NCBI GenBank assembly: GCA_026981985.1
Contig: JALSHZ010000103.1
Span: 1-52,804 of the forward strand
Origin: Gammaproteobacteria bacterium
Lineage (GTDB): Bacteria > Pseudomonadota > Gammaproteobacteria > UWMA-0217
Direction of reading: 5' to 3'
Length of the DNA stretch: 52,804 bases
Shown here: positions 1-52,804 of the stretch, one piece after another
Numbering within the stretch: the first letter of the stretch is position 1
How the letters are laid out: the number at the start of each line of letters is the position of its first letter
Made by a program: the position numbers and the translations under genes
The notes under the pieces: generated by a model
Database searches by the model: none
What the model was told of the DNA's origin: nothing
The model's input: the letters and a program-made list of their open reading frames with translations, nothing else

Positions 1-124
1 TGTTTTGTCGTATTCGGGGCTATTTATCCACTTGTCGAAAACAAGGGCTGAGTGCATCCGATGCGTTGGCGTTGGTTTTTGCGGGAAAATTACCCCATTT
101 TGATTTAATGGGCTGAGTAGTTAC
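1..124. mobile_element. Edge of an insertion-sequence-like element (terminus at 113-124) that cuts off the card1-like gene
   Basis: The 12-mer CTGAGTAGTTAC at 113-124 (GTAACTACTCAG on the minus strand) sits exactly where the card1-like reading frame loses homology: the gene reads ...CTGCCGAT and then runs into GTAAC, giving an immediate stop. The same 12-mer occurs at 26918-26929 and 48717-48728, and at the latter it has an inverted partner. Termini beginning 5'-GTAA with 8-bp target duplications are known for the IS66 family, so an IS66-like or related end is the best guess. No transposase is in view because the element would extend left of the window. Assignment to a family is inference. 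Confidence 0.5.
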
Positions 125-465
125 ATCGGCAGATCATAGGCACGAAAGGCTTCGTAGGCTGCAATACTCATCGGCTTGGTGCCACCGGTGGCATTCAATA
201 CGATTTGTTTTGCGGGAATCAGGTCAGCGTGCGCTTCGAGTAATTCGAGAAAACGCAGTTGCAACAGTTCGACATCAAAAGGGTCGGGTACCTGCCAGCG
301 TACAGTTTTGAGCCTGGGGGATAATACGGCTTCCAACCAATCAGCCTGCTGCGCCATGCCGGGGCTGACGATGAGTATGACTCGCTGCGGCGCCGTGTGC
401 CGGTCCAATGCCGGGGTGAGATTGGGCGTCGCCTGGGATGAAACGAGATAAACGTGGGTGAGCAT
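121..465 (-). pseudogene. Truncated Card1/Can2-like CARF protein (DUF1887 family), CARF portion only
   Basis: This 114-residue product matches the N-terminal CARF domain of Card1/Can2 (DUF1887) nucleases, which bind cyclic tetra-adenylate and normally cut nucleic acids with a C-terminal PD-(D/E)XK domain. The sequence opens with the typical strand and VSSQATPN segment and carries the CARF signature NATGGTKPMSIAAYEAF at about residues 91-107. Family members continue for another 250 or so residues; here the frame stops after DLPM. Homologues usually read LPIFYV at this point, and the AT of the expected Ile codon is retained before the IS-like terminus. It is the last gene of the cmr-effector operon, 2 bp after the membrane-SAVED gene, whose last codons supply its ribosome-binding site (GGAGG). 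The nuclease domain is absent, so nuclease function is presumably lost. Confidence 0.75.
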
Positions 466-467
466 TT

Positions 468-995
468 TTATTCCTCCAACCGAATTGGCCCGAAGTTTTC
501 ATATGCGCCTTTGGTTGCGTTGTACTGGTAGAGTTGGACGCGGCAGCTATTGGCAAACTGGGCACCAATGGCTGCTGCAATCACTGCGGGGCCGGCGTGA
601 AAGTAATGCAGTGTATCGACACCACTGGCAAGCACTTGACCTGCGATGCGACGAATCTCTTCTAACAATGTAGGCATGTCATCTGATGAAATCCGCTTGT
701 CTCTTTTGATGTGGAAAATACGATCCGATGGGATAGCATTGAGGCCATCGTGCTGCTGTCGGAAATTCTCTACGTTGGTGTGAATATCACGCTTGTCGAG
801 CAAATCAACCACCACAATACCAGGACGTGCACCCGGCTGCTTGCGTACTTCCCTGAGCCATTTTTTCTGTCGGCGCTTGCGGCCAAGCGACACTTCATAC
901 CAGGTGAGAAAAACCGGAATGGAGATAATGATCCCAACAACGACGCCGACCGGGTCGAAATAGGTCATAACGACATTGGTAAATGACTGCCACAT
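468..995 (-). CDS. Small membrane-anchored SAVED/CARF-like protein, candidate type III CRISPR effector
   Basis: This 175-residue protein has one predicted transmembrane helix near its N-terminus (about residues 13-33, VGVVVGIIISIPVFLTWYEV), then a Lys/Arg-rich segment (RKRRQKKW), so the C-terminal domain should face the cytoplasm. The rest is a single alpha/beta domain whose end, HYFHAGPAVIAAAIGAQF followed by VQLYQY, resembles the conserved end of SAVED domains, which sense cyclic oligonucleotides. The ATG at 995 is chosen because AGGAGG precedes it by 6 nt; an upstream in-frame start at 1034 has no comparable site. It lies between the CARF-HEPN nuclease gene and the card1-like gene in the cmr operon. 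Membrane-CARF/SAVED effectors (Cam1 and relatives) are known in type III systems; family membership and cOA binding here are inferred. Confidence 0.7.
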   Translation of the reverse strand: MWQSFTNVVMTYFDPVGVVVGIIISIPVFLTWYEVSLGRKRRQKKWLREVRKQPGARPGIVVVDLLDKRDIHTNVENFRQQHDGLNAIPSDRIFHIKRDKRISSDDMPTLLEEIRRIAGQVLASGVDTLHYFHAGPAVIAAAIGAQFANSCRVQLYQYNATKGAYENFGPIRLEE

Positions 996-1139
996 ATTGG
1001 CCTCCTGATTTTTGGACGGGCACGCTACCACCATACCCCCGACGTAAAGCCGGAGTCTTCTGAGCCTCCGTCATTTCTGCCGATGCCGGAAAGTAGCGCC
1101 AGGAAGGGCTTCCACCGGCGGTGCATCACTTCCCCGTGG

Positions 1140-1198
1140 CTGGATCCCCGTCCCGCGGGGATGACGAGCTGCCGTCATTCCGGCGCGATCTGGATCCC
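1140..1198. repeat. Inverted pair of dispersed GTCATTCC/GGATGAC repeats
   Basis: CTGGATCCCCGTCCCGCGGG...GATGACG at 1140-1166 faces CGTCATTCCGG...TGGATCCC at 1173-1198, separated by 6 nt. The right-hand copy contains the stop codon and last codons of the CARF-HEPN gene. A more diverged CGTCATTTCTGCCGATGCCGG copy lies at about 1069-1089. A related pair occurs at 51600-51701. Repeats of this type are widespread in proteobacteria and neisseriae and are not mobile on their own as far as can be seen. Confidence 0.7.
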
Positions 1199-2443
1199 TA
1201 CCGGCAATTGAGGCGGCAACACCTTGATCCGCCATGGATCAGCCACCGTTCGTGATAAAAGCAACGGCAACAATGCCTGCTCTGTCCAGGCTGAAAACTC
1301 GTGCCAGTCCTGTTCGGTCAAGGGTTTGAATCCGTGTGCGAGAATCGATTGATTTCGCCGTTTGAGGTGATCGAGCATGCGTTCTTTTTCCTGCGCCCAA
1401 AATGCACGTTCGCGCTCTCCACCATACTCGGCCAGCAACGCCCAGGCATTGAACAGGCCCGCCTGATATTTGCCTTCCCGGTTAGGTGTCAGCGTCAGCC
1501 CCGCTGGAATCTTATCCGCCGGCACATTTGCGGTTTCGATCCCCGTCAGCGTCCGCAGCATCCACTGGGCGCTCCACTCGAGGAGCCGGTAGAGGCGTGC
1601 CACCGCATCGTCGAAACGTCCCTGCGCTGCCCGCCGCTGGGCATTGCGCCACAGGTCGAGAATGCGTATCGGTTCTCCGCGTTCCGCATTCGGTAACAAA
1701 TCCAGCGAACCGTATAGCTGCGGCCACAATGCGCCCTGCTTAGTACGGTAACGCAACAGGATTTCCCGTGCCCCGGCGTGGTCAAAGCGGTCCCAGGCAG
1801 CAAGACCCCGACTCAGATCGAGCGCCCGCTGATATTCGCCACGCAAATCAGCCTCACGTGGAGGCCGCATCGCCTCCAGCATGGCAAGGGTCTCTTCATA
1901 AGCGAACCGCCGCCAGGACGAGAGCGCGCGTTGCAATTGGCGCGCAAAACGACTGGCTTCAACACTGGCAGGCATGACGTATTCCGCCCCAGATTCCACC
2001 TTCACCAAATTCGAACGACTGCCGCTGACCAGTTGCAATTCAACGCGCTCATCATCCAGCGCGGCCACCGCCAGCGCCGCGCTCATGGTTTTGGTGCCAC
2101 CAGTGTAGTCGGCAATAAGCCGCACACCATCCTGCCCTCCAAGCCAGCCCGTGACTTCCTGGTACACATCATCGAAATCGTCAGCGCTGACTTCGACGAT
2201 TTCAAATTGATTTTCGTCGAGACCAGCTTGGGCGGGAATATTGGGCAAGGTCGGCTTTTCATCCCCGAAACACGCCTTGATAACACTGCCCTTGCCGGTG
2301 ATCTGCACATAGGAACCCTTGTTGCCCGTAGCCGGATCGTCGCCCGAACAGACAAAGCAGACATGGTCGGGCCGAACGCCGGAAATGGCGCGGAGAATCG
2401 GCTCGTGCGAGCCGCCTACCGTTAGAATAAGGATTGTTTTCAT
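1175..2443 (-). CDS. CARF-HEPN ribonuclease, TIGR02710 family (Csm6/Csx1-like)
   Basis: This is a predicted cyclic-oligoadenylate-activated RNase of type III CRISPR systems. The N-terminal CARF domain (about residues 1-150) begins KTILILTVGGSHEPILRAI and carries DYTGGTKTMSAALAVAAL, the loop that contacts the ligand in this superfamily. A helical C-terminal region ends with an R-x6-H HEPN motif, RNQSILAH, with Arg363 and His370 counted from the ATG at 2443. The length of about 420 residues is usual for TIGR02710. The start could also be an in-frame ATG at 2455; 2443 is preferred because family proteins begin just before the first strand. The last residues, PVGIQIAPE, are encoded by a dispersed repeat. 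The gene lies 54 bp after cmr6 and should be activated by Cas10 products, since GGDD is intact in cmr2. Confidence 0.85.
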   Translation of the reverse strand: MKTILILTVGGSHEPILRAISGVRPDHVCFVCSGDDPATGNKGSYVQITGKGSVIKACFGDEKPTLPNIPAQAGLDENQFEIVEVSADDFDDVYQEVTGWLGGQDGVRLIADYTGGTKTMSAALAVAALDDERVELQLVSGSRSNLVKVESGAEYVMPASVEASRFARQLQRALSSWRRFAYEETLAMLEAMRPPREADLRGEYQRALDLSRGLAAWDRFDHAGAREILLRYRTKQGALWPQLYGSLDLLPNAERGEPIRILDLWRNAQRRAAQGRFDDAVARLYRLLEWSAQWMLRTLTGIETANVPADKIPAGLTLTPNREGKYQAGLFNAWALLAEYGGERERAFWAQEKERMLDHLKRRNQSILAHGFKPLTEQDWHEFSAWTEQALLPLLLSRTVADPWRIKVLPPQLPVGIQIAPE

Positions 2444-2497
2444 GGTTGCGATCATGATCGTATTAGCTCAGCCTTTGCAGTGTTAGCAACCAGCACC

Positions 2498-3598
2498 CTA
2501 CTGGACTTCCTCATAAATCCTGGCTGCCTTTTTCGAAGGCACCCTGCCTTTCTCCTCCCAAGAACATTTCAAAGCTCCAAGAACATGCTGTTTTAGTTCC
2601 TCATCATCTATCTGACACCACTGCTCAGCCATGGGTTTGCTGGCAACAGCTTCCACATCCGCCTTTATGTTATTGGCCGATTTAACCTTCTTGACGGTGT
2701 CTTCAATCCACTGTTCCGCTTCTCGTTGGAGCGGACTCTTCCCAGCATCAGGATCTTTCTGCATCGCCCCATACCCCACCGCCGTTTTGGCGCCAAAGCC
2801 GAGCCAGTCGAAGGCATGCCCGAAAGCCGATTCAAGCAGCGTTTTCCAATCGTCGTCTCGGGCCAGCTCAGGCGCCAGGCGCGCCAGCCGGGCAAGGTCA
2901 CACTGCACATGGAAAGTAAACCCTGAGCCCGGTGGTACAGTGAGGAAGCTGATGGGCGTTGGCTGGCCGGAGTCGTGGGGTTGCTCGCCGTCGCGGTAGT
3001 AGTGGGTCTGGTGGGGTGTCATGATTTCCACCATGAGTTTGTCGCCCTTGATGTTAGGGATGACATCCCAAAAGCTAAGCACGCCACGGAAGCGTTCGGT
3101 CTGGCGGTCTTCGCTTTCGAGGCCGAAGAGGATATCCAGCGCCAGAAGCCCCACTCCCCCGGCCCCTCTCCCGGCGGGAGAGGGGAGCTGGCGCCAGGGC
3201 GTGTCGTCAGCCCATTCACCACTGATCAACTCCCGTGCTGCCTGGCGAAGCACGCCTTTGATGCCGCTGCCGGGCAGGTACGGCAGGCCGTAGGGCCAAA
3301 GGAAGGAAAAGCCGTTTTCCAGCGGATGTTCATTGCCCATGCCGGTGACGAAGGGTGCGATGGACTGGGCCGGGAGGGTGAAGCAGTCGGGTATCGCTTC
3401 AGCATGCGTTGCCTGCCGCTTCTGAATGTCTCGAACAATGTCTCGTTCATTTTTCATCTCACAGACTGTTCGCCAGTCGGGGCCGTTAGATTTTTCCCAT
3501 CCCCTATGCCAAATCGCAAAATACATACCAAAGCGCATTCCTGGCGAAGCGTTCTGGAAACCCTCACCCAAATACGCGGGCACTGCTGCGATACTCAT
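2498..3598 (-). CDS. cmr6: Type III-B CRISPR RAMP protein Cmr6
   Basis: Cmr6 is the Cas7-like subunit that caps the backbone of the Cmr effector complex on crRNA. The 366-residue product shows the RAMP features: LPYLPGSGIKGVLRQAARE at about residues 106-124 and a C-terminal glycine-rich GFGAKTAVGYGAM. The ATG at 3598 follows AGGAG at good spacing. About 13 residues near position 140-152, PSPAGRGAGGVG, are encoded by a palindromic dispersed repeat inserted in frame and have no counterpart in the RAMP fold, so they probably form a surface loop. cmr6 is separated from cmr5 by a plus-strand toxin-antitoxin pair and is the first gene of the effector segment, so it may be transcribed from the 51-bp divergent junction. 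Confidence 0.92.
   Translation of the reverse strand: MSIAAVPAYLGEGFQNASPGMRFGMYFAIWHRGWEKSNGPDWRTVCEMKNERDIVRDIQKRQATHAEAIPDCFTLPAQSIAPFVTGMGNEHPLENGFSFLWPYGLPYLPGSGIKGVLRQAARELISGEWADDTPWRQLPSPAGRGAGGVGLLALDILFGLESEDRQTERFRGVLSFWDVIPNIKGDKLMVEIMTPHQTHYYRDGEQPHDSGQPTPISFLTVPPGSGFTFHVQCDLARLARLAPELARDDDWKTLLESAFGHAFDWLGFGAKTAVGYGAMQKDPDAGKSPLQREAEQWIEDTVKKVKSANNIKADVEAVASKPMAEQWCQIDDEELKQHVLGALKCSWEEKGRVPSKKAARIYEEVQ
3151..3187. repeat. REP-like palindrome inserted in frame within cmr6
   Basis: CCCCTCTCCC at 3163-3172 and GGGAGAGGGG at 3176-3185 form a perfect 10-bp stem with a GGC loop, flanked by further C-rich and G-rich sequence. This pattern of C-rich and G-rich arms is a common interspersed repeat that is usually intergenic. 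Here it lies inside the cmr6 coding sequence and keeps the frame open. Confidence 0.75.
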
Positions 3599-3610
3599 CG
3601 GAAAACTCCT

Positions 3611-3629
3611 GTGTTACAATGTAATACAC
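3611..3629. promoter_or_regulatory. Imperfect palindrome at the divergent antitoxin/cmr6 junction, probable operator
   Basis: GTGTTACAATGTAATACAC lies between the divergent starts of cmr6 (3598) and the RHH antitoxin (3650). It has GTGT/ACAC ends around a TACA-A-TGTA core and contains TACAAT, a plausible -10 for the antitoxin. RHH antitoxins usually repress their own promoter by binding such palindromes. The position suggests that the same protein could influence cmr6 expression; that is inference. Confidence 0.45.
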
Positions 3630-3649
3630 TTTTGAATGGAGAAAATGCC

Positions 3650-3865
3650 ATGACCACTTTGAATGTCCGCATCGACGACGAACTGGATCGGCGGCTTGCC
3701 AAGCTTGCCCGCAGCCAGCACCGCAGCAAGAGTGATCTGGTGCGCGATATGTTGTGGCGCCAGACCAAGTTCGACGAGCTGAAACAACTGCGGGAGCGGT
3801 TAAGGCCATACGCCGAAGCGGCGGGATACCTGACCGACGAGGACTTCCTGCAGATCGATTCATGA
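3650..3865 (+). CDS. Ribbon-helix-helix (CopG-type) antitoxin
   Basis: This 71-residue protein starts TTLNVRIDDELDRRLAKLA and continues RSKSDLVRDML, the beta-strand plus two-helix pattern of ribbon-helix-helix DNA-binding antitoxins. The C-terminal part (about 40-71) would wrap and neutralise the partner toxin. The ATG at 3650 follows a GGAG at 3639-3642. Its TGA overlaps the ATG of the PIN toxin gene (ATGA), so the two are translationally coupled. The pair lies antisense within the cmr operon, divergent from cmr6. The exact antitoxin family was not determined. Confidence 0.85.
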   Translation: MTTLNVRIDDELDRRLAKLARSQHRSKSDLVRDMLWRQTKFDELKQLRERLRPYAEAAGYLTDEDFLQIDS

Positions 3866-4272
3866 GGGTCTTTCTGGATACCAATGTCTGCCTCAGCGCG
3901 CTTTTTGGTCACGGACTCTGCACCAAGCTGCTCGACTACCTGCTGCTCGAGCAGCGCCATCACATTCTGGTGTCCGCGCCGGTGATTGCGGAATTCGAAC
4001 GGATCGCGACTGATAAATTCCGCGTTCCGCTTGATGAGGTCGTTGCAGCTCGCGCTTTTCTTGATGATTTCCTGGTTTCCGACAAACCTGCACCACTGCC
4101 CGACAATTTCCCTGACCCGGACGATGCGCCCATCATCGGCGCAGCTCTGGCTGCCGGCGCGGATCTGTTCGTGACCGGGGACAAGGCGCTGCTGGCGCTC
4201 GAAACGGTCGAAAACCTGCCGATCCGCTCGCCGCGCGACGCCTATATTCTGCTGCGTGATCTGCCTCACTGA
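3862..4272 (+). CDS. PIN-domain toxin (COG1569-like), partner of the RHH antitoxin
   Basis: This 136-residue PIN-domain ribonuclease begins MRVFLDTNVCLSALFG, with the first catalytic aspartate at residue 6. Further acidic positions occur in APVIAEFERI, PDPDDAPIIGAAL and LFVTGDKALL, the usual four-point acidic cluster that binds Mg2+. Such toxins cut RNA when freed from antitoxin. The start overlaps the antitoxin stop. The last 7 bp overlap the 3' end of cmr5 in convergent orientation, so toxin and cmr5 transcripts are complementary at their ends. The length is normal and all expected acidic residues are present, so it looks active. Confidence 0.88.
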   Translation: MRVFLDTNVCLSALFGHGLCTKLLDYLLLEQRHHILVSAPVIAEFERIATDKFRVPLDEVVAARAFLDDFLVSDKPAPLPDNFPDPDDAPIIGAALAAGADLFVTGDKALLALETVENLPIRSPRDAYILLRDLPH

Positions 4273-4631
4273 CCACCCCCTTGCCGCGCCGCCGCCATCT
4301 GCCGCAGCCAGCGCAGCCAAGCGAAGGCCTCAGTGGTCACGGCCTGGAATTTTCGGCTGTCGGCTTGCATCATCGCTTCCATGAAACTATCGAAGTCTTC
4401 TGGCGTATCGCGGGTTTGATGCAGCCATTGACGCAAATGCAGTCCCAGCGTGACATGCCGACCACCTTTTTGCTCCAGGAAGGCCATCACTTGCATCAGA
4501 CCGCTGTTCATGATCAGCGCGGGCAGGCCCTTAGCATCGTTCATGTAGTCCTTGCCATGCTGTTGCAAGCCTTGCGCCGCCTTCTCCCAGGCATCTTGCG
4601 CCCGTTTCTGCTCCATGGTCATTTTGGTCAT
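4266..4631 (-). CDS. cmr5: Type III-B CRISPR small subunit Cmr5
   Basis: Cmr5 is the small all-helical subunit (Cas11) that fills the belly filament of the Cmr complex. The product is about 121 residues, nearly all helical, with the family-like EQKRAQDAWEKA start and an Ile/Leu-rich core (LPALIMNSGLMQVMAFL). The ATG at 4631 is preferred over a TTG at 4637 that overlaps the cmr4 stop, because GGGAGG sits 6 nt before the ATG. Its end overlaps the convergent PIN toxin gene by 7 bp. It is the last gene of the cmr2-3-4-5 block. Confidence 0.88.
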   Translation of the reverse strand: MTKMTMEQKRAQDAWEKAAQGLQQHGKDYMNDAKGLPALIMNSGLMQVMAFLEQKGGRHVTLGLHLRQWLHQTRDTPEDFDSFMEAMMQADSRKFQAVTTEAFAWLRWLRQMAAARQGGGQ

Positions 4632-4633
4632 GC

Positions 4634-5560
<927 letters not shown>

Positions 5561-6673
5561 TCAATAATGTGCAAAGACGAAACGGTTGAAGCCTTCCACC
5601 CGGCGCTGTTCATCGTAACCGCGCTCGGGCCACAGGCCATGATCGGCAAGCTTGCCAAGCGCTTCGGGCGTGGCCTGCAAATCTTCCAGCCAATAGACGC
5701 TGCCGATGGGCGCTGCCCGCCGAGCAGGCTTGGGACGCCAGCGGGCCAGATCCCAGCCGGATACGACCTCGGCGCGGGAGACGGCAGCGGCAACCACCCG
5801 CCCCTTGACGCCGGCCAGCTCGAACCGGCCATCCCCATCCATGCCCGGCAGACGCCACCCCTGATCGAACAGGCCGGGGCTGGTGAGGATGATACGGCCA
5901 CGCCCGGCCTGGCACAGCGCATCGAAATCGATGGTCACGGGTTTGTCTTCAATAGTCTGCAGCAATGCGCCCCGGCCATCGCCGCCAAAGCGCAACATGT
6001 CGCTCTCGGGCAGCTCCGCGCCTTCGACCTCGGCGCCGAAGCCGATACCATCGCGAAATGCCACGCCCTGGATACTGAACAACTTACCATCGTCGGCGCG
6101 CCGCCTGGCGGGATCGAGGCCAACGCCCACCCGCTCGTCATTCACCCAAAGATCGGTGGTGGCGAGCAGATCATCGACCGCTGGTGTTTTTCCATACAGA
6201 TAGCGCTGCCAGCCCTTTTCGTTCAGCCAGTAACCGGTCAGCGGCTTGCCCCGCTCCGGCTGGGCAAGCACCGGCAGCGCTTCCAGTGGAAACGACGACT
6301 GAATGCCTTGCTGCGGTGCATGAGGACGAATGCGCGAGAGATGCTTGCCCTGCGCCGATTCGCTCAGCACCAGATCGGCAGGCAGTGCGTGGATGCGCTC
6401 CAGACGGCTATTCACGCGCCGGGCCAGGCCGAAATCGGTAATGCGGAAACTGCCCGGTTTTTTGGCTGTACCCAAAACGGGATGGGGCTTTTCGCCACTG
6501 ACAAAGCCATCGAATTCCCCGCCATCGCGGGCCAGCAGCATGGAACGAATCGCGCCCGCTGCCACCGACGGCCAGGGTGGCACCTGCGACTCACCGTAGC
6601 TGCCGGGATCACCGAACAGTTTATTGCCCCGCAGGTAGAGCACATCGACAGGTTCAATGAAACAAGTGGTCAT
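5561..6673 (-). CDS. cmr3: Type III-B CRISPR RAMP protein Cmr3
   Basis: Cmr3 is the Cas5-like subunit that binds the 5' tag of the crRNA next to Cas10. The 370-residue protein begins with the family hallmark FIEPVDVLYLRGNKLFGDPG, then PPWPSVAAGAIRSML. Its ATG overlaps the cmr2 stop (ATGA) and AAGGAG lies 7 nt upstream within cmr2. The length is usual for the family, and no interruption is seen. Confidence 0.92.
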   Translation of the reverse strand: MTTCFIEPVDVLYLRGNKLFGDPGSYGESQVPPWPSVAAGAIRSMLLARDGGEFDGFVSGEKPHPVLGTAKKPGSFRITDFGLARRVNSRLERIHALPADLVLSESAQGKHLSRIRPHAPQQGIQSSFPLEALPVLAQPERGKPLTGYWLNEKGWQRYLYGKTPAVDDLLATTDLWVNDERVGVGLDPARRRADDGKLFSIQGVAFRDGIGFGAEVEGAELPESDMLRFGGDGRGALLQTIEDKPVTIDFDALCQAGRGRIILTSPGLFDQGWRLPGMDGDGRFELAGVKGRVVAAAVSRAEVVSGWDLARWRPKPARRAAPIGSVYWLEDLQATPEALGKLADHGLWPERGYDEQRRVEGFNRFVFAHY

Positions 6674-9576
6674 GCGGCTTCTCCTTTGGCATCGGTATGG
6701 GGCTGCTGCGGCTTTTCCTCTGTGACGAAGCGACTTTCTCGGGCGAGGAATTCGGCGATGGAGAGGAAGTTGGCAAGATAATCGAGACGCTTGCCCTGCC
6801 CGGCCTGATCGATGACCGTGGCCACGATGTTCTTGGACAGCCCTCGTACATCGTGATGATCGACCGCTGCCTTGTTGTCGCTCTGACGGCTGAATTGATA
6901 CGCCAGCAACTGCGCCAGCATCTCGCCCTCACCTTCCGGTTCAGGCAAATCCTTGAGCCAGTTCAGCGTGTTGTACACCGCCCGTCGGGAAATGGCCGGG
7001 TCCGCCAGAAAACCGCGCAGACGATGCAATAACGCCAAAGGCGCATCCCAGGGCAAGGTGATGCTCAAGGCGCCGCCCGAGCGCTTGATGACGCGCAGAT
7101 GGAAGCGGTTGCGCCCGGCGTTCTTGGCCATGCTTTCCGCCTCGCGCAGCTCCCGCAGGATGCGCGACAGCGGCGCCTGATGATGCGCCACCACCAGCCC
7201 GGCGCTGGCGGTGGCGTTTTCGCCCATGCAGCGGTAGAGGCGGCCATCGAGGAAGGCAAAGCCCTTGGCCAGACTCAGCCCTTTGACGGCAAAACCGCCC
7301 TCATGCGCCGGATCAAACCCCGAATAGGCATGGCGCAGCCGTTGCGCCGCCGGCAGCAAATCGGCCACCGGCAGCATGGCCAGCACATCGTCCCCGCCAG
7401 CGTAGATCAGCTTGCCCAGGTGTTCCTCTTCCACCACATGGCGGACGATGTGCTGGGAAAAGTCGTTCAGCGCCCCGGAAATGGCCAGATGCCGGTTGGG
7501 CGATACCGCCCGTTTCTGCTGGCCGTAGGCTTGCAGGTGCTCATTGTCTTTCGCCTTCTTCTCGAAACTGGCGTGAATCTTCGGGTGGAAGCTCTCGAAA
7601 TAGGAAATAGCGTGATCGTCGTCACCGGAGAGAATTTTCCCCATGTGGTCGCCATCCATCAGCAACAGGCCGTAATAGGTTTCCAGACGGAAATCAGCGT
7701 CGGAATCGCCGGCCTGTTTCAAGGTGTCGCGCACCTTATGCCGGGCCTGCTCTGCCGCTTGCCCGTCGTCGCTGTCACCTGCGTTTTCCAGCAGCGAGAG
7801 CAATCGCTTGGCATCCGCCAGGGCAGGATTGGCATGGTGCTTCCTCACCAGTTTTTTCGGCAGAGCGATATTCCCCCGCCCGCTGTCTTCCGGCAACCCG
7901 TCCACCATCAGGCCGCCATGTTCCAGCCAGCGGTCGAGCTGATGCGCCAGTGCCATGGTGTGGGTGGAAATCACGAAGCGAGCCTGCTTGCCGGATTTAC
8001 CCAACGCCTTGCCCACCTCCTCGGCAAACAAGGTTGGCCACAGCCGTTTGATGGCGGGCAGTGCGCCCAGGTGTTCGCCCTTTTTCACCCAGGCGGGCCA
8101 CTTTTTGGCCACTTTCGCCCACAGGGTATCGCTTTGCTGGCGGTAGGATTTTTCCAGTTGCGCCGCATCGAGGGTCAACCATTCGGTTTCCCCGGTGAGC
8201 GAGCAACGCCAACCTTGTTGGTCGAGCTGATCGAAGGCGCGCACTGATTTAGCCGCTGCCATCACCCGCTCGGTGAGGTCGTAAATAGCCGGATAAAGCA
8301 CACCGGGATTGGGCGCGAAAAAGGTGGTGTCATCCTCCCATGCGATCTCCTGGCTGAGCACTTGCCAGGCCTGGGTTGCCAGAAACCCGGCGGGCTGCAC
8401 CGGCTCGACGCCGAAAAACGGCGCCATGGCTTCGGACAATTGCAGGGTGTCGAGATCGGTCTGCTTTTCTGCATTACGCGGATGGATCAGTGAAAAAGGT
8501 ACCGCTGCCCAATGCACTTCGGGGAAGCCCCGCAACTGCTCCTCCATCTGCTGATAGCAATACAGCTTGGGATTTTTCTGTTCGCCGATTTCATCGAGCA
8601 GCCGGTCCATCACCTCACGGCCTTTTTGCTGCAACCACTGCCGGACATGCTCGCGACATTGCTCCGCCAGTTCCTTCGCGCGGCTGGCGGGCACCACGGC
8701 GACGAAACGGTTGGGCAGGGCCGCAGCGAACAGCGGGTTGGCGTCGGTGCCACCCTTCTGCCATTCGCAGTTCTCGAACCATGCTTCAGGCAGTCCCATT
8801 TCGTCGCGCAGCCACAAATCTACCTGCGGAATGCCACATAGTCGGGGAAACAGAATGGCATCCGGCCCCACTTCAGCGGCGATCGGTTTCATCACCTCCC
8901 AGGAAAGCCGCGCCAGCAGATGAGAGCCGGCCCAGAGATCGGAAGTGGAACGGGCTGCGGCAATGAAGGGTTGCACCGGACCGATGGACAGGGCCAGCAG
9001 CGCCGCTTCGCCATCGGGATCAGCCGCAAACGCACCGGCAAAAGCGGAAGTCAGATCGAGATGGTCGGCGATGCTGTGATCCGGCACCCGAGTATCGGCG
9101 GGCAACAAGGGCCAGAGCGCGCCAAGTTTGCTGTGGTCACCAGTCTCGCGCAATTCACCGCCAAAGCGCCAATAGGCCAGCAAGGTCTTTTTCTCGTCTT
9201 TACCCACTGCATCAGCGAGATCGACGAAATGCTGACGGCTGCGGGTCTTGATTGCCTCGACATCCGTATCCGACAAACGGCCCTTATCAGCCAAGTCAAT
9301 CTGTTCGCCACTCAGGGGATGAATCAGCACCGGGTCATTGAACCAGCGTACCTGGGTCCAGTCCTTGGGCCACTGCGGCCGGTCCGCCGCCGAAGCCCAC
9401 CAGTCGGCGCGTTTCACAGCCTGCTCATCGGCCTGCTCAAGTGGTAGGAAGTCACGCAGCACCCGAGTCGTACCGCCCTCGTGGCCAGCCTGGTCACGCA
9501 ACAGCACCAGCGCCTTTTCGAACGGATCGTGAATCCGCGCGGACAGTTTGGTTTGCCAGAGCGTATCGTTGTTCAT
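6670..9576 (-). CDS. cmr2: Cas10/Cmr2, large subunit of the type III-B complex with cyclic oligoadenylate synthase
   Basis: Cmr2 (Cas10) is the 968-residue signature protein. On binding target RNA it makes cyclic oligoadenylates from ATP. The N-terminal HD-like part has H16-D17 in [17 protein letters not shown], the normal Cmr2 position. The first palm domain has [17 protein letters not shown] near residue 640. The second palm has the cyclase motif GGDD at residues 727-730 (codons at 7387-7398) in [13 protein letters not shown]. All key cyclase residues are present, consistent with the downstream CARF/SAVED effectors. Its start is 50 bp from the divergent vapB gene, so this short junction may drive cmr2-3-4-5. 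Whether the HD site is an active DNase cannot be judged from sequence alone. Confidence 0.95.
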
Positions 9577-9601
9577 TGTCAGTCATCCTTTTTTGTCGTG
9601 C

Positions 9602-9626
9602 TACAATACACATCAGGAGGTGTATC
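9602..9626. promoter_or_regulatory. Inverted repeat overlapping the vapB ribosome-binding site, probable operator
   Basis: ATACAC (9606-9611) and GTGTAT (9620-9625) form an inverted repeat around the AGGAGG ribosome-binding site of vapB. TACAAT at 9602-9607 could be a -10 element. The arrangement suits autorepression by the VapB-VapC complex. The stretch GTGCTACAATACAC resembles GTGTTACAATGTAATACAC at the other toxin-antitoxin/cmr junction. Confidence 0.45.
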
Positions 9627-9839
9627 ATGCGTACCAATATCGTTCTCGATGATGAACTGGTGGCCGAAGCCATGAAGCTCACCGGCGCCAAGACCAAGCG
9701 GGAGGTAGTCGATCTGGCGCTGCGCCAGCTGCTGTACAAGGAAAAGCAGCAACGGCTCAAAAAGCTGAAAGGCAGCCAGCTGATCGACCCCGGCTACGAC
9801 CTGCTCAAAACACGCCGTTGGATGGATGATGCTGGTTGA
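9627..9839 (+). CDS. vapB: VapB-type ribbon-helix-helix antitoxin
   Basis: This 70-residue antitoxin begins [19 protein letters not shown] and continues [15 protein letters not shown], the signature of the VapB (PF09957-type) ribbon-helix-helix family. The C-terminal region [21 protein letters not shown] is the toxin-binding tail. The ATG follows AGGAGG by 6 nt. It overlaps vapC by 14 bp. It sits antisense between cmr1 and cmr2 and is divergent from cmr2. Confidence 0.9.
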
Positions 9840-10233
9840 CACCAGCGTCTGGATTCCCTGGCTGCTTGGCCGGGAAACGCCGCTCACCCTACAACTCGAC
9901 ACCCTGCTGGACAAAGCCAACGCCCTGTTGGCACCGGTCATCCTGCAGGAGCTGCTGCAGGGCGCACGCAGCAAAGCAGAAATACGGCGGCTGCATGTTG
10001 AGTTTTCCGACCAACCCATGCTCCGAGCCGGTGATACTACATATTGGCTGGCGGGCGAGTTGTACGCCCGTTGCCGCTGGCAGGGCGTCACCATCCGCAG
10101 CCCCCATGACTGCCTGATCGCGGCCCTGGCCATCGAACACAACACCCCTTTGCTGCACGATGATCGGGATTTCGAACGCATTGCCGAAATCGAACCCGGC
10201 CTGCGGTTATGGACGCCCACAGAAACTCCGTGA
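9826..10233 (+). CDS. vapC: VapC-type PIN-domain RNase toxin
   Basis: This 135-residue PIN-domain toxin begins [13 protein letters not shown], with the first catalytic Asp at position 5. It also has ILQELLQG (acidic Glu), [11 protein letters not shown] (Asp) and [12 protein letters not shown] (Asp). These are the four metal-binding acidic positions of VapC RNases, which typically cut tRNA or rRNA. An alternative ATG lies one codon further on. It ends 13 bp before the convergent cmr1 stop. All catalytic residues are present, so the module looks functional. Confidence 0.92.
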
Positions 10234-10246
10234 TTCACGGATAGCA

Positions 10247-11293
10247 TCACCGCCCCCTTTGCAAGCCACCTTCAGCGTCCAGAAACTTGTGGACCGATGA
10301 CCAGACCTTGATCAACGTCGCTCTGTCCGGCCTGAAATCCGATGGTGGCTTGCAGGGCATGTGGAAAATCACGCCGTAGTATTTGCCGTTTTCATCCTTG
10401 CGCACCTTGAAGCGGAGGCTGTTGGGGAGGCGAGCATTTCGCCAATCACGAACCGAATGATTAGTCACCGGATAACTGAGCCAGTGACGATCTTCCGGGC
10501 GCGACGCATTACGTCCCGAATGAAACCGGAACCGGGTGCGCAATGCGATCTTGATTTTCGCCATTTCCTGCATCAGCTCGCGCCAATCAAAAAATTCCCC
10601 AGTGCGCCAGACCAAAGCACCCTTTTCATCCTGACCAATGGCATGCGCCCATTCCAGCGCCAAGCAGCTTTGCCAATCCCTCAGCGGCAAACTGTTCGGC
10701 GCAATGGCTGTTTTTTCTTCCACCAACTCAAATGAACCCCAGCCATTGCGCGAGCGACCGCCTATAGCGCCGAAAGCACTCATCAAGCCGGTGGCTCGAT
10801 CCAGCAAAGTCGAATCGTTATCAGGAAATGCAATACGAAAATCCGCCTTTTCATCAGACTGAATGGCGGCGTTGGCCTTAAGTCTGTTGCCCCCAGCACA
10901 TTTGAGTCGCCCATAGCCCAAGTAGAACTGTGAACCAACCTCACCCTGATTTCGTTGAACCTCAGAGTGAATCACCGGGAGATCATTCCCCCAACTTTTC
11001 TCTTCCCCCATGTCCCAACGTCCCAACCTGATCCGCACCAAGCTGCGATTACCGGAACCATCCGCAGCACTGCCAAACAACCGCGCTTCCTCTGCACGCA
11101 TTACGGAAACGCCTGCCGGATCGTGTTTTTCCGCCCAAGCCACCCGCCACCACTCCCGCAGCAGATGCTTGAACGGCGGCGTGCGCCACAGCCCGGCCTG
11201 CTCAGCATTGCCAAGAAAGGCTGGTGTATTGAAATTCACCTTATAGTTGCACTGGATCATTTTCGTTTTTTGTTTCGGTGCTGCTTTTATCAC
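10247..11293 (-). CDS. cmr1: Type III-B CRISPR RAMP protein Cmr1
   Basis: Cmr1 is a Cas7-like subunit near the 3' end of the crRNA in the Cmr complex. The 348-residue product has VNFNTPAFLGNAEQAGLWRT, then PPFKHLLREWWRV (RAMP helix), and LMSAFGAIGGRSRNGWGSFEL (glycine-rich loop), all typical of Cmr1. The GTG at 11293 is chosen because GGAG precedes it by 7 nt; an ATG at 11258 is the alternative. It follows cas6 by 60 bp and is separated from cmr2 by the antisense vapBC pair. Confidence 0.92.
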   Translation of the reverse strand: MIKAAPKQKTKMIQCNYKVNFNTPAFLGNAEQAGLWRTPPFKHLLREWWRVAWAEKHDPAGVSVMRAEEARLFGSAADGSGNRSLVRIRLGRWDMGEEKSWGNDLPVIHSEVQRNQGEVGSQFYLGYGRLKCAGGNRLKANAAIQSDEKADFRIAFPDNDSTLLDRATGLMSAFGAIGGRSRNGWGSFELVEEKTAIAPNSLPLRDWQSCLALEWAHAIGQDEKGALVWRTGEFFDWRELMQEMAKIKIALRTRFRFHSGRNASRPEDRHWLSYPVTNHSVRDWRNARLPNSLRFKVRKDENGKYYGVIFHMPCKPPSDFRPDRATLIKVWSSVHKFLDAEGGLQRGR

Positions 11294-11350
11294 GATCAGT
11301 CTCCGATATTTCCGGCTCAGAAGCCTACTTCATCGATACGCAGTTTTATT

Positions 11351-11370
11351 CAGTCACAAGCTTGTGACTG
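11351..11370. repeat. Perfect 20-bp palindrome spanning the cas6 stop codon
   Basis: CAGTCACAAGCTTGTGACTG reads the same on both strands and includes the TGA of cas6. Its core CACAAGCTTGTG recurs as a second palindrome at 12501-12512, upstream of cas6. It could form a cruciform or act as a protein-binding site or weak transcriptional signal between cas6 and cmr1. No T-tract follows on the minus strand, so a classical terminator is not supported. Confidence 0.7.
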
Positions 11371-12358
11371 CTTTGCCCATTCGTTTCCCAATGTCTCGTG
11401 TAGACCCCGCCACCCGGCGCGATGCATCCCCAATGCGGTAAGCGCCCAGCCCCATGCTGGTGCCTTTTCCCGCGTGCAGCCATTGTCCGGTCCACAGCAG
11501 TGGCCAGAACGGTTCGAGGTCGTCGCCAGAAAAGGTGATCGTGCCGACCAGGCCGCTCATCTTGATTTTGGTTTGCTGGCGCGAGGAGTAGCGGTGCCAG
11601 TCGAACCATTTCAATTGATTGCTTGCGGGGACGATCTCCTGCGCCTGTATCACCAGGGCACGAAAGTCGGTGTCGAATGGTTGGCTGGCGTGAAAGTAGG
11701 ACAGCATCGAAACGCGGCGCAGCAGGTTGGAGATGACACCGGCGAAGACAAAGTATCGCGTGGACATGATTCTGTTGTTGTATTTCACGCGCAGCGGCGA
11801 GGTGAGTTCGAGTTCGATGTGGTCAGGGAGCGGCGGCGCCTTGGGTGCGGCGGGCGGCAGGGGTTGCAGGCTGCCGTTGTCGAAAATGGATACCCATTCG
11901 CCACTGCCGGGGCAGGTTTCCTGGCGAATATCGATGAGTTCGAAATGACCTTTTTCGGCACCGACACCGCGTTTTCCGGCAAGGGTGAAGGCGTGGACAA
12001 GATAGGGGAGCTGTGCCACGGCGCGGTCGATGAGAACCAGGTTAAGCTCGGTTTCTTCGCCGGGGTTGAGCAGCCGAAGCGCAGGATCGGGGGTGAGAAT
12101 GAAGGGATGCGGCGCGGCGTTGTAACGCCGCATGTATTGTGTATCCGGCGGCGGTGGCGTTTCGAAAACCGCGGCATAGACACAGCTGCGGTAAAGCATG
12201 CAGCCGCTGCAATCACGCTGTCCGGTCACACAGGCCGTTTGCCTGAGCGCATGACCGAACAACCCGCGCCACGCGGAACCAGAGTAGTGATTGAATCGGA
12301 TGGAGGATTGCGCACGCAGCACAAGCCGGAAACATGCCAGCGGAAGCGCCAGCTCCAT
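11354..12358 (-). CDS. cas6: CRISPR pre-crRNA processing endoribonuclease Cas6 (PF10040-type)
   Basis: Cas6 cuts the CRISPR precursor transcript in each repeat to give crRNAs for the Cmr complex. The product is about 334 residues of RAMP fold. It has a Cys-rich stretch near residues 44-60 (CVTGQRDCSGCMLYRSC), an FETPPPP segment, and the C-terminal glycine-rich motif GTSMGLGAYRI. The ATG at 12358 is preferred, with a G-rich stretch about 5 nt before it; an in-frame ATG at 12370 is possible. It is the first gene of the cmr locus, and no array is seen next to it. Its 3' end lies in a 20-bp palindrome. Confidence 0.87.
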   Translation of the reverse strand: MELALPLACFRLVLRAQSSIRFNHYSGSAWRGLFGHALRQTACVTGQRDCSGCMLYRSCVYAAVFETPPPPDTQYMRRYNAAPHPFILTPDPALRLLNPGEETELNLVLIDRAVAQLPYLVHAFTLAGKRGVGAEKGHFELIDIRQETCPGSGEWVSIFDNGSLQPLPPAAPKAPPLPDHIELELTSPLRVKYNNRIMSTRYFVFAGVISNLLRRVSMLSYFHASQPFDTDFRALVIQAQEIVPASNQLKWFDWHRYSSRQQTKIKMSGLVGTITFSGDDLEPFWPLLWTGQWLHAGKGTSMGLGAYRIGDASRRVAGSTRDIGKRMGKAVTSL

Positions 12359-12392
12359 GTTCGCCCCCATTGTCCATTTTTATTTTATGGTT

Positions 12393-12420
12393 ATTATCAT
12401 CATAGCACCCCTGCCTACAA
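12393..12420 (-). promoter_or_regulatory. Candidate promoter for cas6 and the cmr operon
   Basis: On the minus strand TTGTAG (12415-12420) and GATAAT (12393-12398) are spaced by 16 nt, about 35 bp before the cas6 start. The -10 matches consensus at five of six positions; the -35 is weak. Nothing else in the region looks better. Confidence 0.35.
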
Positions 12421-12499
12421 CAAACCGTGATGATATTCACAGCGACAAGTTTTGAAACTGCAGCGGGATACTATCGTCTGCGGGGCGAACAGGCTTGAA

Positions 12500-12513
12500 C
12501 CACAAGCTTGTGG
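12500..12513. repeat. Palindrome CCACAAGCTTGTGG upstream of cas6
   Basis: This 14-bp perfect palindrome shares the core CACAAGCTTGTG with the palindrome at the cas6 stop codon (11351-11370). It is about 140 bp upstream of cas6 and about 20 bp from the tRNA-Met terminator. Confidence 0.6.
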
Positions 12514-12532
12514 GTTTAACCATCAACAAACA

Positions 12533-12557
12533 AAAGCCTCCGCAAATGGGAGGCTTT
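12533..12557 (-). terminator. Rho-independent terminator of tRNA-Met
   Basis: On the minus strand AAAGCCTCC (9 bp) pairs with GGAGGCTTT across a 7-nt loop and is followed by a T-rich stretch (TTGTTTGTTG). It lies about 90 bp beyond the 3' end of tRNA-Met. Confidence 0.75.
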
Positions 12558-12648
12558 GGGGACAAAGGGAGAGGTTGGTCGACTTGTGCAGGCTGAACAG
12601 GTACTGGTCTATACGATTTCGTGGTGATCCGCTAGACCAGCGAAAATA

Positions 12649-12725
12649 TGGTGGCTATGCCCTGATTCGAACAGGGGACCCCATCATTATGAGTGATGTG
12701 CTCTAACCAGCTGAGCTACATAGCC
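12649..12725 (-). tRNA. tRNA-Met (CAT), elongator type
   Basis: The minus strand reads GGCTATGTAGCTCAGCTGG and folds into a full cloverleaf of 77 nt including an encoded CCA. The anticodon loop is CTCATAA with anticodon CAT. The GGCTA... acceptor and ATCACTCATAATGAT anticodon arm match elongator tRNA-Met rather than initiator tRNA. Its 3' end points towards the CRISPR island. Confidence 0.95.
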
Positions 12726-12809
12726 AAATTTGGAGGGCGAAGCTTACCGAATGGGGGCTTGGGGGTCAATCGTGAAATAACGAATTGACTACCTTGTATC
12801 CGCCACGCT

Positions 12810-13901
12810 TCAGACGTTGAAACGGAAGTGAACGACGTCACCTTCTTGCATGATGTAGTCCTTACCTTCGAGCCGCCATTTGCCTGCATCCTTGGCGCCT
12901 TGCTCACCACCGCAGGCGATGAAATCATCGTAGCTGACGACTTCGGCGCGGATGAAGCCTTTTTCGAAGTCGGTGTGGATTTTGCCCGCGGCCTGTGGTG
13001 CGGTGGCGCCGATATGGACGGTCCAGGCGCGGACTTCCTTGACCCCGGCGGTGAAGAAGGTTTGCAGCTTGAGCAATTTGTAACCGGCGTAGATGACACG
13101 GTTCAGACCAGGCTCTTCCAGGCCGAGTTCCTGCAAGAATTCGTCGCGCTCGGCATCTTCCAGTTCAGACATGTCCATTTCGATCTGCGCACAGACGGGC
13201 ACGACTTCAGCGCCTTCTTTCGCAGCAATCTCGCGCACGGTGTCGAGGTAGGGGTTATCGTCGAAGCCATCCTCGGCGACGTTAGCGATAAAGAGGATTG
13301 GCTTGATGGTGATCAGCCGCAGTTCACCAATCAGATTGAGCTGATCCTCGTCGAGTTCCAGCGTCCGCGCCGACCGTCCCTCACCGAGATGCGCCTGAAG
13401 CGCTTCCAGCACCGCTAATTGTGCCTTGGCCTCCTTGTTACCCGATTTGGCGACCCGGCCGACACGATTAACGGCTTTTTCCACCGCTTCCAGATCGGCC
13501 AGCACCAGCTCGGTGTTGATGGTGTCGATGTCGTCAGCGGGGTCGATCCGGCCGGTAACATGGACGATGTCATCGTTGTCGAAGCAGCGCACGACCTGGG
13601 CAATTGCATCGGTCTCACGGATGTGACCGAGGAACTGGTTACCCAACCCTTCCCCTTTCGAGGCACCTTCTACCAGTCCGGCGATATCGACGAATTCCAT
13701 CGTCGTCGGCACTACCCGCTCGGGGTTGACGATTTGCGCCAGCGCATCCAGCCTTGGATCGGGTACGGGTACCACCCCGACATTCGGCTCGATGGTGCAG
13801 AAAGGATAGTTGGCGGCTTGAATACCCGCCTTGGTCAGCGCATTGAACAGCGTCGATTTACCCACATTCGGCAAGCCGACGATTCCACATTTGAATCCCA
13901 T
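12810..13901 (-). CDS. ychF: Ribosome-associated ATPase/GTPase YchF (Obg family)
   Basis: YchF is a conserved P-loop NTPase of the Obg/TRAFAC class that binds ribosomes and hydrolyses ATP in preference to GTP. The 363-residue product has the normal length, with Walker [17 protein letters not shown] at residues 8-23, [20 protein letters not shown] at the G3 region, and the C-terminal TGS-like domain ending [12 protein letters not shown]. The family replaces the usual NKxD guanine motif with N-x-x-E, seen here as NVAED. It follows pth by 12 bp, the normal rplY-pth-ychF arrangement. Confidence 0.97.
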
Positions 13902-13913
13902 CGGTATTCCTGG

Positions 13914-14483
13914 TTATCGGCTATGCAGCTGGTGCATGGCCCTTTCGAATTCACCGGCGATGATCAACGGCGCCAATGCGGCGGCATCATCGATGCTTTG
14001 TCGAATCAGCCCTTCCTCTTCACGGCGCGGCGGGTTGAGAACGTAGTCGATGACCTGATCACGATGTCCGGGGTGGCCAATACCAATCCGCAGTCGCCAG
14101 AAGTCCTTGCCAACATGGTTGAAGATGTCCCGCAGACCGTTGTGCCCGCCATGGCCGCCTGCTTTTTTGAGTTTGCAGGTACCGGGTTCCAGATCGAGCT
14201 CATCGTGGGCGACCAGCAGCTCATCGATGCCGATTTTATAGAAACTCATCAGCTGGCGCAGCGCAATACCGCTACGATTCATGAAGGTGGTCGGTTTCAA
14301 CAGCCAGACCGCCTGGTTGTCGACAAGTATTTTCGCCACATCGCCAGAGAATTTGGTTTCATGGCCAAAACGTCCCTGGTAGCGGGCAGCCAGCTCCTCT
14401 ACAAACCAAAACCCGGCATTGTGCCGGGTCTGGTCATATTTTGGCCCCGGGTTGCCGAGGCCGGCTATCAGTCGAATCGCCAT
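13914..14483 (-). CDS. pth: Peptidyl-tRNA hydrolase
   Basis: Pth frees tRNA from peptidyl-tRNAs that drop off the ribosome. The 189-residue protein has GLGNPGPKYDQTRHNAGFWFV at the N-terminus, including the catalytic His in TRHNAGF, and HDELDLEPGTCKLKKAGGHGGHNGLRD in the middle. Both are diagnostic. It lies between rplY (27 bp upstream) and ychF. Confidence 0.97.
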   Translation of the reverse strand: MAIRLIAGLGNPGPKYDQTRHNAGFWFVEELAARYQGRFGHETKFSGDVAKILVDNQAVWLLKPTTFMNRSGIALRQLMSFYKIGIDELLVAHDELDLEPGTCKLKKAGGHGGHNGLRDIFNHVGKDFWRLRIGIGHPGHRDQVIDYVLNPPRREEEGLIRQSIDDAAALAPLIIAGEFERAMHQLHSR

Positions 14484-14510
14484 TGTTTTTCGCGAAACGT
14501 CAATCGGTGG

Positions 14511-15143
14511 CTATTCTTCCGCCTCACCAACTTCTTCGCTTGCACTCTCTTCCTCGTCGGCACCACCACGGCCTTTCTGGATAATGGCAATGGCCAGATC
14601 ATGCTCTTCACCCAATGCGAGTTCAGGCAGCACAACGCCTGCCGGCAATTTGATGTCAGACATATGGACGGCTTCACCCAGCCCCAGTCCACCAAGATTG
14701 ACTTCGATGTATTCTGGCAGCGCACTCGGAAGACAGCTGATTTCAACCTCAGTCAGTAGATGGTTGACGATGCCGCCCAACTTCACGCCCGGTGCTGTAT
14801 CTTCGTTGATGAAGTGCAGTGGCACATGAGTGCGCAGCAGTTCGTTCTCATCGATGCGCAACAGATCCATGTGCAGGATCAAGGCTTTTGAGGGATGCCG
14901 CTGCACGTCACGCAACAATACCTTTTCCTGCTTGCCCTCGAGATTCAGCGTTAAAATCTGCGAGTAGAATGCTTCATCTTCGAGATGATTTTGCACCACA
15001 TGGTGCGTCAGGGTAATTGCTACCGGCTCTTTGCCAGCACCATAGACGATGGCCGGCATCTTGTCTTCGCGGCGCAGGCGGCGGCTCGCACCTTTTCCCT
15101 GCTCAGTCCGAAGCTCTGCTTCCAATACATAATCGTTACTCAT
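14511..15143 (-). CDS. rplY: 50S ribosomal protein L25, long general-stress (CTC) form
   Basis: L25 binds 5S rRNA. This 210-residue form has the N-terminal L25 domain (residues about 1-95, EAELRTEQGKGASRRLRRED) plus the C-terminal TL5/CTC beta domain, ending in an acidic tail (DEEESASEEVGEAEE). Many gammaproteobacteria use this long form, while E. coli has only the short one. The ATG at 15143 is chosen because the family begins MSNDYVLEAELR; further upstream the frame is open but unrelated. Confidence 0.95.
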   Translation of the reverse strand: MSNDYVLEAELRTEQGKGASRRLRREDKMPAIVYGAGKEPVAITLTHHVVQNHLEDEAFYSQILTLNLEGKQEKVLLRDVQRHPSKALILHMDLLRIDENELLRTHVPLHFINEDTAPGVKLGGIVNHLLTEVEISCLPSALPEYIEVNLGGLGLGEAVHMSDIKLPAGVVLPELALGEEHDLAIAIIQKGRGGADEEESASEEVGEAEE

Positions 15144-15247
15144 GATATTTCCAATATTACAGGTTGAATAAAATTGACGCGCCAACAGCGCGCCGAGTTC
15201 CCGCCCTTGCGACCAGGACGGATTTGGGGTCAACCCCAAAACAACAA

Positions 15248-15267
15248 AGCCTGTACGGTGACAGGCT
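15248..15267 (-). terminator. Terminator between prs and rplY
   Basis: On the minus strand AGCCTGT pairs with ACAGGCT across a 6-nt loop and is followed by TTGTTGTTTTGG. It lies about 65 bp after the prs stop and 105 bp before the rplY start. Confidence 0.65.
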
Positions 15268-15331
15268 CCCAAAATAATTGATAACAGAAGGAGATGGCTG
15301 CTCCAACAGCACTGCGCCTTACCCGCTGATG

Positions 15332-16291
15332 CTACTCCTCGAATAGCTCAGAGACTGATTCTTCGCGGTTGATGCGACCCATTGTGTCAGCCAGCATTTC
15401 GGCAGTACTCAACACGCGAATCTTGTCGCATTTTTCGGCTTCTGGCGAAAGCGGAATCGTATCGGTGACCACCAGCTCATCCAGCGCCGAATTGTTGATA
15501 TTCTCAATGGCCGGCCCCGACAGCACCGGATGGGTAATATAGGCCGAGACATGGTCAGCGCCGTTGTCTTTGAGTGCCATTGCTGCTTCACAGAGCGTTC
15601 CTGCGGTATCGACCAGATCATCAACGACGACACAATCACGGCCTTTGACGTCACCAATGATGTGCATCACCTTGGATATGCCCGGCTTGGGACGGCGCTT
15701 GTCGATGATCGCCAGCTTGTTGCCAATGCGCGTGGCAAAAGCGCGCGCCCGCACAACGCCACCAACATCAGGGGATACAACCGTCAATTTCTCACTGCTG
15801 GGGTTGCGTTGCACGATATCTTCGAGCAACACCTTCGAGCCGTAGATATTATCCACTGGCAGATCGAAAAAGCCCTGCACCTGATCGGCATGTAAATCGA
15901 TCGTCAGGACACGGTCCACACCAACAACGGTCAGCAGGTTTGCCACCACCTTTGCGGTAATCGGCACTCGCGCCGACCGTACGCGGCGATCCTGCCTTGC
16001 GTAGCCGAAATAGGGAATCACCACCGTAATGCGGCCTGCCGATGAACGACGCAAAGCGTCGACCATAATCAGCAGCTCCATAAGATTGTCGTTGGTAGGG
16101 TGGCAAGTGGATTGCACGATAAATACATCGTGCCCGCGGACGTTTTCGAGGATTTCCACCTGGATCTCGCCGTCACTGAAGCGCCCCACCTTGGCTTTGC
16201 CAAGCTGCAGCCCAAGTATATCGACGATCGCATGCGCCAGCTTGGCGTTCGCGTTGCCAGCGAACACCATCATTCCTGATATATCGGACAC
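15332..16291 (-). CDS. prs: Ribose-phosphate pyrophosphokinase (PRPP synthetase)
   Basis: Prs converts ribose-5-phosphate and ATP to PRPP for nucleotide, His and Trp synthesis. The 319-residue product contains [32 protein letters not shown] and the PRPP-binding loop [15 protein letters not shown] at 16291 is chosen: GGAAGAAG precedes it, and the result matches the usual length of about 315; an ATG 18 bp inside is possible. The frame stays open upstream to 16399, but that part is not conserved. tRNA-Gln lies just upstream on the same strand. Confidence 0.95.
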
Positions 16292-16416
16292 TTTGCTTCT
16301 TCCGCTTTGGGGTATCTCTACAGATGAGCCAGGCTCGATGTATGTGCACCCACCGATACCGGTGTGGTTCAGCAGCAAACGGGAGAGGTTCATCCACATC
16401 TGCTACTTCTGAATAG

Positions 16417-16491
16417 TGGCTGGGCCGGCAGGATTCGAACCTGCGCATGCCGGGATCAAAACCCGGTGCCTTACCGCTTGGCGACGGCCCA
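16417..16491 (-). tRNA. tRNA-Gln (TTG)
   Basis: The minus strand TGGGCCGTCGCCAAGCGGTA starts a 75-nt cloverleaf with encoded CCA. The anticodon loop TTTTGAT gives anticodon TTG. It lies between ispE and prs, a common position in gammaproteobacteria. Confidence 0.96.
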
Positions 16492-16541
16492 ATTTGTTTT
16501 ACATCGGCTATCGCCGATAGTTTGCTGACGATGGCAGCTGA

Positions 16542-17396
16542 TCAACCCATCTCCAACAACGGGGAACGATTGACGCCCCGTGCCGCGAATCCGGTCAACC
16601 CCGCTGGCAATTGCGCGAGTATTCTAGCAGCCTGCGCCTTATCTGCAACGGCAGAAAAAATACAGCTGCCGGTTCCAGTGAGACAGGAAGGCGAAAATTT
16701 ATCCAGCCATTTCATGGCCTTGTCGACTTCCGGGTACTGCTTGCGCACCAGCGGTTCAAAAACATTTTCCCCGCCCGAGGCGAGAAAGTCGCGTATTTTG
16801 ATGCGGGGGCAGTCCCGTGTCAATTCCGGTGATGCAAAAAGTGCTGGTGTCGAGATCTCCACGTCCGGACGAAGCACCACGAACCATTGCTGGGGCAGCG
16901 CTATCGCTGTGAGTTTTTCACCAATCCCTTCGGCCCAGGCAGTCTCGCCGCGTACGAATACCGGCACGTCCGCGCCAAGCGATTTCCCCAGTGCAGCCAA
17001 CGCATCTACGCCAAGGCCGCAACCCCACAGCTGGTTCAAGGCCACCAGGGTGGTCGCCGCATCGGAGCTGCCACCACCAAGCCCGCCACCCATTGGCAGA
17101 TGCTTGTCGATATGGATTCTCGCGCCTGTATTGACACCAGTGTGTGCTTGCAGCAAAGCCGCAGCCCTGACGACGAGATCACTCTCCGCCGGGACGCCGG
17201 GCACATCGGTGACGCGCTCGATATCGGGTTCGGCAGTAATCTCGAAGGCCAGCTCATCACCGACATCGAGCAATTGGAAGATCGTCTGCAGCTCATGATA
17301 GCCATCGTCGCGACGAGCGGTGATATGCAGAAAAAGATTGAGCTTAGCCGGTGCCGGCCATTTGACCAGCCCCGACGGAATCGTACTCACTCCCAC
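16542..17396 (-). CDS. ispE: 4-diphosphocytidyl-2-C-methyl-D-erythritol kinase
   Basis: IspE is the GHMP kinase of the MEP isoprenoid pathway. The 284-residue protein has WPAPAKLNLFLHI near the start and the ATP-binding GHMP motif PMGGGLGGGSSDAATTL at about residues 94-110. The start is a GTG at 17396 overlapping the end of lolB by 10 bp; a second GTG at 17390 is equally possible. The lolB-ispE-tRNA-Gln-prs order is typical. Confidence 0.95.
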   Translation of the reverse strand: MGVSTIPSGLVKWPAPAKLNLFLHITARRDDGYHELQTIFQLLDVGDELAFEITAEPDIERVTDVPGVPAESDLVVRAAALLQAHTGVNTGARIHIDKHLPMGGGLGGGSSDAATTLVALNQLWGCGLGVDALAALGKSLGADVPVFVRGETAWAEGIGEKLTAIALPQQWFVVLRPDVEISTPALFASPELTRDCPRIKIRDFLASGGENVFEPLVRKQYPEVDKAMKWLDKFSPSCLTGTGSCIFSAVADKAQAARILAQLPAGLTGFAARGVNRSPLLEMG

Positions 17397-17998
17397 GATT
17401 TGATCAGCAATTTGAGTTTGACCTTGCCCTGCTCCATACGTGCCAGCTTCGGCAAGGCAAGACGTTCATCGCTCTGATAACTCGCGATGCGCATCGACCA
17501 GCCGCCCTGCTCCAGCGACACCAGGCGACCGGCGTCATCGTATTCCTGACGCCAGGCGACGGTGGTCGGGTCAGGCAGCCCCTTCACCCACCAAGACAGA
17601 CTCTTGACCGGAATCGACCAACCAAGATATTTCTGCAGCAATTTTTCGGGGTTGTCGCCAGAAAATGACTGCCCTTGCGCTGTCTGCAGAGCGACGGCCT
17701 TGTCACTGCCCCGCAGCCATGCCACACGCCTGCCAACCGGGTCGAACAGACGGATATCGAACTGATCGTCGTCTTGCAGCCAGACCAATGCTGCACTGAA
17801 GCCATCATTTTCCAGTTGCACGCCCAGACGCCCCTCCAGCTTCCATGTCGAGATCGGTGCCAGCACTTCGGTACGCTCGACAGCCAGTTCGGTAGGCCAG
17901 ACGCCATCGGCCGGTCGTGTTGTGGGCGCGGATGCGCAGCCGACAAACGATAGCGCGACAATGGCAGCCAATGCAGCAATGAACGGATGGACAAGCAT
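17387..17998 (-). CDS. lolB: Outer-membrane lipoprotein insertion protein LolB
   Basis: LolB receives lipoproteins from LolA and inserts them in the outer membrane. The product (about 203 residues) has a signal peptide with lipobox SFVGC, then the beta-barrel domain with STWKLEGRLGVQLENDGFSA and QDDDQFDIRLFDPVGRRVAWL. The ATG overlaps the stop of the TPR gene (TGATG); a GTG one codon earlier is also possible. It overlaps ispE downstream. Confidence 0.92.
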   Translation of the reverse strand: MLVHPFIAALAAIVALSFVGCASAPTTRPADGVWPTELAVERTEVLAPISTWKLEGRLGVQLENDGFSAALVWLQDDDQFDIRLFDPVGRRVAWLRGSDKAVALQTAQGQSFSGDNPEKLLQKYLGWSIPVKSLSWWVKGLPDPTTVAWRQEYDDAGRLVSLEQGGWSMRIASYQSDERLALPKLARMEQGKVKLKLLIKSWE

Positions 17999-19716
17999 CA
18001 CTGGCGCAGCAACTCCCGGACTTGAAGTAATTTTTCATCATCAGGGCTGGCTTTGAGCGCCTCGGCCAGCACCTTTTCAGCCTCCTGCTGCTTGCCACGT
18101 TTCCAATAGACTTCCATCAGATGAGCCGCAATCTCGGCATCGGGCGTGATACGGTAAGCCTTTTCCAGATACCGCTCCGCCGCATCGAGATCGCCCATGC
18201 GGTATTTCACCCATCCCATGCTGTCGATAATCGCCGGATCATCAGGGCGCAGCTTCAATGCCTGCTCGATGTATTCATAGGCTTCCTGATAGCGGTCGGT
18301 GCGGTCAGCCAGCGTGTAACCAAGCGCATTGAGCGCCGTCGCGTTTTTTGGCTCTTTCCGCAGCACTTTTTTCAGATCGCGCTCCAGCCAGTCGATGCGA
18401 TCGATATTCTCGGCCACCATCGCCCGGGCGTACAGCAAGTCACTATGATCGGGGTAGGTCTTCAGCAACTCGGAATAGAAATTATAAGCCTGCTGGGGGC
18501 CTTCCATGTCGCGTATCAGCTCGCCCTCCAGCAAGTAGAGCTGTAGCTTTTTTTCCTCGCTGGCAGCCTGCTGCTGCAGATTGTGCAGATAATTGCGAGC
18601 CTCCTCGATCTGGCCGTTTTTCGCCATGATCGTGGCAATGCGCGAGTGCGCTTCGAAGTAGTAGTCACCCTCTTGAATACGTGACAGCCATTCGATGGCC
18701 TTATCCGTATTCCCCTGCTCGTCTTCGAGTATGCCCAGATAGAAAAACGCTTCGCTGCGATGATTGGGCGATTCACTCAAGCGCAGCAGACGCTTACGCG
18801 CGCTTTCCGTGCGACCCAGTTCGATTTCCAGCAAGGCAGCGCTGTAGATCAGATCCATGTCATCGGGCCGCTTGGTGATCATACGTTCATATTCGGCCAG
18901 AGCCTGCCCATAGCGTTTGGCCTGAACCAGCATACGGGCATAATTGTGTCGCAGCTCGACATCATCGGCATCAGCATCCACCAGCTGCTTCATGCCGAGC
19001 AAGGCAAGGCCTTCTTCGCCCAACGCCAGCATGCTGCGATAACGCACGATCTGAGCCTTGCGGTTGCCTGGATCAAGCTGCAACGCTGCCTCGGCACCTT
19101 GCAGGGCCGCCTCGTAGTCATGGGCACGGTAGGCCATTTCGGCATAAGCCTGATGCGCATGAATCACGTCGGGATAGCGCTGCCGCAGCAGATCCATCGT
19201 CTTGAGTTCGTCGGCGGACACCGCGTCACCACCGAACAGCAGGTTGAGATGGGCAAAAGAGGTCTCATAGGCATCCTTGCCGGCCGCATCGATGACCTGT
19301 GCGAGATATTTCGCTGCTTTTTCCGGCTCGCCCATTTGCACATGGAGCACACCCGCCATGCGCAGCGCCTCGACATTGTCCGGCTCGAGCTCGACCCAAC
19401 GGTCGACAGCCTTCATCGCAAGATCATAGTCCTGCGCATAGAGCGCGATTTTTGCAGTTCGCGCCGAGATCTGCGGATCGTCACTGAGCTTCGCCGCTTC
19501 CAGATAGTGTTGCTTCGCCTGCTCCAGATCCCCCAGCTTGCCGGTAATCTCGCCGGCCAGGATCTGATACATCAGTTCAGCCCGCTTTTCGATCTCGGGG
19601 CTGACCGGCGCGGCATTAACGGGAACCTGAACCCTGCTCGAAGAGTTGGTGACTGCGCAACCGCTCGCACCGAGTACCAGCGCGACCGTCATGGCTAATA
19701 GAGATTTCCTGGTCAT
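17998..19716 (-). CDS. Tetratricopeptide-repeat lipoprotein
   Basis: This 572-residue protein has a lipoprotein signal (LVLGASGC) followed by about a dozen TPR or TPR-like helical hairpins through to the C-terminus, for example AMKAVDRWVELEPDNVEALR and AYEYIEQALKLRPDDPAIIDSMGW. TPR proteins at this position before lolB are widespread in gammaproteobacteria and probably form a scaffold at the outer membrane, but the partner is unknown. The first gene of a TPR-lolB-ispE set, it is divergent from hemA with a 191-bp gap. Confidence 0.88.
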   Translation of the reverse strand: MTRKSLLAMTVALVLGASGCAVTNSSSRVQVPVNAAPVSPEIEKRAELMYQILAGEITGKLGDLEQAKQHYLEAAKLSDDPQISARTAKIALYAQDYDLAMKAVDRWVELEPDNVEALRMAGVLHVQMGEPEKAAKYLAQVIDAAGKDAYETSFAHLNLLFGGDAVSADELKTMDLLRQRYPDVIHAHQAYAEMAYRAHDYEAALQGAEAALQLDPGNRKAQIVRYRSMLALGEEGLALLGMKQLVDADADDVELRHNYARMLVQAKRYGQALAEYERMITKRPDDMDLIYSAALLEIELGRTESARKRLLRLSESPNHRSEAFFYLGILEDEQGNTDKAIEWLSRIQEGDYYFEAHSRIATIMAKNGQIEEARNYLHNLQQQAASEEKKLQLYLLEGELIRDMEGPQQAYNFYSELLKTYPDHSDLLYARAMVAENIDRIDWLERDLKKVLRKEPKNATALNALGYTLADRTDRYQEAYEYIEQALKLRPDDPAIIDSMGWVKYRMGDLDAAERYLEKAYRITPDAEIAAHLMEVYWKRGKQQEAEKVLAEALKASPDDEKLLQVRELLRQ

Positions 19717-19907
19717 GTTCCCTTGGCTTCATCAGAAAGTTCGGCGTATCTTAGCAGAACTCGCCATTCTGTCGGCGACCACAGCTCACAGTTCCCCACC
19801 CATGCCCCCATTGTTTCGCTGCCACGTCTTGAATGACAATGATCCGAATCTTGTAAAGTCACTCGCCATCACCGAAAATCCAGCCTCCTTGGTTCTCCAG
19901 CCCGCAT

Positions 19908-21170
19908 ATGCCCCTGCTCACCATCGGTATCAACCACAACACGGCGCCAGTCGAGATACGCGAGCGGATCGTGTTTGCCAGCGAGCATTTGGCGGCGACG
20001 CTGCAGGAACTCACCGCCCTGCCGGGCATAGAAGAGGCCTCGGTGCTATCCACTTGTAACCGTACCGAAGTCAGCTGCTGGCACAACAGCGATAACGCGG
20101 CGCAGACGTTGATCGACTGGATTGCCCAACGACACGACTTCCACCCCGATCACCTGAGCGAATACCTGTTCATCCACCACGACGACGATGCAGTGCGCCA
20201 CATGCTGCGCGTGGCCTGCGGCCTCGATTCGCTAGTGCTTGGCGAGCCGCAGATTCTGGGCCAACTCAAGACCACCTGGCAGGCTGCAAAAGAACACAAT
20301 AGCCTTGGCCGTCACCTCGACCGCCTCTACCAGCATGCGTTCACGACGGCAAAGCAGATACGCACCGAAACGGCGATCGGCTCCAGCCCGGTCTCCGTCG
20401 CCTTTGCCGCCGTCGGCCTGGCGAAGAAAATCTACGGCGATCTGAAAAAGCATACGGCACTGCTGATTGGCGCTGGTGAAACCATCGAGCTGGCCGCCCG
20501 CCATCTTGATTCCCAGGGCATTGGCAAGCTGATCATCGCCAACCGCACCGTAGAGCGCGCCGCCAAGCTGGCGGATGAATTCAAAGGTGAAGCCATCGCC
20601 CTGCCCGAGCTGCCCGAGCGTCTGGCCGATGCCGATGTACTCGTCTCATCCACCGCCAGCCCGCTGCCGATCCTTGGCAAGGGTACCGTTGAAAGTGCGT
20701 TGAAACGCCGCAAGCGCCGCCCGATTTTCATGGTCGACATTGCCGTTCCGCGCGATATCGAGCCGGAAGTTGGCGAGCTGGAGGATATCTACCTCTACAC
20801 CGTCGATGATCTCCACGATGTCATCGAGGAAAACATGCAGTCACGCCGCCAGGCAGCGGAGAAGGCCGAAGAGCTGGTCGATGCCCAGGTCGATACGTTC
20901 CGCGGCTGGCTCAACAGCCAGGACGCCGTCGAAACCATCCGCCGCTTTCGCAGCGATGCCAAAATCGTCGGGGAAGCAGTCGCCAGTCAGGCCCGGCGCA
21001 TGCTGCAACAGGGCCGCGATCCCAACGAGGTGATCGATTTCCTCACCCACACACTGACCAACAAGCTGCTGCATGCACCGACCAGCTCGCTCAATCAGGC
21101 CGCACGCGCAGGCCGCAGCGATCTGCTGGAAGCCGCCCTGGAGATCTTCCAGCTCAAGCCGCACAACTGA
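19908..21170 (+). CDS. hemA: Glutamyl-tRNA reductase
   Basis: HemA reduces glutamyl-tRNA to glutamate-1-semialdehyde, the first step of the C5 heme pathway. The 420-residue protein has the active-site STCNRTEVS (Cys about residue 50), GEPQILGQLKTTWQAA, and the NADPH-binding LLIGAGETIELAARHL. It begins MPLLTIGINHNTAPVEIRE as expected. It starts the hemA-prfA-(uma2)-prmC run and is 39 bp before prfA. Confidence 0.97.
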   Translation: MPLLTIGINHNTAPVEIRERIVFASEHLAATLQELTALPGIEEASVLSTCNRTEVSCWHNSDNAAQTLIDWIAQRHDFHPDHLSEYLFIHHDDDAVRHMLRVACGLDSLVLGEPQILGQLKTTWQAAKEHNSLGRHLDRLYQHAFTTAKQIRTETAIGSSPVSVAFAAVGLAKKIYGDLKKHTALLIGAGETIELAARHLDSQGIGKLIIANRTVERAAKLADEFKGEAIALPELPERLADADVLVSSTASPLPILGKGTVESALKRRKRRPIFMVDIAVPRDIEPEVGELEDIYLYTVDDLHDVIEENMQSRRQAAEKAEELVDAQVDTFRGWLNSQDAVETIRRFRSDAKIVGEAVASQARRMLQQGRDPNEVIDFLTHTLTNKLLHAPTSSLNQAARAGRSDLLEAALEIFQLKPHN

Positions 21171-21209
21171 CCCCGATCCATCCCCCGCGACAGCAACCGA
21201 ATTCAATCC

Positions 21210-22298
21210 ATGAAAGATTCCGTCAGACAAAAACTGGAAAACCTCCACGAACGTTTCGAGGAAGTCACCGCCCTGCTCGGCGAAGCAGATACCATCAACG
21301 ACCAGGATCGGTTTCGCGCGCTGTCGCAGGAATACGGCCAGATCGAACCGGTGGTGCAGTCATTCAGGGAATACCTGGAAGCGACCGAAGAACTGGCCAA
21401 TACCGACGAAATGCTCAAGGACAGCGATCCCGACATCAAGGAAATGGCCAACGAAGAACGCAAGGTGCTGCTGCCGAAAATCGAAGTGCTGGAAAAAGCC
21501 CTGCAAAAACATCTGCTGCCGAAAGATCCGAAAGACGACAGCAATGTGTTTCTGGAAATTCGCGCCGGCACCGGCGGCGACGAAGCCGCGATCTTCGCTG
21601 GCGACCTGTTCAAGATGTATTCACGCTACGCCGAGCGCCGTGGCTGGCAGATCGAAGTACTCAACGAAAGCCCCGGTGAACACGGCGGCTACAAGGAGAT
21701 CATCAGCCGCATTATCGGCCAGGGCGCCTATTCACGGCTGAAATTCGAATCCGGCGCTCACCGCGTTCAGCGTGTGCCCGAAACCGAGTCGCAGGGCCGG
21801 GTGCATACCTCTGCCGCCACCGTTGCCGTGATGCCTGAAGCGGAAGCGCTGGAGGAAGTGGAAATCAATCCCGCTGATCTGCGCGTCGACACCTACCGCG
21901 CTTCCGGTGCTGGTGGCCAGCACGTCAACAAGACCGACTCCGCCGTGCGCCTGACCCACCTGCCCACCGGCATCGTCGTCGAATGTCAGGATGAACGCTC
22001 GCAGCACAAGAACAAGGCCCGCGCCATGTCGCTGCTACAGGCAAAAATTCAGGACGGGCTGATGCAGAAACAGGCATCGGAAGAATCAGCCATGCGCAAA
22101 AGCCTGGTCGGCAGCGGCGACCGATCGGAGCGGATTCGCACCTACAATTTCCCCCAGGGGCGAATGACCGACCATCGCATCAACCTGACGCTGTACAAGC
22201 TGGAAGAAATCATCGGCGGCGATCTGGATCAGGTGATCGACCCGCTACTGAATGAATATCAGGCCGAACAGCTGGCCGCGCTGGGGATTCAGGAATGA
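21210..22298 (+). CDS. prfA: Peptide chain release factor 1
   Basis: RF1 ends translation at UAA and UAG. The 362-residue protein has the GGQ catalytic loop in [21 protein letters not shown], the HGGYKEI region and the normal C-terminus. The GGQ glutamine is the residue N5-methylated by PrmC, whose gene follows after an intervening uma2-like gene. Confidence 0.98.
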
Positions 22299-22308
22299 GG
22301 CGCTGTCA

Positions 22309-22845
22309 TCACCGCCAGAAACGGGCGGTGTCGACCAAAAGCAGGCATTGCCCGAGCGCCAGCTCCAAAGGTTGGTCAGAATAGTCCCCAAGCTTGCGGA
22401 AACCGTCCACGCCATTGCAGTAGAACTTGAGCAGGCGCGATTCGGGATAGGCCAGCAAATAATACGCAACCCCTTCTCTGGCGTAGAGTTCGAACTTCAT
22501 CTGCTCGTCTCTTTTTGTGCTTGAGGGGGAAACCACTTCCATGATCACATCGGGCGTCACCAACACCCGGTCACCGACCTCGCGGCAAAGAATCATCGCA
22601 TCAGGGCGCACAACGGTATCATTCGAAATCTGCCAGTCAGTCTCGGCCAATACAATGCAATGCCCACAGCCGGCATGCTCATCGATCGCCAGTTTGAAGC
22701 GGGAAACCGCATTGACGATAACCATTTGATGCGACACCGAAGGCGATGGCGTCATCGCGTAGGGCATCCCTGCGAACAGCTCCCAGTCGCCCTGCCATTG
22801 ACGATAGTCTTCAACCGTATAATGTTCCTGATATGCAAAGGTCAT
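22309..22845 (-). CDS. Uma2-family putative endonuclease (DUF820)
   Basis: This 178-residue protein has the Uma2/DUF820 fold, distantly related to PD-(D/E)XK restriction nucleases. It shows YTVEDYRQW...WELFAGMPYAMTPSPSVSHQ, VRPDAMILC, PDVIMEVVSPSSTKRDEQMKFELYAREGVAYYLL, with the core E-V-x-S-P-S and acidic residues in order. The family is abundant in mobile regions and in cyanobacteria, and its function is unknown. The gene is antisense between prfA and prmC and is followed by an inverted-repeat element, so it looks like an insertion in a normally continuous operon. Confidence 0.85.
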   Translation of the reverse strand: MTFAYQEHYTVEDYRQWQGDWELFAGMPYAMTPSPSVSHQMVIVNAVSRFKLAIDEHAGCGHCIVLAETDWQISNDTVVRPDAMILCREVGDRVLVTPDVIMEVVSPSSTKRDEQMKFELYAREGVAYYLLAYPESRLLKFYCNGVDGFRKLGDYSDQPLELALGQCLLLVDTARFWR

Positions 22846-22913
22846 CTGTACACCAATGAAAACGCCTCAACTGGGTATCCCACGTTTCGGAGTTCAGATA
22901 TGCGGGTCAGGCA

Positions 22914-23018
22914 CTTCCCCCCTTTCGCAAAGGGGGGTTAGGGGGGATTGGAAAGGCCTTCGGTTGGCAGCAAGCCCCTGAAAATCCCCCTCAATCCCCC
23001 TTTACAAAGGGGGAAGCC
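22914..23018. repeat. Inverted-repeat element between uma2-like gene and prmC
   Basis: ACTTCCCCCCTTTCGCAAAG at 22913-22932, extending to GGGGGGATTGG near 22950, faces its reverse complement AAAATCCCCCTCAATCCCCC at 22981-23000, extending to GGGGGAAGCC near 23015. The two arms of about 36 nt enclose about 30 nt. Each arm also contains a small palindrome (CCCCTTT-GCAAAGGGG). The right flank GGAAGCCGTCAAA also ends the elements at 32.06 and 48.65 kb. Confidence 0.75.
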
Positions 23019-23126
23019 GTCAAAGGAGGCAGCGATGTTTCTGCCAGTGGTGCCAACATCCACTCGAATGAACTCTGAAACTTCAATGAGTATATACCCG
23101 TCACAGATGAGAATCCTGCCCCGCCC

Positions 23127-23981
23127 ATGCCATTGAACAGATCCATCAAGGCACTATTGTCACAGGCCGCCTCGCGCATCGATAGCGATTCTCCCCGGCT
23201 CGACGCCGAGATACTGCTGGCGCAGGTGCTTGGCAAGCCACGCAGCTTTCTGTTTGCCTGGCCCGAGCATACGCCGACACCGGAGCAGATCAGTGCGTTC
23301 CAGCAACTGGTGCATCGCCGCGAGGCAGGCGAGCCGGTTGCCTATCTCGTTGGTGAGCAGGAGTTCTGGTCCCTGCCACTGAAGGTCTCAGCCGATGTAC
23401 TGATCCCACGCCCGGAAACGGAGCGGCTGGTGGAGCTGGCCCTGGAACGCCATCCGCATGCCAGTGGACAGGTGCTGGAGCTGGGCACCGGCAGCGGCGC
23501 GATCTCAATTGCACTGGCCAGCGAACGCCCTGGCTGGCAGCTGTTGGCGACCGATCGCAGCACCCAGGCGCTCGATATTGCACACCATAACGCAGCGCGG
23601 CATCGGCTCGAGAACATCTCATTTATCGAAGGCAGCTGGTACGCCCCGATATCGGGTGCCCGTCAGTTCGATCTGATCATCAGCAACCCGCCCTATGTCC
23701 GTGCAGACGATCCGCATCTAGCCAAAGGCGATGTGCGCTTTGAACCAGCACAGGCGCTGGTGTCGGGGAAATCCGGCCTGGATGCCATCCACGATATTGC
23801 AGCGGGTGCCGCCGATTTTCTCCGCCACGGTGGCTGGCTGATGGTGGAACACGGCCACGACCAGGCCAGTGATGTCCGCGCCATTTTCGATGCTGCCGGG
23901 CTTACTCAAGTCCATAGCGAGACTGACCTTGCCGGCCACGAGCGTGTTACACTGGGGCGGAGTCGCTGCAAACAGGCATAA
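23127..23981 (+). CDS. prmC: Peptide chain release factor N5-glutamine methyltransferase
   Basis: PrmC methylates the GGQ glutamine of RF1 and RF2. The 284-residue protein has a helical N-terminal substrate domain, then LIPRPETERLVELAL, VLELGTGSGAISIAL (SAM binding) and the catalytic NPPYV motif near residue 190. The ATG overlaps nothing upstream. Its TAA overlaps the yceH ATG (TAATG), and yceH overlaps rsmA, so these three are coupled. Confidence 0.96.
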   Translation: MPLNRSIKALLSQAASRIDSDSPRLDAEILLAQVLGKPRSFLFAWPEHTPTPEQISAFQQLVHRREAGEPVAYLVGEQEFWSLPLKVSADVLIPRPETERLVELALERHPHASGQVLELGTGSGAISIALASERPGWQLLATDRSTQALDIAHHNAARHRLENISFIEGSWYAPISGARQFDLIISNPPYVRADDPHLAKGDVRFEPAQALVSGKSGLDAIHDIAAGAADFLRHGGWLMVEHGHDQASDVRAIFDAAGLTQVHSETDLAGHERVTLGRSRCKQA

Positions 23982-24586
23982 TGGAAAAGACCAACGCAAC
24001 CACCTGGCGCGTGCTGGGGGCTTTGATCAGAATTCGCTTCACTGATCCGGCGGAAATTCCCTGCACCGCCGACTACCTCACGTCTGCCTGCAATCAGCAT
24101 GACAGCCATGCCATCTCAGCACCCATCGACAAACCCGAGGTGCACCAAGCATTGGCCGAACTGATCAAGCTGGGCCTGGTGCAGGTGGAAGAGACGATGG
24201 GCACCTTCCGCTATGGTGAACTGGCTGCCTCGCGCTTCCAGTTGGCGCCACCCGAGCACGCCTTGTTCGGCGTACTCCTGCTGAACCCGCCACTGACAGC
24301 GGCAAAACTGCTGCAGGAGAGCTATCGGCTCTACCCCTTCCGCGACGAGACACAGATCACCGACAGTATTTCGCGGCTCGAAGAAGGGGCGCGTGTTTCG
24401 CTTGCTCGCCACTGGCCCCCCAATGATCTGGGCGAGCCACGTTATACACATGCCCACTACGAACCCGCCACCACCCGCGGCACCGCCGCACCGCCCCCTC
24501 ACCCGGAAGATGAACTGAACCAGAAGCTGGCCGAACTGGAACAGCTGGTCGATGCGATAGCACCGCCGCCCGATCGTGGACACTAG
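23981..24586 (+). CDS. YceH-family winged-helix protein (DUF480)
   Basis: This 201-residue protein matches the DUF480/YceH family: two winged-helix domains in tandem, with TWRVLGALIRI at the start, then ADYLTSACNQ, and later EHALFGVLLLNPPLTAAKLLQ, in which the second wing begins. The function is unknown, although the fold suggests nucleic acid binding. It shows some departures from typical YceH sequences in the first half. It is coupled to prmC (TAATG) and overlaps the rsmA start by 11 bp. Confidence 0.75.
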   Translation: MEKTNATTWRVLGALIRIRFTDPAEIPCTADYLTSACNQHDSHAISAPIDKPEVHQALAELIKLGLVQVEETMGTFRYGELAASRFQLAPPEHALFGVLLLNPPLTAAKLLQESYRLYPFRDETQITDSISRLEEGARVSLARHWPPNDLGEPRYTHAHYEPATTRGTAAPPPHPEDELNQKLAELEQLVDAIAPPPDRGH

Positions 24587-25373
24587 CCCGCATACCCACC
24601 GTGCACGGAAGCGCTTCGGTCAGAACTTCCTTCACGACGCCAATATCCTGCGCAACATGGTCTCCGCCATCGCGCCCAAGCCGGACGACGCGCTGGTTGA
24701 AATCGGGCCTGGCAAAGGGGCACTGACATTCCCGCTGTTACGTGCCATCGGCAAACTCCAAGTCATAGAACTCGACCGCGACCTGATCGAGCCACTGCGG
24801 CAACAGGCCCAGTCGCTGGGCGACCTGACCATTGTCAACGCCGACGCACTGCGCTTCGATTTTGCAGCGCTGGCAGCGGAACTCGGGCCACTGCGGGTGA
24901 TCGGCAACCTGCCCTACAACATCTCGACACCGCTGATCTTCCATCTGCTGGCGCACGCCGATCGCATCATCGACATGCACTTTCTGTTGCAGAAGGAAGT
25001 CGTCGATCGCATGGCGGCGGCACCCGGCGGCAAGGACTACGGCAGGCTAAGCGTCATGGTGCAGTACCACTGCCAGGTACAGCGCCTGTTTGGCGTCGGC
25101 CCGGCAGCGTTCCACCCCAAACCCAAGGTTGACTCGGCATTTGTACGACTCACTCCGATCCGCACGCCACCGGTTGAGGCGCAAGACCTTGCGACGCTCG
25201 AAACTGTGGTCCGGCAGGCCTTCTCACAGCGCCGCAAAACGCTGCGCAAAAGCCTGCGCGGCCTGCTGGACGAAGCAGCATTTGCCGCCGCTGGCATCGA
25301 TCCTGGCAGTCGGCCAGAACAATTGCCTGTCGAGGCGTTTGTCCGTCTGGCCAACCAATTGCAACAGAGCTAA
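24576..25373 (+). CDS. rsmA: 16S rRNA dimethyladenosine transferase (KsgA)
   Basis: RsmA/KsgA dimethylates A1518 and A1519 of 16S rRNA late in 30S assembly. The 265-residue product has KRFGQNFLHDANILRNMV, VEIGPGKGALTFPLL (SAM binding) and the catalytic NLPYNIST. The start is a GTG at 24576 within the end of yceH. It is convergent with the next gene, with 23 bp between the stops. Confidence 0.96.
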   Translation: MDTSPHTHRARKRFGQNFLHDANILRNMVSAIAPKPDDALVEIGPGKGALTFPLLRAIGKLQVIELDRDLIEPLRQQAQSLGDLTIVNADALRFDFAALAAELGPLRVIGNLPYNISTPLIFHLLAHADRIIDMHFLLQKEVVDRMAAAPGGKDYGRLSVMVQYHCQVQRLFGVGPAAFHPKPKVDSAFVRLTPIRTPPVEAQDLATLETVVRQAFSQRRKTLRKSLRGLLDEAAFAAAGIDPGSRPEQLPVEAFVRLANQLQQS

Positions 25374-25396
25374 GTTGCCAGCGGTCCCAGGTTTGG

Positions 25397-26887
25397 TTAT
25401 GAGTGAGAGTGTTTGACGAGGCGCAGTGTGACCGGTGGAGAGGCCTCTACCTCGTCGAGTATTTCCAGCAACCGTTGCTTCGCCGCATGGCGTCCACGCA
25501 GACGCCTGACGAACGCGCTGAACTCAGCTTGCCAGTGATGTTGCAGACACAGCGCCTGCAATCGACGCAACTCGCTTCCAGCCTGCTGGTAGGATTTCAC
25601 CCGTACTTCGTCGATCCAGGATTCGATGATCCGTTCCAGCAACTGCTGACTGATCTCGGGGTGCTTGTCCAGCGCAGCATCGGCAATGCGCTGGGCGATG
25701 TCGCGCCGCCACTGCATTCGCTCGAAACATTGCATGGCATAGTCGATTTCGTCGTCATCGAGCAAGATATCGACCAGCAATTCGAAATGACGCTCCTTGC
25801 GGTGGATCGGGTGGTCGTCGAGTTTCAATTCCAGCCCGGTGGCGGGTAACGGCCATTCCGGCGTGGCGGCAGGAGGTTCACCGAATTCGAGCCATGCAAG
25901 CAGTTGCAGTTGCACCAGTTCCCAGCGCTGAGGGTCATCCACTGCCGCTCGAAGGCGCCGGTAACGTGTCAACGATGGCTGCGCGAGAAATTCATCGGCG
26001 CGAAACGCTGCGACCAGCAACACATCGCCGCGCTGCCGCGCCAGGGTTGCCAGGTAGTGTTCCAAGGCCCAGGCGACATCCGGACGATGTTGCACGGTGA
26101 CGGCAAACCCCTGCCGCGCCCAGCTTTCCGCTTCGGCGATAAAACCGTGATCGGCCAAGTGGTGAACCAGCTCGGGGTAACAGAGCGTGTGCGGCAGTTC
26201 CATCATCAGCACATCGGTGGCTGCATCGACCTCCCCCATCTGCACCAGTGCTGTGGTGATGCGGGAAATCAGCTCACCGCGTTGCACCGCCGTACCGGCA
26301 TAGCGCCCTTGCCCGCCAGACTGGATGACTTCGCCCAGACGAATCTGGAAATACTCCGCCGCTTCACGCCAGTCCTGTGCTGGCAGCAGTGTTTCATCGA
26401 CCGGTGCCGGCAGTGTTTCCAGCAGCGAATGGCGATCCATCAGCAGCAAGTTCCAGTACCAGATCAGCTTGTCGACCTGACGCCAGTCGATACGCTGCAA
26501 GCCCTTGAACACGATTGCAAAGCAGGCACTCGCTTCGGCCGCAACTTCGGCGCTTCCAGGCTGACGGGCCGCATCGGCAGAAGCGAAAGCAAGCAGTGAT
26601 GGCCCCAGCTCCAGCAATGGCGCCAGCGCGACACAATCCAGCAGGCTATCCAGACCACGTACAATGGAACCGTAATCGGCCCGGGTAATGCGAGAGGCGG
26701 ACTCAGCCGGCCCAACCCCTGCTGCGGCCAGCGGTACAACAGTGCTCGCATCATTGTCGAGACGCTGCAACAGCCAATCGCCAAGCACCGCATCTTCCAC
26801 GGCGAGCTCCATGAATAACTCGATCAGCGTCGACTTGCTTCTGCGTCCAAGCAGTTTTTCCAGTCTGGTCTGTTCAGCGTCCGGCAT
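25397..26887 (-). CDS. Uncharacterised helical-repeat protein
   Basis: I do not recognise this 496-residue protein with certainty. It is rich in Leu, Ala, Glu and Arg and nearly all helical, with repeats of paired helices (for example ELISRITTALVQMGEVDAATDVLMME and FERMQWRRDIAQRIADAAL) resembling TPR-like or SWIM-associated helical domains such as DUF6880. No SWIM zinc motif, signal peptide or membrane span is seen. The C-terminal RRLRGRHAAKQRLLEILDEV recalls tails of those proteins. It is a single gene, convergent with rsmA and divergent from the permease. Confidence 0.6.
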   Translation of the reverse strand: MPDAEQTRLEKLLGRRSKSTLIELFMELAVEDAVLGDWLLQRLDNDASTVVPLAAAGVGPAESASRITRADYGSIVRGLDSLLDCVALAPLLELGPSLLAFASADAARQPGSAEVAAEASACFAIVFKGLQRIDWRQVDKLIWYWNLLLMDRHSLLETLPAPVDETLLPAQDWREAAEYFQIRLGEVIQSGGQGRYAGTAVQRGELISRITTALVQMGEVDAATDVLMMELPHTLCYPELVHHLADHGFIAEAESWARQGFAVTVQHRPDVAWALEHYLATLARQRGDVLLVAAFRADEFLAQPSLTRYRRLRAAVDDPQRWELVQLQLLAWLEFGEPPAATPEWPLPATGLELKLDDHPIHRKERHFELLVDILLDDDEIDYAMQCFERMQWRRDIAQRIADAALDKHPEISQQLLERIIESWIDEVRVKSYQQAGSELRRLQALCLQHHWQAEFSAFVRRLRGRHAAKQRLLEILDEVEASPPVTLRLVKHSHS

Positions 26888-26917
26888 GCAGCAACTAATT
26901 CCCTATTCGCGTCGACA

Positions 26918-26929
26918 GTAACTACTCAG
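26918..26929. repeat. Solo copy of the GTAACTACTCAG IS-like terminus
   Basis: This 12-mer matches the terminus at 113-124 and 48717-48728. The next bases (TACAACAGCTG) differ from the first copy and partly resemble the third (CGCAACGCC). It lies in the 181-bp divergent gap before the permease and has no obvious inverted partner here. It is possibly an excision remnant. Confidence 0.5.
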
Positions 26930-27110
26930 TACAACAGCTGATGATACCTGGCAAGACTACAACATATTGCCAAACAGCCCGCAAAAACACGGCTACGCCA
27001 CTTGAGAAACCCAAATACGGCCGTTTACCTGTGAAAAACTCGGGCAAAACGCCGAGGCCGACAGCAGTATGCGAGAATACCGGGGATCACAACCGACGGA
27101 AATGATCTGC

Positions 27111-28187
27111 ATGCTCGAACTGCTGAACAACCTGCTCGAACTTTCGCTCGAAGCGGCGCCGTGGCTACTGCTGGGCATTGTGGTCGGCGGCATTCTCAAG
27201 GCATGGATTCCGACCAATCTGATGCAACGTCATCTCGGTGGCAAAGGCGTCATGCCGGTCATCAAGGCTGCCCTGCTAGGCGCACCACTGCCACTGTGTT
27301 CCTGTGGTGTGATTCCGGCAGCACTGGCCATTCGCAAGGCGGGAGCTTCCAAGCGCGCAACCGTCTCGTTTCTGGTCTCGACACCGGAAACCGGAGTCGA
27401 TTCTGTGTCCATTTCCTACGCACTGCTGGGTCCGTTCATGGCGATTGTACGCCCCATCGCCGCCATCGTATCAGCACTGGTGGCCGGGATGCTGGCTGGC
27501 CCCGACGAGCCGGTAGCCGCCCGGAAACCCGCCGCGAACAAACTCGATGCCATCCCGGTTGCGGTCAGCAGCTGCTGTAGCAGCACCGATGATGACAGCT
27601 GCTGCGACAAACCCGAGAGTCCACCGGCCAGTGGTTTCATGGCCCGCACCATCGAGGGGCTACGTTATGGCTTTACTCAGTTGCTCGATGACATCCTGTT
27701 ATGGCTGATCATTGGGCTGATATTCGCTGCACTGGTCAAAACCTTCGTCCCCGCCAGTTTCCTTGCACAGTGGGGCAGCGGCTTGCCTGCCATGCTGGTG
27801 ATGATGGTCATCGGCATTCCGATGTACGTCTGCGCCACCGCATCGACGCCGATCGCCGCTGGTCTGATGCTGGCCGGCATCTCGCCCGGGGCTGCATTGG
27901 TATTTCTGATGGCTGGCCCGGCAACCAATATCGCCACCCTCGGCATCATCGGCAAGGAACTCGGCAAGCGTGCGATGACCGGCTATCTTGCAGGCGTCAT
28001 GGGCGTTGCGCTACTGGCAGGGCTTGGCACCGACTTTCTGCTGCAATACTGGCAGATCGACATTCAGGCGCAGCTATCGGCAGGGCAGGATGTGCTGCCA
28101 GCCTGGATCAGCTGGGGGTCGCTGCTGATCCTGCTGCTCGCCGCCTTGCGACCACTACCAATGCTGACCAGAAGACGGCTAGCGTGA
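27111..28187 (+). CDS. SO_0444-family metal efflux permease (ArsP/DUF318-like)
   Basis: This is a polytopic membrane protein of about 358 residues with eight or so helices, in two halves joined by a Cys-rich cytoplasmic linker (SSCCSSTDDDSCCD). The diagnostic GAPLPLCSCGVIPAALAIRKAG and VSFLVSTPETGVDSVSISYALLGP are present, and IGIPMYVCATASTPIAAGLM lies in the second half. SO_0444 proteins export Cu, Zn or related metals, and the CxC and Cys pairs may bind the ion. The ATG at 27111 begins the conserved LELLNN segment; ATGs at 27102 and 27069 are in frame. Its stop overlaps the ogt GTG. Confidence 0.85.
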   Translation: MLELLNNLLELSLEAAPWLLLGIVVGGILKAWIPTNLMQRHLGGKGVMPVIKAALLGAPLPLCSCGVIPAALAIRKAGASKRATVSFLVSTPETGVDSVSISYALLGPFMAIVRPIAAIVSALVAGMLAGPDEPVAARKPAANKLDAIPVAVSSCCSSTDDDSCCDKPESPPASGFMARTIEGLRYGFTQLLDDILLWLIIGLIFAALVKTFVPASFLAQWGSGLPAMLVMMVIGIPMYVCATASTPIAAGLMLAGISPGAALVFLMAGPATNIATLGIIGKELGKRAMTGYLAGVMGVALLAGLGTDFLLQYWQIDIQAQLSAGQDVLPAWISWGSLLILLLAALRPLPMLTRRRLA

Positions 28188-28660
28188 GCAGCAAGCACCA
28201 TTTCGCCGCCGTGGTCCAGCTGCCCTTCGCGATGGTCGGCATCACCACAAGCAACAATGCCATCAGCCGTATCGCGTTCCTCCCTTTCGACCACCCGGAA
28301 CAGGCCGCCACCAACCCACTCGCCAGCCGCTGCGCTGCCGCGCTGCAATGCTATGCCGATGATCCGACATCACCGCTGGATCTACCGGTACTGCTCCAGG
28401 GAACCGAACACCAGCAACGTGTCTGGCAGGCGCTGCAAACATTGCCCTGCGGCACAACCATCAGTTACGGCGCACTGGCAGCGACACTGGGCAGCGGTGC
28501 CCGAGCCATTGGTAACGCCTGTCGCCGCAACCCAGTGCCGCTGATCGTTCCCTGCCATCGCGTCATCGCCAAACAGGGAATCGGCGGTTTCGCCGGCGAC
28601 AGAAATGGTGGCCAAACCAGCATCAAGCAATGGCTGCTACGGCACGAAGGCGCGCTGTGA
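28184..28660 (+). CDS. ogt: Methylated-DNA-protein cysteine methyltransferase
   Basis: This protein removes O6-alkyl groups from guanine by suicide transfer to a Cys. The 158-residue product has the helix-turn-helix and active-site segments RVWQALQTLPCGTTISYGALA, GNACRRNPVPLIVPCHRVIA (active Cys in PCHR) and GIGGFAGDRNGGQTSIKQWLL. The start is a GTG overlapping the permease stop (GTGA). It is coupled downstream to the DUF2007 gene in the same way. It could equally be named by the generic MGMT class. Confidence 0.9.
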   Translation: MSSKHHFAAVVQLPFAMVGITTSNNAISRIAFLPFDHPEQAATNPLASRCAAALQCYADDPTSPLDLPVLLQGTEHQQRVWQALQTLPCGTTISYGALAATLGSGARAIGNACRRNPVPLIVPCHRVIAKQGIGGFAGDRNGGQTSIKQWLLRHEGAL

Positions 28661-28875
28661 GGCAACTGTTCACGCATCATGATCCGCTGGTAGCCGGTTA
28701 CCTGCATGCCACCCTGGAATCGCTGGGTATCAAGGCGGTAATCAAGAACAACTACCTTAGCGGGGCGCTCGGCGAATTGCCGCCAACCGCAGCCTGGCCG
28801 GAGGTGTGGGTGATTCACGATACCGATTTCGCCAAGGCCGAGAGCGTCCTGCAGGATATTTTGCCAAGCGATTGA
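28657..28875 (+). CDS. DUF2007-domain protein
   Basis: This 72-residue protein fits DUF2007, a small ferredoxin-like fold thought to have a signalling role: RQLFTHHDPLVAGYLHATLESLGIKAVIKNNYLSGALGELPP...PEVWVIHDTDFAKAESVLQDIL. Its GTG overlaps the ogt stop (GTGA). The function is unknown. Coupling to ogt and the permease suggests one transcript. Confidence 0.85.
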   Translation: MRQLFTHHDPLVAGYLHATLESLGIKAVIKNNYLSGALGELPPTAAWPEVWVIHDTDFAKAESVLQDILPSD

Positions 28876-28971
28876 TGTGCGGCAGAATTGTGCTGGATGA
28901 ATGGTAACTGTCGACCGCTGCAGAAACCGTTATAGTGGATCATCCACCTTCCTACCTTTCCACGGAGTGAC

Positions 28972-30570
28972 ATGGATTTCGAATGGGTGGCCATTGCGCT
29001 GGGAGATGTCACCTGGATCACGCTGGCCTTCGCACTTGGTTTTCTGGCTAGACTGCTGCGATTGCCCCCCTTGGTAGGCTTTCTTGCCGCTGGCTTCGTA
29101 CTTGGCAGTCAAGGCTTCAGTGGCGGAGAAGTGCTGCAGAAACTCGCCGACCTCGGTATTACGCTGCTGCTGTTCACCGTCGGGCTGAAAATGAATCCCG
29201 CCATTCTGGTTCGGCCCCACGTCTGGGCCGTGACGGTACTGCATATGCTTGCCAGCACCATTGCCTTTGGCGCCCTGGTGCTGTTGCTGTCGACCCTGAA
29301 CGTACCACTATTCTCGGGCCTCACCCTGTTTCATGCCCTGATACTCGGCTTTGCTCTGAGTTTTTCCAGCACAGTTTTTGCCGTAAAATCATTACAGGAA
29401 CGCGGCCTGATGACCGCACTGTTCGGCAGTGTTTCCATCGGCATTCTGGTGATGCAGGATCTGGCGGCTGTGGTGTTCCTGGCGGTTTCCAGCGGCAAGT
29501 TCCCACTGATCTGGGCACCGCTGCTGATGCTGCTGATTCCTCTGCGCCCCCTGTTCCACCGTCTGCTGGAAGCAACAGGGCATGGTGAGCTTCTTATTCT
29601 CTATGGCCTGGTGCTGGCACTGGGTGGGGCAGAGCTGTTCGAGCTTGCCGGTATCAAGGACGATCTGGGTGCCCTGATCATGGGGGTACTGATCGCCAAT
29701 CATGCCAAGGCCGGCGAGCTGGCCAAGTCCATGCTTGGCCTCAAGGATCTGTTTTTGCTAGGTTTCTTCCTCTCCATCGGGATGTCGGGACAACTGACGA
29801 TCGAAGCGCTTATGATCGGCATACTGCTGGTGCCACTGATAATCGCCAAGTCCGCCTTATTTTTCGTGCTACTAACCCATTTCAGGCTACGCGCACGAAC
29901 AGCTTTGATGAGTTCGCTGGCATTGTCGAACTATAGCGAATTTGGGCTGATCGTCACGGCCATTGCCGTCTCGGCCGGATGGATGGCAAGTGACTGGCTG
30001 GTGGTGCTGTCCATTGCGCTGACATTTTCGTTTATACTTGCCTCGTGGCTCAATAGTAACGGCACCTCGATCTTCACACGCTTTCGGCAGACATGGCTCC
30101 GCTTCCAGCGGGACGAAAGGCTGCCCGGCGATGAACTATTCGACATCTCAGATGCAACGGTCGCCATCTTCGGTATGGGACGGGTAGGCACCGGTGCCTA
30201 CGAAAAGATCAGAGTATTGTATGGTGACCAGGTGGTCGGGGTCGATGCCGATGCCAAAGTGGTCGACAAACATCACAGCAAAGGACGCAGGGTGCTGTAT
30301 GGTGATGCCGGCGACCCGGAATTCTGGGATAAGATCATGCACCAACACAATCTTGATCTGGTGATGCTGGCGCTACCGCAATATACAGCCAATCTCAATG
30401 CCATCAGACAACTGCGCAGTGCCGGTTTCAGCGGGCAGGTTGCAGCCACAGCGGCTTTTCAGGAAGACGAAGCAGCACTGCTGAAAGCTGGCGCGGATAC
30501 CGTCTTCAACATCTATGCAGAAGCTGGAACGGGTTTTGCTACCCATGTCGCTGAGCCGCAAAAGCGCTGA
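28972..30570 (+). CDS. CPA2-family cation:proton antiporter with TrkA-N domain (KefB/YbaL-like)
   Basis: This 532-residue monovalent cation:proton antiporter has about 12 helices in the first 370 residues (LPPLVGFLAAGFVLGSQGFSGGEVL, LGFALSFSSTVFAVKSL, GIKDDLGALIMGVLIA) and a cytoplasmic TrkA-N Rossmann domain at about 385-515 with the nucleotide loop GMGRVGTGAYEKI. It resembles KefB and YbaL, which exchange K+ or Na+ for H+. A GGAG precedes the ATG at 5 nt. The next gene, nhaA, is another cation antiporter. Confidence 0.88.
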   Translation: MDFEWVAIALGDVTWITLAFALGFLARLLRLPPLVGFLAAGFVLGSQGFSGGEVLQKLADLGITLLLFTVGLKMNPAILVRPHVWAVTVLHMLASTIAFGALVLLLSTLNVPLFSGLTLFHALILGFALSFSSTVFAVKSLQERGLMTALFGSVSIGILVMQDLAAVVFLAVSSGKFPLIWAPLLMLLIPLRPLFHRLLEATGHGELLILYGLVLALGGAELFELAGIKDDLGALIMGVLIANHAKAGELAKSMLGLKDLFLLGFFLSIGMSGQLTIEALMIGILLVPLIIAKSALFFVLLTHFRLRARTALMSSLALSNYSEFGLIVTAIAVSAGWMASDWLVVLSIALTFSFILASWLNSNGTSIFTRFRQTWLRFQRDERLPGDELFDISDATVAIFGMGRVGTGAYEKIRVLYGDQVVGVDADAKVVDKHHSKGRRVLYGDAGDPEFWDKIMHQHNLDLVMLALPQYTANLNAIRQLRSAGFSGQVAATAAFQEDEAALLKAGADTVFNIYAEAGTGFATHVAEPQKR

Positions 30571-30631
30571 TAGACCCGATATTATTTTCATTCAACTCAC
30601 AAAGTTGCTTATTACAACCACGGAATAGGAC

Positions 30632-31978
30632 ATGAAATCTAACGAGTATGTAGCCCCTTGGGAGAAGGCATTCAACCGGGTACTGACGCCACTGGATGAC
30701 TTTATCCATCGACAGACAACCAGTGGGGTGCTGCTCATGCTGTGCGCCATTGCGGCACTGTTTATTGCAAACAGTCAATGGCATGACACCTATTTACATA
30801 TCCTGGAACTGAAATTCACAATTGGTGTGCCAGGTTTCGAACTTTCAAAGTCACTGCATCACTGGATCAATGATGGCCTGATGGCCATCTTCTTCTTCGT
30901 TGTCGGGCTGGAACTAAAACGGGAAATACTGGTTGGAGAACTGGCCAACATCAAACAGGCCATGTTACCGATTATCGCAGCCATCGGTGGCATGGTGGTA
31001 CCTGTTGCCGTCTATATCATGTTGAATCCTGAGGGGCCTGCGCTCAATGGCTGGGGAATCCCCATGGCAACCGATATCGCATTTGCTTTGGGTACGCTCG
31101 CATTACTCGGTAGCCGGGTTCCGAAGGCCTTGCTGATGTTTCTGGTCGCGTTGGCAATTGTCGATGACCTGGGGGCCGTGATCGTCATTGCACTTTTCTA
31201 CACCGAAACCCTTAACGTTGGAGCCCTTATCGGCGTGGCAGTACTGCTATTCGTACTTATTGCACTCAACCTCGGCGGCATCCGCCGCCCCCTCCCTTAC
31301 ATGCTGGTAGGAACGGTCTTATGGATCGCGATGTTGAAAAGCGGCGTACATGCCACCTTGGCAGGGGTCATGCTGGCATTCACAATTCCAATGCGACCGA
31401 AATATGACCCCGAACGTTTTCTCGACCACATCACCCGCTTGACCGAAAAAATTCGCAAAGCTTATCAACACGAGCCAAACATCTTCAAAAACGACGAACT
31501 GCGCTCCCGTGTACATGCACTGGAGGAAGGCGCACTTCTAGTGCAGGCACCCGCCCAGATTCTGGAACGCAGCATGCATCTTCCCTCTGCCTACCTTGTC
31601 ATTCCAATTTTTGCACTGGCCAATGCCGGTATTCCCATTGAATGGTCTGCATTCGGGGAGACGGTGACCCATCCTGTTTCACTGGGCATTGCAGGCGGAC
31701 TCGTCATTGGAAAACTGATCGGTATAACCGGCACTTCCTGGCTTGCCGTCAAGGCAGGGATTACCTCGCTACCAACCGGGGTGAATTTCAATCACATGAT
31801 CGGTGTGGGACTGATGGGTGGTATAGGTTTCACTATGTCAATATTCATTGCCGAGTTAGGGTTTTCCAACCATCCACATGAACTGCTAATGGCTAAAACA
31901 GGGATTCTATTGGCTTCGCTTATCGCGGGAGTTACCGGATTTCTCTGGCTGTTTTTTACAAGCAAGAAAACTGCCTGA
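30632..31978 (+). CDS. nhaA: Na+/H+ antiporter NhaA
   Basis: NhaA exports Na+ in exchange for 2 H+. The 448-residue protein has the TM4 motif GWGIPMATDIAFALGTLALLG and the ion-binding pair of aspartates in ALAIVDDLGAVIVIALFYTE (TM5). It is longer than the 388-residue E. coli protein because of a cytoplasmic insert with RPKYDPERFLDHITRLTEK, seen in many NhaA. It is convergent with glmM across a gap holding a repeat element. Confidence 0.95.
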   Translation: MKSNEYVAPWEKAFNRVLTPLDDFIHRQTTSGVLLMLCAIAALFIANSQWHDTYLHILELKFTIGVPGFELSKSLHHWINDGLMAIFFFVVGLELKREILVGELANIKQAMLPIIAAIGGMVVPVAVYIMLNPEGPALNGWGIPMATDIAFALGTLALLGSRVPKALLMFLVALAIVDDLGAVIVIALFYTETLNVGALIGVAVLLFVLIALNLGGIRRPLPYMLVGTVLWIAMLKSGVHATLAGVMLAFTIPMRPKYDPERFLDHITRLTEKIRKAYQHEPNIFKNDELRSRVHALEEGALLVQAPAQILERSMHLPSAYLVIPIFALANAGIPIEWSAFGETVTHPVSLGIAGGLVIGKLIGITGTSWLAVKAGITSLPTGVNFNHMIGVGLMGGIGFTMSIFIAELGFSNHPHELLMAKTGILLASLIAGVTGFLWLFFTSKKTA

Positions 31979-31985
31979 ACTATAG

Positions 31986-32073
31986 ACACAAGGCAAAATC
32001 GTACTTTTTTCTTTCTGTGCGTCGAAAAGCCCTGAATGGGCTTTTCGACTCTCTCACAAGGAGGAAGCTGTCA
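31986..32073. repeat. Dispersed hairpin element, inverted relative of the 48.5-kb array
   Basis: GTCGAAAAGCCC at 32021-32032 pairs with GGGCTTTTCGAC at 32038-32049 in a perfect 12-bp stem. On the minus strand the segment continues CGCACAGAAAGAAAAAAGTA, matching CACGGAAAGGAAAAAGTGCG at 48.52 kb, and the other flank (GGAGGAAGCTGTCA) matches GGAGGAAGCCGTCA at 48.645 kb. The hairpin may also end nhaA and glmM transcripts, but no T-run follows. Confidence 0.7.
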
Positions 32074-32128
32074 GAAGCGATCGTATGTTGCTACCGATAG
32101 CACCCGATCGTAATGACGCCTGACGCAA

Positions 32129-33466
32129 TCAAGCCGCGGCGGAACGTACCGCATCGGCAATCTGTGCTGCATAGGCATTGACGAGTTGCTCATCCTGCCC
32201 TTCTACCATCACCCGAATCAACGGCTCGGTACCCGATGGCCTCAGCAACACGCGACCGCGATCACTCAACTGTGCCTCGACATCCCTGACCGCTTCCTGG
32301 ATGACCGATGAGCTGTCGAGGTCGATTTTTTCTTCCAGTGGCACATTGACCAGGGTTTGTGGAAAACGCTGCATGCCTTCGCGCAGATCCCGCAATGAGC
32401 GCCCGCTGTTGATCATCACATGCAGCACCTGCAATGCCGCCACGATGCCGTCACCGGTGGTGGTTCGATCCAGGCAGATAATATGCCCGGATGACTCACC
32501 ACCCAGCTGCCAGCCCTCGGTCATCAACCGCTCCATGACATAGCGGTCACCAACCTTGGCACGCTCAAATGGAATATCATGCTGTGCCAGCGACACTTCG
32601 AGGCCGAGGTTGCTCATCTGCGTACCGACGACGCCCCCCTGGAACTGCCCTTCTTTCTTGCGTCCATGAGCGATGACATAGAGGATCTCGTCGCCATCGA
32701 CGATCTCTCCCTTGTTATCGACCATGATCAGACGATCACCATCGCCATCCAGTGCAATGCCCAGATCGGCACCATTGCTGATCACCGCTTCAGCCAGACG
32801 CTGCGGTGCTGTTGCGCCACAATCGCGATTGATATTCAGGCCGTCGGGTGCTGCTGCGATGCTGGTTACCTCGGCGCCAAGCTCGCTGAACACATGTGGA
32901 GCACTGTGGTAGGTCGCGCCATTGGCACAATCAACAACAATCTTGAGACCGTGCAAAGCATCCGATGATGGAATGGTACGCTTGCAGAATTCGATATAGC
33001 GACCGGTGGCATCGTCGATGCGCTCCGCCTTGCCGAGCTTGTCGGAGGAGACGACCTCCATCGGCTTCTCCATCTGCGCCTCGATCTCCTGTTCAACCTC
33101 ATCGGGCAGCTTCAGACCGCGACCGGAGAAGAACTTGACGCCATTGTCATAATAGGGATTGTGCGAGGCACTGATGACGATACCCGCAGAAGCGCGAAAG
33201 GTTCTGGTCAAATAGGCAATCGCCGGGGTTGGCATCGGCCCCACCAGCTTGATATCCACACCGGCCGCCGAAAGGCCTGCCTGTAACGACGATTCGAGCA
33301 TATAACCCGAGATTCGGGTGTCTTTGCCAATCAGTACCGACCCCTGGTAGTGATTCGCCAGCACCTTGCCAACGGCCCAGCCGAGCTTAAGGATAAAATC
33401 CGGCGTCATTGTGGGATCCCCCACCCGTGCGCGAATACCGTCAGTACCAAAGTATTTTCTTGTCAT
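32129..33466 (-). CDS. glmM: Phosphoglucosamine mutase
   Basis: GlmM turns glucosamine-6-phosphate into glucosamine-1-phosphate for peptidoglycan and LPS. The 445-residue protein has [13 protein letters not shown], the phosphoserine loop [17 protein letters not shown] (active Ser near residue 102), the Mg2+ loop [12 protein letters not shown] and the substrate motif RTEPLIRVM-like [12 protein letters not shown]. Its ATG overlaps the folP stop (ATGA). Confidence 0.98.
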
Positions 33467-34278
33467 GATTCCCTCATGTGCTGTAATGCTTCAACCAGCC
33501 TGATTGCCTGCATGGTCTGTTTGACATCATGGACCCGTAGAATGTTCGCACCACGTTCTAGCGCCAACGCGGCCAGAATCGCACTCGCCGTTGCCCGTTC
33601 GGGCACCGGCAAATCGAGCAAGTTCCCAATCATCGACTTACGCGACATGCCCACCAACAGTGGACACCCTAATGCTGAGAACTCATCCAGCCGCGCTAGG
33701 ATTTCATAGTTGTGTGCGAGCGATTTACCAAAGCCGAATCCTGGGTCCAGCACGATTCGGCGCCTGTCGATTCCGGCCTTGGTGCAGGCATCAAGCCTTG
33801 AATCCAGAAAGCGGATAATATCGGCAACCACATCATCATACTGTGGATCAGTCTGCATTGTGCGAGGCAAACCCTGCATGTGCATCAGACAAACCGACAC
33901 GTTGTTGGCAGCAATCACCTCGACGGCACCCGATTCACGCAACGCAAGCACATCATTGATCATGACCGCGCCGGCATCGATTGCTGCACGCATCACCGCC
34001 GGCTTGCTTGTATCGACCGAGACATTGGCGCCAAGCTCATCCACCAGCGACTCGACCACCGGCAACACGCGTTCCAGTTCATCTTCTATCGCAACAGGTT
34101 CAGCACCGGGGCGTGTCGACTCGCCACCCACATCGATGATAGCCGCGCCTTCGCGCAGCATCTTCTCCGCTTGGCGCAATGCTGCATCCCGAGCGGAATA
34201 TCGCCCCCCGTCCGAAAATGAGTCCGGGGTGACATTGAGAATCCCCATTACTTGCGTCGCAGAAAAGTCGATTTCCAT
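33463..34278 (-). CDS. folP: Dihydropteroate synthase
   Basis: FolP joins p-aminobenzoate and the pterin pyrophosphate in folate synthesis. The 271-residue protein has [27 protein letters not shown] and [18 protein letters not shown], and ends with the [18 protein letters not shown] motif. It is coupled to glmM and lies 92 bp after ftsH, the usual ftsH-folP-glmM order. Confidence 0.97.
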
Positions 34279-34306
34279 CTGTGTTTATCACTACCGTCAA
34301 AACAAA

Positions 34307-34332
34307 AGAGGCTCCACATGATGGGAGCCTCT
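34307..34332 (-). terminator. Terminator/attenuator between ftsH and folP
   Basis: On the minus strand AGAGGCTCC pairs with GGAGCCTCT across an 8-nt loop and is followed by TTTGTTTTG. It lies about 40 bp after ftsH and about 30 bp before the folP start, so it likely ends most ftsH transcripts. Confidence 0.65.
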
Positions 34333-34369
34333 CCTTAAGCTTGAAGCGTGGCTTCGAGCGACAATCAAG

Positions 34370-36313
34370 CTAAACCTGCCCGGCAGGATCTCCAATCGCG
34401 CCGCCCTTGTCCTTGCCGTCCTTTGTATCGGATGCTTTGGCGTCACCACCCTGGCGGCTTTCCGGAGAGCCGGAATCATCATCGTCGCTGGTCCAGTCGG
34501 CTGGCGGCCCTGGCTCACGCCCTTCCATGATGGCGTCGATCTGATCAGCGTCGATGGTTTCGTACTTCATCAGCGCTTCCGCCATCTTGTGCAGCTTATC
34601 GATATTCTCTTCGAGAATCTGCTTCGCCCGAGCGTAGTTGGTGTCGATGACGTGGCGTATCTCCTCGTCGATCAGGTGCGTCGTCTCATCCGACATCGCC
34701 TTGTGCTGGGTTACCGAGCGGCCGAGGAAAACCTCGCCTTCCTCTTCCGAATAGGTCAATGGCCCGAGTTTCTCCGACAAGCCCCAACGGGTCACCATAT
34801 TGCGTGCAATATCGGTAGCGCGTTCGATGTCGTTGGAAGCGCCGGTGGTGACGTAGTCCGCACCAAAAATCAGCTCTTCCGCGATGCGGCCACCAAACAG
34901 GCTTGAGATCTGACTATTGAGATGGCGCTTGCTATGGCTGTAGCGATCCTCTTCGGGAAGAAACATCGTCACACCCAATGCGCGTCCACGAGGAATAATA
35001 CTGACCTTATAGACCGGATCATGATCCGGCACCAGGCGGCCAACGATCGCGTGCCCGGCCTCGTGGTAAGCGGTGAGTTTCTTCTCATCCTCTTTCATGA
35101 CCATGGAACGGCGCTCGGCACCCATCATGATCTTGTCCTTGGCCTTCTCGAAGTCCTCCATATCGACGGTCTTCTTGTTGGCCCGCGCGGCGAAAAGCGC
35201 CGCCTCGTTGACGAGGTTGGCCAGGTCGGCACCGGAGAAGCCGGGTGTGCCACGCGCGATCAACGACGGCTTGACGTTGTCGCCCAACGGCACCTTGCGC
35301 ATGTGAACCTTGAGGATCTGCTCGCGACCACGCACATCGGGCAATGGCACAACGACTTGTCGATCGAACCGTCCTGGTCGCAGCAACGCCGGATCAAGCA
35401 CATCGGGGCGGTTGGTGGCAGCGATGACGATGACGCCTTCCTTGCCGTCGAAGCCGTCCATTTCAACCAACAACTGATTGAGTGTCTGTTCACGCTCATC
35501 GTGACCACCGCCCAGACCGGCACCACGATGACGACCTACCGCATCGATCTCGTCGATGAAGATGATGCAAGGCGCATGTTTCTTCGCCTGCTCGAACATG
35601 TCGCGGACCCGCGAGGCACCGACGCCGACGAACATCTCGACGAAATCAGAACCTGAGATGCTGAAGAACGGCACTTTGGCCTCACCAGCGATTGCTTTTG
35701 CAAGCAATGTCTTACCGGTACCGGGTGAACCGACCATCAACACGCCGCGAGGAATCTGACCACCGAGTTTCTGGAACTTGCCGGGGTCGCGCAGGAACTC
35801 GACGAGTTCGGAGACTTCTTCCTTGGCTTCTTCACAGCCGGCAACGTCGTTGAAAGAGACCTTGATCTGGTCTTCCCCCATCAACCGCGCCTTGCTCTTG
35901 CCGAAGGACATCGCTCCACGACCGCCCCCGCCGCCCTGCATCTGGCGCAGAAAAAAGACCCAGACGCCAATCAACAACAACATCGGGAACCAGCTGATCA
36001 GAATATCGAGCAACAGCGAGCGCTGCTGCGGTGGACTGGCCACAATCTCGACGTTATTGGCCAGCAGGTCATTGACCATCTCCGGATCATCCGGCGTATA
36101 GGTCGTAAACCGCTCACCATTGACAGTGATGCCCTCTACCTGGCGACCGTCGATATGAACGGTTTTCACCCTGCCCTGTTTCACCTCAGAGATGAACTGG
36201 GTATAGGACAACCCGGTCGTTGGCGAAGTCTGGTGGTTGAAGCCGTTGAATACTGACATCAGTACCACCGCGATCACCACCCATAAAATCAGGTTTTTTA
36301 CCAAATCATTCAA
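34370..36313 (-). CDS. ftsH: ATP-dependent zinc metalloprotease FtsH
   Basis: FtsH degrades unstable membrane and cytosolic proteins (in E. coli, LpxC and sigma-32). The 647-residue protein has two N-terminal membrane segments (residues about 5-23 and 95-115), Walker [14 protein letters not shown], Walker [13 protein letters not shown], the second region of homology, and the zinc-protease HEAGH near residue 410. The start is a TTG at 36313 with GAGG 8 nt upstream, giving the family-like [10 protein letters not shown] start. It follows rlmE by about 110 bp. Confidence 0.97.
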
Positions 36314-36426
36314 AGCCGAATCCTCAATCAGGCCAATATTCGTACAGCAACCGGGCATGCAACATCAGTTCTCGGAACCGTTGCGCAAGCAGGCATTCAC
36401 CTCCCGACATACTGTATCCAACCATA

Positions 36427-37050
36427 CTACAGTTTAAATCCACGAGCCAATGCATAGACCTCACGACTTCGAGGACGTGATGCCTTTGGTTTGCGTACCG
36501 TCACCGTTGCGAATTTCTGCCGTAGATCCCGGCAATAGTCGTCAAAGCCCTCCCCTTGGAACAGCTTGACGAGAAACCCACCCTGCGGTGCCAACACACG
36601 CTCCGCCAAATCCAGCGCCAACTCGGCCAGATACATTGCCCGCGGTAAGTCCACCGCAGCGTTACCACTCATATTGGGGGCCATATCCGAAATCACAAAA
36701 CCAGCCTTACTCTCACCAAGGGTTTCAAGGATTCGCCCCAACACCGCGTGCTCCGTAAAATCGCCCTGCACGAAGCTCACATCGGGTAGCGGATCCATCG
36801 GCAGAATGTCACTGGCAATCACCTTTACAGCACCATCATAGTGACGCGACAGGTACTCGCTCCAGCTCCCGGGCGCGGCACCAAGATCGACAACCTGCAT
36901 CCCGTGCCTGAACAAATGGTAACGTTCATCCAGCTCCTTGAGCTTGTAGACCGCCCGCCCGCGGTAGCCTTCCTGCTGCGCGCGCTGCACGAATTCATCC
37001 GCGAAATGCTCATCCAACCAACGGCGGCTGCTTTTCGTTATCTTTGCCAT
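36427..37050 (-). CDS. rlmE: 23S rRNA 2'-O-ribose U2552 methyltransferase RlmE (RrmJ/FtsJ)
   Basis: RlmE methylates U2552 in the A-loop of 23S rRNA. The 207-residue protein has [45 protein letters not shown] (SAM), [14 protein letters not shown] and [14 protein letters not shown], covering the catalytic K-D-K-E set. The ATG at 37050 starts the conserved [11 protein letters not shown]; the longer open frame upstream is not conserved. It is divergent from yhbY by 22 bp, a conserved arrangement. Confidence 0.97.
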
Positions 37051-37072
37051 GAAAAATCCGTACAATGGGACG

Positions 37073-37372
37073 ATGAAGAAAAAACCACTGAGCAACAAGC
37101 AGAAGAAACGTCTGAAAGGTCTCGGGCATGCGTTACGCCCCGTCGTCATGATTGCCGATCAAGGTCTCAAGGAGACGGTGATCGGCGCGACCGAAGAGGC
37201 GCTCGACACCCACGAGCTGATCAAGGTGAAGGTGCGTGCAGACGACCGTGAAGCAAGAGATGAACTACTGCACGCACTGTGCGAACAAACCGGGGCCGAC
37301 ATGATTTCGCAGATTGGCTTCACCGCACTGCTGTTTCGGCGCAACACGAAGAAACCCGTTATCGAACTTTGA
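37073..37372 (+). CDS. yhbY: Ribosome assembly RNA-binding protein YhbY (CRM domain)
   Basis: This 99-residue CRM-domain protein associates with pre-50S particles. It shows [32 protein letters not shown], then HELIKVKV and the GxxG-type end. The ATG at 37073 gives the usual length of about 97-99; an upstream in-frame ATG at 37049 would overlap the rlmE start codon. Confidence 0.92.
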
Positions 37373-37409
37373 AGCGGGCTGACAAATAACCGCTATCCCC
37401 AGATCAACG

Positions 37410-37886
37410 TCAGATATATTTCACCTCGACGATCTCGTATTCGATGATACCGCTTGGCGCTTGCACCTCGGCAATATCACCCTCTTCCTTGCCGATCAGC
37501 GCTCTGGCAATGGGTGATGTAATCGAAATCTTGCCTTGCTCGATATCGGCCTCGTCCTCACCGACGATCTGGTAGGTCACTTCGCGCTCGTCATCCAGCG
37601 CCACCAGATCGACCGTCACACCGAATACCACGCGACCACTGTTGTCCAGTTTGGTGACATCGATGATCTGGGCGAAGGAGAGTTTCGACTCAATCTCCTT
37701 GATCCGCCCTTCGATAAAGCTCTGTTGCTCGCGAGCAGCGTGATATTCGGCATTCTCTTTCAGATCACCGTGTTCGCGTGCCTCGGCAATGGCGGCGATC
37801 ACCTTGGGCCGCTCGACCTGCTTGAGCTGCTGCAGTTCAGACTTGAGTTTTTCCGCGCCTTGGACGGTCAGTGGTACCTTGTTCAT
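37410..37886 (-). CDS. greA: Transcription elongation factor GreA
   Basis: GreA stimulates transcript cleavage by stalled RNA polymerase. The 158-residue protein has the N-terminal coiled-coil with tip acidic residues in [23 protein letters not shown] and a C-terminal FKBP-like domain ending [10 protein letters not shown]. It overlaps the carB stop (ATGA); carAB-greA is a common gammaproteobacterial order. Confidence 0.97.
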
Positions 37887-40800
37887 GTTACTTCCTTATG
37901 CAGATCCTGCAGTCGATAGACATTGAGTTCCTTTTCCCGGCGATGACGTATGGCCTCGCAGGTTGCCAGGCCGCCAGAGATCGTCGTGGTACAGACAACC
38001 TTGTTTTGTAACGCCTGGCGACGAATGGTGAAGGAATCGGCAATGGACTGGGTTCCCTCAGTGGTATTGACAACGAGATCGATCTCGCCATCGATGATCT
38101 TGTCGACGATATGTGGCCGGCCTTCAAACACCTTGTTCACCACCTCGCAATCGATACCCGCCTGCTGAATCGCACGCGCCGTACCGCGGGTCGCTACGAC
38201 CCGGAAGCCGAGATCAATGAGCTGGCGGGCAACCTCTACCGAACCTTCGCGGTCGGTATCGCGCACGCTGATAAACGCCGTGCCCGATTCGGGCAAAATC
38301 GAGCCGGTCGCCAACTGAGACTTGTAGTAAGCCTCGGCAAAGCTACGCCCGACGCCCATGACCTCACCGGTTGATTTCATCTCCGGCCCGAGAATGGGGT
38401 CGACATCCTGAAATTTCAAAAACGGGAACACCGCCTCTTTCACCGAAAAATATTCGGGAACGACTGTTTCCGGGATCTTTTGTTCAGCCAGGGTTTTCCC
38501 CGCCATGCAGCGTGCCGCAATCTTCGCCACCGGCAGGCCGATCGCCTTGGAAACATAAGGCACGGTGCGTGACGCACGAGGGTTGACCTCCAACACGTAG
38601 ATATTGTCACCCTGTATCGCGAACTGGGTGTTCATCAATCCGACGACCTTGAGGCCGTGCGCCATCTTGGCGACCTGCTCGCGCAACGCCGCCTGCTGCT
38701 CGCTGCTCAACGAAAATGGCGGCAGCGAACAGGCCGAATCACCAGAATGGACGCCCGCCTGCTCGATATGCTGCATGATACCGGCGACAAACACATCCTT
38801 GCCATCGCAGACGGCATCCACATCCACTTCAATAGCCTGATCGAGGAAGTGATCGAGCAACACTGGGGCGTCATTCGACACCTGCACCGCCTCGCGCATA
38901 TAACGCTTCAGATCGCTTTCTTCGTAGACGATCTCCATTGCCCGACCGCCAAGCACATAGGAAGGCCGAACCACCAGCGGATAACCCACTTCGTCCGCAC
39001 CGGCAATCGCCTCTTCGAGCGAGCGCGCGGTCATGTTCGGCGGCTGGCGCAGGCCGAGTTTTTCGATCAAAGCCTGAAAGCGCTCCCGGTCTTCGGCAAG
39101 GTCAATGGAATCGGGGCTGGTGCCGATGATCGGAACGCCCGCCGCTTCCAGATCACGCGCCAGCTTCAGCGGGGTTTGGCCGCCATACTGCACGATCACA
39201 CCTTTAGGTTTTTCGGCATCGACGATTTCCAGCACGTCTTCCAGCGTCAGCGGCTCGAAATAAAGCCGGTCCGAAGTGTCATAATCGGTCGATACCGTTT
39301 CCGGGTTGCAGTTGACCATAATGGTCTCGAAGCCGTCCTCCCGCATCGACAGCGCGGCATGAACACAGCAGTAATCGAATTCAATACCCTGGCCAATCCG
39401 GTTGGGGCCACCACCGAGCACCATGATCTTGTCACGATCGGTTGGTTCCGCCTCGCACTCCTCGTCGTAGCTCGAATACATATAAGCGGTATTGGTGGCA
39501 AACTCCGCCGCACAGGTATCAACACGCTTGTAAATCGGACGAACTCCCAGCGAATGACGATGCGCGCGAAACGTATGTTCCGAAACGCCCAGCAGTTTGG
39601 CCAGCCGGCGATCGGCAAAGCCCTTGCGCTTCATCGTTCTGAGCTGGTCGGCATCGACCATGCCCAAGGCCTGCTGGGCGAAATCCTTTTCGTGCAGGAT
39701 CAGATCCTCGATCTGCGCCAGAAACCACGGATCGATGCTGGTGGCGTCGAACACCTCCTGCTGAGTCAAGCCGGCACGGAAGGCATCGCCGACATACCAA
39801 AGGCGCTCCGGCCCGGTGCCGCTCAAGGCCGCACGAATCTGTTCCAGCGCGCCATCACTATTGAGATCGACCATTTCGTCGAAACCGTCCGAGCCGGTCT
39901 CCAGCCCGCGCATGGCTTTTTGTAACGACTCCTGGAAGGTACGCCCCATCGCCATGACTTCGCCGACAGATTTCATTTGCGTGCCCAGCTCGGCCTTGGC
40001 CTGGGGGAATTTTTCGAAGGTGAAGCGTGGAATCTTGGTGACGATATAGTCGATCGACGGCTCGAACGACGCCGGCGTGGCGCCGCCGGTGATCTCGTTG
40101 CGCAGCTCGTCGAGGGTATAGCCGACGGCCAGTTTTGCCGCCACCTTGGCAATCGGGAAGCCGGTCGCTTTCGATGCCAATGCCGACGAGCGCGACACCC
40201 GCGGATTCATCTCGATGACGATCAGACGGCCATCTTGCGGGTTCACCGAAAATTGGACATTCGATCCGCCGGTATCGACGCCGATCTTGCGCAGCACCGC
40301 CAACGACGCATCACGCATGATCTGATATTCCTTGTCGGTCAGCGTCTGCGCCGGTGCAATGGTGATCGAATCGCCGGTATGGATGCCCATTGGATCGAGG
40401 TTTTCGATCGAGCAGATGATGATGCAGTTATCGTTGCGATCCCGCACCACCTCCATTTCGAATTCCTTCCAGCCGAGCAGCGACTCTTCCAGCAGCACCT
40501 CGGTGGTTGGTGACAGGTCGAGACCGCGCTCGACGATATCCATGAACTCGGCCTTGTTGTAGGCAATGCCGCCGCCGCTGCCACCCATGGTGAACGAGGG
40601 CCGGATAATGATCGGAAAACCAATCTTGCGCTGCGCTTCCAGCGCCTCATCCATCGAGTGCGCGATCTCGGCGCGGGCGGATTCAAGGCCAATTTCGTCC
40701 ATCGCCTTGCGGAAGCGCTCTCGATCCTCGGCCATGTCGATAGCATCCGGCGTCGCACCGATCATCTCTACACCGTGTTTTTCCAGCACACCGTGCTTGA

Positions 40801-41107
40801 TCAAATCCATGGCACAGTTGAGCGCCGTCTGCCCACCCATCGTCGGCAAAATGGCATCGGGCCGCTCCTGCTCGATGATCTTTTCCACCGCTTCCCAGAC
40901 CACCGGCTCGATATAGACCGCATCGGCCATCTCGGGGTCGGTCATGATCGTCGCCGGGTTGGAGTTGACCAGAATGACGCGATAACCCTCCTCGCGGAGA
41001 GCCTTGCAGGCCTGAGCGCCGGAGTAGTCGAACTCGCAGGCCTGACCGATGACGATCGGGCCGGCGCCGATGATCAGGATGCTTTTGATATCGTTACGTT
41101 TTGGCAT
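37883..41107 (-). CDS. carB: Carbamoyl-phosphate synthase large subunit
   Basis: CarB makes carbamoyl phosphate from bicarbonate, ATP and ammonia supplied by CarA, feeding pyrimidine and arginine synthesis. The 1074-residue protein has the two homologous ATP-grasp halves (first half starting [24 protein letters not shown], second half [22 protein letters not shown] near residue 560) and a C-terminal allosteric MGS-like domain. It lies 9 bp after carA. Confidence 0.98.
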
Positions 41108-41116
41108 GGCTGGTCT

Positions 41117-42250
41117 CTATGCCCGGTAGGCTTCGATCATGCGGATGAAATCGTCGAAAAGCGGACTGACGTCGTGTGGTCCAGGGCTGGCTTCGGGGTG
41201 TCCCTGAAAGCTGAACGCGGGCTTGTCGGTACGGCGTATGCCTTGTAGCGACTGGTCGAACAGCGAACGGTGCGTTGCTTCGAGGTTGACGGGCAACGAT
41301 GTTTCATCGACAGCGAAACCGTGATTCTGGCTGCTGATCATCACCTTCGATGTAGCCAGATCCTGCACTGGGTGGTTGGCGCCATGATGGCCAAACTTCA
41401 TCTTGACAGTTTTGGCGCCACTGGCCAGCGCCAACAACTGATGGCCGAGACAGATGCCAAACACTGGCACTGAGCGTTGCAGCACTTCGTCAATCGCTTT
41501 GATGGCATAGTCGCAAGGCTCCGGGTCACCGGGACCGTTGGAGAGAAAAACACCGTCCGGATTCATCGCCAGCACCTGGCTCGCTGGCGTCTGCGCCGGC
41601 ACCACGGTGACGCGGCAGCCCCGATCGACCAGCATACGCAGAATATTTTGCTTGACGCCAAAATCCCAGGCAACGACATGCCAGCGCAGATCACGCGCCG
41701 GCTCGGGCAGGCCATCGGCGAGCGTCCAGCTACCCTGATTCCACTCGTAGGCCTCATCGACGGTAACTTGAGATGCAAGATCCATGCCCTTGAGGCCCGG
41801 AAATTCGCGCGCCATCGCAATCGCCTTGTCGGCATCGACCGTCTCGCCAGCCATCAGGCAACCGTTCTGTGCGCCTTTTTCGCGCAGAATCCGGGTCAGG
41901 CGGCGGGTATCGATATCGGCAATTGCGACAACGTGGTGCCGCTGCAGATAATCCGGCAGGCTCTCTTCGCTACGCCAGTTGCTGACGCGCAACGGCAGGT
42001 CACGAATGACCAGCCCGGAAGCATATAGCGCATCAGACTCCGCGTCCTCGGCATTGACGCCGACATTGCCGATGTGCGGATGGGTGAGAGTAACGATCTG
42101 TTGGGCGTAGGAGGGGTCAGTGAGAATCTCCTGATAACCCGTCATCGCAGTATTGAAGACCACCTCACCGGTGATCTCGCCGGAGACGCCAATCGAGCGC
42201 CCATGAAAAACGCTGCCGTCGGCAAGCGCCAACAATGCGGGTGAATTCAA
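41117..42250 (-). CDS. carA: Carbamoyl-phosphate synthase small (glutaminase) subunit
   Basis: CarA hydrolyses glutamine and channels ammonia to CarB. The 377-residue protein has [21 protein letters not shown] in the first domain and the class I amidotransferase site GPGDPEPC...[16 protein letters not shown] (Cys nucleophile) with [13 protein letters not shown] (His, Glu). The start is a TTG at 42250 with GGAGG 5 nt upstream. Confidence 0.97.
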
Positions 42251-42276
42251 GCCAACCTCCGGATTTCAGATACACA

Positions 42277-42302
42277 AACGGGATGGAACAGTCCATCCCG
42301 TT
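42277..42302 (-). terminator. Strong hairpin between dapB and carA
   Basis: AACGGGATGGA and TCCATCCCGTT form a perfect 11-bp stem with loop ACAG (on the plus strand), about 27 bp before the carA start. On the minus strand TTGTGTATC follows. It may be a terminator for dapB or an attenuator for carAB; no leader peptide was identified. Confidence 0.55.
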
Positions 42303-42404
42303 GAAATAGTGTAGTCGAACGCTTGCGCGCCCGTTTGTCGGCGAGATTCTACCTAATACCCGTGGCCTTCGCTACGGCTATCACAAATTTTCTACTCGCG
42401 CGTT

Positions 42405-43211
<807 letters not shown>

Positions 43212-44360
43212 TCAGTCCTGTTTGAACTTTGCCTTGAGTTCGTCGAAAAAGCCTTTGACGCCATCAAGCCAGCCATGCTCCTGCGGGCTGTGACGTGTGC
43301 CACCCGCTTCGAGGCTGGCGGCGAATTCTTCCAGCAGCGCCTTCTGCTCCTTGCTCAAGTTCACTGGTGTTTCAATTCGCACCTTGCAGATCAGATCGCC
43401 CACCGGGCCGCCGCGCACTGGCTTCACGCCCTTGCCACGCATGCGGAACAGCTTGCCGGTCTGGGTTTCTGCCGGCACCTTGAGCTTGATGCGACCATCG
43501 AGCGTCGGCACCTCCAACTCACCACCGAGCGTCGCGGTGGCAAAACTGATCGGCACCTCGCAGTAGAGATCATCACCATCGCGGGTAAAGAGCTTGTGTT
43601 CCTTGACCACGACCTGAACATAGAGATCGCCCGATGGGCCGCCGTTGATGCCCGCTTCGCCCTCTCCACTCAAACGTATCCGGTCACCAGTATCGACACC
43701 CGCCGGAATCTTCACCTCGAGCTTCTTGGTCACCCGCACCCGGCCTTCGCCGTGACATTTTGTGCAGGGATCGCGAATCTCCTGTCCCGTGCCCTTGCAG
43801 GTCGGGCAGGTCTGCTGCACAGAAAAGAAGCCTTGCTGCATTCGCACCTGACCGACGCCATTACAGGTGGAACAGGTGACCGGCGACGACCCTGGAGCGG
43901 CACCACTGCCGCCGCAGCTGTCGCAGGTATCCATGCGCGGAATGTCGATCACTTTCTCGATCCCGAAAACGGCTTCTTCGAGTGTCAACTCAAGATTGTA
44001 TTGCAGATCGGAACCACGGTAGACGTGCTGACGCCCACCGCCACCACCACCACCGAAGATGTCGCCGAACACATCACCAAAAATATCACTGAAGTTACCC
44101 GCGCCACGACCAAAGCCGCCGCCCCCTTGGGAAGGATCGACACCAGCATGCCCAAACTGGTCATAAGCGGCACGCTTCTGCGGGTCACTCAACACCTCAT
44201 AGGCTTCCTTGACCTCTTTGAACCGGACCTCCGCCTCAGCGTCGTCAGGATTGCGGTCCGGGTGGTATTTCATTGCCATGCGACGATAAGCTTTCTTCAG
44301 CTCCGCCTCGCTGGCATTTCTGGTAACACAAAGAACTTCGTAATAATCTGCTTTGGGCAT
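43212..44360 (-). CDS. dnaJ: Chaperone protein DnaJ
   Basis: DnaJ stimulates DnaK ATPase and delivers substrates. The 382-residue protein has a J-domain with HPD (YHPDRNPDD), a Gly/Phe-rich stretch with many GGGG runs, four CxxCxGxG zinc motifs ([33 protein letters not shown]) and the C-terminal substrate domain. It lies 163 bp after dnaK, beyond two terminator-like hairpins. Confidence 0.98.
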
Positions 44361-44446
44361 GGCTTTCGACTGGCTCCCTATCCTGCTTCCGGCAATCCCC
44401 CAGATTCCAGGGCATCACCGAAACAACCGCTCAGGATAATGCAAAA

Positions 44447-44474
44447 AGGCGCTCCCCAACGGGACCGCCTGACA
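44447..44474 (-). terminator. Second terminator-like hairpin in the dnaK-dnaJ gap
   Basis: On the minus strand AGGCGGTCCCGTTGGGGAGC folds with an interrupted stem (GGCG-TCCC/GGGA-CGCC) and runs into TTTTTGC. It is about 10 bp beyond the dnaK terminator. Part of the dnaK message may read through to dnaJ. Confidence 0.55.
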
Positions 44475-44480
44475 ACACAC

Positions 44481-44514
44481 AAAAAAAGCGGGACAGGAAT
44501 CACCCTGCCCCGCT
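44481..44514 (-). terminator. Rho-independent terminator of dnaK
   Basis: On the minus strand AGCGGGGCAGG...CCTGTCCCGCT forms a stem of 10 to 11 bp with one mismatch and is followed by a run of 7 T. It starts about 10 bp after the dnaK stop. Confidence 0.8.
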
Positions 44515-44523
44515 CTCGTACAC

Positions 44524-46455
44524 TTACTTCTTATCGTCGACTTCTTCGAACTCGGCGTCGACCACATCGTCGTCTGCCGCTGCCGAACCACCGCTCTGGT
44601 CAGCCGCTGCTTCTGCGCCGGCGCCTGCTTGGGCGCCTTGATCGGCATAGGCCTTTTCCGCCAGTTTGCCGGAAGCTTCCGCAAGCTTTTGCGTCTTGGC
44701 TTCGATGTCGTCCTTGTCGTCGCCTTTGACCGCTTCCTTCAACGCTTCGAGCGCCGATTCGATGGCGGACTTCTCGCCGGCATCCACCTTGTCACCCAAA
44801 TCCTTCAGCGACTTTTCGGTGGCATGAATCAGCGAGTCAGCCGTGTTGCGCGCCGTGACCAGTTCGTGGAACTTCTTGTCTTCCTCGGCATGCGCTTCGG
44901 CATCCTTGACCATCTTTTCGATCTCTTCCTCGGACAGGCCGCTCGACGCCTTGATCACGATCGACTGCTCCTTGCCGGTCGCCTTGTCCTTCGCCGACAC
45001 ATGCATGATGCCGTTGGCGTCGATATCGAAGGTCACCTCGATCTGCGGCACGCCGCGCGGTGCTGGCGGAATATCGGTCAGATCGAAACGACCCAGCGAC
45101 TTGTTCGCCGACGCCTGCTCACGCTCACCCTGGAGAATGTGCAGCGTCACCGCGGTCTGGTTGTCATCGGCCGTCGAGAAGATCTGCGTTGCCTTGGTCG
45201 GGATCGTAGTGTTCTTCTCAATCAGCTTGGTCATGACACCACCCATGGTCTCCAGACCCAGGCTCAAAGGTGTTACGTCGAGCAGCAGCACGTCCTTGAC
45301 ATCACCACCGAGTACACCGCCCTGGATTGCGGCACCCACGGCAACCGCCTCGTCAGGATTGACATCCTTGCGCGGCTCCTTGCCAAAGAATTCCTTCACG
45401 GCTTCCTGCACTGCTGGCATCCGCGTCTGACCACCCACCAGGATGACCTCATCGATCTCCGAAGCCGACACACCCGCGTCTTTGAGCGCAATCTTGCAGG
45501 GCTCAATGGTGCGTTTGACCAGGTCCTCGACCAGCGACTCGAACTTGGCGCGGCTCACCTTCATGTTGAGGTGCTTCGGCCCGCTCTGGTCGGCGGTGAT
45601 ATACGGCAGGTTCACATCGGTCTGCTGGGTTGATGACAGCTCGATCTTGGCCTTCTCGGCCGCCTCTTTCAGGCGTTGCAGCGCCAGCGGATCGTTGTGC
45701 AAATCCATGCCGGTGTCTTTCTTGAACTCATCCGCCAGATAGTCGATCAGGCGCATGTCGAAGTCCTCACCACCGAGGAAGGTATCACCGTTGGTCGACA
45801 ACACCTCGAACTGATGCTCGCCGTCGATCTCGGCGATTTCGATGATCGAGATATCGAAGGTGCCACCACCGAGGTCATAGACCGCGACCTTGGCATCGCC
45901 ACTCTTCTTGTCCATGCCATAAGCCAGCGCAGCTGCCGTCGGCTCGTTGATGATGCGCTTGACATCCAGACCGGCGATCTTGCCTGCATCTTTGGTTGCC
46001 TGGCGCTGTGAATCGTTGAAGTAGGCCGGAACGGTGATAACCGCTTCGGTGACTTCCTCGCCGAGATAATCTTCAGCGGTTTTCTTCATCTTCTGCAAGA
46101 TACGCGCGGAAATCTCCTGCGGCGCCATCTTCTTGCCGTTGACCTCAACCCAGGCGTCGCCATTGTCCGCCTTGACGATCTTGTACGGCACCAGCTCGAT
46201 GTCCTTTTGCACCGCTTCCTCGTCGAACTTGCGCCCGATCAGGCGCTTGACCGCATAAACCGTATTGTGCGGATTGGTGACTGCCTGACGCTTGGCCGGC
46301 TGACCAACCAGGACTTCACCATCGTCGGCAAAAGCCACGACCGAAGGCGTCGTGCGATCGCCTTCCGCATTTTCGATAACCTTGGGCTTATCCCCCTCCA
46401 TCACTGCCACGCAGGAATTGGTGGTTCCCAGGTCGATACCAATAATCTTTCCCAT
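44524..46455 (-). CDS. dnaK: Chaperone DnaK (Hsp70)
   Basis: DnaK is the Hsp70 chaperone. The 643-residue protein has the phosphate loops [16 protein letters not shown] and [15 protein letters not shown], and [13 protein letters not shown]. The substrate-binding domain follows and the C-terminus ends in EFEEVDDKK. Its own sigma-32 promoter lies at 46495-46522, about 40 bp upstream. Confidence 0.98.
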
Positions 46456-46494
46456 CTGTAAACTCCGTATGCTCTTGTATTTTGTTGGTTAGGG

Positions 46495-46522
46495 ATATGG
46501 GGGCGTTGATAGTCAGTTCAAG
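46495..46522 (-). promoter_or_regulatory. Sigma-32 heat-shock promoter for dnaK
   Basis: On the minus strand CTTGAA (46517-46522) and CCCCATAT (46495-46502) are separated by 14 nt. This is an almost perfect match to the RpoH consensus CTTGAAA-N13/15-CCCCATNT. It lies between grpE and dnaK. Confidence 0.85.
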
Positions 46523-46585
46523 CCCCGGAGCAAAAAAACCGTCAGATCAAACCCCATCTTGCCCCTGATGCCGATATCTCGCGGC

Positions 46586-47158
46586 TTAGCCTTCCTTCGA
46601 TACCATGACCATCGCCGGGCGCACCAGACGATCGTTCAGCAGGTATCCTTTCTGCATGACCGCGGTGACGGTATTTGGCGGCACCTCAGTGCTGGGCTGC
46701 ATCGACATGGCCTGATGCAGCTGCGGGTCGAAGGCCTCCCCGGTAGGATCAACCGGCTCGACGCCGTGCTTTTTCAACGCATCGAGGAACATCTTCAGCG
46801 TCAACTCGATGCCTTCGCGAATCTTGTCGGCATCGGCATTCTCCGCCGCCGCAACCAGCCCCATCTCAAGGCTGTCAACCACCGGCAGCAAATCGCCCAC
46901 GAATTTCTCCAGCGCGTACTTGTGCGCATTCTGCACATCACGTTCCGCCCGTTTGCGGGTGTTGTCCTGCTCAGCCTGAGCGCGGAGCACACGCTGCCAG
47001 TATTCGTCGACTTTGGCCTGTGCCTCAGTGAGTTCCTCTTTCAGGCGGCTGAGTTCGGCCTCCGGATCCGGCGTCTCCTGAGTCGCATCAGGACCATCCT
47101 CCATTCCATCCGGCACAGGCTGTTCAACCGTATCCTCCAGATTCTGTTTTTCGCGCAT
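46586..47158 (-). CDS. grpE: Nucleotide exchange factor GrpE
   Basis: GrpE exchanges ADP for ATP on DnaK. The 190-residue protein has a long acidic coiled-coil N-terminus, then [28 protein letters not shown] and the beta-wing domain ending [17 protein letters not shown]. It lies in hrcA-grpE-dnaK-dnaJ order. Confidence 0.97.
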
Positions 47159-47323
47159 GAATCACTCCGTCTGTTCAAATTGGCGCCGAAAGCCAACCCC
47201 GGCAACGAGGCCATGTATATAGGGCTTTCGAACAAAAAACGACAAAAATCCCGGATCGCGAGGATACAGGATTCCCTCAGCAATGGCCTGCCGCAAGGGA
47301 GCCATTACCGGAAACTTCGGGGA

Positions 47324-47351
47324 CGATGGGGGTAATCAGCGGGAATTCAAG
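47324..47351 (-). promoter_or_regulatory. Sigma-32 heat-shock promoter for grpE
   Basis: On the minus strand CTTGAA (47346-47351) and CCCCATCG (47324-47331) are separated by 14 nt, the same geometry as the dnaK promoter. It overlaps the last codons of hrcA, about 165 bp before grpE. Confidence 0.75.
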
Positions 47352-48364
47352 GCGGCACTCAACAATCGCGAGGTCACATCGACGACCGGGATAATGCGAT
47401 CATAGGCCATGCGCGTCGGCCCAATGACGCCAAGCACACCAACCACCTTGCCATCCACAGAATACGGTGCCGACACGACACTGCAACTATCCAGCTCATC
47501 ATAACCGGCTTCCTGCCCAATAAATATCTGCACACCGTCGGCCAGCGTGCAACGATCGAGAATATGCAGAATATCCCGCTTGGCATTGAAAATCTCGAAC
47601 AAAGCGCGCAACCGCTCAACATCGGACAGCTCCTCGTACTCCATCAAACGGGTCTGCCCCGCCATGACGAAATCGCCGCCATCCTCGTCATCCGGATTGA
47701 ATGCCTGCTCGCCCAGCTCGATGGCTGACTCCATCAACGAATTCATATCTTCGCGCAGTGTCTGAAGCTCCTCGACCAACTGCGCCCTTGCACGCATCAC
47801 ATCCATGCCGGCATAGCGCTCAGTCAGATAGTTGGATGCCTGCTCCAGCTCCGAACGGCTGTATTCCCGATCCAGCATCAAGACGCGGTTCTCAACCTCA
47901 CCATGCTTGAGCACCATCACCGCCAACACCCGCTTTTCGCCGAGCTTGACGAACTCGATCTGCTCCAGCGTGGCAGCCTCCTTACGCGGCAGCGTCACGA
48001 TACCGGCCAGGCGCGTGATGCTCGACAGCAGCCCCGATGCCGACTCAGCCAGCGCGTGCGAATCGGGAGCAGCTTCCAGTTCTGCCTGAAACTGTTGCAC
48101 AATGCTGTTCGTCAATGGTTGCGTCTGCAACATCGAATCGACGAACAAACGATACGCCGCAGCGGTAGGAATGCGCCCAGCCGAGGTATGTGGCGAGACC
48201 AGCAGCCCCATTTCCTCCAGATCCGCCATCACATTGCGCACCGTCGCCGCGCTGACCTTCAGGCCCGACACCTTCGCCAAGGTGCGCGATCCAACCGGCT
48301 GACCATCGGCAATATGCGTCTCGATCAACGACTTGAGCAGTATTTGTTCGCGTTCTGATAGCAT
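47336..48364 (-). CDS. hrcA: Heat-inducible transcription repressor HrcA
   Basis: HrcA represses heat-shock genes by binding CIRCE operators. The 342-residue protein has the N-terminal winged helix SEREQILLKSLIETHIADGQPVGSRTLA...AATVRNVMADLEEMGLL and a C-terminal GAF-like domain ending GVIGPTRMAYDRIIPVVDVTSRLL. The ATG at 48364 is chosen because the family begins MLSERE; a GTG upstream would add 13 unconserved residues. No CIRCE sequence is visible near hrcA, grpE, dnaK or dnaJ. Confidence 0.93.
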   Translation of the reverse strand: MLSEREQILLKSLIETHIADGQPVGSRTLAKVSGLKVSAATVRNVMADLEEMGLLVSPHTSAGRIPTAAAYRLFVDSMLQTQPLTNSIVQQFQAELEAAPDSHALAESASGLLSSITRLAGIVTLPRKEAATLEQIEFVKLGEKRVLAVMVLKHGEVENRVLMLDREYSRSELEQASNYLTERYAGMDVMRARAQLVEELQTLREDMNSLMESAIELGEQAFNPDDEDGGDFVMAGQTRLMEYEELSDVERLRALFEIFNAKRDILHILDRCTLADGVQIFIGQEAGYDELDSCSVVSAPYSVDGKVVGVLGVIGPTRMAYDRIIPVVDVTSRLLSAALNSR

Positions 48365-48487
48365 CTTTTGATTACAGCCTGATTTATCGACGATTACAAC
48401 CACAGCATCACAAATCTGCCTGACGGCATGACCGACTCAAGTTTCGGTATTCCGCGTTGCAAGTCGGCAACCACCCACTTGCGGAGG

Positions 48488-48635
48488 GTGTCGTAAAAGC
48501 CCATCCGGGGCTTTGCGACACACGGAAAGGAAAAAGTGCGATTTTTCCTTTCCTCACAGATTCAGCAACTTAGTCGTTGCTGAATCTGGCGGCACTTCCT
48601 TGTGCCGCGAGAGGGTGTCGTTTTGCGACACCCTC
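48488..48635. repeat. Array of five strong hairpins upstream of nadK
   Basis: Five stems follow each other in 148 bp: 48488-48521 (GTGTCG...CGACAC with inner AAAGCCC/GGGCTTT), 48524-48553 (GGAAAGGAAAAA/TTTTTCCTTTCC), 48559-48586 (GATTCAGCAAC/GTTGCTGAATC), 48589-48608 (GCGGCAC/GTGCCGC) and 48611-48635 (GAGGGTGTCG/CGACACCCTC). The stems are perfect or nearly so. The gap between hrcA and nadK (460 bp) otherwise holds only the IS-like terminal repeat. Parts of the array match 31986-32073. It could be a mobile hairpin element or encode a structured RNA. Confidence 0.75.
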
Positions 48636-48716
48636 GCGCGAAAGGAGGAAGCCGTCAAAATCGATTGCAGTGCGCTACCAACAGCAGCAGTGACATTCGA
48701 ATCATCAATATTGGGG

Positions 48717-48755
48717 GTAACTACTCAGCGCAACGCCAGTAACTGAGCAGTTACT
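48717..48755. repeat. GTAACTACTCAG with inverted partner CTGAGCAGTTAC (IS-like ends)
   Basis: GTAACTACTCAG (48717-48728) faces CTGAGCAGTTAC (48743-48754), matching at 11 of 12 positions, and AGTAACTGAGCAGTTACT (48738-48755) is itself a perfect palindrome. This looks like joined or decayed transposon ends. The same 12-mer is the terminus that truncates card1. Confidence 0.6.
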
Positions 48756-48824
48756 ATTGGGATTGAATCATACGTCATCAATCCCCACTGGCAGGAAACG
48801 AAACTGCATGATAGCTTCCCCTGC

Positions 48825-49697
48825 ATGACAGCTTTTCGCCACATCGGCATTATCATCAAACAGCAGGACGAGCGCCTGAAAAGCACGCTCGATACCTTGC
48901 TCGCGCAACTACAGGCGATGGATGTCGAACTCTATCTCGACGAAACCCTGCAGCATGCCGGTTTTCCGCTCAGCGAGCTTGTCAGCCGCGCAGAAATCGC
49001 CAGCCATTGCGATCTCTGCATCGTCGTTGGCGGCGATGGCACCCTGCTTGGCGCCGCACGCTCACTCGCGGCCGCCAATGTGCCTTTGCTCGGCGTCAAT
49101 ATCGGCCGCTTGGGCTTTCTCGTCGATGTGTCGCCCGACGAACTCGGAACGCAACTCGAAGCCATTTTCGGCGGCGACTTCCAGACAGAAAAACGCTGCA
49201 TGCTGCGCGCCCGGATTCTCCGCAACGATGAATGCCTGATCAGCGAACACGCGCTCAATGACGTCGTCCTGCATGTGCGCGACGCCATTCGCATGATCGA
49301 ATTCGAAACCCGCATCGACGACCGGCTGGTCAATATGCAGCGCGCCGATGGCATCGTCGTTAGCACGCCAACCGGCTCCACCGCCTACGCGCTGTCGGGT
49401 GGCGGCCCGATCCTGCACCCCGAAATCGACGCCCTGACCATGGTGCCGATCTGCCCGCACACCCTCAGCAGCCGCCCCATCGTCATCAGCGGCAACAGCA
49501 ACATCAGCATTCTGCTGCACCGCCACAACCACTCCTCGGCCCGCATCGCCTTCGATGGCCAGAACATGATCAATGTCGAACCCGGTGACGAACTGCTGAT
49601 CGACCGCTCGGTCAACTCACTGCAACTGATTCATCCCAGCAGCTACGACTACTACGCCATTTTGCGCCAAAAGCTGAACTGGAGCGCCCAGCCCTGA
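48825..49697 (+). CDS. nadK: NAD kinase
   Basis: NadK phosphorylates NAD to NADP. The 290-residue protein has the GGDGTLLGAAR catalytic motif, NIGRLGFLVDV, and the region HALNDVVLHV with STPTGSTAYALSGGGPILHP. The 2-gene nadK-recN order is common in gammaproteobacteria. Confidence 0.97.
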   Translation: MTAFRHIGIIIKQQDERLKSTLDTLLAQLQAMDVELYLDETLQHAGFPLSELVSRAEIASHCDLCIVVGGDGTLLGAARSLAAANVPLLGVNIGRLGFLVDVSPDELGTQLEAIFGGDFQTEKRCMLRARILRNDECLISEHALNDVVLHVRDAIRMIEFETRIDDRLVNMQRADGIVVSTPTGSTAYALSGGGPILHPEIDALTMVPICPHTLSSRPIVISGNSNISILLHRHNHSSARIAFDGQNMINVEPGDELLIDRSVNSLQLIHPSSYDYYAILRQKLNWSAQP

Positions 49698-49722
49698 TTA
49701 TCCCTTATCGAACAGACACACC

Positions 49723-51393
49723 ATGCTGACTCACATCGCCATTCGGGATTTCGCCATTATCGAAAGACTGGAACTGGATCTCGCCGACGGCATGACCGCC
49801 ATCACCGGCGAGACCGGCGCCGGCAAATCGATCATGCTCGACGCCATCGGCCTGGTGCTTGGCGATCGCGCCGATGCCTCGATGGTGCGCCATGGCGCCC
49901 GCCGCGCCGACATCAGCGTGACGCTGGACGTCACGCTGCCGGAGGTACGCGCCTGGCTGGAAGAGAACGACCTCGACGCCGATGACGAATGCGTCCTGCG
50001 TCGCGTCATTACCGCCGAAGGACGCTCGCGCGGCTACATCAACGGCAGCAGCACCACCGTCGCAAACCTCAAGGAACTGGGTGAAAAACTGGTCAACATC
50101 CACGGCCAGCATGCCCACCAATCCCTGCTCAAACCCGCCGACCAACGTCAGCTGCTCGACGCCCACGGCAAGCATGAGGCACTGCTGCAGCAGGTCACAG
50201 ATGCCTGGTCGGACTGGCACACACTACGGCAACGGCTCGACGCCCTGCAGGACTCACAGCATGCCCGTCAGTCCCGCCTCGATCTGCTGTCGTTTCAATT
50301 CAACGAGCTACAGCAACTCGACCTCAAGCCCGGCGAATTTCAGACGCTGGAAGAAGAACTCAACCGCCTCACCCACGCCGACCAACTCAAGCACTACGCG
50401 CTCGGTGGCTTCGAAGCGCTCTATGAATCTGACAGCGGTTCCGCCTATGCCATCCTCACTGCTGTGCTGGACGACATCAACCGCGCCAGGGAAATCGACC
50501 CCGCCTTCAATGAGGCCGCCGAACTGCTCGACAGCGCAATGATCCAGGTCGAAGAAGCCGCCCACTCACTACGCAACCAGGCCGACCATATCGACGCCGA
50601 CCCCCAGCGACTCGCCGACGTCGAGGCACGTTTCAACCGCACTCAGGAGCTGGCTCGAAAACACCGTATCCTTCCCGAAGAACTGGCCGAACTGGCCGCC
50701 TCGATGGAACAGGAAATCGCCGAACTCTCCGACCCCGGGCAATCGGTCGAAGCACTGGAACAGGAACACGTCAAAGCCGAGAAAGCCTACGACACGGCAG
50801 CAGAACAACTCGGTAAAGCACGCCGAAAAGCCGCGCGAGCGCTGGAAAAAACCATCACCGCCGCGATGCAGGAACTCGGCATGGAAGGCGGACGCTTCGG
50901 CATCGACATCAACACCAGAGCCGAGGACGAACGCAACCGCCACGGCCGGGAAGACATCCGCTTCATGGTATCAGCCAACCCCGGCCAACCCCTCAAGCCA
51001 CTGGCCACCGTCGCCTCCGGCGGCGAACTCTCGCGCATCAGCCTCGCCATCCAGCTCGCCGCCACCACCCAGCAACAACTCCCCACCCTCATCTTCGACG
51101 AAGTCGACAGCGGCATCGGCGGCGCCGTCGCCGAAGTCGTCGGCCGGCAGCTGCGCGAACTCGGCCAGCGTTGCCAACTCTTCTGCGTCACCCACCTGCC
51201 CCAGGTTGCCGCCTGCGCCCACCACCACCTGCAAGTCAAAAAAATCAAATCCAAAAACAGCACCGAAACACGCCTGCAACCGCTGAACGAACAACAACGC
51301 AGCGAAGAAATCGCCCGCATGCTCGGCGGCAAACGCATCACCAAACAATCACTCGCCCACGCCAGGGAAATGCTCGCAGCAGGTCAGCAGTAG
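49723..51393 (+). CDS. recN: DNA repair protein RecN
   Basis: RecN is an SMC-like protein of double-strand break repair. The 556-residue protein has Walker A GETGAGKSIMLDAI at about residues 29-42, a long coiled-coil middle (QLDLKPGEFQTLEEELNRL and AEKAYDTAAEQLGKARRKA), an ABC signature VASGGELSRISLAI and Walker B LIFDEVDSGIGGAVAEVVG. It lies 25 bp after nadK. Confidence 0.97.
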   Translation: MLTHIAIRDFAIIERLELDLADGMTAITGETGAGKSIMLDAIGLVLGDRADASMVRHGARRADISVTLDVTLPEVRAWLEENDLDADDECVLRRVITAEGRSRGYINGSSTTVANLKELGEKLVNIHGQHAHQSLLKPADQRQLLDAHGKHEALLQQVTDAWSDWHTLRQRLDALQDSQHARQSRLDLLSFQFNELQQLDLKPGEFQTLEEELNRLTHADQLKHYALGGFEALYESDSGSAYAILTAVLDDINRAREIDPAFNEAAELLDSAMIQVEEAAHSLRNQADHIDADPQRLADVEARFNRTQELARKHRILPEELAELAASMEQEIAELSDPGQSVEALEQEHVKAEKAYDTAAEQLGKARRKAARALEKTITAAMQELGMEGGRFGIDINTRAEDERNRHGREDIRFMVSANPGQPLKPLATVASGGELSRISLAIQLAATTQQQLPTLIFDEVDSGIGGAVAEVVGRQLRELGQRCQLFCVTHLPQVAACAHHHLQVKKIKSKNSTETRLQPLNEQQRSEEIARMLGGKRITKQSLAHAREMLAAGQQ

Positions 51394-51599
51394 CATTCAA
51401 GCCGTTGGTCACTGCGCCAGTACCCGAAACTGGAGATGCACAACCCCACTACTGACGACATAGCGCTTGTTTGGGTCCAACAATCAATCACGCGTTCACG
51501 GCGAACTCACGCTACCCCGATACAACAGCCCAACTTTCCACCCGCCAATACCCGGTTATCCGCAGGCAGCTGTCGGGCGTGATCTTCTGTGCCAAGTGG

Positions 51600-51701
51600 C
51601 GTCATTCCCCGTATGGACGCCGGAATCCAGTGCCAGGGAGGGCAAGTACGACAGTGGTTCACATCCCTGTGGCTGGATCCCCGCGTCCTGCAAGGATGAC
51701 G
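51600..51701. repeat. Inverted pair of GTCATTCC repeats after recN
   Basis: CGTCATTCCCCGTATGGACG...AATCCAG (51600-51630) faces CTGGATCCCCGCGTCCTGCA...GATGACG (51673-51701), giving a long imperfect stem. The right arm with its flank CCCTGTGGCTGGATCCCCG resembles 1133-1166. The remainder of the 448-bp gap between recN and the DUF4124 gene shows no supported gene. Confidence 0.7.
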
Positions 51702-51841
51702 GGCTGGTGGACTCCAAAGGCTTCGGCCTGCTGCTGGTGCGCAGGGTTTGAGGCCAGATTGCAGTCGTTGTCCAGACTTCTGGCATACCCTTTTGTTTTT
51801 ACATGGGTTTGATGGAAACGTGAATTAGCCGTGATTGCGCG

Positions 51842-52267
51842 TTAGTCGCAATCGTTTTTTCGCTCTTCCATATACTTCAGCTCGGCCTCATGGAGCCTGG
51901 CCTGCTCGGATGCCCGATAGCCAGCCCGCATACGAGAACGCACGTGCTTCAAGTTTCTTTTTGCATTCTCACAACGCCGCTGGCGGAGCACGTTTGTACT
52001 GTCTGAGACCACAGCGCCTCTAACGGCCCGGTCGTTGCGATAAAGACGTTGCTCTGCCGGCCTGCTAATAGAGGGCTGCGCGCGCTGCACCTTCACAACG
52101 TTCGGTTTGATATCGATCCGCTCAACTGAGGAGTCATCATTCACTACGCTGCGGCGATCGGAGAAATGCACCTGACCCTGCGCATCAACCCAGCGGAATA
52201 CATCAGCAAATACCGGGGCTGTCGTACTCCCCACAATCAATAAAAACAGCAATGCCCGCGCCAACAT
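51842..52267 (-). CDS. Secreted DUF4124-domain protein
   Basis: This protein of about 141 residues has a cleavable signal peptide (LARALLFLLIVGSTTAPVFA) followed by the DUF4124 motif DVFRWVDAQGQVHFSDRRS. The C-terminal half is a charged helix rich in Arg, Lys and Glu. Its role is unknown; DUF4124 proteins are periplasmic and common in gammaproteobacteria. The ATG at 52267 has AGGAG upstream and starts the signal peptide; the longer open frame upstream is not supported. Confidence 0.85.
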   Translation of the reverse strand: MLARALLFLLIVGSTTAPVFADVFRWVDAQGQVHFSDRRSVVNDDSSVERIDIKPNVVKVQRAQPSISRPAEQRLYRNDRAVRGAVVSDSTNVLRQRRCENAKRNLKHVRSRMRAGYRASEQARLHEAELKYMEERKNDCD

Positions 52268-52621
52268 AGCGAACTCTCCTATAACAGCTATGCCGATTAT
52301 ATGGATTTCGCCGTGGCTTTGCTCGATTGAATCCCGCATGAAGATGCTGAAACCGATCCAGGACGATTACCTCGGCCTGCTTGGGGTCGGCGGGAAGTTC
52401 CCGGGACAGTCGTGTTTGAATCAGGCGTATCCGGTCCAGCTCATACTGCTGGAGATCCATTTGCGGTGAAATGGCTGCCGTATTCGCCGCTATCGGGTGC
52501 CCGCGCAGAGGGTTGGGGCGCTTCCAAGTAACTTCCCACCAAACCTGTCGCATGGCAACCACGCCCCCCCCTTTGCCCGCCCGAGCATCGCAGGCCCAGT
52601 CGGGATCAGCCCGAAGGGGCA

Positions 52622-52670
52622 GGCCATGGATGGCCTGCGTCGGCCGTCACGAAGGGACGTGTCGGCCGAC
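52622..52670. repeat. Structured GC-rich repeat in the right end gap
   Basis: GGCCATGGATGGCC (52622-52635) is a small palindrome, and GTCGGCCGTCACG (52639-52651) pairs with CGTGTCGGCCGAC (52658-52670) at 12 of 13 positions. The 537-bp right end (52268-52804) holds no gene I can support; it resembles interspersed repeat sequence. Confidence 0.5.
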
Positions 52671-52804
52671 CCCCGGCTGGGCCGAGAAGCGCAGGAAGCG
52701 GCTTTGGCATCCTGCGTCGCTCTAGCTCCTCCATCCCTGGAGTCGACAGCGGGGAATCGGGGCGGCATTGATGTACATGGATGTACTGAATGCTGCGATT
52801 GCAG

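Follow-up and report, generated by a model that had tools for sequence, protein, structure and literature searches.

We analysed a 52,804-nt stretch of gammaproteobacterial DNA, referred to below as the window, in which five adjacent hairpins (H1 to H5, Table 1) lie at positions 48488-48635. Pfam identifies the flanking genes as those of HrcA (minus strand) and NAD kinase (plus strand), which places the hairpins in a divergent gap. A sequence-only reading had described five consecutive strong hairpins at this place, and folding of the region on both strands confirmed them: the folding energy of 48470-48650 is −105 kcal/mol on the plus strand and −97.5 kcal/mol on the minus strand, with z about −11 on both, and 0 of 200 shuffles were as stable. 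The 152-nt stretch holding the element (−91.6) ranks second in stability among 693 sliding segments of 152 nt (mean −46.5, sd 9.2). Stems of 7 to 13 bp had been proposed, close to the 7 to 14 bp or so found here; the gaps, announced as 2 to 5 nt, turned out slightly tighter at 0 to 3 nt (2, 3, 0 and 2 nt for H1-H2, H2-H3, H3-H4 and H4-H5).

No protein gene was found in the element; the one ORF listed across it, of 77 aa, is due to chance. A simple scan detected no promoter within it, and a terminator scan gave 2 weak matches against 0.7 expected. No Rfam family scored above threshold at the element, and only two tRNAs reached the gathering score in the whole window; RsmW (CL00106) matched the minus strand at 24.8 bits (E 0.16), below its gathering score of 52 bits.

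Table 1. Coordinates of the element, its parts and related features in the window.
Feature	Position	Strand	Remarks
Whole element, 152 bp	48484..48635	(−), proposed as functional RNA	Defined from own-genome copies; ends at inverted repeats
Left terminal inverted repeat, GAGGGTGTCGTAAAA	48484..48498	(+)	93% complementary to 48621-48635
Right terminal inverted repeat, TTTTGCGACACCCTC	48621..48635	(+)	Pairs with left end
Left 5-bp target duplication, ttgcg, partly decayed	48479..48483	none	3/5 identical to right copy
Right 5-bp target duplication, gcgcg	48636..48640	none	From fixed element ends and empty G001 gap
H1	48488-48521	(−) proposed	Stem about 14 bp with bulge; minus-strand loop has GGA
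H2	48524-48553	(−) proposed	Stem about 12 bp; plus-strand loop GTGYGA, conserved
H3	48557-48588	(−) proposed	Stem about 13 bp, strongly covarying; loop variable
H4	48589-48608	(−) proposed	Stem about 7 bp; minus-strand loop AAGGAA, an ANGGAN hexaloop with C-G closing pair
H5	48611-48635	none assigned	Stem about 11 bp; palindromic right end of element
Old truncated copy of element (H1-H2 part)	31990..32055	(−)	84% over 67 nt, BLAST E 5e-14

Copies, ends and range of the element

The element starts 4 nt to the left of the hairpins, because an unpaired GAGG there is part of the inverted end, a 15-nt repeat (GAGGGTGTCGYAAAA) whose boundary is common to the copies in the same genome (G000). There, a DNA search recovered 13 near full-length copies (89-100%, covering 146 or more of the 181 nt) and another copy that covers 136 nt at 85%; further copies are partial. 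R1, a covariance model of hairpins 2-4 from which H1 was left out, matched G000 at 32 places at E ≤0.1, about 19 of them in sense and the remainder antisense shadows of the same copies; two sense matches, on contig C79, are halves of one copy, hence about 18 loci. With the element ends fixed, the 5-bp flanks were identical at all five positions in 8 of the 12 own copies checked. One other copy matched at 4/5, two at 3/5 (the window copy included) and one at 1/5, a one-base shift restoring five in the latter.

Comparison with the same gap in relatives, a check that the sequence-only reading had proposed, proved informative. In the genus relative G001 the orthologous hrcA-nadK gap is without the element: what reads CACTTGCG, element, GCGCGAAAGGAGGAAGCC in the window reads CTCTGCGAAAAAGCAGGAATCC in G001, the site being matched by eye since the automatic alignment left the gap unaligned. 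Dispersed copies, inverted ends, 5-bp duplications and the empty G001 gap together leave hardly any doubt that 48484-48635 is a MITE that has landed between hrcA and nadK. Of the possibilities first raised for this locus, a composite hairpin repeat is thus the one that held. Related copies, whose absence elsewhere had been named, along with that of a transcript, as the outcome that would refute the sequence-only reading, are many. The target duplications indicate a DDE-type, double-strand mechanism. Solo H5 palindromes with 5-bp duplications of their own are present at C130:1841 and C102:4683; these look like remnants of deletion between direct repeats of both element ends.

Ends and duplications were compared over 167 copies (171 rows before identical contexts were counted once; 207 became 204 for the loop counts below), after removal of three antisense shadows (L255:1443-1534:-, L214:1017-1091:+, L285:1303-1383:-) and one fragment (L157:852-910:+). 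Two groups were distinguished. Group I (G000, G001, G003, a Sedimenticola bin and G255) comprises 41 copies with ends GAGGGTGTCGCAAAAG; the automatic call gave duplications of 5-7 bp in 24 of these, the other 17 having 3 bp or no duplication. Its empty sites are often palindromic (mean folding z −1.50, 10/24 below −2). Group II comprises 126 copies from all other genomes, with ends such as GGAAACTCTGAATAAGTCC, GGTAACCTCTAAAAATGCC and CAGGTTGTTGAAAAAGTCC. Here duplications were of 4 bp in 62 cases, 47 of these being YTAR, and of another length in 12, with none found in 52; palindromes are not a feature of these empty sites (mean z −0.15, 6/68 below −2).

YTAR is the target of the IS5 group. Two insertion sequences with a PF01609 transposase have ends similar to those of group II, one in G000 itself (L126) and one in JACPPA (L127, TTAG flanks). 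No transposase flanked by GAGGGTGTCGCAAAAG was found in G000, nor among the places listed for G001 and G003, in draft genomes. The window copy is not classed as an IS5-derived MITE: its subgroup duplicates 5 bp and has other ends, the 4-bp YTAR duplications being those of group II. Across lineages, then, ends and duplications differ and the hairpin body is retained; one hairpin body appears to have been moved by two transposition systems.

Group I insertions (e.g. L037, L116 and L006) tend to lie in the loops of terminator-like palindromes, as hairpins inside hairpins. In G022, a single-contig genome, H1-H4 units stand head to tail with a period of 124 (L155, 1377-1709), and no H5 was seen between these units. 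Another MITE-like family of the own genome has ends of 18 nt, AACTCAAGTTTCGGAGTT, found at 86 sites with at most 2 mismatches, several of them as inverted pairs spanning about 381 bp (e.g. C31:16715-17095, C126:710-1090 and C73:4018-4398). A decayed end of this family lies at 48434-48451 of the window, about 33 bp left of the element, and one five-hairpin element seems to have been split by the insertion of a copy, C79:4051-4431. By eye, near-identical tandem units of about 180 bp were seen beside tRNA-like sequence on C107 (L072, about 1525-2090), each with a AAAAAGCCCGC..GCGGGCT hairpin.

By DNA search, the element was present in 5 of 56 genomes (its own and relatives). A combined H2/H4 pattern found 53 stretches in metagenome-assembled genomes, whose bins, which can be contaminated, were assigned to Gammaproteobacteria, Thiotrichales, Candidatus Muproteobacteria, Sedimenticola and Halothiobacillus. 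The covariance search, also suggested at the outset, found many relatives: R1 was positive in 61 of 369 sampled gammaproteobacterial genomes (47 of 272 genera), 20 of the 61 having at least 12 scored candidates each. In a sample of the phylum, 42 of 398 genomes were positive; 40 lay outside Gammaproteobacteria, 34 of them in family f207. Plasmids and phages gave no match with one group II copy as query, and viral contigs gave 0 matches with one pattern. Sites are mostly intergenic, a long ORF containing 10 of 131 classifiable copies. Among 121 copies there was no orientation bias relative to genes (++ 30, −− 37, −+ 30, +− 24) and no preference for convergent gaps (24/121). The family, absent from Rfam, is a common structured repeat, even without CsrA binding.

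Conservation of the fold, its strand and its loops

An alignment of 31 diverse cores (A2) had 92.5% of cells paired, two-sided changes at 19 of 32 pairs and a covariation score of 0.384, against at most 0.156 for slid versions. For 41 rows mostly outside Gammaproteobacteria (A5), the score was 0.553 against at most 0.101, and 29 of 32 pairs had changed on both sides, counts that lean toward the model since the rows were fitted to it. Of 55 full elements folded singly, most reproduced the five hairpins, the exceptions being a few that are decayed or rearranged (e.g. own_L013b, own_L014, G003_L035). Stem covariation as a sign of selection is subject to a caveat, as template switching between hairpin arms can yield paired changes without selection, according to the text available from PMC8794818.

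In the H2 loops of all copies, positions 2 and 6 seem by eye to co-vary (T..A or C..G); this hairpin might thus be capped by a GYG triloop, an unpaired purine standing next to it.

Wobble pairs were used to compare the strands, those of a minus-strand RNA appearing in plus letters as A-C and not G-T. Counted as distinct events per lineage without tree correction, there were 121 A-C (minus) against 72 G-T (p 0.0005), and 35 lineages lean to the minus strand against 13 to the plus strand, with 10 ties (p 0.002). The excess is found in H2 (45 vs 18) and H3 (55 vs 32); H4 shows no bias (21 vs 22). In alignment A3 alone, cells numbered 64 against 37, whereas counting each pair and type once gave 21 against 22 and so no bias. 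R1, being built on plus letters, would favour G-T, the opposite of what was observed. The wobble bias agrees with a fold of the strand that carries ANGGAN, with the reservation that DNA tolerates G-T as well. The element body is likely under selection as a single-stranded fold of the minus strand. Covariation, conserved loops and this bias lend indirect support to a structured RNA, which the sequence-only reading had listed among its candidates.

The predicted minus-strand loops contain GGA in 184 of 203 copies at H1 and in 196 of 203 at H4, against 1/202 at H2, 0/203 at H3 and 4/203 at H5 (together 5/608). The H4 loop belonged to R1 and to one search pattern; H1 was in no model, so that its GGA was not ascertained by R1. 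Leaving out the loci picked by pattern (L073-L125), the counts were 148/163 for H1 and 156/163 for H4, and 1/162, 0/163 and 4/164 for H2, H3 and H5. Among 90 distinct forms of H4, 83 have the hexaloop ANGGAN and 87 a 5′ closing C; the A, G, G and A positions are 97-99% constant, whereas any of the four letters occurs at N and at the last position. Outside Gammaproteobacteria the H4 stems differ (in plus letters GCAGGCC, ACCGGCC, CCGAAAT..ATTTCGG) and the loop is retained. H1 loops occur both as hexaloops and in forms without the N; that of the window copy is CGGAU, not ANGGAN.

The H4 loop of the minus strand matches the high-affinity CsrA/RsmE consensus: in the part of PMC4005645 consulted, such a site consists of an ANGGAX hexaloop sitting immediately on its stem, N and X being variable and looped out, the RsmE structure has a C-G closing pair, and weaker sites are without the N. 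The own genome gave three matches to csrA. Presence of csrA showed no link with the element (55 of 61 carriers, 257 of 308 non-carriers, p 0.24). In 6 of the 61 carriers no csrA was detected, which may reflect draft gaps, and most of the copies shown from these, though partly decayed, keep the loop; such retention may speak slightly against a role of CsrA.

A third, longer repeat is found at 52541-52804 of the window (the contig end), in L007 at 1862-2460 and in L321 at 744-1290. It has perfect hairpins of 7-9 bp with loops ATGGAT or ATCCAT, of the ANGGAN type, in both orientations, and CsrA-type hairpins may thus be carried by this repeat as well.

Possible roles of the hairpin body

Our tentatively preferred explanation, which could well be right, is a MITE that relies on a DDE-type transposase and whose body would be kept as a minus-strand, CsrA-binding RNA module. 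The non-autonomous element would be mobilised in trans, and an insertion transcribed by read-through in the minus direction would yield an RNA folding into the five hairpins. The GGA loops of H1 and H4, of CsrA/RsmE type, could then be bridged by one CsrA dimer, and the RNA might act on CsrA, by binding or titration, or CsrA might protect or regulate the RNA. The sequences themselves show the mobility signature, the extent of the family, its fold, the conserved loops and the strand bias; transcription, CsrA binding and a benefit to element or host are what we infer. Classic Csr sRNAs carry more GGA hairpins than the two present here, which speaks against this explanation. In a broader version, which we regard as rather unlikely, the family would be one of phylum-wide mobile CsrA decoys, their conserved two-site, Rsm-like module having been carried by two or more unlike transposition systems; genomes would thereby gain and multiply CsrA-binding sites and rewire or buffer the Csr network.

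The main rival, quite possible in our view, is a purely selfish MITE with no RNA function, in which template switching during replication, copying one arm onto the other, keeps the stems paired as DNA and ancestry keeps the short loops alike. It stands so high because no promoter, no orientation bias and no csrA link were found and most loops are kept in the carriers where csrA was not detected. The absence of orientation bias is what a plain selfish element would show; two-sided stem changes are frequent among copies within one genome (64, vs 116 one-sided), as template switching would give, and the many copies of equal score in the complete genome G131 fit a recent spread. Against such an element stand loops more conserved across classes than the stems and the confinement of GGA to H1 and H4, and template switching predicts no strand asymmetry of wobbles.

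The loops might instead be read on single strands by another factor, e.g. a host protein aiding transposition or replication of the element. The H2 loop GTGYGA, likewise conserved and without a CsrA motif, would suit such a factor, and the wobble bias is compatible with a single strand of DNA too, where G-T pairs likewise wobble. Both H1 and H4 nevertheless match the CsrA vocabulary, free N positions included, and the double-strand transposition indicated by the duplications has no need of internal hairpins, which makes this reading improbable. Still less probable is an mRNA insulator or terminator, in which the hairpins would either halt or stabilise transcripts reading through from either side, a role that has been proposed for REP/ERIC-like repeats; folds very stable on both strands and mostly intergenic sites would be in keeping with it, but loop conservation and strand asymmetry stay unexplained, terminator matches are weak and convergent gaps are not favoured. 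A target for single-strand recombination of the integron attC or IS200/IS605 kind, the last of the earlier suggestions, has only hairpin density in its favour and can practically be discarded: the element has neither R boxes (GTTRRRY / RYYYAAC, either strand) nor a REP/TnpA-REP head (GTAG or CGTC beside a palindrome), and the family has inverted ends with 5-bp or YTAR duplications, of DDE type.

The usual view of bacterial MITEs is that they are junk or, by chance, promoters. In the present family, ends and duplications change but the MITE body persists across classes, covaries in the manner of an RNA and has loops that match the site of a global regulator. If CsrA binds the element, the number of regulatory sites would be a transposition trait; if it does not, the family would be well suited to telling selection on RNA apart from the upkeep of hairpins by template switching.

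Comparison with known systems

An element of this kind was not found in the open-licence PMC literature; the portions consulted of a MITE review (PMC10969869), a Thiomargarita MITE paper (PMC4853749) and a Beggiatoaceae repeat paper (PMC4679880) describe other elements. With IS5-family insertion sequences the element shares, in group II, YTAR 4-bp duplications (47/62) and ends like GGAAACTCTGAATAAGTC; it differs from them in having no transposase and, for the subgroup of the window, in its other ends and 5-bp duplications. Like RsmX/Y/Z/W and CsrB/C, as presented in the excerpt of PMC4005645, it has several hairpins, two of them with A(N)GGAX-type loops on stems of the minus strand. Unlike these RNAs it is mobile and multicopy, has no promoter of its own that we could see and only two GGA loops, and lies below every Rfam threshold.

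The Coxiella QMITEs come close in that MITE copies are transcribed as structured small RNAs (PMC5896051, in the text seen), as would be the case for the element. They differ in being reported for one species, QMITE1 being without orthologues elsewhere, and the same portion of text mentions no CsrA-type loops. Correia, ERIC and QMITE1/2, in the sections consulted of PMC10969869, are likewise short, without protein, intergenic, with inverted ends and target duplications, and give highly structured transcripts. Compared with their description there, the present element stands apart by its five separate covarying hairpins, its conserved loops, its sharing across classes, and its two types of ends and duplications on one body.
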